A DNA stretch of 64,000 nt from Ectocarpus siliculosus (taxonomy: Eukaryota; Sar; Phaeophyceae; Ectocarpales; Ectocarpaceae), in assembly GCA_000310025.1 (NCBI GenBank), contig FN649759.1:640964-704963 (forward strand). Direction: 5' to 3'. The notes beneath the pieces were generated by a model that saw only the letters and a list, made by a program, of their open reading frames with translations, had not been told where the DNA came from and searched no databases. Made by a program: the position numbers and the translations under genes. The first letter of the stretch is position 1, and each line of letters starts with the position of its first letter. This document shows, piece by piece, positions 1 through 64,000 of this stretch.

Positions 1-310
1 AAATTTTGAAAAGGGCCATTTGGGGAAAAAAAAAAAGGAAAAAAAAACCCCCTTTTTCCAGAAAAAAAGCTTGGGGGGAAACAATGATTCCCGAAAAAAA
101 AAAATTTCCCGGGAAAACCCTTTTTTTTTGGGGGGATTTTTTTTTTTTCCCCCCAAAAAAAATTTTTTTAGAAGATAAATTCCCACGGGGGGGGGGGCCC
201 CCCCCCCCCCCCAAAAAAATTTTGGGCCACCTTTTTTTTTTTTTGGGGGGCCCCCCCCCCCCCCCCCCCCCCCCAATTGTTGCATGTACCCCCCCCCCCC
301 CCTCCCCCAA
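1..310. other. Homopolymer-rich, probably low-quality sequence
   Basis: Almost the whole stretch consists of runs of A, T, G and C of 5 to 30 bases, unlike anything further inside the window except the flanks of the N gap near 24.5 kb. It ends abruptly where normal sequence begins at the first recognisable exon (about 319). I read it as poor consensus at a contig edge. Open frames through it, such as 6-359, should not be taken as genes. Confidence 0.8.
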
Positions 311-318
311 TTGTGCAG

Positions 319-3300
319 GGAATACTGGAGCAGCGAGGGGACCCCGTGACAGCAAATGACGCCGTGCAGGAGCTCTTGGAGCGTGCCAGGCGGCTGTGCA
401 GAGATCAGGAGAGCAAGAGGGCTGAGCTTGAGGCGAACTACCTCGAGTCCTTCAACCTTGCCAAGGAGAATGGGACAGGTACTGCTGTAGGCTGTAGGTA
501 GCGGTAGCGTGGCATTATGAACGCTTGAGAGTGTTGTTGTGGTGACGTTCTACGTTGTTTTGCAAACCTGAGTTTTTACGGGTAAAGATTGCGGAAGCTG
601 AAGTTGTGACCTTCATCTCCGACAGACGTTCTCGGGTGTGTGTGTAGCGCCACTTTCCACTCGCAGGTCCACACAGCTTTTGGAGTGCTCGAATCTGTTT
701 ACACTCGTCCCTCTGCGCAACACCTGCTAACTGGAGTGTCGTCCTGCTACCATGAGTGATGCTCTGCTGCGTTTCTCTGTAAGCAACGGCCGAGATGAAA
801 CTAACGGGAGTGAGAGACGGATCCATCCCCGTAGCTCCACAGTTTATTTGAGTGTACCTTTATAGGGTAAGTTAACCTGTGACCACGGGAATCGACCGCG
901 TCGAGTGTTGGACCAGTACGGACATACGAAGGTACTGGGTAGAGAGAGATCGGAACGGTTTTTAATGTGAAGACAACAACAACACAACAACAACAACCCT
1001 TGACGTGGAAATATGAATATTTGGACTATATTAATACTGGTACGCATGTTTACGTTTGCCGTGACGCGTGTCCCCACCCGCCCCTCAAATAATGCATGCC
1101 CTTGTGACGTGGTGCACGCCGCAGACGACGCCGAAAAGCAGAACGCGATCAATCGCTTGACGAAGCTTATCCTAGAGTCGGAGAAGCTCGTACCCATGAT
1201 GAAGGACAACGATCAACAGACCATGGCCATTGTTGTGAGTTGTTTCATGGGGTCATGAGTCCACGCTCTTGCATTTTGTGTCTTGTCATAACGAAGTTTG
1301 CACGTGATTGGTGTCCGTGCTTCCTACTTGTAGTAGTAGTAGCAGTATTTTCCAAGCAGCCCATACATTCGAAGCTGGATGGGACTACCATCGCGACTGC
1401 TGTGTTTGAAAATGTAGTCCTGTCCTGTTTTGATGCAAGCCTGTGCTGCCAGCAGACCTTGCACCCGTCTCGTCTATTACGCACTCCTTGCAGTTCGTGC
1501 TATTGTTCTAGTGGAGATGCGTGTGTCTATGCCTATGCACACAGACACTGAACGTGGTTCAACAATCTTGCGCCTCTCGTATGTAGCGACGTTCACGTGT
1601 CTTGCATTTGCTGCTGCGACAACTGCCATACTGTGTTGTATTGTATGCTTTGTATTGCAGTTGATGCGTTTGCATTTGTACAAATCTACTCATTGTAGTC
1701 GAACGATCTTTCTCTACTCACAACGACGTTCACGTGCCCGGCATTTGCTGCTGCGACAACTGCCCCTATGTACAATGTTGCATCTTAGATGGAGATCGCG
1801 AGAGCCAAGGCGTCGCTGTTGACCAACCTCCGGCGGCGCCTACGCGAGGTTTCCAGGCTGCAGACCGACATCGGGAAGATCCGGAAACACCAGGAACTCG
1901 TGGGAATGGCTTGGGGGCAGAAGGTGAGACCACTTCCCCTCCACCTCTAACGCCTTACAATGTACCATGGTTTCCGCAACTTTCTCGCACGGACAAGTCG
2001 CCTATGCTGCCTCGCCCAATTGCTACCACCGTGACAAAGGCTAGGCATGTGGGTGGGTTTTGTGGCGGAGCAGGAGGCTTTTTGTTTCCGAGCCGCCCGT
2101 ATGCTCATGTATCTCAACTGCTGGTAGTACTGGCCGGATGTTGTACGGAAGCTGTAGATACGGTTGTTGCGCTTTTTTGCCTGTTTGCCGTTTTTGTGTG
2201 TTGTTGCCTTTGCACTACGGTCGCCATGGGCTCTACCGCATATCCATCGTCCAGCTTGGTGTTCCTGCCGGTCCCCGCCTTTTTTTTGCGTTTTTGCTTC
2301 TCCAAACGCTTTCGTCTTGTCTCTTTTAAGCCTTTTCTGTAGCCTTGTTCTTTGCTTGGTCGTCCCGTATCTCTCAACTTCGGGTTGACGCCTATTATAG
2401 CTCCTGTATGCCTTCCGTTGCCCATAGCTTGGTGTTTCTGCTTGTCGAAACACTTTGATTTTCCTCTTTTAGCTTTGTTCTTTGCCATCCTTGGTCGTCC
2501 CGTCTCTCTACTGCATGCCTTCCGTCTCTCTGCTGCATGCCTTACGCCTCTCTGCTGCATGCCTTTCGTCTCTCTGCTGTATGCCTTCCGTTGTCCATTG
2601 CGAACATGTTGCGGTGTGCGTGTTATGGCCTACCTACCTCTCAGGAAGAGCAGTTCGAGCACCTCGGGAAGGTGGCGAGGATGCCTGCTGCCTACAACGC
2701 CTTCCTTCGTGAGGTCTTACGGCAACGTCGGTTCCATCAGGTACCTCTCGCACCCTCGCAGCTTGCGGGGCTCGCCTTGCTGTATGAGGTTGCCTCCTTA
2801 TTCCTACAGCATTCCTTTTCGGAAGAAGTGGCAAGAGACTTGTACGTCAGTTGAGGGCTGGCTTGTGGACACGGGACTGTACATGTGATGGTGGGGATGG
2901 GCTGGGTGTGACAGTACGGAGACTCTGTAACCGTTAGCCTTTTGGCATGATGACGTCATGGCGACCCGCAGCAACCCTCCGGTAAGCCCTTCTTGAGAAG
3001 TACCAGGTATTGGGCACAATCCGAACCACACCATTGCCATCGTTTCCGCCTTCTCCGCCTCCTGTTGTGATTTCACAACTTCTATTGTGATTTCTCAACT
3101 AATACTGTGATTTCCATCTTCTGTTGTGGTTTCACATCTTTTATTGTTTATGCCACAGGATTTCGAGGCGACAGTGTCGGACTTCTGCACCTCTGTGGCC
3201 GCTCTGCGATCGTCTGAAATGGTGTCGAGGCAGGAGTTCATCCAAGCACACCTTGGGAACCTCCCGCCCGCGTTCCTAGAGGTACGCGATTTCCTGCACT

Positions 3301-6300
3301 GTTCAACGGCAATTGACGTCTCTCTCGCATGCATCTGTCTGGGTGGTTTCGCGGCAGATCTGGCGTGCTAGCAAGAGTCTTAATGTTGCATCCTACAGTA
3401 GATGAGCTGAGGCTCCCTCTTTTGGTAATTGCTGCACTGCTGTTGTGTTCTACAGCAGGATGCTATTAATAGCTCTCTTGGCAATGCTCTACAGGCAAGC
3501 GCTGTTCGATGCCATTGTACAGCGCTGAAATAGTTGCCCCCCCCCGCCCTTGTCCACCACCAACGCACGATCCCCTCCTGTTTCTTGTCCGACTATTTTT
3601 CGACCACGACGCCCGCAGATGGCACCGGGCCTCCGCAACATGCCGCCGACCTTCAACCCCGGCCCGATCACGCCGCTGAGACCGGGAGAGCTCCCCGAAG
3701 TTTACCCCGACCCTGCTGCCGCCGGGGAAGACGAGGACGGTGGCGGCGAGTCGGCGATCAAGGAGGCGGGCGTAGCCGGTAGTGGTGCACGTAGCGTCAC
3801 GCCCGAAGCGGCGGCAGCGGTAGTAGTGGCGGACACATGTGCAGCATCCGCGGTAGTGGCTACGGGGTCGGCTGCGATTTCCACGCAGACAACAGCGGCT
3901 GCGGTGGACGGGGCGGCCGTCTCCACGCAGACAGCGGCGGCGGCGGCGGTAGGTGGGGCGGCCGTCTCCACGCAGACAGCGGCGGCAGCGGTGGACGGGG
4001 CCGTCGTCTCCACGCAGACAGTGGCGGCGGCGGTGGACGGGGCCGCCGTCTCCACGCAGACAGCGGCGGCAGCGGTGGACGGGGCCGCCGTCTCCACGCA
4101 GACATCGGCGGCGGCAGTGGGCGGCGCGGCTGTCTCGACGCAGACGGCAGCGGCGAGCGGGGCGGCAGTCGGGACACAGACTGAGCGAGACGGGCTCCGA
4201 CCTAGAAACGAGGGCGAGAGCGTGGTGGGTGATGGTGGCAGGGGGGGCATCGATGATGACGTTAGTAGAGGCACAGCAGACGTTGCGGCCGCAGAAAGCG
4301 TTGAGGCCCGCGGCGAGGGCAATGCACCGGTTAAACGCGTGGAGGAGCGAACAGCCGGCCCGGAGGTCGCCGTCGACAGGTCGATTTCCGCCCTGGAGGC
4401 AGAGAACGCTCGTCTCTCCGAAGAGCTCGCCAAGGCTCGATCGCGGCTCGAGGAGCTCGGTACCGCCGCTGCGGGAGAACCGGCGGGAGCACCGGCGCTA
4501 GAGTCAACTCCATCGGCGGCAGAGCTGGCGGCGATAGAGCCGGACCAACGTCCAGGAACGACTGCTGCTGCTGCTGCTGCTGCAGATGGTGGTGGTGGTG
4601 GTGGTGGTGGTGGTGGTGGTGGTGGTGTTGCTGTTGTCCCCGGTGCGGTGGAAGGAGAGGACCCAGCCCCGATGCCGAGAGGTGTGGGCGGCGAATTCGC
4701 ACGGCCCCGACGCAGCTACAGCGACGTCGTGGTGAGCGGAACTGGCCGCAGGGAATCGGCACCTGCTGCCACCGCCGCCGCCGCAGCAGCCGCAGCAGGA
4801 GGAGGCGAGGTGCGCGGTACAGGCGGCCGGCGCGGGTCATCGAAGGAAACCAAGAACCAGTTAGCCGCGTACCGGGCCGGCCTGACAATGCTGGTCAAGT
4901 TGACCGACCAGCACAAACTTGCTGACCAGCAGCGTGGCGGCGCTGCGGTGGGTGTGGCGGCGGCGGCGGCGGCGGAAGTGGCATCGGCGGTACAGCCGGC
5001 GATGATCGAGGACCCGGCAGGAGGTACGAGGGCGACGGCAACTGCAAGAACGGTTGCTGCCGAGGACCCGGCCTCGCCGTCTTCCGACTACCATCCGTCG
5101 CCCGGTAGTGACCGCCCGTCACCCACGACTGCTGTGGACGGGCAGGCCACCGCCGGCGGCGGCGGTGATGTTGGTGGTGCGGCATCGCCGGACGCGAAAG
5201 AAGCGTCGGAGAGAGAGTCAACAACGGTCCCCGAGCGAGCTCAAGAAACACACCCAGCACCGGCAATAACAGCCGTAAAGGTAGACAAGGACCACGCCAC
5301 AGCGAAGCCAGCGGCGGCAGAGGCCACGGCACCAGGAGAGGACAGGCAGGGGGGAGCGAGGCCGGCGGGAGAAGATTCATCTTCATCTCCCGACCACAAG
5401 GAAGCGGTGTCTCCCGAAAGGGAGGCGACGACCGCGGTAAGTACGGCGACCGGGGGCACCGCGGTGGAAACGGCGGGGGGGGGGCTGGTTGCAAGGCCAT
5501 CGGCGTCTCTCGGAGGCGTCGAGCGGATAAGGCGCGCGGCGGACTACGTGGCAACTCATCTTCAGTACAACCATGTGAGGGCTGTTTTGCTTTTGTTTCC
5601 AGGTGGTTGTGACTGTGTCTTTGTTGCGGAAGAACGGATGATGGATGACCCTTGGAGATGAAAGCATGAGAGGGTGGTTTTGGCTTCATGTTGGTGATTG
5701 TCGTTGCGTTTGGACTGAGCGGGGTGGGAGGCGCTCACCCTCCTTGTCCGTGTGCCCATCCGGCAAGTCGTGTCGTGTCAAAACGATCTTGAGAACTCTT
5801 CTGCAAATGGCTAGCTTATCGCTATCGTTATATGTGCCCTGCAACAAAGATCCACACGCACCTTTCATCCCTTCGTCGATACACTTGCTGACGAACGGAG
5901 TCTCGTACACGGGCTGGAAGCAGGAAAATCACAGCCTGGTCTTGTCTTGGGCGCTGCTCTTGTTGTATTGACGGGGGCGTAAAGTTGGCTGGCCGAGGCA
6001 CTGCAACCGGGTAGGTTGCACTCGTACCATCTTTTTCCCGAGTTGGCCTGCTTCTTGAGGAACTTGCCTGTCTTTCACTCCGCATCGAGTCAATATAGTT
6101 GATGTGGTCAGTTCGCCCACGACCTTGTAGGTTGATGCTCCTCTCCCTCACTCACCAAGGCTTCGAGCTTGGCTGGGTGGGGTCTTGTAGATCGTGGCTG
6201 CAATCCTGGTGGCCAAGGTTGTTCAAGGAGTGGTTCTGGCGCCAGGACCATGCCTTGAACAACCCTGGCGACCAGAATCACAGCCACGATCTGTAAGACG

Positions 6301-8503
6301 CAATCTGCCAATCTCGAAGCCTTGGTGAGTGAGGAAGAGGCGCATCAATCTGTAAGGTCGTGGGCGAACTGACCACATCAACTATATTGACTCGATGCGG
6401 AGTGAAAGAAAAGAAGTTCCTCAAGAAGCAGGGCAAGTCGGGAAATAGGCGGTACTGTACGAGTGTAACGTACCCGGTTGAAGTTCCTCGGCCAGTCAAC
6501 TTTACAACTTTACACCCCCGCCATTATAACAAGAGCAGCGCCCAAGACAAGGCAGCGCTGTGCCTTTCCTGCTTTTAGCCCGTACACGAGACTCTGTCCG
6601 TTGGCAAGTGTACTGTATCGACGAAGAGAAGAACGTGCGTGTGGATCTTTGCACTTGACTAGAGCAGTGTGTGTCTCTGGCTATGTAGTGTGTGGCTTAT
6701 CCTTACTGGTAGTACGTGTGACAACGACGTGCTTTTTGGTACATGGTAGTCGCTTTCGTTGGGTTGGGTGACCCGTGCTCCAAATGCGCATTTTTTAACT
6801 TCAACCTTGGCATGATATCACGTATGTCAGACGATTCTTTTTTCGAGGCCTCTATCTCGTTAGTGTGTCTCTGACGCATGATGCCGCCCTCTTAATGAAG
6901 CCTCATGCGTTAAACTACGGCTACACATTGTAGGTGTACGTACTGTGGTGAACACTTCGTGTCCCCTCCTCCGACAACTACAACGAGGGTGTGTGTATGT
7001 TCATATGCCACCTAGAAACTACAACTGAAACTTTTCCATGAACACCCCCGTTTGATTGCTGTTTGGAGAAAGCCGCGAAAGAGTGCGCGGCACCAGAGAC
7101 TTGTCGTTACTGCCGCACCCCCCCCTCCATACACCTCGCCGAACACCACGCTGATGCCCCCCCCCCCCCCATCCCTCTTGCCCCCGGCGGCATGTCGTTT
7201 TTGTGCACGCTGCCTCTGCCTCTGCACGTGCTGTACCGATGATGACCACGACGACGCCGACATGGCAGGCTCTAGCTGCCGTACCGCGAATCTCGATGTG
7301 CTCTTTCAGCGTACAGGTATGATATGTGCAGCATCGATTGAGGTGGTAGTGCGGTCTCTGTCTAGACGCCTCGACTTGATGCCTGTCGGCTAACGGTTGA
7401 TGATGATCGATCGCCTCATGCCTCATTAATCATGACCTCCCGGCCCCGAGAGCTCCTCGGGCGAACCATGCGAATCGTGCCTAGTAGCCTGTTTCGTGGT
7501 ACTGCACGGTGCAAGGGTCTCAAGCACATAACGCACGACTATCTCTCTCACAGCGATCGAACCAGACTACGTCTACAATAGTTTCCGTCTAAACCCATTG
7601 CCGCCGGAAGAGTCAAGTCAGGGGTACAGAACCCCACCACAACCCTTCCAGTCGATTTTACTTGCGGTATAGCAGTACCGTTTGAATCCGACTGCTGTAG
7701 AAGAGTTTGTTTACCCGGGCAGCTTGGTCATGGCGTCATTACTTGCAGCGAGAGAGCTCACGACCACGACCCCCCCCCCCCCCCCCCTTCATGGGCGGCG
7801 TCGGGGGCGAAATCTATATCCCGGAAATCCCTCTGTTCTTGGCGAATAAGGGGGGATCTCCCGAAGGGTCGTCGGGGGGGCCCGTGGTTCTGGGGTTCCA
7901 CGTTAACTGGCCGAACCGGTACTTGTCCGAGGATAGCATCAACAATGCCCGCGAGGCGTTGGGTGCTTCTCCGGCGTACATATTGGGCCGCATCATCCTG
8001 GTCGAGCAGCACGTGGCCTCTGAGGTGAGTCGAGTCACCATGGGAGGGGGGGGGGGTGTACCCACGTAAATGCATGCCGTAGTCACTAGGTTATTGGCGT
8101 CGCATGCCGAGACGGAGCGTTTGGCTTACGATTTCGTGGAATTTCGCGGGTGGTTGGTAACCTTAAGCTGTCTGTCGCCCAAATTATCTTGAAGAAAGGG
8201 ACAAGAGGTAATACTTTCCCCTAAGTATGCGTCTGGAGCTGATTCTGTCCTCAAGATTTGGTGATGGTGAGGTCGATGCGTTGGGCTCGCCACGACATGT
8301 GACTTAATTCTGTCATAGCTCACCGGATACGGAGACCCCAAAGCCAACGAGATGCCCGTCTGATTCCTTTTGCGCTTTCCCCTCTCGCCGCGGCCTGTGC
8401 GTGCCTTTCTGCGTGTGTGTATGCCACGAAACAGGAGCCCAACCCGTACAACGTTGCTCCGAATACGGTGTACTACGTCCTCACCGCAGAAAACGTCGGC
8501 TAG
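319..8503 (+). CDS. ATG11: ATG11/FIP200-type autophagy scaffold protein (3' part of gene)
   Basis: Scaffold of the autophagy initiation complex, which brings kinase, cargo receptors and membranes together. Exons read by eye: 319-478, 1125-1234, 1789-1923, 2645-2740, 3159-3281, 3619-5574, 7749-8024, 8435-8503; phases agree and give 974 residues and a stop. Exons 3-5 and the start of exon 6 match the ATG17-like region (PAYNAFLREVLRQRRF, then RQEF, LPP and a PGL..MPPTF end). Exons 7-8 match the C-terminal ATG11/claw domain (IPLFLA, FHVNWPNRYL, YILGRI, EPNPYNVAPNTVYY). Between them lies a long low-complexity region with eight TQT motifs (residues about 297-396), a coiled coil (about 463-490) and Ala/Gly tracts. 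A possible LIR is SYSDVV. The N-terminus is outside the window. The acceptor at 7748, before a C run, is the least certain border. Intron 6 carries the foldback at 5845-6651. Confidence 0.85.
3877..4182 (+). repeat. In-frame tandem repeat coding for eight TQT motifs
   Basis: Within exon 6 of the ATG11-like gene a 42-45 base unit is repeated. It codes for units of the type AVSTQTAAAAVDGA. Eight TQT tripeptides are seen, the first at 3883-3891 and the last at 4174-4182, spaced 14, 15, 14, 14, 14, 14 and 12 residues apart. The last is GTQT, the first ISTQT, the others VSTQT. TQT is the core of the dynein light chain LC8 binding motif; binding here is inferred. The frame is fixed by conserved domains on both sides. 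Confidence 0.9.
4561..4628 (+). repeat. Trinucleotide tract (GCT then GGT) in exon 6 of the ATG11-like gene
   Basis: About eight GCT codons are followed, after a short CAGAT break, by about thirteen GGT codons, coding for an Ala run and a Gly run. The tract lies after the coiled coil in the disordered middle of the protein and is a likely site of length variation between individuals. Confidence 0.9.
5845..6651. repeat. Long foldback (inverted repeat with almost no loop) in an ATG11 intron
   Basis: The left arm (from caaagatccacacg at 5845) returns as its reverse complement in the right arm (ending cgtgtggatctttg at 6651). Matching blocks include the cgtacacggg / cccgtacacg pair, a block around ggcgctgctcttgtt, and a long block around tatagttgatgtggtcagtt at about 6093-6112. 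The centre is near tggcgcca at 6237-6244, so the arms are about 400 bases each with practically no spacer. Arms differ by scattered substitutions and small indels. No transposase frame and no clear target duplication were seen. It could be a foldback transposon or an inverted duplication; as part of an intron it would form a long RNA hairpin. Confidence 0.85.
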
Positions 8504-10987
8504 AAAGATGAGGCCAAGGTCTTGTCACGGCCAGCAAGGGGCACGAAGAAAGGGGGACATTCAGATTGTAATATCTAGTGGGGTCGGGGGGTCGGGTTTT
8601 TGTTCAAGGAGGGGAAAGATTGATTGCTATTGTAGTTTCCACCGCCGGCTCGCCCTTGTGCCGGGCACGATTAACGGCCCATCCACGGCGCACATGAGCG
8701 CAGCCCCGGCATCGAGAGCCCCAGGAGGGGGCGTTATTCTGCATGGGGTCGATATCCATCCCCATCCCCACCCCCAGTAGTCGCCCCCCCATTGGCAGGA
8801 GTGGATCGCTCGAATCGGCCACAGACGGCTGCTTGTCGTTGTCAAGGGCACTGCTGTGTGGTCTTGGTTGCCTTGACGGTGTCTGTGTCGGTGTTGGTGG
8901 TAGTGTTCGTCTTGTTTGGATTCCCGCTCGTGTAGGTTTTTCACCCATCGGCCGACCCAGTCGATCGCTCTGTTTTTTGGTTGTTGCACCCCGCGATGAT
9001 AGTGACTTGTGTAGCTGTCTCCCGGTGTGAGTAAGTGGTTGCGTTCTGTGTATCTACTCTTTGTGTGTTTCCGGTGTTGCGACAATGCTTCCAAGTACTT
9101 GGTAGCAGGCGACCCCCACTACTAGTACCGGCTGTGGTATCGCTTGCTCCGTTTCCCCCGTCCTCCGGGAGGGGTATGGTTTTGGTGGAGTCAAAGTTGA
9201 CGCGCGAAAAAGTTGAATACTGCCTGGATCGCACAACGGTGATGATCTAGGTGATACGAGTGGTTCACCGGTTGAGACGGCGCGCTAAAACGAGTTGGTT
9301 GTCTATTCGTTTTCCGGCCCTGTGCCCCCCCCCCCCCGCCAAGTCTGCGCTACGGTACCCTTCGGTGGTTGGATGACGTCGATAGAGCCGGAGGTTTCCA
9401 CCGTGGATGTGGATGTTTGTCGTACCGTTTCGTCCCTACTTGTTTTTCCTCGTGGATGGCGGTTATAGTTTCTAGAGCTGTAACAGAACGTACGTGCGGT
9501 TGTACCGCCGTTTCTGTTTTCTGTGTGGCTGCTGGTGGCGCAGAGACCTCGTGGGCTCGCGCTGCACGGCAAGTCGAAAAATCGCGTCGCCTCGTTGGAA
9601 ACAATCAAATCAATGCAGCACGACTATCCATGTATTCAGGATACAACCGCTGATGACAGCAGTGCTTGAAAACCACGCACACACGCACCCAACATCGTCA
9701 TACGGACTTGTTGTGTTGTCTGGTGTGCTGAGAAGGTTAAGAATTGCTGTCATCGTGTGCACGTGGTTGGAGGACGCTCAATCGACCGTGCAAGGTGCGA
9801 GCGTTGGCCCGCTATTTATGACGCGGGCGGGCATGTCGTCTTGAAATGGGGGTCCCCGAGAAGATCGTTGTCCCTGTTTTTGTCTAGACCGTCGCGTTCT
9901 TCCCGAAAAACCCTCGCACGACGGCGCCCCTCCCTGCTGACTGACAAGCCTACTTACCAGCGGCGGTTTGAAATGCACCAACAGCATCCCATGGACGATG
10001 CCGCTGTACGAGTTTCTCGGCAGTGGCGACGCAACGTGTACTACAGCAGTATACTGCTGTACGGGACCAAGCCAGGCAGCGAATTGCCACACTTAATTCT
10101 ATACAGCAGTAGTGTGTTTCTCTTCCTTCGCAGGCACGTGTGAAAATGATTCTTTTTGGAAACTTTCGGGCTCGGAATATCCTGTGTCGCTGAAGCAGGC
10201 CCCAAGGCAAATGCCAACTGCGGCACGTCGACGTCGTTCTCTCAGCTGAACGAACCCTTCCGGTCGGTGACGGAGACTCCATAATTTGACGATCGATACA
10301 CCTTCACTTCCTTCAGTTTCAACGAATATTGGCCTGGAAGTCGCTGGAAGCAGAAGAAATTATTGCACCTCAAACACGGAACCATGGAATGAAATTGAGT
10401 AAGTGTTCTATTGTGCATCAATCAATGAGGACGAAACGCAGAGAGAGCCCGTTGCTCCACTTAGAGGGTGAACCGTAGATATGTAGACAGGGTGTCCACA
10501 AACAGAACACCACAAGAACCTCCGCTTGCGGTATGTACACTGACCTCTGGAGAAGCTACATATACGGACCCCCCCGTCCCTACGGAGCCAGGGAGCGCGC
10601 ATCATCATCGTGATTTGTTTACTACTGTACGTAGGCCCACCGAGGCCAACCCCGCCCCAAACGCTCCCTGTGGAGGTCTCCACGGAGGCGCGAGAAGGGA
10701 TGGATGAAAACATCCGCACGCTCGAAGGTATTATTATTTTTGAGAGTTGGGAGGGGCGATGGCAATTTACAGGTGGTATGGATTTTTGTGAAGAAACCAA
10801 CAGCAACATCAACAACAACAACAGCGACGGTACGTACGTCCGGTGCAGTTAGTTCTATCGGGACGAATTTGCGCAGCAGGTTTCTGAATGAACCAGCTGT
10901 AGGCAGCCAAGAGAGAAAACCACGACGAAATAAACAAAGTATTTGAGAAGTCATGTCCAGATCCCACCTGCATAACATCGAGGCAAA
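8504..10987. other. Intergenic region, no gene supported
   Basis: Follows the stop of the ATG11-like gene and reaches the tRNA. All open frames are short, overlap on both strands and show no recognised domain. A stretch at about 10635-10726 has an AG before it, a GT after it and an open plus-strand frame (ending MDENIRTLE), so it could be a lone exon, but nothing nearby joins to it. Short C runs occur near 9327-9338. Confidence 0.5.
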
Positions 10988-11061
10988 GCTCTCATAGCTC
11001 AGTTGGTTAGAGCGTGCGCTTAGTAAGCGCAAGGTCCGTGGTTCAACTCCGCGTGGGAGCT
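10988..11061 (+). tRNA. tRNA-Thr (anticodon AGU)
   Basis: A full cloverleaf can be drawn: acceptor arm GCTCTCA with TGGGAGC, D stem GCTC/GAGC around AGTTGGTTA, anticodon stem TGCGC/GCGCA with loop TTAGTAA, variable loop AGGTC, T stem CGTGG/CCGCG with loop TTCAACT, and discriminator T at 11061. The anticodon is bases 11022-11024 (AGT in DNA), which reads ACU and, after A-to-I editing, other ACN codons. There is no intron and no encoded CCA, as expected for a eukaryotic nuclear tRNA. The internal A box (TAGCTCAGTTGG) and B box (GGTTCAACTCC) are intact. Confidence 0.95.
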
Positions 11062-11063
11062 TC

Positions 11064-11070
11064 TTTTTTT
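11064..11070 (+). terminator. RNA polymerase III terminator of tRNA-Thr
   Basis: A run of seven T begins three bases after the end of the tRNA, the usual stop signal for RNA polymerase III on the coding strand. Confidence 0.85.
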
Positions 11071-13756
11071 CCTGGCTTCAATCTACACAGCAGTGTGGGT
11101 GATTGAAGCAATTGAAGCCTTACCAGGTATTTGTTTTTTTTCAGGGCTTCGACAAGATACAAGGAAGGATAGAATCATGCGCGCGAGTGCAATGGTGTAT
11201 TATTGCTGGGTGATTTTTTGCACATTATTTTTATTTACACTTGTTTTTTTTACTTTGCCGCCTCGCGTTTCGGGTGGGAACGATGGGCTGGCTCAGAACA
11301 GATTGTTGACTCTTGCGCTTACAGCGGTGCAAGATAAATTTCACTCGCTCGCGATAGGCCGGGTTATCTATCCCGTGTGTGGCAATGTTCACGATCCCCC
11401 GGCTTTGATGAGAAGCCTCCTCGTGTTGCTTGATGGCTCGGCTTCCCTCCTGACCGTTGCAGGTTTCGCGCATGGCATGCCAATGTATATGTGAGAATCG
11501 GTTCTTCTGTGCGTTAGTTAGTCCTCTCCAGGTCGCTGCATTGCCACGCACTTGCTGTGAGCGTTGAGAAAACCAGCGCTCATTTCCATTTTCACGTGGT
11601 GGACGTTTTTGTTCGTTTGGTTTCACGTGTGCACTACTTCTCCGCGGCACGTGTTCTGAGGTCCAGCCCACTAACAGGCCCGGTTTGGTCCACGGCATGG
11701 CTTCCTTCCCGGCTTCCCTCGTGACCGTCACACATTGCCACTCATGTATGTACCGATGATGTGTGCAGGGTCTCTGTCTACCCACTCTCGCCCGCGCATG
11801 TCCACCCTACTCTTCTCCCGGTCTCCTCGCCCGTTTCTATTTCGGCCTTCCACCGAGAGATAATACAATAGACACACAACGGTGTTCATAACGATCTTCT
11901 TTGCGTCTGTCTGTACCTGACGGACGGATTCATTCCTCCCCTTGACAAAAACTGTTGCGTTCGTTGCTGTTGTGATCATATCGATCGTTGTCGCCGTAGC
12001 CTTCACATGTAAACCTCGTGCCGGAATTCGCTCGGTAGGTTCAAAGATCTCATACCGGTCCAAATGACGCAGGCGCCTTACTCGTTACCGGCCCAACGGG
12101 AACGTACATCGAAACCATCAATGACAAAGAGGCGCGAAGTTACAGAAAAATCGCCACAAAAAACGCGATAAGTCGAATACAAGACACATTAAAAAGACGA
12201 TCGATCGAACATCTTCAATCAAGGCATTAAGAGATACGACGGAGGAGGTCTAGGCCGGGCTGCTATATCCACCACAGGGGTTGCACCGGTCACGTCGTTG
12301 CCCACGCATCCTTCAAGATGAAATGGGCAAACGGTCAAGACATCGGCAATATCTGAACGTTCCGCATTGAAAGGCATACAAGTCACTGGCTACCTCCCAC
12401 GCCCAAACTGTGCGGGAAATTTTCCACGTCCGGTTCTCGCCAGCCAGGGTCACCCACGTCGTACACAGACACATCTACGAGCCAAATACGCATGCGTACA
12501 AATCGGGAAAAATGACAGACACAAATGCGCGGGGAAACGTGTACATATGCATGTATGTGCACAATCAAGCGTGCCATCCCCAAACGCGAGTCCAGCTCTG
12601 CAGAGGCTGAGCCTTTCTGCTGGATAAGAACCTTCAAACCGGCGCTTGCCAACCTTTGTGGGACCGGTGGAACTCAATGTTTTCATGCCGCTCAACCAAC
12701 CCAATCAGACAAAGTGTAAACACCCATATACTCCTCAGTTTGTGCCTCGCATTGAATGCCAAACGCAGAACAAGACTAAATAGGTATGGTTTCCAATCTA
12801 CCCACCACATTGTTCTTCCCCCAAGTCCCCATCAAGCTCGACTTAAATGGGCGATCGATGTGGTACGTACATGTTTTCGTGAAGCTACATACAAACAAGA
12901 TCAGAGAGGGATCGATCTCTCTTAACCTATCACCCACCATTATCATCGCACACCACTACCGTATGGGCATGACGTCAACAATTTGTTTTTGGATATTGAA
13001 CCTACGACAACGGAAAGCGTACCTACCAGTGCCGATGTCAACCCGTGATCGCCCACACTCCCCGTGCTCCTCCATCATCACTCAGTATTGCCTACGCTGT
13101 TTGGAGGGGCGCCAGGTGGTGAGAACAAAGACCTCCGAAGCCTTCGCCTCAACGTGCCGGCCTCTCTCTCTCGTGCATTTCGAGAAATCGGCCGTTGAAT
13201 TTCGATCGGGCGGGCACCCCTGCGAGAACTACGCTCATGGTACGCGTATCAAGCAACTATGGCTGCATGAAAAGGCCCACACCTTGCACTAACAACACTT
13301 GCTGTCGGTAATTCGAGCCTACTGGGGGGTCGTAGAGGCGCCAATGGTCTCACATGCTGCACAGGCGCCGATGCTGGACTCACATCTTGCACAGGAGGTG
13401 CCGATGGCCTCAGATCGTGCACAGGCCCCAACCGTGTCACGAAAATGACGTTGTGTGCTGTTGAGAAACTCGCGCTCGAGCTGGCGGCCGACCCTGCCGA
13501 TTCCCCACTCGCACTCGCAACACATTTTGTAGATGCAACACCCACAGTAACACGAGGATATCGCAGATATACTAAACCCGATGAGAGCCCCGCTGCCGGA
13601 GCTCGCATCGTCGTCGGCCAAACCCCCGTTCTCGTCGAGAGTCACGTAGATATACAGTAGGTCTGCAATATTGGCGTTGATTGGGGTCGGGGGGCGGGCG
13701 GGCGGGTGGCGGCATGCTTGCCGCCGTGAATCGGTGAGCTTGACAAGGGATTGGGC

Positions 13757-13918
13757 AATTTCAACGTGACATACGCGTTTGTGACACATGCGTTTGATGT
13801 TTGAACTGCGAGTAACAGGGAGGAAGTAATTGGTAGAATTTCAACGTGACATACGCGTTTGTGACACATGCGTTTGATGTTTGAACTGCGAGTAACAGGA
13901 AGGAAGGAATTGGTAGAA
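13757..13918. repeat. Two tandem copies of an 80-base unit
   Basis: The unit beginning tttcaacgtgacatacgcg recurs exactly 80 bases later (tcaacgtgac at 13761 and again at 13841). The copies differ at only a few positions near their ends, for example gggaggaagtaat against ggaaggaaggaat, so the duplication is recent. No coding frame is preserved across it. Confidence 0.9.
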
Positions 13919-14264
13919 CATGCGACATACAGAGCGTTGCAAAGGTCACACCTCACAATTTTCACCGGAGGAAGGACTGCTGCTCAGCTGGAAAAACTAA
14001 CAGTCTTAAAAAAAAAAACATATTGAGCCAACCTCAAGCGAAGATCTTGCGGAGCCACAATGCTTCGGCTCCGCCACCGTTTCACCGTTGTACACAAATC
14101 AGTAACGTTCAAGCGTTTTACGGGGTATGCCATGGGCAGTGCCGATGTCCGTCCCGGTTCGAAAGCAATGCAGGCGATCCCAAGACTGAGATATGCTGCG
14201 ATGTTCGCCGATGAAGGAAATCAATCACTTGGTACGTTCGTAAGTGCTTAGGGCCTCGTCGGCA

Positions 14265-14525
14265 GAGCATGCCAAACGCAAGCACGGGCGTTAACTCCCC
14301 ACACTCCTCAGCAGCATCATTGGTTCTCTTGAGAATAGTTCGGTAGTAAATTTTACCGGAAGTTGGAAAAGTTATCTGGGGCGGAAAAGCTCTTGAACCA
14401 ACCTCAAGCAAGGACGTTGCCGGCAACTGTGTTCTTTCTGCGCCAAACGCACCAAACACAGGCAAGGTAGAAACTCCCCGAACTCCTCATCGATACTTTT
14501 GGTTCCCTTGAGTATCGTATGGAAA
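14265..14525. repeat. Diverged direct duplication
   Basis: A segment of about 70 bases around 14268-14340 (ccaaacgcaagcac, then actccccacactcctca, then ggttctcttgag) is found again in altered form at about 14450-14520 (ccaaacacaggcaa, then actccccgaactcctca, then ggttcccttgag). A motif caacctcaagc(g/a)a also occurs at 14031 and 14400. This suggests an older repeat with a period near 180 bases. Confidence 0.6.
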
Positions 14526-14818
14526 TTCACCTGAAACGTTGTATGCCATCCAAAGAAATCGAACAGTACATACCAGAACAACAGCAAGCAGGTACATGTG
14601 AAAGCTGACGTTAGATAAACTATTCACCAACAGAGGCATGGTATGTGTGAGCACCACCGTTGGTTAATAGTGTATTCACTGGGGGGGGGGGACTTGAGGA
14701 GTACCCGAGCTGCGCTTTGCAGTTTTGGGAAGCGTATGATTGGAGTGGTTTGAAAGGCGCCGCTCCTTCTTCGTACTACCCTCCATTTCAGGGGAGATGT
14801 CCCACTGTGGAGTTGCTT

Positions 14819-14948
14819 CCCCCTCCTGGAGTGTTGATGTGATGCACATCTCAACTGTTTTCCGTTCAGTTTCTCTTACCGCCCCCCCTCCTGGAGTGTT
14901 TCCGTGATGCGCATCTCAACTGAGTTTTCCATTCAGTTTCTCTTACCG
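14819..14948. repeat. Two tandem copies of a 65-base unit
   Basis: Each unit runs from cccctcctggagtgtt through gtgatgc(a/g)catctcaactg to ttcagtttctcttaccg. The second copy differs by a few substitutions and small insertions. No function is apparent. Confidence 0.85.
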
Positions 14949-15033
14949 TCCGCCTGCTTTGGCTCCTCATGATGTGTATCGGATTGTGCTTTCGAACCGT
15001 GTCGCAGTTTGTCGGACAGATATGGCTTCTTGT

Positions 15034-15552
15034 TCAGTCAATCATCTCACCTCGCGAATGCCCACCCATTCTCCGCAGGGAAGGTCGGCGTCGATCCTGA
15101 CGGCTGTTGCCGTGGGGGACTGGCTGCAGAAACACCTCCAGTTCTTCGCCCGAGTTTTCGTTCAAGAACCTGTAAGGAGTCCAAGACGAGTGCCGCACTT
15201 GTCCCACCAACCCAATGACCTGAGGGACAAAATCTCTTTCGTCGACGTCGGTGACCGAGTGCAGGGTGGAAACTATCACGTCGAAGCCTACCTCGACGGG
15301 CGAAAAGGCTTCTCGCCCACCGTGGTTCGTCGTCGATACCGAACTGAAAGGCGCCAACAGCATCAACAGGGACCGTGGGGCAGGGAAAGAAGGTACCATA
15401 AATATTATTATTGTAGGTTGACATGCCTGGGTGAAGCAAAGATGATGCAGAATCCCGTTTTCGCGAAACAAAGGAGTTATACTGGTGAGCTACATGCTCC
15501 ACTAGCCTTACATTGTGCGGTTTGCAGTACACCAGAGATGGGGGGGTGTTGA
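15034..15552. other. Unassigned segment open on both strands
   Basis: A plus-strand frame of 197 codons (14959-15552) and minus-strand frames (15034-15471 and 15047-15784) overlap. On the plus strand, ccgcag before 15080 and gtaagg after about 15170 could frame a short exon. On the minus strand the frame around VDERDFVPQVIGLVGQ looks protein-like in composition. I recognise no domain on either strand and cannot decide which, if any, is coding. An old transposon fragment is possible. Confidence 0.25.
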
Positions 15553-16879
15553 AACGCTTGTAGCGGTACTGTTGAGCCACAAAGCTATGTATGCCAATGA
15601 AATTAGGGGAAACGTCAGACAAACGAACGCCGCAGCACGGTACTTGTTTGCGCTTAACGTTCAAAGCAGGAACACCATGTGTCTTAACCCGCCTTCGTGT
15701 CTTAGAGGTGGTCCGTTCATAGGTGAGGTGGTTATATGTAGTGTGAGAGATCATACAGGATGCGTAGTGTAAAATGAGCGTCATAGTATCGGCGACACAT
15801 TGTTTGCAAAGACAGGCGAAACGATGTCAAGAGAGGCAGGTACCCATCGGCCAAGAGGAAGATCGGGTGTCTGTTTCCCGCCGACGGAACGACGAGTGGT
15901 CTGCGAGGGCGTTTGTCATCGGTATCAATCATGTTGATCATTTGTTGTGTTGTTATTGCTACCTTATGTAGCTTTCACGATGATTGACAAGAACGACCAT
16001 CATCACATGATGAATTCTCCTGGCACAAGATTGATGATGTGGTCCAAACGGTATTCAGCGTTATAAGTACAGCAGCAGGACTAACGAGCTGTCCGGAAGA
16101 GCTTCGTTGCCGACGGCATGTAGCCGTGTCAGCCCTGGTCTTGACACTAAGTGCTTTATCGTATGCATAGTGTTCAACTATGTAGACTAATTCCATGCGC
16201 TTCCCTCCCATGCGCGTTCGGAGGAACAGGAGGAAGCGCGTTTTACGCTCAGCGATGCCAATTCTCACACGAAAAAATGTGGACAACAACGAACCATTGG
16301 TATGTCGGATACCAAACCTCCGGCGGCTTATGGACTCGGGATACATATCTTGGAATCAATGTGGGTTCCAATGGGCTTGAGATCTGTGGAAGCTGTGAAC
16401 ACGGGTAAGGTTGTCAATCTTGGTTGAACGCTGGCTACCTCCATCCAGTAGCTGAGAGAATCACCAATTAATTGCCACCCCCGCCAACAATGCCAACGTT
16501 TACACCATGCTCGAGTGGACTGTGTAGCCCACAGTCTCCAAGACGAAGAAAGAAGGCGGCACTCACACACGTTGAGGCTATCAGACAACGTCCCTATCTA
16601 TCTGTTATCTGCTACAACCACTACACTACGTGGTGGTATTTGCGGCCTTTAGAGGGTAGAGATGCGGCGCAACCACGGACACAAGCATCTCGGAAATTTC
16701 CGCGGAAAAGCGGTCCCTGCTCGCCTCATCATTATATATGCATACCTATATTCCTTTTTGGAAATATCGTCCGCGTGCCCCCTATCTGACATCTGACCCC
16801 ACACCTTCAACCCTCTCAACCTCAGCACTTCTCCCGACAACACACCAGCAGCCGTATATCACCAGCCGTAGCAGTCAAA

Positions 16880-19300
16880 ATGGCGTGGACGAAGCAGACT
16901 TTCATCGACCCGCCTACGCTGAAGACCCCGTTGGCTCTTTTACTTTTCATCGTCAACATCTTCCTCCCAGGCAAGTCTGAGTCCGTTGCCTCTTTTGGCA
17001 CAAGTTATATATCACTGCTCTCTCATCGTCACGGCACTCGCCAACAGCAGTCCACTCGCGTTTTGGTGATCCCACCACAATGTTGATTACGTTTATGTTC
17101 TCCCGCTTTTTTCTCCCAAGTGTCAGCATGCGTTCACGCGGTGTGTGCATCGTTCTCCCGAAATTTTTGACAAGTGTGCCTGCTGAAGAGAGCCAGTAGC
17201 ATTGTCACGACGAAACGCGTGTGCACATGACCCCGTGTTCATGTGCATCACGAGGGCTATCTTATCGCATTCCTACCAACTAGGCGGCCACCACATCGGG
17301 GTTGAATGCAAGGCAAACGCTAGCCCGTCTGTCCCTCTTTCCGATTCGGGTGTCGTTGACAATTGCTGTGGATGCATGCATCACGTGCCACGAATCTTGT
17401 GTGTGACAAAAACAGCACGGCAACAACTGACTGCACCAGTAACCATTATATTAATAATTAAAAATAGTTTGCGGGTACGGAGGGTTATTTGCAGCTCTCG
17501 CTTGTGTGCCGCCAACACTCATGGCCCATACCTCGACTACTCATAGTCGCGGCCACTATCACATCGCACATTTCCCCGAACTCGGCGTATGTGGTTTCCC
17601 CGCTCTACAATACTCCCCGCTTTACAATGCAGTACTGGGCCCTCTGTTAGTGCCAGTATACACCCCCGGAGATTGTACTACCGGCACTACATATTCGAAA
17701 TAATGCCTGAATAGCGAATAGTGCCAAAACCGGCACTCTTCAGGGTCTGAAAATCCCTCAATAGTGCCGGTCGGACACTATTATTGAGGAGAAATGTGTG
17801 ATTTCAGAGTGGAGCGCTTACGATTTGCGGGGCCAACAGGGGCCTCATTGTTGAACGTAAATGGTGAGATCACGGCATGGGCGGCGCGGGGAGACTGTAC
17901 CACGATGGGAGTGGTTCCTACCCTGCCGAACACACAGATTTTGCTGTAGCAAGTTAACTGGACGGGGCACACATGTTGCGCCGTGTTGCTCTACCCGCCT
18001 CAGCACACGTACTGCAAACGGTTCGATTGAACCCTTCACATGAGTATCACGAAGAAAGGATGTGTCATACAAGTAGTTCACAGCTATTCAATGTTTTGTG
18101 GGCAACAAGGCCGTGGCACTGGCCTTACCCGGATCAAACCAATTCGCCCAACCTAAATAGCACTCCTCGACAGCGAAAGGGAGACACTCATGCACGCGAT
18201 GCATATTTGGCATGACGCAGTCTGTGAAGCTCGCTGTCGCCAAACACGCTTCCGCATTGATTCGCCGTGGAGGCGCCCGCCGCATCCCCCCTGGCAGACT
18301 TTCCTGTACCACGATATATATGTGGCACAGTATAGTAGTTCACCTTCCGCACATGACATGGTGCGCCTCTGCTTGGGTCTGCAGCAGCACACACCCTTTT
18401 TTCCGTGTGACGTATGTCTTCTATGTTGCTTTGTGTGTGTGCTTTTTTGTGCTCTTTGAAGTATCGACCGCGCTGCAAACATCACCGGCTAGCCAACAAC
18501 AGATGTAAGTAGTCTCAGTGCGGTTGAAAACACAAAATGCTTCTTAGGCCGCGATCTGGAACTCTGTGAGGGAGCGTCATGGGGGAGTTTATGCTACTCT
18601 ATCCGGATTGAAGACAGATACCGTAGTAACAACGAAAGAAGAAAACTGCACGTGATTTTGGACGCGCGTTCGTTTCGGCTTGATTTCTTCATCGTCCTAC
18701 CTCGCTGTCTGTTTTTCTTGCTTGTGTCGACCGCGCTATCCGGCGTACCAATGAAAAGACGTCAGTCTCAGTGCGGTGGAAAACACAAAATGCTTCTAAA
18801 TGCCACGATCTTGGACCCTGTGAACGTGCGTGCATGCGTCAGCCGGCACTAAATCAGCAGTTGGCACTATTCGACCGGCAATATAGAGGGCCCAGTACTG
18901 TACTCTGAATTGTTTAGTGCATTCACACTGCTCGTCCCAAACGTGCTGGCACCATTCCCCCGCAGCAGACGCTGAGTGTTTTTTTAGCGATGCCTATCCC
19001 GAACACCACCAACATCCGACTCTCTCTAACGCTGCTGCTCCTGCTGGAACAACAGGCGTAGGGACGATCATCGTCGGTGCTCTGTCGTGCAGCTGTGAGA
19101 CTCTCATAGTGGGCTTGCTGCAGCTCTTCACGTCCTGCATCATTGTCGGCTGGGTGTGGTCCATCTGGTGGGGGTGGGAACTCCTTGAGGTGTGTGGGAT
19201 TATTTTATTTTCTTGTGCAGCAGATCTAGAGGCATGGTGGGATTCGAGTGAAATAAGTCGGTGCATGGAGCACTATTTTACCATGCAGCGTCAGCGGTGA
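16880..19300 (+). CDS. Spec3/Stum-like small membrane protein, copy A (GC-AG intron)
   Basis: Two exons, 16880-16970 and 19056-19300, give about 111 residues. Exon 1 codes for a short polar start (TFIDPP) and a first membrane segment ending VNIFLPG. Exon 2 begins at the conserved Pro-Gly, continues GVGTIIVGAL, and holds a second hydrophobic stretch with GWVWSIWWGWEL, the signature of the Spec3/Stum family (Stum acts in Drosophila mechanosensory neurons; Spec3 is an ectodermal ciliary protein of sea urchin). The algal role is unknown. The donor is AG|GCAAGT, so this is a GC-AG intron; the other complete copy uses GTAAGG at the same place. The C-terminal tail after WELLE differs from the other copies, and a stop (tag at 19226) would fall early if a tiny 31-base intron were removed, so the tail is uncertain. 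The intron contains an inverted-repeat element. Confidence 0.75.
17630..18901. mobile_element. Candidate non-autonomous DNA transposon with terminal inverted repeats
   Basis: The sequence cagtactgggccctct at 17630-17645 returns as its exact reverse complement, agagggcccagtactg, at 18886-18901. The outer agtact is itself a palindrome and may be a target duplication, in which case the element proper is about 17637-18894 with ends GGGCCCTCT. Inside both ends the motif tagtgcc / ggcacta is repeated several times in both orientations (for example at 17648, 17689, 17708, 17762 and 18845, 18863), as is usual for subterminal transposase sites. No transposase was found. It sits wholly within the intron of Spec3/Stum-like copy A. 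Confidence 0.6.
18462..18825. repeat. Diverged direct duplication inside the candidate transposon
   Basis: The segment gtatcgaccgcgct ... tcagtgcggttgaaaacac ... aaaatgcttct at about 18462-18570 is repeated in altered form from about 18724 (gtgtcgaccgcgct ... tcagtgcggtggaaaacac ... aaaatgcttct). The two are about 260 bases apart. Confidence 0.75.
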
Positions 19301-22300
19301 CGAAGATTTGTTGAGCAATTGACTGCAAGAGCGAGCACAGCAGGCTTTACGTTGCACCTTCGAGAAGCAAAGCAACATATTTCAGAGTCTACACGGTAAA
19401 GCGAAGATTGCCCCTTCTCATTGCAGAGTACATAACACTGCCGGAGATAAGAAATGTCAATAGTCGGCGGAGGCTGAGTTTCATATCTCATCGTCACTGC
19501 CGAGCGCAGGTTGTTTGACAGAGTTTGGTCCATAGGTTCTACCACCGATTCTGTGTTATTTTATTTTTTATCGTGAAAATTTATAATTTTGGACCTCTGT
19601 TGACGTGTCAACGAACTACCAAAGTCGTTGCTGCGAGAGCCCGTTTCTGTAAATAACCCCCCCTCCGAGCATTCTGCTCTTTTAACTCCTGTAGTTCGCA
19701 CCAACAATAATGACTCTGACCTTTCTGCTGTTTGCCCCCAATTTCACCCGATATATAGGTGTCGAGACAGGCAAAGGGCGTCAAGATGCCTTCCGATAGC
19801 AACGTCGGGGAGGATGGTTTGCTGTAATCTGATTGGCTGGTTCGTCTTGTTTTCTGGGGATGGGACGCGCTATAGCTTCGGATAAGCGCCTTTGCAGGTG
19901 CTGGACAGCAGGCCGATGAAGTTTTGCCGAAGCCGTATGACGGTAAAAAATACGAAATATGCGTGTACCAGTACATAGCCTTGTGGGTTTTCTCATTTGC
20001 CGAGTCAACGGCGACTGTTCCTCAAGTGTGTTCGGTTGGTTCCCTCCGGACCATTTCTATGTTTGCCATCGTCATTCATGTGCACAGCTGCAACACACAC
20101 CGGCGGAACGGAACACTTTAAGGTTGTCCTCGGAACCGTTTTCTCGAGCTACGTTGTTGCGGTCGGGAGGGAATAGCCAAAGTAAAGTCTCGGGAGTTAT
20201 TAGTTGATAATTACATAGTACTTAATTTTGCGGGGTTCCCTCAGCCCTCGAGCTTTTGGCAGGGCCTTTGTTCGTAAGGGGACAAGAAAGCTTGCCAACG
20301 TTCGTCACACTGTTAATATATGACATTTTTTATTGCTGTACTGTAACGTTCTTTTACCTTTCATAGTGTTGGCACTGTTTTTTTTTCGTCCTTTTTTTGG
20401 TGGTGGTGGTGTGCGCATGACAACAGAAGGTTGCTTTGCAGAGCGTGATTCGTCGAGAAGTCCACCGCGATCCTGCGTGAAAGAATCGTATGCATGGAGA
20501 AATCTGTCTCACGGTCGCTGAACACTGTTTGGTGTGTCCAATACGTTTACGGTACTGCACCTAAGATCGTAGGCATACCATGCCATATTTCTTTGCCACA
20601 GAAATTACGTGTGGCTCATTCCAACAGGGCCGCACATGGCGTTGACGTGAAGGTCATGCTCGCAGCCTAAGCGTGTTCCGGTGTTCAACTGTTGATGACG
20701 TTGGCTGTATATCATACGTGAATCAAACTCTCGCGTGAACCAATTTTGATGACGGTTTGATGTCTCACGGCTGGAGGGGAAAATGATTTTTGTGAAGGAT
20801 TCCTGCGGAGGAACTGGTTTATGAAAGGGCCTCATTTCCCGTCAGGTCTAGGTACATTTCCGAAATCGGGCTACAGTTGTTGAGAAAAGTAGCGACGGCA
20901 GGGCGTACCCTGCACTTTTTGTGCCGCAGCGGGGTTGAAGTGGGCGCTGACCAATGATATGGGTTCATTTCACGCTGCTGAACACAATGTATCCAGCTGA
21001 GTCGCTTTCCGACCAGGGTATACCCTGCTGTGTCGTTTGCCCTTGGTGAAGGGTATCAAGATCCAAGTTTGCTGGTGGGCGAGAAAGATTTTTGTATTCC
21101 CTTTTATCATCCTTCGGTGTTTGTTTCGTGTAGTGTGTTCGGGTCCATTTTCGAGCGAAGATTGCCTGAGAAGCGGTGATGTGCTGACCATTTCTCAGCA
21201 GTTTGTTGTGATCAACACATGTATGCTATGCGATATTCTATGCTTCGTCCTCGACGGCCGACAGTGCTTCCTCCGGAAGTTAAAAATATAGTGGTTCGTT
21301 GGCCCACCAAAAATCAATGACTTGGGTATTGTGGCTACTGGCGAGACTCATCGACGCGCTCGCCGCCGCCTTCTTGGCCAAGATGGCGTTCCGTTGTGCT
21401 CTTGCACTGGTCGATTTATCGTCGGCAAAAACTGCTCCAGAAGCCCTTCTTGAACCGCTTTTGATGGCTGCAGAATGTTGCAAGAAAAGTTAAAAAAGTT
21501 TTGGAACCTTTCTTGCAACTTTCCTAATGTACGCTCAGTATGGGCGCAAGAAGTAAAAGTTGCGCAAAAAGTGTTGAAACAGTTTCTCGGGAGAAAAAAG
21601 TTGCAATCTGGCGGAAAAGGTCTGCAACTTTGTTCGCTACGAAGGTGTCGAAGAAAAGTTGCGCGGCGCAACTACCGCCCACACACGTAGACCCTCTCCA
21701 GCTTCGATCGTGGGAAGGCTGTGATCACCGATATCTCGACGAATACTTAACGAGTGGCCTCATAAATGGTATCTGGAAGGAGGTGATGGCATGGGCTGTT
21801 GGGCAATGCCAAGGTTTGGGGCCGTGAGGTGCCGAATGCGCCGGGAAAAAAAAGTTTGTGCTGTGCACGACCGTCAACGGCCGCGAGCGGTTATTATAGT
21901 TCAAGTTCGGTGTTTTTTTACCGCTGCAGGTTTGGTTATCCACCGATAACTTTCCGAAGGAGGAAGCAACATCAATAGGAAGGCCACTCGGCGGGAAGTA
22001 CCTCTCTGCTCCATCTGTTATGCCCAGAGTTTGGTTGGTGCCGTGGGGTATCGTGCACGTCGGGAAAAACGTTTTGGTTGACCCTCAAGTACCCACGTCA
22101 GAGAGCGATTGGTTCAAGTTTGCAGGGATTGTGTGCGCATGGTTTGGTTTTCCAGCGATAGATTTCCGAAGGAGGAAGCAACAGCAACAGCAATGCCACT
22201 CCGAGGGAGCTATAATAGCTCTACCCGGCATCTTTCTGGGACCAGGTTAGATTTCTTGGGGTATCGTGAGCGTGGAGCAAAAAAGGTTGCAACTACCCTC

Positions 22301-22757
22301 TCCCGCACGGTCTGACCGTTTTTTTCGCGGTGCGATATGAAAGGCGTGTGCCTTCTTGTCGCCGTTGCTAAAAAAAAAATCACGCCTCCGCGTTCCGCCA
22401 GCCCCGTGCACAAAACTCTCATCGTCCCATCATGAGCGTGCACCAAAAGTGTACTGACAAAAGTTCCCGATCGATGTTGCAGAAAACGTTTGCAACGTAT
22501 TTCGCAACATTCTCCATCCATAAAAAGCGGTGTTAACCCCAAAGAAAGCTTTTCCGCAGAAAATTTCGTATCGCCACGAATTCTCCCCTGGAAACTCATC
22601 AAGCTTTGATCGAAAGCACGATGAAACACCACAAGCTGCAGCCGAACAACACCGTTGCGCCTGCCTTCTCCTGTCCATTACATCACGCCGCCGTTTGGTT
22701 CTGAGCTTAACGAGTCGCCGACGTCTGTCTCCTGCACAAACGGCAGACGTACAGACA
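19301..22757. other. Intergenic region, no gene supported
   Basis: Open frames are short and overlap on both strands. A diverged direct duplication is visible: ttccgaaggaggaagcaaca followed by a ggccactc-like block occurs at about 21952 and 22165, and ggtatcgtg(c/a) follows at 22048 and 22260, giving a period of roughly 210 bases. The words gcaactttt and gttgcaa recur often between 21470 and 21660. I see no RNA gene. Confidence 0.5.
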
Positions 22758-25700
22758 TCAAGCGCTCCTGCCCTCCTCTGCCGCCGCCGCCGCCGCGAGC
22801 TCCGCCTTTTTCGCGGCCTTCTCCGCCTGCGCGGCTTCCAGCACCTCGAACGCCGCCATCACCCTTGCAAACCTCCCCCCTCCCATTACATCACTGCCGA
22901 GAATCTCTACCAAACCCTCCTTTGCCGACGCCACCGCCCCCTCGCTGGTGCTTATGCCTCCCCTAGCCAGGTCCTCTAGGATTTCCGCTGCCTTGTCGTC
23001 CCTCCCGACCGCCGCCACCGCCGAAAACGCCGCCAGCGAGCACAGCTGGTCGCCCTTAATCCCGTCCTTCTTCATGCCTTCCAGCAGCCGGAGAGCGGCG
23101 GCGTCGTCGACTGCCGCGCGGCACGCCTGGAGGGCGCCACGGTAGCTGTAGCGGCATGGCTTGAGGCGACGGTTGCGGTGGCTGGCGGCGCGCATGGCAT
23201 CGAGGAGGGCGACGGCGGGGTCGACCTGGCCGGCCCTGCCGCAGGCCTCGATGGCGTTGTTGTAGCTCCATCGGTCTGGGGGAGCGTCCGGGAACGTCCC
23301 TGGCGGTTGATGTTGTGCCGCCAAAAGGATGAACGGTCAACACGAACACACGGCAGGTACGGTGACAGCAATTCGTGAATCAAGCGAAAATGGATATTAC
23401 CACCCTCAAAAGAACAAAAAAATTGTGGAGGACTAGCACGGTTGCCCGAGAAAAACGCAACCCTGAATTCATGCATGACACGACGGCAAACACATTGCGA
23501 TGCGAGTGATAACCAAGTAGCACGCACCCATGAACGGATCAGATGTAAACACCTTGTGATGCTAGTGAGAAGCATTCAACAGCAACCGATTGAGCGTGAG
23601 CAGTCAGCTGTTCTTCACGCGACTGCACCAGAACCCCGGCTGTCGACCCCGCGATCGGGGGGCAAGGTTGGTGACAGAAAAACAAGTATGTGCCATTACA
23701 ACCATTCCTCAAGCGGTACAACTCAACACCTCCAGCACCTGACTCCTTCCGCAAGAAAAACCGTATTCTAGGATTTAGACGAACGACCCGCAGTCGAGGT
23801 TAAGCCCGGAGAACCGCACAACAACACACGAGAACCGCCACCACAAAACGGAACGATTTCCTCCGCTCTGAACCCCCCCCCGCCCATATCCCAGGTTTAG
23901 GCCGGAGAACCGTCCAACAACACACGAGAACCGCCACCACAAAACGGAACGGTTTCCTCCGCTCTGAACCCCCCCCCGCCCATACCCCACCTGATCGCTG
24001 CTCGTCCAGAACCGTTATCGCCGTCTTCCAGTCCCCGACCTTCGCTAACCCCTGCAGCACGTGGTTGAAACCCTGCGTGTTCGGCTTAAGCCCAGCCTTC
24101 GGCACGTCCACCTTTAGGGTCCTCAGAGCCTCCTTCGGGTCGCCGGCCATGGCGCTGCCCAGCACCACCGCGTTGTAGCACTCCAGCGTTGGCCGATGGG
24201 CCTCGTCCGTGGCGCCGTTGTCGAGCTCCACGATCAGCGCGCGGGCGCGAACGCCCTGCCCCGCCCGGGCGCAAGCGTTTGCGGCGGCGGCGTAGGCCTC
24301 CGGCGGCGGAAGCCTTCCCCCTCTCGCCATCCGGATGTCCGTGAGCCAGTCCGTGGCTTGTTCCCAGGCGCCCTCCGTCACGCACGCCGAGATGGCGGAG
24401 GTGAGGACGTCGGCCATGGCGCTTGCGCTCGGTGTGGGGTCTAGCTCTCGGACCTGATTTTGTCGGGGTGGAACAAGGGGGGGGGGGGGGGGGGGNNNNN
24501 NNNNNNNNNNNNNNNNNNNNNNNNNNNNNNNNNNNNNNNNNNNNNNNNNNNNNNNNNNNNNNNNNNNNNNNNNNNNNNNNNNNNNNNNNNNNNNNGGGGA
24601 GAAAGATTTTGGGGGGGGGGGGAAGGGTTTGGGGGGGGAAATTTTTTTGTTTTTTGTAATTGAAATTTTGGGGAGGAAGTGGGGGGGTTTTTTAAGGGGG
24701 TTTTTTTTTAGGAAGGGGGAAAGGGGGGGGGGGGGGGGTTGGGTGAGGGGGTTGGGGTTGGGGGGGGGGTTTTGTTTTGGGGAGGGTTTTGGGGGGGGGG
24801 AAAAAGGGGGGGGGGGGGGGGGGGGGAGTGGGGGCCCAAGTCGATACAACGAACGGAGCTCTGGCAAGGGGTATCGCGATATGGTCGACTTTCGGCGGCA
24901 GGCCAAGCACAACTCCTGCACACGAGCACCCTCTCCCTGCGTCTCACCATCCGTCCCATCAGTCCTCCTACTAAGTTGGGTTCATCAAGCATCATGCAAC
25001 GCTCTTCTTGTGGCGTCCGTCTACACTTCTTCTCCAAACACACCACAACAACTTTTCTTTCACACTTGCGGGACAACAAGCAGCGCCACCCACCTGCTCA
25101 AGAACCACGCCCGCCTCCTTCGGCGCCCCCTTGCTCCGGCAAGCCTCCATCGCCCCCTTCAGACACACCAGGTCCGGCTCCATCCCTGCCGCGCGCATCT
25201 CCCCCAGCAGCTCGATCGCCCGCCCCGGATTCCTGGCCTTGGCCAGGCCGGACATGACCGCCGCGTAGCTGTAGATGTCGGGGGAGAGGCCCGACCTAGA
25301 CGACATCTCGTCGAGCAGGCGGAGCGCCGCAGGCACCTTGCTTGCCCTCGAGCACGCCGTGATGGCCGCGTTGTAGCTCACCACGGATGGGGTGACCTTG
25401 GGGCCGCCATTGCTGTCGTTGCCAGCGGCGATCATTTCTTCTAGCAGTTCTATTGCTTCTTTCCATCTTTCCGGGGAAAGTTGATGTTTTGGAGGGGAGG
25501 GGGGGGGGGGGCAGCGTTGTTAGCACAAGGCGAAACACACATAACTGGTCAACTACATGGCCCATGTCGTTTTCGCTGGCGTTGACGCTCACTGAGAGGA
25601 GTCCCTGGGGAGGGAATAGGGCTGTCTGTATATATCCGATGTAGACCGTACAGTAGCACCTTAGCGGGAACATTAACATCACTAGTTTGGCGTAACAACT

Positions 25701-27319
25701 TAACTCGCATCCCGCACGCAGAGCCTGTCGCATTCTACGCCATGCATCCCCTCAATAACCTCTTCCCCGTCTCCTATTATGATATACCCACATAAAACTC
25801 CCGTACCTGCCGCCCTTGCTCATGACGTTAATGGCGTGCGTGTAGGTTGCGGCGGTCATGGGCAGCCCGTCGGCCTTAGCCTTGTCAAAGGCCTCCGTCG
25901 CACGTCGCCACATCCGTAACGATGCGAAACCTTCAGGAGAGGCGTGCGGAGGACGGGGGGCGGGGGGGCGAGAGCATGTCATGTGTGGAAAGCCCCAGGC
26001 AGAATCTTGGGTCATGGGTGATGCTGCCGTGGAGGACCTTGCGATCTTCTTGTACACTGCTGTCAGATGGATTAGACTTGAAGAGAAGACATTCATGTTT
26101 GAGCATGAATGTTTAAGGTCGCCGAACTCAACCCTGTATTGGATCGATGGGCTGCATTATGAGATCGTATGCCCGGGGAATGATGGAGTCTTAACACTAC
26201 AGAAGTACCGTTTTTGACGTTGTGTTCACCCCGTTAGGGTCCAATCACCTGATTGCCTTGCGCAGCTTTGGAGACTCTGCTGTTTCCAGTGATTCGTGAA
26301 AGTGTTGCGTTGTGGTAAGTCGCTGCCAACGGGATTTGGGGTTCACAGATGTTTCAGGTTTATGCTATGCATACGACGGTGGCTACGACAGAGGCCAGAC
26401 AGACGCACTTCTCGGCCACAAGCTTACAGTACAGCAGTAGTCCTGCTATCTATCTAGCTCTCGCTTACGCCAGGAGTGGAATGCTGCCTAACTTCGGAGA
26501 AAACCTGTGGCGATAGTGCAGGAGTCCAAGCCATTGCAAATGAAATGGGGCAAATCTGTGGGTTCTTTCCACACTACTATTAGTACCAGCGGCACACACC
26601 CAACTGCATTGGACTTGTGGGTGACACAAGATACCACCCCCCCTGGTACCCATTTTCAATGCTCGATTACTCCACGACGAAGAGGATGTTCAGCTCAAAC
26701 AACGCTCTCGCGCAAAGTTCTCCGCGAGACGATTCTATTGCCACCATATTTCGGCACCGCCATCATTCCTACTGCTGTCGACTAATCGACCTTTGACAAT
26801 CGGTCTGCGGGGTGTGATATCTTGTGTCACGAGTAGCACTGCTGCCGTGGACTCACGTTGCAACTGCTTCTTCAGCTCCGCCACCTTGAGCTGCTGTTTT
26901 CTCTCAATCGTGCCCTCGACCGACGACAAACCCTTTCCCTGCTGCTGCCTTTGAGGCGGTCTTCTTCTGACTCCCGCCGCTGCTGACGGCGGCTTCCGCC
27001 CCTTCCTCCCTGCCGCGCCCGCGGTTGCGCCTACCGCAGCCGGCGAGCCCCCCCCGCCCTCGCACATCAAAATCAAGTTCCCGTTTCCTCTCCTATGCCT
27101 AGTGCTACTACGATCCGCGAGCAACGCAGGCGTGTGACCAGCAGTTTTACTCCCCACAGAAGTGGCAGCGCTGGGACAGCAGTTGCTGCTGCCGCCGCCG
27201 CTGCTACTGCCGGTTTTGGGGTTGGCACCAGCACGCGGGACAAATCCCTCCCCAGTACGAAGGGAAATGAGCGCCATCACTGTGCTCGCTGCCGCAGCAG
27301 CATGGGTTTTCACGAACAT
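22758..27319 (-). CDS. Pentatricopeptide repeat (PPR) protein, probably plastid-targeted
   Basis: Five exons read on the minus strand (27319-26857, 25930-25807, 25466-25094, 24453-23991, 23299-22758) join in phase and give 654 residues. Exon 1 starts with a hydrophobic leader (STVMALISL) ending GEG-FVP, like the signal-peptide/ASAFAP site of secondary plastids, followed by a Ser/Gly/Ala-rich transit-like region. Exons 2-5 code for about eleven PPR units (residues about 175-600) with typical cores such as TYTHAINVMSKGGRWKEAIE, VSYNAAITACSR, YSYAAVMSGLAKA, WSYNNAIEACGRAGQ and YSYRGALQACR. Such proteins bind single RNA strands one base per repeat and act in organelle RNA processing, stability or translation. 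No DYW, E or SMR domain is seen at the C-terminus, which is Ala/Lys-rich. Intron 3 contains the N gap, so an extra exon could be hidden there, although phase closes without one. Confidence 0.88.
23800..23993. repeat. Two tandem copies of a 96-base unit in a PPR intron
   Basis: The unit with gagaaccg, caacaacacacgagaaccgc, aaaacggaac and ctctgaaccccccccc occurs twice, offset by 96 bases (gaacc at 23811 and 23907). The copies are nearly identical. The second ends at the splice donor of exon 4. Confidence 0.9.
24476..24835. other. Assembly gap (N, 24496-24595) with homopolymer-rich flanks
   Basis: One hundred N are flanked by long G runs and G/T runs that look like unreliable consensus, much as at 1-310. 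The gap lies in the third intron of the PPR gene. True length and content are unknown. Confidence 0.95.
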
Positions 27320-28634
27320 GATGATCTACCAAGCTCTTCTCACGCCTCGCAGTGGTGCGTTGACGACACCCTTGACACTCTTGCTCGCCCTGCGCAGTGG
27401 GAACGAGGTATGTAGTGTCTGTGGCACTGCTGGCAGCACTGCCGGCCGCGCGGCACGCTCTGGAATGGAGTTCATAACATGAACGAAGGCCTCATGCCAT
27501 CAATCCCAATCGCGTACCCCCCGAACCGCCGCAGCAAGTTGGCAGTTGGCCGCAGCAAAGCAGCAAGACCGCTGGTGTACAACCAACAGGTCGCCCATCC
27601 ACAAGGTTCCGGCATGCAGATCCATCGATCATGGGGCGTCCATCACACGGTTGCCTTGGGGTTGGCTCTTTGCTCCCGCTCTAGCGAGAGTTTCGGCCCC
27701 ATAGATCCAGCGGTGGTCTACAGCAGCAGAGGCCAGCATCATCGCAGGGCAACAACACCAGAGCTGAGAAGCAGCACCTCTCCCATGCCCCCACCAGGTG
27801 ACTGGGAGCTTCACGTGAATAGTCTATCTTGCCGCCGAATGACTGTAATGGAGGACGTGCATTGGTCGTGGTCGATAGACGGGATAGGGGCCGGTGATGG
27901 TGTTGAACGTCAGGTGTGGGTTGGCAGCTGAACTACGTATGTACATGACCAGCAGTATCTACAGGCGACGAGATACAGGGACCAACCACGAGACAACACA
28001 GCCACAGCCAGGGGGGTTTGCCGGTAAGACGCTTGTACCAGTAGGGTATCTGGGCAACGATCGCCCACGTCCCTATGCCGGCTCAAGCTGTCGAAAGCGT
28101 TGCAGTTGTGTGTGCAACGAGTTGGGAGCAAGTCCGTGCCTACACTATCGTACAGCTCATGATCCACCAACAGCAGCCCGTTGTTGCTGTTGCTGTTGCT
28201 GTTGTACGGGCACTTTTTTGAATCGTCGAGCACATGCACCGTCGCCGCACCCTCGGGAGCGGTGCGCTGCCTTTTACGGTGTAGCTATGCAACTGTCGGT
28301 TCGTTTTTATTCTAGACAGAGAGAAACTGTGTTTCCTGGTGAACTACTGTACCGAGGAAACACCCAGAAATGCGGCAGCCTACTACTTCAGTGCACATGT
28401 GTGATTTTGGTCGTTACAGACTAAATAGACGCCACATGGGCAAGCTCCAACTCCAATTAGGTATTCGAATGATTACTGGCAGAACACCCGGTACGTGACA
28501 ACGGACGTCCAGTTTTCCCCACATTACCACCGCTCGGGCCGATACCAGCAGACACTCAGATCTGCGTCTATTGCCTATAAAACACGCTTGAGGCACAACA
28601 CCCGAACACTTGACCCCGTCGACGCGTTTGGCTC
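27320..28634. other. Region between the divergent PPR and oxidoreductase genes
   Basis: This 1.3 kb stretch separates the PPR gene (minus strand) from the oxidoreductase gene (plus strand), so both promoters should lie here. I cannot point to a TATA box or other element with confidence. A short TTGCTG hexamer run is present at about 28176-28203. No coding sequence is supported. Confidence 0.5.
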
Positions 28635-31600
28635 ATGACACAAGATACGCCCAGCGACAGCTCACAAGTAACGCTCTTCTGCCTGTGGGTCACTACATTG
28701 ACACAACACACACCCATGACCCTCCAACTCATCGCTCCCCACCCCCCCCCCTTGACAAAACGACGCTCAGACTCTCGCAGCGGCACAACCTCAACCCCTT
28801 CCCCTCCAAGAGAACTCATCGAGCGAGAGCGAGAGCGATGGGGACATGGGACCGCGCGAGCCGTCGAGCGCGGGATGGACAACCGAAGTCGCAAGGGTGG
28901 AGGCAGGGGAGGCAGCGCGACAAAGAAATCAGGTGCTAGGAGGCCTAGGGCGAAGGCGGACAGGGGCCGTGGTCCCATGGTATTGTGCTGGAGGATGTAC
29001 AATGTCGAGCTCGGTGTCAAGGTGGACCCTGGGAAGGATTTCTGCGGGGTTTCGGCTGAGGTGAGAAGAGGCGTTTGCGCAACGTTCGGGTGGGGAGGCG
29101 TTGTAAGTAGTGAGGAGAGTCGGTTTTTCTCTTATCTGCGTAGGTGCTACTTGTTTTGTGTGTCCACGCACACCGAGATGTATCATACGTACGGCGCGTC
29201 TCTAGCCCCTGCATGTGCCATGTGTGCCTTGGCGCATCTCCGTATTTTCTGGGGGTTGTCGAGCAAGAGGAAAGTCGTGCTGCCCGGGGTTGTCCTTGTT
29301 AGGGACTCTACAAGCATTGCGGCCGTCCCCCCTCCTTCTCCTCCTCGCACTACCACTGGTATCACGGCAGGACACTGTGCGCTGGTGCCGTTCCTAAGGC
29401 GTTTATTGCCCAACCATCATAAGTTTTCGAGACGCCAAACCTCGGCGTGTTTACCCCAAGATATCGCAAATGCCAAGTCAATCTGTGTCGTGGGCGCGTT
29501 GGGTTGTCGGAATGATGTTTCGGTCCGCAGGAAGCTTTTTTTTCCAGGCATGTCCTAGAGACGTGTTTGCGGTGTCACCACTCTACCAGAGTCAGGTAGA
29601 AGAGGAAAGAGCTTCCAACAGTTGTTGGCACCTTGCATCTGCTGAGGCATCGGCTTCCGAGGTAGAACAGGGCCTTGGGAGTCCCCGTGACTACCCTTAC
29701 CTTGCTTCAGGCTCTCAGACGAGCAGGTGTTGCAACTATTTTGTTCCATAGAAGTACAATGTTGCCATCTTCGCGGCGTTCACCACGTAGCTTGTAGAGC
29801 CGGCAGGAGGGTGGCGACCACCACAACAACCATCAGGACATGCTCCTTGTTTCCCACACCCAACCACTCCTCTGTCCCTTCTCTCCTTCGCATCTCCGTT
29901 TGCGTGGCGATCCGCGTCGCCGCCCCACAGCTCTTGGCGGTGGTCGCTGGCAGGCTAGGGATCAAGGACGAAGGGATGTTGGCCGACACCGACGTGGTGG
30001 TGGCACGCAAGTCGTTCGACGCCAGGACGAAGAAGGTGATTGGCCGGCGTAAGGCATTCTCTACAGTTCAGCCCCTGTGTCTGCTGGGGTTGTTTTTTCT
30101 CGCCATCGTGCCACCATGTTCGTGTTGAACTGTCGGGATAATCTCGTGGCTGTCAAGCAGCAGCACCGTCCTCCGTGTTGTTGCTGCAGTGGTTCTTGAC
30201 TCGACGGAACCTCTACCTTGGATGTGTCGCGAGGAATGCTTGTTGTTCCTATCGGATGCCATTGCGACATATCAACAGTTCTCGTTTGCCGTCGACCCCC
30301 CCCCCCCCCCCTCCCCCCCGGTTCGCCCGACATCACCCCTACGTCAAAACGCCTTCTCGTGGGCAGGATGCAGAGCCGCGCTTCTCCTACACCTTGGATG
30401 TCCGGCTGTCTCCGAAAACGGCGAGAAAACTGCGGCTGAGGACGAAGCAGGTAGGGTGGGTAAACAAGACGAGTCATGGGTAGTTGTTGAGTCCTGCTTC
30501 CCTTCACTACTCGCGTTGTATAGTACAGCAACTGCTACTGTTGCTGCCACGGCGGTACTCTGTCCAACTACACCTTGGTACAGCTGAAACGCACTGGATG
30601 TCGTCATATCCATTTTTTCTGATCGTTGTTTAGTACCGTGCGGTGTACGGTATATATTTTGCGATGTTGACTCCGCTTTTTTTCTGCCATTAGAGTAGGT
30701 GCAGGTGAGTGGAGAGGAAGGGCAGCGAGTTGTATTACCGGGCAGGTGGGCGCATGGGCGACGGCCAAGTTGGTTTTATCGTGGAGAGCATGTTTGCGTT
30801 TTCGCCGACATACCGGACGGACGGCTTTCATCCTATTAATCGTGCGGCTCTCGTGAGTACCTTGTCTCGGTCTCCGTGCTCCCCCCTCTCTTCTACTCTC
30901 TACCTTCTCTCTCTCTCTCTCTCTCGGATGATGTCTATCTCCCCTGTTTCACGTTGTCCCGTTCCCGTTCTTCCTTTTGTGTCCACCTCCATCACCATCG
31001 CCATCACCACAACACCCTCCTCCTGTTCTGTGGGGCATAACTTCTTTCGTTGCCGCTGCTGCTACGACTGCCCTTTTTGCCACTGCCGGTGCTCCTGCTC
31101 TTGAGACCGACAACCCTTCCTCCGTCATTTCAATTCCGAACTCACCTCTCTATTCAGGGCAAGCTGGAGCCCTCGCCGTCGGGCGGACCGCTCTTTCCGG
31201 CCTCCCCCTCCTCCGACTCTTCCGTCTTCTCGGACATCTCCCCGGACATTACCTCCGCGGCAGTGTCTAGGATGGCCGCTCTCTCCGACGCTACTTCGGC
31301 TGCCGTCGCTGCTGAAGCCATCGCCGCCGATGCCGCTGTCGTCGCCGCTGCCGGCGCGGCTGAGGGCGATGTGATGGAGGGAGCGGGGGCGCCGCCGGTG
31401 GCGACGGGGGGGGGTGGGGGGGGGCCTTCGGTTGTGGTTGTCGGGGCCGGGCCTGCTGGTTTGTTCGCCGCGCTGGAGCTGGTGGAGGTCGGCATGAAGC
31501 CCATCATCGTAGAGCGTGGCATGTGAGACGCTCTGCAGGGCGTCGGTAGCCGCTCCGCTGGAGGGAATATTTGTGTCTTGTTTCCTAGTATGGTGTGTGT

Positions 31601-34600
31601 TGATAGGAGGTTGCACGTGAGTTATGGAAAGGCTGTTGCAGTGGCTTCTCTTTCTTTCTTTTTGAGCCCCGCATGGCGAACCTCTGGCCTACTTGCTGCT
31701 GTTTTATTGTTTTTTTTCATTGCAAACCGTCATTGTGTTGTCTGTTGGACATTGTTGCCATAATTGCTTTCGTCTCTGTCTCATACCCCCAACGCTCATC
31801 AACCACAGTGCCAAAATTTCGAAAAAAAATGTTATTCTTTGGTTCGATCGATCACTCCAAACGTCAGGCCGGTTGAAAGAAGGGGCCGGGAGATAGGGGC
31901 GTTGTTCCATAGGCGCATCTTAAACCCAGACAGCAACTTGTGCTACGGAGAGGGCGGCGCTGGGACGTGGAGTGACGGCAAGCTCACCACCAGGATTGGC
32001 AGGAACAGCGAGAACGTCAGGAAGGTGACATGCTGCAGTCGCCGCGCCTGAGTTGTATGTTGCATGAGGCTATGGTCGGGGCTGTCTTTAGTGATCGCAT
32101 TCTACCGTGCTCCTCGGCTTCGATAGACGACGTTTTTTCTTGTCGGATACGTGTTATGTTGCTACCTTCTACCTTCTGGAAGACTTGTATTATTTCTTTG
32201 TTTTCCTACCTTTGACGTCCCCCCTGGAGTTGGAGGGAGCACAACTGCCCCCAAGCGTTTTCTCGGCAGTGAAGAAGGAAAACGCGTGGGGTGAACAGCG
32301 TCATTTCAGATGGCTCTTTTTCTTTTTTGTCTGTCTCTTGCGTGCCTCGTCCCACCGAATGACGATTAAACTCGACCTATTTCAGCCGGTCTGGTTGGTG
32401 AAGTACGTCTCACTGTTTTGGTTCACATTTGTTTTGTTTTTTGTTTTCCAGGGTCCCCGTTGACCACATGAACCTCGAGTTGACGGGTTTCCCCGACAGT
32501 CCATGGAAGCATCTCATGCTGGCTGGAACCCAGAGGTGTCCGTTACACGGCGTACGGCAACAAAACACGTAGCTCAGGAGATCAAAAACACGGGGCACGC
32601 CACTGCTACCGCTCTGTCGACGAAAACACGCGCCAATGGCGTGCCCGCGCGTGTGTGTTGGATTCACGTTTGCGCCCGTCGTCTTTCATTCTCCACGGAC
32701 CGCTTTGCTTGCCTGCCTTCCAAGGTGCTGGAGACACTGGTGGCTCACGGCGCGCCCGAGCGTATCCTTGTGGACGGCAAGCCTCACCTTGGCACCGATA
32801 GGTGATTTTTGTGTTCTCTCTCGTGTCTTTTGCTCCGCGCTTGTTGATAGGCTTGGCTCTGAATGTGACATACTTGTAGGTTGTCGGGGTTCGTCGTCAC
32901 ACGACGTGGCGAAGTCAGGACGCTGTGCATATGCGGCAGACTTGCCAGCATGTTGTGGCGGATGATACGTCCGAGGTTGTGATTCGTAGCGCATACAGGA
33001 CGGCGGCAGGACGGCGGCGGGTTTGTCGGAGGCCGGTTGGGAAGACGGGCCCATCTCGGTGTTTTGTCGCCCTATACGTATGGACATTGAATGCGGATGG
33101 TGAGGTAGAGACATACGATTGTCTCGGCGCAGCTGCTTCTTTCTTGGAGTGCAAGAGCTGCTGTGTACCTTTGTCTTGGCCAGCCCTTTAGGTCCACTGA
33201 TACAGCAGCAACAGCAGCAGTTGCTTGCTTGAAGTGACACATTTACCGTCCCGGCTACGGTACCTCGAGACGTGTGTGCGGTCGAAAGGCACCAACAGCA
33301 GTTTCTCGCGGACTTGAAGTATTACACGCTTGACCCCACCACTACCTAGAAACAGGTGTGCGGTTGAATGGCACCAATCTACCACGTTTGCTACAACATC
33401 ACCACGAGAGCTTATCCCACAATGTTAAACGCTCTCCCACCCCCCAGGCTGGTCCGAATCCTTCGGGACATGCGAGCCTTCCTTATCGAGAGAGGGGCCA
33501 CGTTCCGCTTCGACACCAAGGTTGAGGCTTTGCTCACCAGAGGCGGCGGCGACAGGGGGGCAATTAGCGGTCTCAAGCTCGCGGACGGGAGTGAGATTCT
33601 TGCCGACAGGTGCGTTACACGTAGGGACCGTAGGGACCGGGGTTGCTTGCCTCTTCTCCACCAGTTGAGATTTGGACGGTAGTGTTCTAGCGCATGACGG
33701 GTCTAAGCGGATGTGACGTAGCACTCAAGGATTCTCCTTTGGTGCACCTTCTTTTATCTTGCCAACACCGTTTGATGTTGCATCTGTTTTGGAATATTGG
33801 TTCCTTACTGCTACAATACGGGATCACTCACCGTATTTTTCATCGCTCAGGGAAGGGGTAGGGGGAGGCGTACGTAACCCCTGTGTTCGCGTTTGTTTCT
33901 CTGTGCCGACTTTGCGTGCAAGTTCGGGGTGGCAGGGTCCTTTACGTGGCCAAAAGTCAAAAGGGAGCGGCTACCATTGCCCTCATCGGGCTACCGAGTT
34001 CGAGGGCCACGCGCATGCTTACGATATGTAATTGGATTTCAGCAACAGCGCCAAGGTAGACAAGTCCCGATGGGCCCTGGCGAAATACTTGTGTAAATTC
34101 CGAATGCTGATGCTATGCGTATTCCTGGATTGACGCTGATCCTATTGCGTATTCCTGTATTGATGCTGATGCTGATGGTATTGCGTGGTATTGGCTAATT
34201 GTACAACGAATAGGGTTATCCTGGCCGTTGGCCACAGCGCGAGGCCCCTGTACGAGAGGCTGCTAGACTCCGGAGTGAGCCTTGAAGCCAAGGGCATCGC
34301 GGTCGGGTTCCGAATCGAGCACCCACAGGTGAAATGTCGGTGGATACCTGTGCGTGGGTGATGTTCTACGGTGTTTTGGATTCGTTCGACGTCCGAAAGG
34401 ATACCCCCTACGGAATGGTATTTTGTTTTCCTGGTAGAGTGATTTCCTTCTCTTTGTTTTCTTTGACACGCTTTGCACCTGACGGTCAACCACGGTGTAG
34501 ATTGCTCGCCACATGCTACATGCCACATGCATCATGATACATGCTACATGCTGCGTGCTACATGCTACATGCTACATGCTACATGCTACATGCTACATGC

Positions 34601-37600
34601 TACATGCCAATTAAAGCTATGAGAGAAAACGGTGGAACTTGCTGGGCGTCCAATAGAGTAGTGGTGAAAAGTGTCGGCGTGACGAGTTCGTGGTTCGATT
34701 CACTCCTTCCGTGTTTTTTGCCCGAGCTACAATAGTAGACACTTTTCGCGGCGGCGGGGTGTGTGGTCGTTCTGGCCACGACAACAACCGGGTGTGCAAT
34801 TGCAGGTCTTTGGAAGCTTCTTTTTTCTGGGTCTCAATCTTCACATGTTTGGAACGGTATGTACCGCCATGTGGGTTACTCGTCCTCAGCAAAGAGTAAG
34901 ACCGCCAAGTTTAACGATATTATCATGTGTATTTTCTGATGATCCCCTGTTGTCCACGCGGCCTGTGAACACGTTGCAGGAGATGATCAACGAGCTGAGA
35001 TACGGAGCCGAGATCGCTTCGATGGTCGACAGGGGCAAGGGAAAAGTGTGTTGAGTTCTGAAAGAATGCAGCTAGTTTTCGTGTGGTTTGCTTTGGTCAC
35101 GCCCCTTAAGCGCGTGGTTAGAGTATTGATGTCCGTTCACCATGTTATTATTGACACCGGTGGGATCATCAGCACGTCCATATTCATGCAAGGGGAAACA
35201 ATTTCTGAATCACCCACTATCGTGTTCTTGTGTAGAAACGATTGCCCCCCCCGGTGATAACACCACTTATTTTGTTGGAAGTTTTGCAGGAGTTCACTAA
35301 ACGCATCGAGTAGCCTAACAATTCCATCTCCCCCGAACATTCATGTTGTTCGCCTCCCCTTTTTCTCTCGCGGAATTTCAGGTGCCCGTGGCTGACTACA
35401 GATTAACCCAGTCGCTCGGAGCTGACAAGTCTGATGAGGCTAGACAAGGGTCGGCGAAACGAGGGTACCAGGACCGAAGCTGTTACAGCTTCTGCATGTG
35501 CCCGGGGGGGCAGGTAGTGCCGACGAGCGTCGACCCCAAGGAGGTGTGTGGTTGTTGGCCCGGAGCCCCCCCGTGGCTGAGTTTAAGCCCGTGTCAGTTG
35601 AGGTGACTGCGGCAGGGCCAGCATACGTATTTGACCCCATGCATGAGAGTCTTTGAACTCAGCCACTAGCTGTGATGGATAAGCATCAAATCGCCATTTC
35701 ACATTTCTTGTTCCCCTGTGAATGATCTGGTATTTTCCCACCTTCCATCCTACCCTTTCTCCATCATCAAGCATCAAGCATAACCACCCTCCTGGCTTTG
35801 GTCTACCGCACGTACCGCACAGGTGTGCGTGAACGGCATGAGCTTCTCCAAGCGTGAGTCTAAGTGGGCAAACGCCGCCCTCGTCGTATCCCTCAGCCCG
35901 AAAGACGTGGCCGATGACGTTTTCGCACTGGAGGGGGCCGAAGCTGGGAATGGTCCTCTCAGGGGGGTGAGGTGGCAGTCGGCGATGGAGAGAAGAGCAG
36001 CGGAGATGGGCGGCGGAAATCTCGGTAAGACGAAGGCATTGTTGCTTTGACCACAACAGAAGACGCCGGCCATGTTCATTCATCTGAGCAAGTCTCCGTT
36101 GGAACTCGGCACGCCCGTTGGTTGCAGATCTCCGGGTCATGTAAAGTTTCTCGAGAACTGGTGAACACTGGAGTACAGACGGTAGCTGTTTTTTCTCGGG
36201 GGGATTGGGGCATGCACGAATAAGGCGGAAAAGACGGTGACAGGCGTCCCTGGTGGCATGGGGCCTGGAGACGAGTGGCGTTCATGCGGATGGAGGGTAG
36301 GTTGGGGCGCGGAGGGATGTTCGCTGAGTAGGCGCAGAATGTTACAGCTGTTGTCCCGTGCAACAGAGAAGGGAGCACTTCACTTGCGAGCACGCTCGAG
36401 AACATCAGAAACACGCAAACGCTTGGACGCGCACGAAACGGTCGATGCTGGATTGAGTTTCTGGAAGAAACTAAGCTCTCGAGGAAACTTGACGAAACGT
36501 GTACAAAACAAGTCGGAAGTTGGCGTCGTTGAGGTTGTATCCCTTTTTTCCAGATTTGCTCCGATCCCAGCTTACACAAATTATGCTTCACTCTTTTCAC
36601 CGCTTTTGCACTACCGATATACCTCGCGCTCTTCGACTTTTACTTTCCTCCTAGCTGACCCAGTCCGCCCCCGGCCCCGTTCGATCTTCTGCGCCCCCCT
36701 CCGCCCAAACGCCAACGGAACCGAAACCGAAACGTCACGTCAGTTGTTCCGGTTCAGCGCGTAACGGACTTCATGGCGGGTTCTTCTGGGCGGGACGCCG
36801 ATTTGCCATCCTCCAGCTACCGGTTGGGGGTTCGAGCGGGGCCTCTGCACGAGGTGAGCACCTACATCTCCGATGAGATATGTAAGATCTACGATGAGAT
36901 CTACGATGAACTGAGTGAAGCCTTCACCAGGAATGTAGCAACTGATGTTCGGCATTTCACACCCCTTCTTCTTCCGGATGTCGAGCGAAAATTTCCGTAC
37001 ATGCACGTATTTCTTGTTGATAGTGTCATGGGAAGGCTGACTGCCCGTCGGGCATACTTGTCGACAATAGATGTGTCGCAGTCTACGTGTGGAGGATTGA
37101 ATACAGGACTCTGTGTGAGGGGGTGTTGATGTTGTCCGGGATCTCTGCGGGCGGCCAGGTCACTCTCTACCCACAACATGCGTCTTGTCAACTGCCTTGA
37201 TTGTCTGTCACTCATCCTTGCTGCTGTACGGTTATTTTCTCCCTTTTCTCGTGAACGGTGATAGCTTTACCCGTCGTACGTGACGGAGGGTCTCCGAGAA
37301 GCCTTGGAGGCTTTCGAGAGACGCATGCCAGGCTTCGTGTGCGACGAGGCGTTGCTTCACGGAGTTGAGACTCGGACGAGCTCTCCTGTGCAGGTAAATC
37401 CAGCGGGAAAGACTACCAGTGCCGGCGGTGTGTGGCGAGCTTCTAGCAGACCATGCTTGTGTGGGGTGGTGAATCGTTTCTGGGGACTTGAAGACGTGCA
37501 GATAGATGCGTTAGGATGATTTCCATGGCGACCGTTGTGGGAGTGAAAGTTTTCCTTCTACGAATGTGGGCGACGGAAAACGGAGAGCCCTGTTTCTTCT

Positions 37601-38601
37601 TCAGTTTTGGCGATTCCTCCAAGGGGAGTTGAGCTGAATTGTTATTCCAGTCGAAAGTTGTAACCGAGCAGGAATGAAGCCATTCGGGAACCATGCGTAG
37701 AGATTGATACCCGATCGCAGTTTTGATGGGACGCTGTAGGTTGGCTTTTCATGCATCCGCAAGCTTGTGCCCCACTGCGGAGTACAGCGAAGTTGATGTG
37801 TACGCACCATTGCATGCCACGGTTTCACATTTCTGCGATCTGGCTCTTGAGACCTATGCCACATGGCCAGATCGTCCCTGTAACCCACCTGCAGCATTGA
37901 GGAAATATGCCATCAACCCATTCCGTCACATCTGTTTTCGGGTGCCCCGTGCCTTGGGTCAGGTGGAGCGGAATGCTGATACGCTGGAGTGTCCGTCGAT
38001 GGAAGGCTTGTTCCCCACGGGAGAAGGCGCGGGATACGCTGGTGAGAATGCATATGCACACTGCTCTCGTTTTGAATGCCGCGGGGGGTTTCAATGAAGT
38101 GGTGTAGTTTAGTTTCCATCCATGCAACATTCAGTCCTTCCAGTCGAATGTTGGCTGCCATTGGGGAGGAAATGCAATGGTATGTCTAGCGTAACGATGG
38201 TATTGCTGGTTCTAGTCATGCCGACTCACTCGAGGAGGGCTACAGTAGCCAAGGGCAGAATGCCGGAGTCGACCTGTATTCTGGCTACTTGCATTGACGC
38301 CTGAAGGATCACCGAAAGCAAGCCTACACGATTTCGTTGAAGGCCGGCATATTGTGTCGTTAGTGTTGACAGGTACCGTTTGTTCGACCGCATTCCTGGC
38401 TCGACGTTCACATTATATGCATCCTACGCCCTCAGTGTGCTTTCTCTGCCTTGCTGCCTTCGATACGTTTTCCACAAAATATTTTCTGGCGATGTTGAAG
38501 GTGGAATCGTGAGCGCTGCCGTTGACGGCATCCGTGTGGGACAGTCTGTGGCGATGCAAGTCTTGTCAGCTGCGATGTCAGCAAGAAATTCAGAGGTCTA
38601 A
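28635..38601 (+). CDS. FAD-dependent oxidoreductase, COG2509 / PDE327-like
   Basis: Fifteen exons, all closing in phase: 28635-29060, 29931-30035, 30367-30450, 31158-31522, 31868-32024, 32725-32801, 33448-33609, 34214-34328, 34980-35045, 35382-35543, 35823-36024, 36744-36853, 37265-37393, 37963-38041, 38501-38601 (779 residues). The dinucleotide-binding motif GAGPAG is at residues about 301-306. Other family marks are SFDAR, GEGGAGTWSDGKL, GKPHLGTD, AVGHSAR, FRIEHPQ, CYSFCMCPGGQV, NGMSFS, RRAAEMGGG, QRVTDF, HGVETRTSSPV and GEGAGYAGGIVSAAVDGI. The family is found in bacteria and plants; as I recall it, loss of the Arabidopsis member gives pale, defective embryos. The substrate is unknown to me. 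The start is uncertain: 28635 is the first ATG of the open frame, 28875 (699 residues) is the alternative, and conservation begins only at WRMYNVEL. An upstream exon is possible. Confidence 0.9.
34511..34608. repeat. Heptamer minisatellite (acatgct) in an oxidoreductase intron
   Basis: A seven-base unit, acatgct, is repeated perfectly about seven times at 34558-34607. It is preceded by degenerate copies from 34511 (acatgctacatgccacatgc and so on). It lies in the intron between exons 8 and 9. Confidence 0.95.
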
Positions 38602-40722
38602 CTACTTCGGGAATTTCTGTGGTCGGTTTGGGTAAACGAGCTCTGCCCGTCTGTGAGTTGTCGGAGATACCCGTACGGACAAGATGTTTGTCCACACTTC
38701 TCGGATGTGTCTCGGTCTGTGGCGTTCTTTCATGAAGAGGGTTCTGGTAGACTTGAACAAGGCGGCCGCACATGAGCGATTACATCGCCCGGGTGCGGTA
38801 TTAGTAGGGGCTTGTCGTGTGACACCGGGAGCGAGTGCCGTGCCGCACCACTCGTGGGTGGGCTGTTACACGACGTGCTACCCCTTTAACACTAAACAGT
38901 GTTTCACCTGGGATGCGTGGGCGTCCGATCTTTCGTTAATGATGACGTTTGTTGTCAACATGATCGGTGCTTGCCTGCGCTCTTGCGCAAAATATGACAC
39001 TGTCTTTGTCAGCACGATAAGTCGATATTTTTGAACCACAATATTGCGTATCGTTCCGAGCTACAGAATAGACATGGATTGACCGGTCCTGTCGTTGCAC
39101 TACAGTATACAGGAATGCCATTGATGCGCTTCATCGATGCATCAGGGACACTACCACTTTTTGCAATGTGGACACTTCCACTCTCGTGTTATACGTATTC
39201 CGTTCCATCCTGGCTTGTTAGTTGCTCTCTTGCAACGAGAGTTAGGGTACTGCAAAGAATAACTGTTGTTCCATATCCCCTGCTCAGTAGTCACCTCTGC
39301 CCACTGTGAAACTCGATGTGCCCTACGTGAATCCACGCTACGCCAGATTGGTTCTGAAATGTAGCCCAACATCGTATCTACTACGTGGCTGCTCTACCCC
39401 CATTTGCCATATATTCGATCCTGCTACTTCTCTGTTCTACCCCTTCCTTCTGCTTGGCTGCTCCATCCCCGTTCATCCTATTCTGCAGTTTATCTGACAA
39501 ACTCGCCGGAGCATGGCGGTTTTGTTGTTGATACTCGTGGGTGTGAAATAACCCGCCTCTGTTCTCCGGGCACGTTTGGATACGCGACCGGGTCACACAC
39601 ATCTGAGGACTAAATTTCAGTTTTTCGCAGATAATAAACAGCCAAATACTGTTGTGCCTGAAAAAAAAAAACGGGGTGGAAACATCGTGAGATTCGTGCT
39701 TGCAACACCTTGCAAATCCTCTCGAACACGATGATGTCCCCGAGCTCGTCTCCAAACGCTAGCTTCGGACGTGTCGCCATCACACGGGGTATTGAGACTC
39801 TGATGATGTTTCCTTGCGGGGTCCATATGTACATGGGGTAGGCGGTCGGAGTCGCCATCTGGCAATATGTGAAACAAGGGTGCCCGGTCATGAGAATGAA
39901 TCAATCGCCCAGTCAAGCAGAAGCGAGCTAGTTCCGGAGCATGCAAGCCGTTAGTTTTTGAAAAGGAGGCGGGCCCGAGTACGACAGTAAATGCGGGAAT
40001 GCCCCCAGTAATCTGGTTGTTTGATCACTGGAATGATTTAGTGCAACTATGTGTCTTTGTGAGGGCAAAAAAATACTTCGATATCACTCAGTAAGTAGCA
40101 TGTGTCGCTGAAGTCCAGCGGCTCTCTTGAGCAGAGAGTTTTTCTCCCTCGCGAGAGATGCACACCGATCAAGACCTGAGCCTTCACCCACTCAATGACC
40201 CGACACACTGCGTCATCGTAAGGAATCCATCGGTGCAGATTGTTATGTCCTTCAAACAATATGGGACAATTCTGACCACGTCCAGACGCGTCCCCGAATA
40301 ATTCTGAGCACTTCCCTTGAAACTCCTCCGTTGTGAATCGCAAGAAATTGCACGTTCTTGAGAATCTGAACGAACTTCATACGAAACCAAGCATACGCAA
40401 ACAAACGGTAATTCACACGCGATCCAGGTGGTCATTTTTCATGAGACCGACCATGAGAAAAATAGACGAAAAGTGTGGTTTGCGGTCTGAATCCTTCCGG
40501 CAACATTGTGTGACTCCAGTCTCCATTGCTATAAGGATCGGAGAAATTGCGAATGAATCATTTGTCAGTGCTGTTTTGCAACCTATCGGAAATATGGCTT
40601 ACTCAGTCTCTCTCACCTAAACCCATACAGGGAGCCGAAGGAGCACGCTCGTTCGCATTTCACACTTCTCACGCGCACTTCACATTTTTCATTCGCACTC
40701 CACATGCTCACCTTGTTCGTCA
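38602..40722. other. Intergenic region with an uncertain minus-strand candidate
   Basis: Between the 3' ends of the oxidoreductase (plus) and the first T1-TLDc-T1 gene (minus). The left half shows only short open frames. The right half has the candidate described separately at 39612-40343. A second C-free A run of 11 bases is at 39660-39670. Confidence 0.4.
39612..40343 (-). other. Possible gene fragment of unknown function
   Basis: Two minus-strand blocks read like protein: one at about 40340-40180 (containing HRWIPYDDAVCRVIEWVKAQ, followed by a gt) and one at about 39858-39710 (after a cag, containing MYIWTPQGNIIRV and FGDELGDIIVFERI, followed by aag-gt). Joined, they would form two exons. 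However, the first block is open in more than one frame, and I recognise no family. It may be the remains of a gene or of a transposon. Confidence 0.25.
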
Positions 40723-42451
40723 CTATTCCGTGAACCTCACCAAATCCATTACGAACCTCGTGCAGTTGGGGAAGTACATCTTGACGGCGTCTTCAAAGTT
40801 TTCGCGGTCTGCCTCGGATACCCTCACGCGGATAGTGTCTCCGCCACCGGCATTCTTGACAATCTCATCATCTTCTGCCCAGCCAGCCCGCTTCCTCATG
40901 CGCATCACATCCAGGATCTTCGAAAAACAACTGGGATCGCAGTTGACTTTGTAGCGCCCGTCCTCGTCCACGCCCTTCCCACCCGACCATCTCTCGGCGA
41001 GCCAAGCGGCGAAAACAGAGTCCGTGCAAGCATGCAGCGTCCAATACAGGGTCGTTATGGATCGCCCGCGGACATTCAGCTCCACCACGGGATCCTCCTC
41101 CCCCCGTGCCACGTGGGGACCGTAAATGACGCACAGGGCTCGAGCAACGGTTCTGGCCCTGGCCGCCGCCTCGTCGAGCTCCACCCGAGCGTATGCTAGG
41201 GCCATGAGTTCCTCCATCAGCAGGTCGGCGATAGATTCCCCGAACTCCAGAGTATATTCCGCCGCAAGGGATTGGTCGACAGGAATGTGTTGATCCCAAG
41301 ACATGATTTCGGAAGAGGCCGGGGTCTCCACTTGCTCTGGCACCGAACGTACTTCGAACACCTCGACGTCCAGGACAAGTCCACCATTGAGAGCCAGAAA
41401 GGTGGATTCTCCGTCGACATCGTATGTTCCTCGTCCAGTTGACAGGGTGCACCCGGTGGTCGGGTGGAAGTCCACGCGCATGTCGTGATTGCCGAAGCAG
41501 GGCCTGAAGGATTGGGAAGAGCTGTCACGACAACAGCTTAGTGCATTTCCTTGGCTGCCAGACTTCACACCCCACTTGACTGGTTCGAAGTCTTCTTCCG
41601 GAGAATCGAGCATGAAAATGAAGGCCGAGTTCGACCATCGTCGTCCGTCATATGTACTCGGTGGGTGCCAACACGCCCCACCGGAGTAGCCGCCAACGAT
41701 GCTGGCGCTCTCGGTTCCTCCACCTAGGAGCCTTTGCTTGAACCAGGGCTATCGTCATGGAGATGTTGCCGACGGCACGGCGGAACTTCTCGGAGGAAAA
41801 CCCATCTCGGGATGCGCGGTAGAGAAGCCGAAGTCCATTGGAGTCTTCTGGGCACCAGCCTCGAATCGTGGAACTCCATACCGGAATATCGAAAGGGCTG
41901 CCGGCGATTACGCTACCGCCTTCCACCAACATGCGCTTCTGGAACGTAGGAATGGCCGCTGACAACCCCAGCACATGTGAAACGTACATCAGGTTGACCT
42001 CCTCGTCCGCAGCCACGGCGGAACGCGAACGTTGTTCTCCACTCACCGACGGCGTGACAGAGCTGTTGAACAGGGTGTGGATGATGTGCTTGAGGCAGGT
42101 TGGGGACTCGTCCAGCACGATGCGGCCGTCTGCATCACGGGGAACTCTCTTGTCCCAGACACCACCAACCAAGGCCCCAAAGGCAGATTCCCGCCCAGCC
42201 TTTGCGATGAGAGAACGGTGCACGTGGGCGGGCGAACCACCGATGTTCATTCTCAGCACACCTTCATCTCTGGTGTTCGGCCTGAATCCGATTTCGAGCA
42301 ACTGCTCCTGGTGTTGTTGCCGTCCCAGCTCGAGTGCTTCCCATTGGCTGTCGATATCGGTATTCGTGAGCTCTAGCTTCGCAATGAGCTCCTTGGTGTA
42401 GGCCGCCGCCGTTCTGCGGAAGGCCTTGCGTTCGTTCGAGTGAAGCAGCAT
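40723..42451 (-). CDS. T1/BTB - TLDc - T1/BTB protein, copy 1, with a frameshift
   Basis: Single-exon paralogue of the gene at 55351-57108; starts MLLHSNERKAF. The first KCTD-like T1/BTB domain has LRMNIGG, WDKRVPRDADGRIVLDES and CLKHII. The TLDc domain starts LLYRASRDGF and continues, in another frame, with SIVGGYSGG, SAFIFML and FRPCFGNHDM. The second T1 domain has VELNVRGRSITTL and CDPSCFSKILDVMR. The first frame stops at 41648 and the second is open past the shift, so one extra base (or loss of two) lies near 41722-41730, at AAGGCTCCTAGGTGG. The total length, 1729 bases, is one more than a multiple of three, in agreement. Either the copy is a young pseudogene or the base is a sequence error; the rest shows no damage. 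TLDc proteins bind the V-ATPase and protect against oxidation; T1 domains form oligomers and often serve cullin-3 ligases. Confidence 0.8.
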
Positions 42452-44909
42452 CGCCGATATCCCAATGTGAGCTTAGGGCCGTGATTTGCTGCCGTCCACA
42501 ACAACAGTTGAACAAAGGATGTCGAGGGAAACAACGTGTCTTATGTCGTTGCGGTCTTCACATTTCTGGGAGGGTTGAGACAAAACGAGCTCCCGCATAC
42601 ATGTAGATCCGGTTTGTATCAACTCGGAACTGTATTTCTGATGACCTCTACTGGCTCTATTTTCCGCGGCAAGAGCCAAGGAAACGGTGGGAAAGGGCGA
42701 CGCCTCTCCCGAAAACCACGGCCCCACCGCGTTGCGTAGCGGCACCCGTTTTTTGTTCCTCAGCAATCTCAACAACAACAGTCCTCGCCTACATGTTCTC
42801 GCGAATGAGTTCCTTCCCGGAACAGTTTTTGGATCTCTCACAACCCGATCCAATTCTTCACCAAGACATACATGGTAAATTGCGTTTTCGCAGCAAGCGT
42901 CGGACAACAGCTAGCTGTGTTGCCGTGTGGAGTCTATTGGTGCAACTTTGAAGAAACCGGACGAGGCATCGCGTTGGAACCTGGTTCGCTTGGACTAGAG
43001 GTTGTTCGCGTCCTGTTTGGTGTTGTTTTTTCGATCCACCTTTTGCATTCACTCGATACATTCAGCACGATGAGTGGTACTTCTTTCAGTTCCGTATCAT
43101 GGTGTGCTCCTTTTGCACTCGAACGGTTGATGCCACGAGTCGAGGTTCAGAGGTATGTTGTACAGTCACCTCCCGCACTTGCGGTTCAGTACTTGTAATG
43201 AGGAACATGACCGTTACTCATGGCGCAACGTTTATACAAACATTATGTCCACTCGCATTTGCTGTTCGGTACACAAGTACAGGAACACGGCCGTAACGAA
43301 ACGGTTGTTTCATAATAGTATTTCGAAGCATAACACTGCGAAGCAAATTGCTACCCAAACAGTAGCTGCCCTACCCACCGAGGAAATTATTCCAGCGTTG
43401 CGAAATAGGAGGTTCTAAAGCGCGGCCGGGGGTTCGCACGAAATAAACCTGCCATTGTGCGGTCGTGGTGTCGCGAAGAGCCCCACAGTCGACCCCGCGA
43501 TCTATCTGTTGTTGGTTGTGGCTGTTCCCCTAAAAAACTAGAACGATGAATTCCTTCAGGGTTCTCAGGAAAATTGCCACAATATTGCGAGCAAGAGAAG
43601 AAGAACTTAGCCATTGACCAACGATACGCAAGGGACGGAGAGGGCACAGGAGAACGGGTTGAGTTACTCGCCACCAATTCACACCATGTCACGAAGATAC
43701 AAAGAGCGAAAGCACGGAACATCATACGGTTGAACCAAAGGGCGGCGAACTACAGTAGTGAACTCACTCTGTACGATGCTTCTGCCGAACACTAGTACAT
43801 ACATGCATGATTCAACCTCTTTTCGCCTCCCTGTGGCTTAAGCTCAGGGGACTACAACATGGACGCTACCCATTAGTCTGCAGAGCAACTCCCAATATGG
43901 CGCCATCATCGGGGCTTCCGGGAACCAGGCGAAAGAATGCAACACATGAGAGAACGCCGTTCGATAGACAGCGCCAGCAACACATTAAGCAGTAAGTGAC
44001 GAAGAAGCACCACCAAATCGACCCCGCCACGTTGGCAGGAGCGTGTGGGGGGGTGAGGGGGTGTGAAAATTTCAAACGTCAGGGTAGGAACATAACTCTT
44101 GGGCCTGTATCCGCCTGGTTACAGAAGTGGGACAGGAATCATCGCCGCCAACCATACCAATTTCATACGTTTCGCCCTTGGTCGTCACATCCCCCCTCTA
44201 CATACCAAAAATGTTTTCGTCTGCGTTTCCGGAAGGTATCGTGACAGATGCTTTGAGCACCAAAGCAGCCAACGACAGAAAGTCAAAGCTACTCGAAGTA
44301 AACGTACTGACTCTCTGTCGCCAGCTGAGCAATACCGTTCTCGAGCACGGTAAATCCTCACCACTACACTTACGAGAAAAAATGCGCCGCGTCCAACCTG
44401 CAAACCTGCAACGCACGCTCTGTCCAGACATTGTACAAGTAGCCAATATTGGTTGTGGTGGCCTTTGGCGAAAATGTCTCGCGTCAAGCGACAACGGTAA
44501 TGTGGACCCGGTGACGAACGAGACCCACGACATTGGTACCGAGGTCCCGCTGCATGCACAGTCGCGCCTTGCGTGGCTCACACCCCCCCCCGATACAAAT
44601 TGCCGACACTCAATGTAATGCTGGGGCCTCTCCCCAAGATTGAACTAGAAATATCCAAAACCAGACCAAAACCAAAACCAAAACACACCCACCCGCAAAA
44701 AACATACTTGAAAAATCACTTTCGGACGGACTTGTCCGCGACACAAAATACAAACGCCTAGAAAGCAAGGCAGGTCGAGCGTCTCTTCAAAGGCGTACTT
44801 TTGTTCTACTGGAATACGCTTGGATCAAAGGCAGTCCCGTCGATCGGCGAGAGTTTCAGCAACACCTTGCCAGCGAGAACACCGGGCGCGGCTGTTCTGT
44901 TGGAGGTGA
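42452..44909. other. Intergenic region, no gene supported
   Basis: Upstream of copy 1 of the T1-TLDc-T1 gene and downstream of the orphan Spec3/Stum exon. The longest open frame (44127-44618, plus, 163 codons) overlaps two minus-strand frames of similar length and has no recognised domain. Short simple repeats (ccaaaa) occur at about 44662-44685. Confidence 0.5.
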
Positions 44910-45091
44910 TCAAACCGCGCTAGCGGAAAGGGGTGGGCGCCTCTTTCCCCTGGCGATCTGCCAGAGCTCCCAGCCCCACAGGATCGACCACACCCATCCG
45001 ATCACTATCGGGGCGGTCACCATCTGCAAGATGCCGACCAGCACATTCTTCAGGCTGCACGTGCAGATTCCAGCGATGATTGTTCCAGCTC
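44910..45091 (-). CDS. Spec3/Stum-like membrane protein, copy B, second exon only
   Basis: On the minus strand, after an acceptor caccag, an exon of 182 bases starts in the same phase as the second exons of copies A and C. It codes for (G)AGTIIAGICTCSLKN, then a hydrophobic stretch with GILQMVTAP and GWVWSILWGWELWQIA, a basic tail (RGKRRPP) and a stop at 44910-44912. Fifty-nine residues after the shared Gly are present. I searched the plus strand to 48.7 kb by eye for the complement of a TFIDPP-type first exon and found none. It may be a partial duplicate, or its first exon may be diverged or distant. Unlike copy A, the C-terminal part resembles copy C. Confidence 0.65.
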
Positions 45092-48000
45092 CTGGTGCAT
45101 TGTTCACATTTTCCCATGGAATGTGCGGCATGCGTGTTGGGTGTTAGCAAGATGGGGACACACACAATACTGTATGTGCGGTGCGCGGGGGGCACGGTGG
45201 ACGGGAGAGGGTGGGAAGGTGGCCATGAACTCAAGGGAACAGAACATTGTGGGCATCGGTGAAAATGGTTGCATGTGCCCGGATTTCGTGGCCAAAAGCG
45301 CGGCTGATTCAGCAGAGATTCGTGCAAAAGTTGCGATGCGCTCTCCGCGGCTTGGCTTAGATGAGTACACCTGACTCGAGTGAGTTGTGTGGCACGGAGA
45401 CGAGGGCTGCATCAGCCCGGCACAACGCGTACGACATCACCAAGCGCGTGATCAATGCTCGGAAGCCCGAATAATATGATCGAACTTAGTGTGTGTTGAG
45501 TGAAACTACTGACATGTCAAAAATTTTGCTGCCATTGCCAAGTAAGTCTGGGATGTACTGACTGCGACGGATGCAAGGAAAAACGCAATGCATTGTTTTC
45601 AGGATCTGGATCTACAACAACCATACTTCTCACCGTGGTGTCAAATCGATTGATTGCACGGTGTCTGAATGATACACACCCTGTGAACTACTCCGGATGG
45701 GGAATCGTGAAGAAATACAGTAGTAGAAAAGATAAACCGTGCGGGGAAAGTGGACCGGAATACGGCATCGGAACCACCCCCTGAATCGATATCGCAGCAA
45801 ACCAGGACCGAGGGTAACAAGTGACCGATTAGGGGATGGATACCAAGCCTCCATGCCACCACCGATGTAGTGACAATTCGACCCTGTTGCTTTCTGATTG
45901 CGGTTGGCGGGCTTGAGACTGCCAGGTCTATACAAAATCAAAGATGCTTCAGGATCGATTCTGAATGGAGAAAATGTGTCTGTTTGCTGTCTACACTCCA
46001 AAACCACAGCGAGCTTGAAGTTCCGCACGGCGGCGAAACGGCAAACTCAACATGAAAATGCGTCGACCGGGGAAGGGAAAGTATTTTCGTTGACGTGGGA
46101 GGGACTCGCATCGCATCTTTTTTACCAAGCTGTCGCTGCTGCATAGAGCCGCTCCTGCATTCCGATGTGGTCATTCTGCATGTCCCGGTGTGGGGGGTGA
46201 CGCCTCAAACATCATGTCCATAGCTTCTTAGTTGATATTGAGCTTTACTTGATCTTAGTCGATATTGAGCTTTACTTGAGCCGCCTCCGCACGTGAAACC
46301 CTTGCCTCCCGAGAGTAACGACGTCGTTAGAACGTCTCACTGGGTGGTAGAGGACATGCACCTGAGGTCATCCCAGAGGAGCAAGAGTTTTGCTTCACTG
46401 TTACTCTCAATCTTCTAAGTCTTCGACAAGTTCTTCCACTCTTGTCGAGTATATCCACTTGGTGCCCGAGGACAGCCGCATGGATTCAATGCTTGCGCCA
46501 AGAAAAATTATTTGTGGAGTAGAGAAAGAGACACTGGGATTGGAGTTTGCCCCGGGCGAGAGCTTGCAGCGCGAAAAGACAAGGCGGGGTGTTGGTCCCA
46601 ACGTTCGTTTTGGACAGTCTAGATGGTGCTTGTGTCTCGTACTGTTATTGTCGCTGTTGCTCGTTTGCTCTCATCGTGGTTATTGGTGTTGTCTATGATG
46701 TCATGTTGTTGTTGTTGTTGTTTCTCTCTCTTCCCGTAATCTCCACAGCCGACAACCTACAGGAAGACCCATTGCTCAAACTCGGAGACTTGCCCAAACG
46801 AACCTCGAACGACGACGGTAAATATTTGAAACGCGGAGTCAATGCATATCTACCGTAGCTGGTATGTAGGACGGCAGTGGTCAACGTAGACTGCACGGGT
46901 AACCGACACGGCGAATCTCACACAAATTACTTCGTGGCAGACTCAACCGTCATGCGATTTTGAGAATAAGGATCTGAGCGGTTCTAAGCAAGATATTTAG
47001 ATCTGGCGGGAACTGTAACTCCCTTGGATTGTTGCTAAACAAGGGATATAGCGTCCCCCCTCCCAGCAAGGAGCGCCATTCTGTTCAGTCTATCTGAAGC
47101 AGGAGTCAGCAAGTGTGCAGCAGTGATAGGATTAATCAAGAGAGGGAGAAACACTAACATCCAAGTGAGTCGTCATCATCAGGGGCTTTAGCGGACTGCT
47201 ACGCGTGTGAACCCCACAACACAACACATCGGATCAACGACATAAAAATGTAGATGATACTATAGATTGTCTTGACGAACCGCACTACTACTGTAGACGG
47301 TACAAAGATACCACGCTCTGTCGGAGGGGTTGGTTCAACGCGACCACCAGACGCCGAGGAAAGTACATACGTGTAACATCTCTCTTTTTCTTGGTATATT
47401 TTCTGGCTGACATCCCCTTGCACCCAGCCAGGTTGTGGTAAGATGAGGCCGACGCAATGCACGTGTTGCGGCTGACAAACTGACAAACTCGGAATTGCCG
47501 TCATCGCTCAACCATGATACGCGCCACAAAGGATGTACGATGAATCAATCAAAATACATTGGAGGCAACTTTCGTCTTGTCTCGGGTGGTTGTCTAGGCT
47601 CTGCAGTCCGAGTCCACCTTGCCGGACCCGCCCGACCGAAACCGCTCTTTGCTCTTTGTCGTCGATTTACAATATTATTATTGCGATTTCTGTGTTGATG
47701 CAGCAGAGTACAACCCACCACCATGGGTACTTTTCGGTGAGTTTGTGTGCTCGTCGGTAGGGACAGCCAAGCAATACCGTCGTGGGGGCAGACAAACTTG
47801 CCTACGGGCATATTTTTCTCGCGGCGGAGGACACCGCCAACAACAGGTGTGGGAGGTGATGCGTTGTGCGCGTCAGCTTGTTGGACGAAAAAACGACAAA
47901 AAAAAAATCCGATCAAACCGTGTAACGGCCACACAGCTGCGCCGGGTGTGTTCGAGACGCAAAAGACCTGGGACGTGCGACTAGGTGCGATGCCGACGAG

Positions 48001-48760
48001 ATTATGGGCCTATCTCCTTTCTGCATGTCCCCGTTGGTGTGGTCTTCTCTTGGTTCTAAGCAAGGCGGGACCCGATTTGCACGTGGGTGCTCTCAGATGG
48101 AATCTGTACATCTGCGCATGCGGCATCACTGAGAGGAGGTAAAACTGTTTCTTCGCTGTACGCGAGACACGGCCGCTATTGTATCGGCGAAACTGCAGCT
48201 GGCACAAACATGTGGGCCCGTTTTGTCCGTTGGGCTGCCTTGTGGTGAACTTCTGATGGAAGCCGGCCCATGCCGATGCTTGGTTTCAGCGATTCAGGCT
48301 GCTGGGGCCCCGCCCTGCCCTGCTTCACCGTATTTACATTGGTTGAACCTCGGATGTCTCACCAGGGACAAAGATATTCACCATGAACAGCACGAAAGCG
48401 GAGCACCGGCCGAATGTGGGGGGGTCCATCCAAAAGCCTCCTGCCATTGTCCTGTTCGTTCTCTCCTTGATCCTCTCCTGTTGTGTGCTTCGTGCTTGTG
48501 GTTGTGGGCGTGGTGCACCTCCATTGTGGGACTCAGGTGAAGTGGAAGTCTGGTTCGATTTCGAAAAATAAAAATAATTCCAAAATTACGCGGCGGAACG
48601 AACAGCAGTTCCTGATCTCCGCAATCTCCGCTCTGACCTCTGAACACTTTTCGAGGTTCCGCCGCAGCCCTCTCCCCGCTCCCCGCTCCCCCGCTCGCTC
48701 TCTCCCGCTCTCCTATCGTACCAACCTCACTTGTGTGCTGGTTCGACCGTTCCCGGAAGC
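45092..48760. other. Region between divergent Spec3/Stum-like loci, no gene supported
   Basis: Copies B (minus) and C (plus) point away from each other across this 3.7 kb. Open frames are short and mutually overlapping. A 27-base direct repeat is at 46227-46280. A Stum-type first exon for copy B would be expected here but was not seen. Just upstream of copy C, 48660-48720 is rich in C and T (cccgctc repeats), as is usual for a promoter or 5' leader. Confidence 0.45.
46227..46280. repeat. Two tandem copies of a 27-base unit
   Basis: The unit cttagt(t/c)gatattgagc followed by tttacttga occurs twice in tandem with one internal substitution and one terminal difference. No function is apparent. 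Confidence 0.9.
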
Positions 48761-51700
48761 ATGGCGATCACGAGGAAGACGTTCATAGATCCTCCGGTGC
48801 TCCGCAAGCCGCTGGCTTTCGTGTTGTTGGTTATCAACGTCTTTGTCCCCGGTAAGGAAAGAGGCGGGTTGCTGTTGCTGTCCCTCTCCTTGTTGTGTTT
48901 CGTGCTCTTGCTGCGCCGCTGTTTAGACTTCTGCTGCCTGGCCGTTGCTCACACTAGTCCTGTCATTGCTGTCATATTTTCCTGCCTCTTGAACTCCTAG
49001 CTCCAACTCGCTACCTTAGGTACGAGGGCTGGCCTCCTTCTAGCTGCACCCTTTGGCAATGCTTTGCGCGCGCCGACCCTCGCGAGCGGGAGATTTGCGC
49101 CAGTTGTTGCGCCGCTGCTCGGGCAACTCAATTTTGCGCTCCTGTAAGGCTAGCTTCTCCCACCATCAATGCAACCATGGTAGACATGCACTAGTGAAGT
49201 TGACTTTCCGGGCTAGTTGACCACCCTCTCTTTGAAGCAATGCCCACACCGCGCATAAAGGGTAAATACGAACCCCCCTTTTCTGACAGATGCAAATGAG
49301 GTGAGATGTGTGGCATCAGTCATGCCCCGAACAGCTGCATGCACGGTCGTGGCGGCAGGCACCACATACGGTTTCCGAAAACAAAGAAAGTGTAGCAATA
49401 TCATTACATCCAATCAGCGACAGGGTCGCGGAAAGAGTTTCCTGTGGTGTGTTTTGGGGCACAGCAGCACAGGTACAGGTAGGCTCCGCTCTACTCTGAA
49501 CATGTAGACTCGACGTTAGCTGCCCGCACTCCTCAAGCGTGATAGTGAGTGCATGCACGACTTGTGACAGCCCCGCCGGAAGCACGATCCCCGAGGTCTA
49601 TGAAGGCCAAGGGTTCCTTTGCATTTCACACGAAACGACTGCATGTAGACCAGTGTAGACTTTCATTTGTAGTTGTCCCCCCACGCACCTGCATGCGCGA
49701 GATTTCTTGTTCATTTCTGCGGTCCCATACTCGGGAAGCAACCAAGAGAGGCCCTACATTGCCCGCCACTACCGTACACCATGGTCGAATTTCGGTAAAA
49801 GGGGCATGGAAGAGGACAGCATTTAGTCGCAATGCCAGCAACGCTTCCGCACAGTTGCTAGTTTTGGAGGGCGAAAGGTACCGGCGAGGTGTTTGACGTA
49901 GGCGCGCCAGAACTCCGAGCACGCATACCAAGAAACAGCTTCAGGAAAACCTCGAATATGAACGATAAAACGCCATTCTCAAACAGCATCTCGCCCTTGC
50001 TGCCAAAACATGGCGCATGGGCCGTGTGGGACAGCCAGGTTTCACGGAAAGCGTCTCCGTTCCGTAACGATTGTTTGGTGTACCGCATTTTTGGCCTCTG
50101 CGCCATGATGTGATGCCTTTTTTTCGGCAAGAGTTATCGTCCATCCCGGACGGCCGCACTATTTCAGGAGCAAAGTCGCTACAGCCAAGGTGTTTTGCTG
50201 TGAAAGCCGTAGAGTATTGCCCAGCCATTTTTCGTGTCGTGTTGGCACACCTACTAGGACCAAGCACTTGGAAGCGTTCGTGTGAGAGAAGCAAGAACCA
50301 CGTAGAGCAGCGAGCGAGTGAGAAGACGTACTCGACGTCGGTGGTGGAGAGAGTTGTCCGTTATTCTCCCGTTCAGCCAAGAAAACGAAGGTTGTAATGT
50401 AGTCACATATGTAACTTTTTTCCGAACATGTCCTTCTAGAGAAGCCTGTTCCCGTTCGACTGGCAGTCTTGTTTGTTTGAATGCGAAAGCTAAGCGTCGA
50501 GCTATGATGCCCATACCACTGAGTGATGAAGTATCTGCGCGCTCTTGTACTGCACTTGATGGAAGTAAAGAAGAACCGCCGGAACTTGCAACCGACAAGT
50601 CCTTGTGGCGGGTATATTATTACCCTTTTTGATTACAAGTTAAGTTGTGCCGAGATGTCTCCCCCTTGGTTTGGTATCACCTGCAGCTCCCCCTGCTTTC
50701 GCTGGAAAAACCCTCGGGTTTCCCCACGATGCCCGATAGCCTTGAGCAATGGTCTCGAACATGGGTGCGATATATCCGCGTGATTTGCATTGCCAAAGAG
50801 CACGGCTGGACAGCTGACGGCAACGGCTTGTTCGCGTACTGTCATCGCCAATGGTTGCGTCAATTTTAGAAGGATATCACACGCCTCGGAAATGTTTGTA
50901 CGTGCCAACGCCGGGAGCATGGGGGGGTCTTTCGAACATTTTGTGGTGTGCCGCCACGTCGGCGTCACCTGACTGCGATTGGGTTAAAGCGAATTCAGCT
51001 AAACCGCGACGCCGCGGGCAAGCCTGCGAGATAGCCAGCGCTGGCCTCTGTCTCGCTCGATCGTTTGGGGTATGTTGGTTTGTGTGTGTTTTTTGCTCTT
51101 CTGTTGCTTCTGTACAGACGGAGTTGTGGACAAAACACGCAGTATCACGCATGCTGCATCGCCGCGTGTCGAGTCGGAAAACCTCTCGCCCAAACCAGTA
51201 CAGGTATTGTGTTGGCCTGATGGTCAAATGGCCGTCTCTAATATGTTTTAGGTTGGCGTTTTCCACACTGGAGTATTGCTGGCACAGGCTATTTTATCTC
51301 GGGCACTTGATGGGCGTCGTAGCGAATTGGTGTACTCTTGCAATGTTGCAAGCCAATTTGTTTTCCGGAGTCTCACCTCTCAAACTCTGGAAGCGAAACC
51401 GACGAGTGAAAACCTCATTCGCCGAGCTCGTTTTGGCCCCCTGTAATGGGACGAAGGCGTAGCGTTAGCCTTTCAAACGACCACTGGTCCAGTTACTTCG
51501 CCTTTGTAGAGGCAGCTGTGGTCGAGGATCAAATTTCTTCCCCGATTGCTCCATCGATCCGAAACTATGGATTGGTTTCACCAATGGATTTTTGATCATC
51601 CGAAAGTGCGTTGCGTTTTTGCATCTGCGCAAACCCCGCGGGGTGTTGGTTTCGGCGTTTAACGTGCCCGTTTTTGGTGCCGAGATCGCTTTTGTTGCCG

Positions 51701-52147
51701 AGATTCCCGGTGGAGGCGCGCCCTGACATGCCATAGTTGCCTTGGAAAAATCAAAGATTTTTCCCCCCTATTGAGACCTCCGGAACACGAAACGCTCGCC
51801 TACGTGTGTCGATCCCGCCTGTTTGGTTGCCCCTCATATCTGCATTTTTCCGGCCAAAATGGAGCCACCAATATGTTGAGATCGACGTCCATGTTTCTCT
51901 CCCCCGTTCCCTCCCGTTTGCGCGTCGCTCGCTGCCTTCTTTTCTCGTTCTGTTCTGAAAAATGTCAACAGGACTGGGTACTGTCATCGCAGGGTTTCTC
52001 ACATGCAAGTTGAAGAGCATCTTCACGGGCATCCTGCAGCTGGTAACCACCTCGCTAGTGGTCGGATGGGTGTGGTCGGTCATGTGGGGCTGGGAGCTGT
52101 GGACCCTCGCGAGGAGGCATCCCTTCACACCTCTCCTTGACCCTTAA
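48761..52147 (+). CDS. Spec3/Stum-like small membrane protein, copy C
   Basis: Two exons, 48761-48851 and 51972-52147, join in phase 1 and give 88 residues. Exon 1 (MAITRKTFIDPPVLRKPLAF, then VLLVINVFVP) has the same length, 91 bases, as exon 1 of copy A. Exon 2 has GLGTVIAGFLTCKLKS, a second hydrophobic stretch with GILQLVTTS and GWVWSVMWGWELWTLARR, and a short tail. The intron (3.1 kb) has a normal GT donor (GTAAGG) and an aacag acceptor. Two membrane segments joined by the conserved VPGLGT turn and the WVWS-WGWE end fit the Spec3/Stum family. This is the best-formed copy in the window. Its role in algae is not known; animal members act in mechanosensory neurons or cilia. Confidence 0.82.
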
Positions 52148-55100
52148 GAGCTGCCCCTCGGCTCTTGCTGTCATCCCCGTGTTGAGAGAATTTGGCAAAC
52201 GGTGCGGTAGGCGTAGGCTAGGGTGATGCCCGCTTGGCACTCGAAACCGTTGCCTGTCTCTGTCGAAATAATGCTCGATTCGGGTAAATGGAGTGTTTCT
52301 GGAACGGGGGTCTTGTATAGGGTCGGGCCGCCTCGATGTCTTGCTGTACTGTAGGTCCTGCTGCTGGAGTAGCCAACACAGCAAGACGTGTGTATCGCCT
52401 CCATGGGTCGATGCAGCGCCTCACGATGTTGAAAGCTGCTTCTACGCATACCCTCATAACCTGGCGTGTGATACTAACTGTTGGTCCCGTCTACGCTGGC
52501 GCCGTAGGTGTTGCATTCGGTGTCGGAAGAGCTTTCACGGTCAGTTTGTCCGATGTATTGTTTGCTAACACGCGGCTTTAGATCCCTACGTGGTATGCGG
52601 TTTCATGTGCTAAGTTTGATGCCCCCAAGCCAATCACACAGATCCGTTCCCGACGATTCGTTCCCGTTTCCTTGGTTTCCTTGAGAGGCCGCTCCGCATG
52701 CGTCAACTCCTCACTGCCTCGGGGAGGCCGACGAAAGCAAGCGCCTTTTTGTGTTTTCGAGCGTAGGTTCTTTAAGTTCGAAGGTGGTTTTTGTTGCTGC
52801 AATTCCCTTGGTGTTGTAAGGTCCGAAAGAGGCGGGGTGATCATCTTTGCATTTAGATATATATATTTTTGTCGAGACTCAGGCCAGATTTATTTAGTAC
52901 CTTCCGCGACGAAAAGGTGACCGTACTTTGCAATGCGTACTCTCAAGGGCTAACCGTTCACAGTTTCGGTATGCGATTGTACGGTGTGGTGTGCAGCAGG
53001 CGTTTCCCGGTAGGTTTGGTTGTTTACCCTCTCAGCCCATTATGTTGCTCGTGTGTGCTTGTGTACGTTGGACGAGAGCCATGGTTCCCCTTGTATTCTG
53101 ATTCCATTTTTGTTTTGTTGTAATCGCGTTGTCAACGAGTTTTGTTCGAGGTTTGAAGAGCTTTCCCCATGACCACAGTAGCTGTTTGTTGATAACGGCC
53201 TCGATGTTTTGCTGGTTGTGAAATTCCTTAAGAAAAGAATGAAATGTTTTTGATAGCCTGCGGGGGAAAAGCACAGTTTCATTATAATTTGCGAATGGTC
53301 ACCGTTGGCGTTCTTTCTTTTGTTTTTCATTTCGATTATTATCACGCTGGAGTTGTTATGAGTTTCCCCACCATTTTTTTGCAGGGTTCATTCTGGGCAA
53401 CCCGGCGCTGTCTGGCCTTGTTTTCTTATGCCATGTGTGTCTGGCACTTTTCGAGGAACGATCAATGCCGAGAGACCCATTCCGACCCCATCATCAAATG
53501 CTCTCTTGAAATTGAGCGTTCACTTTTTGGGTAGTAGCCTTTTAAAACATGAGATGGCTACCGAAGGAGACATTCAAACGACGCACGAGGTACATGTCCG
53601 AAATGGGGCCCGCATTGTTCAGAGAACGCTTATGGTGTAGAGCCGGCGCTCTTTCTTCTCGGTCCGCATGTTTGGGCAGGGACTGGCGAACTTCCCTGTT
53701 GTTGACGACCGCAAAATACCGCACTATAGCGATGGTTTACCCCCCCAACGTGCCGCCGGGATCTCAACTACGGTCGACTTCGTACAGAAATCGACTACAT
53801 ATTCGTACATCTTCGTTCGTTGTCAGAAAATAATTGAACGCATAATGGACAGCGTCTTGTCGTATGGTCACCATCTCAAGTAGGTGATGATGTAAAGTTC
53901 CGCCTTGGCTGAAACATTCGACCACTCAGTCAGCTCACTGGTTCAGCCTGACTGAGTGGACTTATGGTTTAGCCTGTATCATATAACGTGAGTGTATGTA
54001 TCCCACAGCATCTCCCCCGCGGGATAAGAGGAACTCATTGTGGTTGAAATTTATTGGTGTCACGGCGCTTGACAGTATAGGAACCTACTGTCGAGAGTAT
54101 CAACTCTGTTTCTAGACGCACACAGTGAACACACAGAACATAAATCCAAAGAAAATATGAACGCTCGCACTTGAACGAAACATAATCGCACCATTGAGAA
54201 ACAACAGGTTTCTCGATAGACGCCAACCGTTGTTTTTCTACAGTAAACCAACACGTGTTTGCTACAGCACAATTTCACTGAGGTAGACAAAGTGGAGGTC
54301 GCGCGCCAACCTCCGCCCTGCCGACCAACGAACCCGCACGGCAAACACAGAAAGCGTAGACGACACATTTTCGACCCAGAAGTAGTCATGCTGGGGTGCC
54401 GAGATCACCCGTGACTGTGCACCACCACCATGATCCATCGTTGTCACCGTCAGCTGACTCGTCCCCGAAACTCAATGTACCTCACTCTCCTATCAAAGCC
54501 CCGTTCCACCATGTATCCCGCCCCTCTTCCTCATATATTCACCCGTTCGTCCACCGCATTTCCCAGGCTGGACACCTCCCGACGTCTCCTGGCCTTTGGC
54601 AGGCAGTTCGGGGTTCGTCTTGCCCGAAATCGTCGCACCGGTGAAAAGCATAGAGCTGCGTTGCTGCGCCGGAATGACGCCGTTTTCCTTCAGCAGCAGA
54701 AGTTCCTAGTATGCCTGCGGGCGGGCAATGCCCGTTCGTTCTCATCTTTTGCATAGATTCACATGCTGGCACATTGCGAAGAATGAACATCGTAGTTTCG
54801 GCTCGCTTGCACTGTTTCCTGAGAAGCGTCCTCTTTGGGAGCTCATCCACACTCTTCATGAGTGATTCCGTACCTACATGCCCCCCAGCGCTCACCACCA
54901 GAGGTCATAGATAACGTGTGAAGTCCGTTCGTTTGGAAACTAAGCACTCTACGTACGTATATTTACAAGATGCGCAGTGAAATATTCGCCACCCGCCGGG
55001 CTCTTATCAGCGAAATATCAGCGGATGAGACAAACGTCGAAAGCGAGATGATCGATGGACTGCACGATAAAGTTTGTTTTCGTGGCCGGTTGACAAGCGT

Positions 55101-55350
55101 GCGTCTGGTGGCACGCGATGACACGCTGAGGGGGGTGATGGCCATGTTGGAATAGCACCCGGCGACCTACGTAGTCTTTGACACGCGCCTATTCATCTAT
55201 TGTGCTGTACACCGCTCGAAATTGGTAAACGAACTCAACCGGCATCAACCCACGGATGGTTGTAACTCCAATCTGCACCTCTCATTTGGTCGGTTTTCGT
55301 CTCAACTTAGCGTTCTTACCGTTGCCCAACGCGTTTCGTCAGCGCCGACA
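52148..55350. other. Intergenic region, no gene supported
   Basis: Between Spec3/Stum-like copy C (plus) and the 3' end of the second T1-TLDc-T1 gene (minus). Open frames are short. The only structure I noted is the hairpin at 53922-53959. A tract with several ccacc and ccgttg words at 54396-54650 has open frames in several phases and is not convincing as a gene. Confidence 0.5.
53922..53959. repeat. Perfect 12-base stem hairpin
   Basis: ccactcagtcag (53922-53933) pairs exactly with ctgactgagtgg (53948-53959) around a 14-base loop. An overlapping second pairing (ggctgaa at 53907 with ttcagcc at 53942) gives an alternative fold. No gene is close, so a terminator or processing role is not supported. 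Confidence 0.7.
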
Positions 55351-57108
55351 TCAAATGTCATCAAGAAGATCAACGTGCTCCATCATGAAGGTCTCGCAGC
55401 AAGGGAAGTACATGTCCACAAATTCTTCAAAGGCCGCACAATCGCCGGCCTTGATGGTGACTCGAGGTTTGACGCGACGTTTTTCGTTTCGTACTGGCCC
55501 CTCTTCGCTACGAGCCCAGGCCGCGCGCTTTGCTATGCGTAGTACATCTAGCACCTTTGAGAAGACGGACGGCTTACAATCGATGATACGCCTTCCGTTG
55601 CTGTCGAGATCTTTCTCCGCCACCGGCCATTGCTCTTCGTTGAACCAAGCGGCAAGAGCTGAGTCAGGGCAAATCCGCAAGGTAGAACGCAGAGTAGTCA
55701 TCCTGGTCCCACGCACGTTCAGCTCTACCACGTCATCTTCTGTTCCTGTGGCCACCTCTGGGCCATACACCGCCGCCACGGCCGTGGCGCACGCCATCGT
55801 CCTGGCTTTGGCAAGGGAAAGTTCATTTGCGGCTTCTTGGAGAAGCTTCTCCTCCTCCATCAATGAGTCAGCAACCAAATCCCCAAAAGAACGAACATCG
55901 TCCGCAGTCTTCACAGGTGCCCCCGGTCCCGTTTTGTCTTCAACAGCGTGGTCTTCTTGTTTGGTCGAAGAGGTTGGCGTGTTCGGCTTTGGACCCACAC
56001 GAAATGTCTCGACATCAACAAGACGGCATCCGTTGAGCTCAGGAAATGGGGACCCGGTCGGGGCATGGTACGTCTGATTTCCCGTTCGCACAGCGCTCTC
56101 CGTCCCATTCCAGACCACGTGTAGGTCACGTCCTTCCCCAAAGCAGGGTCCATATCCTTGACCACGATAAACGGCGTAGGCAGAACGCCCATCCTTGACG
56201 CCCCACTTCGTCGATTGATATACGCCCGAATGACGTCCCTCACCGTCCTTGAGCATGAACAAGAATGCTCCCGGGGAAGGACTGTAGTAGCCGGCATCCG
56301 AATCATACATGAAGTCGTCCCACGGAATACTGGAGAACCCTCCAATGATACAGTCTGTCGCAGCTGCCCCGCGTCCCTTCACTCGCAAGAAGGTAATCGT
56401 TGTCGGCGAACTTTGGTCTCCACAACGATCTTGGCAGGCAGCACCTGTCCAGCCATCACGGGAAGCACGATAGAGCAGTTCCAACTCACCAGGATTCCCA
56501 GGACACCAACGTTGAACGACGGCCGTCAGCTTGCTGGCCTCGTGAGGATCAAAGGTCGTGGTTCCCCCCTTTATCGTCATCCCGACGGGAGCCAGTTGCC
56601 CCGACAGACCGAGAACACGCGCAGTATGGTGAAAAAGGTCGGGCTGATCATCGCGGGACATATCAGCCTCGCCCGTTGCGGTACCGTTGGCCGCGTTCGG
56701 ACGAAGCAGGAGGGCCTCGATGAGGTGCTTGACGCATATCGGTGACTCGTCAAGCACGATACGGCCATCTGCATCCCGGGGAACACGCTTGTCCCACTCA
56801 GCCTCGAACAGGTCTCCCAGTGCCCAAGTCGAAGACGGTTGTTCTCCTTTCCCCTCAAGGACCGAGCGACGAACGGTTTGATGCGAACCGCCAACGTTCA
56901 ACTTCACAATTTCTTCTTTCGAGTCTAAAGGCTTGATGATGCCAACCTCTGTCATGTGCGCCTGGAGCTCCTGCCATCCCTGGTCGGTGTCGTCCCACGC
57001 CTGATCCATCTCCCGCCGCCTCTGAGAAAGAGCGGCCTCTGTTGCCCGAGCGGAGGCCTCCATTGTTGCAGAACAGGTGTTCTTCTCGTTCGACTGGAGA
57101 CGAAGCAT
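55351..57108 (-). CDS. T1/BTB - TLDc - T1/BTB protein, copy 2 (intact)
   Basis: A single open frame of 585 residues. I chose the ATG at 57108 (MLRLQSNEK) because copy 1 starts the same way (MLLHSNERK); the frame is open for 93 codons further upstream. Residues 20-55 look helical and charged. A KCTD-type T1/BTB domain spans about 66-137 (VKLNVGGSHQTVRRSVL, WDKRVPRDADGRIVLDESP). A TLDc domain spans about 190-372 (LLYRASRDGW, CIIGGFSSIPW, GAFLFML, YGPCFGEGRDLHV). A linker with TSSTKQEDHAVEDK follows, then a second T1 domain at about 458-572 (VELNVRGTRMTTLRSTL, CKPSVFSKVLDVLR, FVDMYFPCCETFM). TLDc domains are known V-ATPase and oxidative-stress factors; T1 domains oligomerise and recruit partners such as cullin 3. 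No intron is needed, in contrast to the neighbours. Confidence 0.88.
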   Translation of the reverse strand: MLRLQSNEKNTCSATMEASARATEAALSQRRREMDQAWDDTDQGWQELQAHMTEVGIIKPLDSKEEIVKLNVGGSHQTVRRSVLEGKGEQPSSTWALGDLFEAEWDKRVPRDADGRIVLDESPICVKHLIEALLLRPNAANGTATGEADMSRDDQPDLFHHTARVLGLSGQLAPVGMTIKGGTTTFDPHEASKLTAVVQRWCPGNPGELELLYRASRDGWTGAACQDRCGDQSSPTTITFLRVKGRGAAATDCIIGGFSSIPWDDFMYDSDAGYYSPSPGAFLFMLKDGEGRHSGVYQSTKWGVKDGRSAYAVYRGQGYGPCFGEGRDLHVVWNGTESAVRTGNQTYHAPTGSPFPELNGCRLVDVETFRVGPKPNTPTSSTKQEDHAVEDKTGPGAPVKTADDVRSFGDLVADSLMEEEKLLQEAANELSLAKARTMACATAVAAVYGPEVATGTEDDVVELNVRGTRMTTLRSTLRICPDSALAAWFNEEQWPVAEKDLDSNGRRIIDCKPSVFSKVLDVLRIAKRAAWARSEEGPVRNEKRRVKPRVTIKAGDCAAFEEFVDMYFPCCETFMMEHVDLLDDI

Positions 57109-60100
57109 GGTGCCACCGTTGTCTGACGGTCGCGCGTTGAGGATACGTACTGTATAGAGCAGTCCTATGAATCGTACTGCAGTAGATGGCCGCGTTGGCA
57201 GAGGCAACGTGCGCAAGCTTGTGGGGTCAACTTTGCTGCGAGAATTGTTGTCAATGTGGGAACGTAGCCTCTTCGAATACAAAACGAATGTCTCGAACAA
57301 CTGTTCGTAGGAACCGGAATCACTCATTGTCCGTGATGAGTTGTAGCCCGATAAACTATTCGGGGGGATAACCTTAAGCATGGGCACGATATCGTACGAT
57401 GTGATCGTTCAGCTATCAGAAATTCACGAGCCCTGCCCGAATATGGCGGGTCGATACGTGACGATACGGGACTACTGTAGACGTACCAACGTCAAGTCCA
57501 TGCCATCGGCTTGCTCGGATTGCCCACTTTTCCCTTGCGTGGTTCAAAATATTCCCTGCAGTGGCTATCACGTACTTGAGGCTGGTACCTGAGTTATTAA
57601 TGCTCAATGTCAAGAACAGCGTTCGTGTCACAGCCACAACATTTGTCAGAATGAACACGGAAATAAAATTTGTCTACACCGCCAAGTTGCGCTCGTCTTG
57701 GGTATATTCACTTGTTTTCCCTCCGCAGCAAAGTTCTCTTTCAAGCAAATAAAGAAGTGAGCATTTACCCTCTTGGTTCTGGACGCCCAACAGGGGACAC
57801 TTCGGGGACACAGCACTCAGAGGTTTGTTTATCGCACTGTGGTCGCCCTGGCCTCCGGTGCGTAAAACGCATGTGAAAACCCTTGGTCTATATATTTGGA
57901 CCATCTGTCACGTCTCACGGAATGACATGTAGGAATGTTTCTAGCAGTTTCAAGTGTACTAGTTGATCGTGTTAATTTTGAAAAACAGTCGTGTGGTCCC
58001 TATTGCAACAGGGCTGATAATTGGTTGTCGATTTTGGGTGCTGACGAATACTCGACCAACGGTTTCAACCGCGGTTGCTCCCTTTTGTGGCGCTGCATTG
58101 TATGTACGTTGACTTCCTTGTGCAATAGTTCTGGTTCGTCTTTTCGAGTCTCTTTGCTCGTGGGCGGGTACAAATGCTTAAAGAGATCAAGCGGACACGA
58201 AACCCAAAACGCACCAACATCAACGGCCTGAAACAGCGTGACGAAAGGTAAATTCACGTTTTCGCATCAAAATTCGGTGATCATGGTGGAGAAGAAGCGT
58301 TCGCCAACCTAAATCTGATTCGCCGCCAATCCCAACGATGTGGCTAATGATAATACGGCGCACACAAACCTTCCAAAGTCTTCGCAGGTTTGACGCGAAT
58401 AGAAAGGCACATCGTCATCAGGTGTGTCGCTTGACAAAGGACTGAGTATCTTGTCTCCTCATGGCCATTCATCGACCTTTCAGGGCCTCTAGCCAGTCTT
58501 TGTCGCCGCCACGCGGAAACTGACGCAAGCGTAGTGCTCGCACCGACATGTGGCTACCGTTGTCCTCGGTCCCTCCCACGTTTTACCTGAGTTGGAATAC
58601 ATTGATTGTAGGATGATAACCGTTCGACGAAAATCTTCGCATGCTTTGTTCTCGCCAGTGGCACCAGCAACCTTTCTGTTGCGTGTGTTTTTTAGAACGC
58701 GACGGGTCTCGGAAGAATGACGATCGATACCCTTGGCCGTTGCGAGAGAGGGATATTTTCTCTGTGACTTGCGATTGATCACAGACTTTGGCCATGCCGA
58801 CACGGCCATCTCTTCGATGAGAAAGAGGTGGTATCTACTGCAATATTTGCAGTACGATTCAGACATGAATTCTGCGACAGGGGGTGGTGAGGCGACATCC
58901 CCGGAGTTGACGGCAGACATGGCGTTGGCGACGTCTGCCGGAAAGATGCTGACTCGGAGCCTGAATAAATGAGTAGACTAGATGTTGATCAACGTCTCAC
59001 TGCCCATGCTTGAGAATAAGGAAGACGGGCACATTTTGTAAGGAGTATGCCATGGCAGCGTTCATGGCAGCAGGATCACTTCAGAGCATCATGGGAAGTC
59101 ATAATGTCATGAAATTTGGCGTCAACCGGATTGCTGCGGGTCCAGATTCAAGTACGCGTAGGGGCGCCCACATGATATTCTTTTCCTCTCCTATATCGTG
59201 ACAAGAAACGCGATACTTTTTGCGCCCCCTCATTTTTTCACCAGGTGATCCTGTGCTTCATTGTTGTTCCATCATCCGTCGCGCTCATCTTTGACGATTT
59301 CGTTTTGCCCAGTGATACTGCTCCCTTTTTGGCCCATACTGATTGAGTGATAATCTATTGACTCCAGGGTCAAAGAGTCAGTGCACGAGTCAAGCCACGA
59401 AGAGATCTATCGCATGCTGAGACTATCGCTAAAGCTGCCGCCGAGGAAGCAACGGCCTCCGTGCAAACGTTTGGATGTCCGAAAATTTCATCAGGACTAC
59501 TGTAGTGCATTTTGTCGGGGGTCCGGTTTCGTTTGGTCGAACCACGGTCCAAAGTGTATGTTCTAGAAACAGTTGACAAAGGCGTCGTCTGCAGGTTTAC
59601 TGACGGGCAAGGCAACTGACACGGTTGAAAGTATTTTCCCGCGGTACGAGCTTTCTATCGCCTGGTGCCAAGTGCTCAGGATTGTCTCTTGTTGATCAAT
59701 TGCTAAACTCCCAGGTTGGAGACAGCCTACATACATGATACGAGCCAACCTTTCTTACCAACTACGTTTGGCGATGCATCTCAAATCTCTGGCCAACCCG
59801 CAACCGGCGTTTGTCGACACGCCCCTATTTGCGGTGTAAACTACGCAATCGGCGAAAAGTAACCCGTGGCGCTCCCTCGCCACCCCGGAACAGTTCGAAG
59901 ACCGACTGCACTCACGCAAATGGCATCTTCGACTGAGATACATTCGTTTGTTTCCCGCCGATCTCCTACTATGGTCAATACGCTTGCAGGAGAGGCATTC
60001 AACACGGACAGTACTCCTCCAATGAACAACTCTCGCCTTGACGACAAATGAACGTTGTTTCCTTCTCAGGTGGCATATCGCTAGACCAACCGGACTCCTA

Positions 60101-61129
60101 GGGTTGCGACATTTAACCTTGGAGGGTGTTTAGAGTCGAACAGGCTTCCCATCGAGGAGAACACGAATACACCTTTTGGAGAGACGGTGAGTTGTACTTG
60201 GTGGCACCCTGAGCTGCAGGTACCCAAGTCAGCCCTCAAATTTTGGTCGCCACAGACCATTCAACCTGGGCACACAATGAAGGGTGGAGGGGGAGGCGAG
60301 ATGATTGCCAGGAGCATCCCAAACGCTGCAATGCCTTGACTCGTTCGAAAGCATCCTCTTTGGGGCCGAATGGTACGTACGTCTACGGCGAAGTGAAATA
60401 CGAATCTCGCGAGGGAATGGCTTTCGGGTTGGATGGTGGAGAAAAACCGTTCAAGACCCCCATATATTTGTTTCATGAGTGAACCATGAACCCTGTTCAG
60501 CACACGTATCGCGTGGTCTGGTACGATAGACTCTTGGTGGCGCGGTATCATTTGCGGGGCTGGCTACCATCCTATCAGATGGAATGATTAGGATTGAGCT
60601 TAGGGGTCTGGAACACTGCCGTAGATGAACCAGCATTGTGCTGAATGTACATTGCGAACGCAGGGAGCACAATATTTCTGAAATATTCTGAGAGTTGCTG
60701 CGAACGCAGGATGGGCGGCAAACAGGGGTCACAAGGTCGTCATCAACAGTGGGTGATTCCAACCGTTGTGTGTACCGTAAGCAAAGTGTATTCAATCACA
60801 GAATTCAACCAAACTCATGATTCCGAGGGTTTCGGCGATTATCTTTTTCACTCACTCAAGAAATGGCCTCAATGTACAAACGGCCAATTAATACTCTTTT
60901 TGCTCTCAAGCTTGGCGCATCTGGGTGCAAGGGTAGTGATAGCGGTCGATTCTTCGGGGAAAACGAGTGAAAACAAAGGAAGTCTGGCCGCACCGCCGTC
61001 AAAGGAATAAAAATTCACAGTCCAGGTATTGATCACCACCAGCACCCGGCGTCTGACGACCGTTCACCGAACCACATCTCGACACACCCGCCGAGCAAAA
61101 CCATCAGAAATAGGCATGTATGTCTTCGT
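57109..61129. other. Intergenic region, no gene supported
   Basis: Upstream of T1-TLDc-T1 copy 2. The longest frame is on the minus strand at 58489-58920 (143 codons); part of it (CKYCSRYHLFLIEEM) looks protein-like, but it has no recognised domain and a plus-strand frame overlaps it. The remaining frames are short and overlapping. I see no RNA gene and no clear repeat. Confidence 0.5.
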
Positions 61130-61815
61130 ACTTTTCCATGGAAGCCCGTGGAACGTTCCGTTGAATTCCATGGAAATCCATGAAAGTCTGTGAAATTTTC
61201 ATGATTTTTCATGGAACGTCCAATGGAAGTCCATGGATATTCATGGAAGTTCATGGTCATGAACTGTTCATGGAGGTCCGTGGACGTTCATGACATATCA
61301 TGGAGTTCCGTTGAAGCCCACGGACTTCCACGGAACTATGTACAAGGAATGTCACGAACGTTCATGGACTTCCGTGAAAAATTCATGAAAGATTAAGATA
61401 TCATGGACGTTCATGAGGTTTGTGTCATGAAACACTGTATGGAAGCATTCCATTGCGTGTCATGGAACGTTTCACGAAAACATTTCGTGGACGTTCATGA
61501 CAGCGGGTTCATGAACGTCTATAAACGATAACGGAATGTGTCATGGAACGTGGCGGTGGACATCAATGGAATATTTCATGGACTCTCATGAGTGCCCATG
61601 AAATATTCCCTGGATGTCTACTGAACGTTTCATGGAAGTCCATGGAAGTCCGTGGCATATTTCATGGACGTTCGTTAAAATATTCATGGACTTTCGTTCA
61701 TGGATTTTCATGGACGTTCATAGACGTTCATGGCCAACATGTCATGAACTTCTATGAAATGCTTTATGAAAGTTCATGAACGTTCATGAAGTTTCATGAC
61801 ACATTTTATGGACAT
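61130..61815. repeat. Degenerate CATGGA-type repeat block, left
   Basis: The words catgga, ttcatgg, cgttcatg and ccatgg occur about every 10 bases throughout, with many substitutions, as in a decayed minisatellite with a unit of about ten bases such as ttcatggacg. The block has sharp edges. Because CATG is its own complement, hairpins are possible everywhere. Open frames inside (rich in Trp, Met, Phe, His) merely translate the repeat. Confidence 0.85.
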
Positions 61816-62519
61816 TCATCAACACCACCACACACTGCTGTCGTAATAGTTTTTGGGATTCTCACTTGGAGGGAAAACGGCATGGCTCGTAACCCGTGGT
61901 AGTTTTTTCACGCTTAGATCATTGCTGTGTTCGCGCGGGTCTGAAGCGGCGCTCGACCCCGAAGCTTTTCCTTTGCCCCTAAGAATAGGTCCACGTAGTA
62001 GACGCCCGGGAAGCACGGGATCCTCGAAGAGAGACGGCACGGAACCGACACTGGAATACCAGCAGCCCTGACGGTGAAGAGAGAGAGACCGACACAAGAA
62101 AGGAAGAAATCCGGGAAGCAAAGTCGGGTCTCCCACACTCATTGGCCGCTTTGCTAAACAAACCCCCCATGGGGCACCCATGAGCAACCCATGATTCATG
62201 GGCAGCCCATACGGACCGCCAATGAGTGAGTGCCCTTCAACCGGAACCAGTGTGCTCTCGTAAGCAATACGTTCTCTGACTTGGGAGGGGCTTTACAACG
62301 AGCGGCGAATAACCCAAACACTGACCCTAACCCCAAACCCAAGCCCACGCGATACATACGTGCTGCGTTCGCGTTGGGTGGCTTGGTTCTACGCTGTACC
62401 GGTGGCTAACTTCGAGGTTGATATGCCGGTGGCGAAGCTCTAGGTTGAAGTGCCCAAGGTGGGCACTTCGTGGGCAGTTCATAGGTAGAGTTTGCGTATT
62501 ATCTGACACTATTGTTTTG
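61816..62519. other. Unique core between two CATGGA-type blocks
   Basis: This 0.7 kb segment lacks the ten-base pattern of its flanks. It holds a cccatg-rich patch (62165-62210), a short actgaccctaaccccaaaccc stretch near 62320 that recalls degenerate telomere sequence, and a perfect small hairpin (aagtgccc / gggcactt at about 62448-62468). Minus-strand frames of up to 126 codons have no recognised domain. Confidence 0.5.
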
Positions 62520-63145
62520 TTATGAAGTTTGATAGGAAACATGCCATGATATCCATAGACTTCCATGAAGTATTTCATGGGCTTGAATGAGCGCCCATGA
62601 CAATTTTCATGAAATCGTAAGGAACGTTTCATGGAGATCCATGACATTCCATGGACGTCCATGAAATTCCATGAAATTCCATGAAATTCCATGAAATTCC
62701 ATGGACGTCGATGGAACTCCATGGAATGATACGTGGCCTGCAATAGAAGTGTATGCAGTTCCGTTGAATTCCATGGAAGTCCATGGTTTCCTTGAAAAAA
62801 GTGCCTCGTGAACATCCACGAACATTCATCACTGTTGAAGGATGCCCACGGTTTTCGTTTGTCGAACAACATTTCAGCTTCATGGGAAGGTGACGTGGAC
62901 GTCCGAGGAATGTTTCATGGACTACCGCCATGAAACGTTTCGAGGAATTTCATGGACGACTTCCATCGACTTTTCGCTGCTTCCATGGAATTCCATGGAC
63001 TTTTATGGAATTCCATGGACTTTTCATTGACATTTTCAAGAAATTTCATTTCCGTGAAGAAAGTTGATGGAAGTCCATGGACCGTTTCGTGGAAGTCCAT
63101 GGAAGTTCGTTCGTTCATGGTAGTCCATGGAATTCCATGAAATGC
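62520..63145. repeat. Degenerate CATGGA-type repeat block, right
   Basis: Same word family as the left block (ccatgga, ttccatg, tccatgg). A nearly perfect array of a ten-base unit, attccatgaa, appears about four times at 62658-62702. The reading here is mainly of the ttccatgg type where the left block favours catggacgttc, so the two blocks may be in opposite orientation. Confidence 0.85.
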
Positions 63146-64000
63146 TCCATGACAAAGTACTACATTGTAGATGACTGCTCAGAAAGGTAGAGGAAGACGT
63201 GAGAGTTCCGAAAATGCACGCATCGACAACAAAATTCTTGGAACAACGTACACATATCAATAGCCAAATCTCGCAGCTACGAGAGGGAAGGCGAGCAAGG
63301 GATGATGATGAGCTATCAAGGACTGCATTGTGACACATGTAGCAAGAACAGGCGTTGAAAGTTGAAGGCCCATGAAAGCAAGAATGGTCCTTTTGTTTTC
63401 GAAATGCGCACCAAAACAGGGGTATGAAAATGAAAGTAAAACAAAGTTGATGGGAGGTGGCAAGCAGCAAGCGCAGAAACGGCGAAAGGATGGTGGCCCC
63501 GCCTGTAACAAGCAAGAAAGAACTTCAGACATGGTCTCTTTGTCGCAAGATGGGCCAATATGGCCAAAATGTTGGAAGCAAAGAACGAGACAAAATGTTG
63601 CGGGGAAAATAGAAAATACTCACAGACGTCGGCCTAGGGGAACTGCTACCAACATCGCTTGAGACTAGAAATAGAAATGTAAAATTTTGATGCTTGCTGT
63701 AGTCTATGCATACCAGTTTCAGACTGCAGCAGCAGCGGTTCGGAATTCATCAAAAGGGATTTGTGGGCCAATCAATGGAGAAGGCTTCAGGGTACTATTT
63801 ACACACCCCAAGCAGAAGAGACAATCGAACACAAAGTCCCTCGTGCGACATACGAGGCGGACACACCTGAAATGCTACGGGGGTTGATCATCACCATGTT
63901 GGGAATATCGGAGGAAGCACACAAATATCCTGGGCAAGCCTCTCCCGTTATCAACGTTCAACACGCGCTGGATACAGGAATCACTGCTCTCGTAAACGCA
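63146..64000. other. Window end, no gene supported
   Basis: Open frames on both strands are short and overlap. The minus-strand frames at 63257-63567 show no domain. An exon of a gene that continues beyond the window cannot be excluded. Confidence 0.4.

Follow-up and report, generated by a model that had tools for sequence, protein, structure and literature searches.

A 42-bp coding minisatellite in the brown alga Ectocarpus siliculosus encodes eight TQT motifs within a gene that we identify as an ATG11/FIP200-type autophagy scaffold, and our analyses suggest, with a probability of somewhat under one half (about 0.45), that this repeat has made a multivalent array of LC8 sites that are each weak when taken singly. 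The window, i.e., the whole 64,000-nucleotide stretch of DNA that was analysed (contig FN649759.1, positions 640,964 to 704,963), contains the array and the part of the gene that surrounds it (Table 1). FIP200 is known to pair through its helical parts. In the mechanism that we propose, the minisatellite would have expanded in the probably disordered middle of the scaffold from one TQT to eight, each copy presumably forming a weak LC8 site by itself; with eight sites in register, linkers of 4-7 residues and a scaffold that would likewise pair through helical parts, LC8 dimers could be bound by avidity. LC8 would in this way hold two chains alongside each other over the stretch that separates the ATG17-like part from the C-terminal domain (claw), and this lacing would stabilise the dimer and space the claw from the rest of the protein.

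Table 1. Exons of the ATG11-like gene and features of its long exon, in window coordinates
Feature	Position	Strand	Basis
Exon 1 in the window	319..478	+	In frame with the later exons when joined from base 321; AG at 317-318
Exon	1125..1234	+	AG/GT borders, frame continuous
Exon, ATG17-like region	1789..1923	+	Borders; no PF04108 match by itself
Exon, ATG17-like region	2645..2740	+	Borders; 14.8 bits to PF04108 by itself
Exon, ATG17-like region	3159..3281	+	Borders; inside the joined PF04108 match, none by itself
Long exon with the TQT array, 652 residues	3619..5574	+	In-phase join with its neighbours
Array of eight TQT: 42-bp minisatellite copies 1-7 and diverged copy 8 (GTQTE)	3880..4182	+	Repeat finder, motif count
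Short heptad (coiled-coil-like) stretch, SISALEAENARLSEELAKARSRLEELG	4381..4461	+	Sequence; about 67 residues past the last TQT
Exon, ATG11 C-terminal (claw) domain part 1	7749..8024	+	PF10377, 18.4 bits by itself
Last exon, claw part 2 and stop codon TAG	8435..8503	+	PF10377, 12.6 bits by itself

When the eight exons on the plus strand of the window were joined with an exon-joining script, one ORF with a single terminal stop was obtained, and all seven introns have GT...AG borders. The gene is incomplete on its 5' side, and about 9.2 kb just upstream of the window read N; beside this N stretch, positions 1-310 of the window are homopolymer-rich and look to be of low quality. In a profile search, the last two exons joined matched PF10377 (ATG11) with E = 3.5e-9 and 37.3 bits (cut-off 22), each exon singly falling below the cut-off, and the exons before the long exon together with its first residues matched PF04108 (ATG17_like) with E = 2e-9 and 37.9 bits, below the cut-off of 43. 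The latter match spans profile positions 226-351 of 355, the sequence further upstream being N. Because the ATG17-like end, the array exon and the ATG11 C-terminal domain share one ORF, the gene is, on this sequence evidence, an ATG11/FIP200-type scaffold known here from an incomplete gene, which agrees with the ATG11-like scaffold proposed in an initial annotation of this DNA. A search of PDB sequences with the claw gave no match up to E = 10. ATG11 is counted in the core autophagy machinery of algae in the excerpted text of a review (PMC11449223). The direct join from 5574 to 7749 is the simplest model, and the 2.2-kb intron may hold more exons; within this intron lies a foldback (inverted repeat) of about 730 bp (window 5880-6612, arms 83-94% complementary), one arm of which is similar in parts (69-83% identity) to three further genomic sites. 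Elsewhere in the window, a 685-residue open frame on the minus strand (55354-57408) encodes a BTB domain (PF02214, 31.6 bits) with a weak TLDc match below the cut-off, and positions 61210-63139 carry clustered tandem repeats with units of 10 bp and 20 bp (CATGGAAGTC type).

The long exon is rich in Ala (23.8%), Gly (13.5%), Val, Thr, Glu, Ser and Pro, matched no Pfam family above cut-off in the profile search and is probably disordered, as judged by its composition. Of 2000 random sequences that shared its dinucleotide steps, none was open over 1956 nt. Exactly eight TQT occur in this frame, their codons starting at 3883, 3925, 3970, 4012, 4054, 4096, 4138 and 4174, with spacings of 14, 15, 14, 14, 14, 14 and 12 residues; these positions confirm the earlier count of eight TQT, 12-15 residues apart, in about 100 residues, and the 42-bp repeat was found independently by Tandem Repeats Finder (3880-4160, 6.6 copies, 85% matches, score 386). 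The Leu-heptad segment reported after the array is also present, as ISALEAENARLSEELAKA at 4384-4437 on the plus strand, and the heptad region gave a weak SOGA match (residues 252-306, E = 0.027) below the cut-off. Every S/T-Q pair (8/8) and every QT pair (8/8) of the 652-residue exon falls inside the array. As products of tandem duplication, the eight TQT do not count as eight separate events; what can be counted independently is one founding motif, its amplification and the fact that two diverged copies have retained it. Two antisense open frames (343 and 337 residues) cross the array, and in a six-frame comparison of copies 1, 3, 4, 5 and 6 one antisense frame equals the sense frame in amino-acid variation (1.70 differences per pair in each). 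The sense reading of the array is based on the exon chain.

The genome encodes the presumed partner. A PF01221 profile search of the genome (189 Mb, 492 contigs) gave ten exon-level matches, among them a canonical LC8 gene on contig C84 (E = 1.0e-22). The C84 protein aligns to dynein light chain 2 (PDB 1pwj) over residues 36-80 and is identical over residues 53-80, a block that includes Phe62, Tyr65, Phe73, Tyr75 and Tyr77, the residues described as lining the LC8 groove in the excerpted text of PMC3078936. The known LC8 binding rules should carry over to the C84 protein.

The geometry of the array would also suit LC8. Counted with an 8-residue motif, the linkers measure 6, 7, 6, 6, 6, 6 and 4 residues. 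According to the available part of PMC10046861, linkers of 6 and 9 residues go with homogeneous LC8 complexes and linkers of 3, 30 and 41 with heterogeneous ones, those of 12 and 16 perhaps being long already. The array linkers are therefore near those of well-ordered LC8 ladders, and more than the minimum of three motifs have linkers that would allow in-register stacking. Weak single sites have a counterpart in Drosophila ASCIZ, whose QT4-6 bind at 11-20 uM as single peptides and more strongly together, the starts of QT5 and QT6 being separated by 14 residues (PMC5963919, excerpt). Good LC8 motifs displayed on a leucine-zipper dimer reach less than 10 nM (PMC3078936, excerpt).

The residues around the motifs are less favourable. 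From -5 to +2, the cores read AAISTQTT, AAVSTQTA (four times), AVVSTQTV, AAVSTQTS and AAVGTQTE, with neither Asp at -4 nor Lys/Arg at -3 in any array site, and with Asp, Glu or Pro at +2 only as the Glu of copy 8. The motif rules excerpted from PMC6607443 allow Val or Ile at -3 and also Ser at -2; according to them, no hydrophobic residue bigger than Ala is known at -4, and Pro, Asp and Glu are favoured at +2, which the Ala and Val of the array sites are not; hydrophobic residues at +2 are badly accommodated by LC8, and one array site has Val there. The nearest tested peptide, VSVSTQTA of KMT2C, differs from the usual core AAVSTQTA at -4 and -5 only and is a measured non-binder (Table 1 of PMC6607443, as excerpted). 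The same source lists RSVSTQTG of CIZ1 as binding LC8 and NDISTQTS of rotavirus VP4 as binding at 4.2 uM.

The cores were scored with a home-made motif matrix, a rough stand-in for LC8Pred and distinct from the published matrices, which was built from 25 binders and 27 non-binders with background frequencies set from general knowledge. The binders comprised 18 of the 19 rows of Tables 1 and 2 of PMC6607443, as excerpted (the MUC4 duplicate was dropped and 4 weak binders were scored apart), and 7 of the 9 rows of Table 1 of PMC5746249 (a duplicate core and a 32.7 uM peptide were dropped); the non-binders were 27 of 43 rows, those without a usable anchor or with too few preceding residues and two SCRN2 TQV rows having been dropped. 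The leave-one-out AUC was 0.87 for the full score, 0.81 for the flanks and 0.76 for the relative (binder-minus-nonbinder) score. The full scores of the eight sites ranged from 6.3 to 10.1, the medians being 10.1 for binders and 6.4 for non-binders, and in the relative score seven of the eight sites were at or below the 16th percentile of the 25 known binders. Compared with ASCIZ, all eight cores exceeded QT4, QT6 and QT7 (4.2-5.5) in the full score; QT1 and QT2 exceeded every array site on every score, QT5 exceeded AAVSTQTA in the full score, and in the relative score AAVSTQTA and AVVSTQTV lay below all six ASCIZ motifs scored, including QT4, QT5, QT6 and QT7. When random flanks were drawn according to the composition of this exon, the array flanks scored better than 73-98% of them. 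On this matrix the flanks thus appear to lie between binders and non-binders, mediocre to poor. As QT4, QT6 and QT7 bind LC8 (10-20 uM as peptides, in the excerpt of PMC5963919) and yet have lower full scores, weak scores are compatible with an array.

The initial annotation had further argued that selection kept TQT while the linkers varied. In copies 1-6, the STQT block has no nucleotide differences (0/72, vs 18/180 in the linkers, p = 0.002) and none at third positions (0/24 vs 12/60, p = 0.016), in tests that ignore mutation bias and assume independence of the copies, an assumption that does not hold. The block is constant as DNA, silent sites included, so protein-level selection does not explain it, and the argument from selection is not supported by these copies; their constancy is mostly a product of recent duplication. 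Under the same assumptions, the contrast between STQT and linkers weakened when copy 7 was added (p = 0.018) and disappeared with copy 8 (p = 0.41). To align the units for these comparisons, we removed an additional GCG codon from copy 2, introduced a two-codon gap into copy 7 and counted copy 8 for its first four codons only. The most variable protein position of the unit is the one right after TQT, +2 for LC8, which reads T, A, A, V, A, S, A and E.

These observations bear on a rival explanation, that a segment encoding STQT by chance lay in a loosely constrained, GC-rich linker and was amplified by slippage into a neutral coding minisatellite, in which LC8 binding, if any, has no role. We consider this explanation quite plausible, if short of probable. 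Recent copies would be expected to be identical at silent sites too, as the STQT of copies 1-6 are, and the same exon carries other simple repeats, i.e., CTG, TGG and GGC tracts reported by Tandem Repeats Finder, several poly-Ala stretches and 13 Gly in a row; the weak motif flanks point in the same direction. However, none of the three TQT-codon changes in copies 7 and 8 alters the amino acid (p = 0.017 relative to random single changes; this test and those that follow share the assumptions given above), and the spacing fits LC8 stacking. The linker changes are mostly silent too (12/19, p = 0.004), so that the whole array stretch may be under weak protein-level constraint. The comparison of synonymous and non-synonymous changes that had been proposed gave no support for selection on TQT in particular, the silent share being not significantly greater there than in the linkers (3/3 vs 12/19, Fisher p = 0.52). 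The mostly silent linker changes in an Ala/Gly-rich exon would also fit a function of the Ala/Val/Gly repeat itself, as a spacer or a condensate-forming low-complexity segment, with TQT incidental; we regard this as highly improbable, STQT being the least variable part of the unit in copies 1-6.

Searches of the rest of the genome add to the case for a neutral repeat. A second gene with an ATG11 C-terminal domain (L007, G000:C24:1676544-1679729; match at 1501-1686, 36.5 bits) showed no TQT array in plus-strand frames of at least 70 residues over 22.7 kb up to and past its claw (19.5 kb upstream of L007), and its region has scattered QT-type sites, at most two per such frame. This gene was the only one among the matches listed in the whole-genome PF10377 search, which missed the window's own domain, whose two exons score 18.4 and 12.6 bits apart. 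A single genome search with the array protein scored 19 candidates, among which the window itself was the one strong match and five loci matched weakly (E 0.49-2.5). Plus-strand frames of more than 80 residues in these five loci contain no more than one [TVIS]QT apiece, and this search revealed no comparable array elsewhere. Viral contigs scanned with the ATG17-like part showed no relative. In the whole-genome PF04108 search, a stretch on contig C31 was the sole match listed; it was rejected as unspecific (25.5 bits, below the cut-off), as its matches extend to 63 Pfam families at E <= 10, including many coiled-coil ones, and this search also gives matches in 4 of 14 control genomes.

The motifs can also be read as kinase targets. 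Eight TQ in about 100 residues, four of them within 50, exceed the definition of an S/T-Q cluster (at least three S/T-Q per 50-100 residues) in the excerpt of PMC3564818, the exon has no other S/T-Q, and Mec1-Rad53 has been tied to DNA-damage-induced autophagy in a yeast (PMC10744610, excerpt); the array could then couple DNA damage to autophagy by offering ATM/ATR-type kinases eight sites on an ATG11 scaffold. This explanation is improbable in our judgement. The definition is not a strict one, its 100-residue version applying to more than 25% of yeast proteins according to the excerpt of PMC3564818, and conservation in the array extends beyond TQ to the second T. The second T of TQT is needed by LC8 and is not known to be needed by ATM/ATR-type kinases.

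Taken together, a real array in the right gene, the presence of LC8, a fitting geometry and the precedent of AMBRA1 in a sister pathway argue for LC8 binding, and poor flanks, a young repeat and a repeat-rich exon argue against it; on balance we give LC8 binding by avidity a somewhat higher probability than a repeat that is purely neutral. The LC8 ladder put forward in the initial annotation is supported by the canonical LC8, the stacking-compatible spacing and the AMBRA1 precedent; the flanks are mediocre to poor. A dedicated structural ladder is possible. Its full form, in which two ATG11-type chains would be joined by eight LC8 dimers into a rod of a length dictated by minisatellite copy number and so able to evolve quickly, as a lineage-specific counterpart of AMBRA1 tethering with TQ phosphorylation possibly blocking LC8, seems to us unlikely. 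A tether to dynein is less likely than chain pairing, because the excerpt of PMC12057147 reports that LC8 binds symmetrically and does not connect one client to a different one. If the array of weak LC8 sites is real, the autophagy-initiation scaffold of this lineage would have LC8 as one of its direct structural components, the valence of a scaffold would be set by a fast-evolving DNA repeat, and the system would have converged with AMBRA1-LC8 and with the Nup159 ladder; if it is not, the locus is a clear case in which a coding minisatellite imitates an interaction array of a well-known type.

The gene resembles the ATG11/FIP200 scaffolds in the order of its parts, a probable ATG17-like region being followed by a probably disordered exon and then by the ATG11 C-terminal domain, and no TQT array is known from ATG11 or FIP200 of plants, fungi or animals. 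Among the best matches from longer lists of open-licence literature, the excerpts contain no report of LC8 bound to ATG11, ATG17 or FIP200; they link LC8 with AMBRA1 (PMC8526019) and name DYNLL1 as a ULK1 interactor (PMC7331686). A parallel is the binding of dynein light chain (DLC1, LC8) by AMBRA1 through two TQT 12 residues apart (PMC9551033, excerpt), an autophagy-initiation protein with TQT motifs as in the present case, but a different protein in a different complex, with two sites rather than eight; an overexpressed AMBRA1 mutant without the dynein light chain contact induced autophagy (PMC11625884, excerpt). The S/T-Q cluster proteins share with the array a density of at least three S/T-Q per 50-100 residues, the kinase link not being part of this likeness. 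ASCIZ/ATMIN is similar in having many TQT, several of them singly weak and two 14 residues apart, but it is a transcription factor whose linkers vary from 3 to about 40 residues and whose motifs are diverse, whereas the linkers of the array are nearly uniform. In the excerpted description of the yeast Nup159-Dyn2 complex, five LC8 dimers are stacked along two chains; Nup159 is an unrelated protein with five sites instead of eight, and the algal array, as read from its sequence, consists of near-identical DNA repeats.
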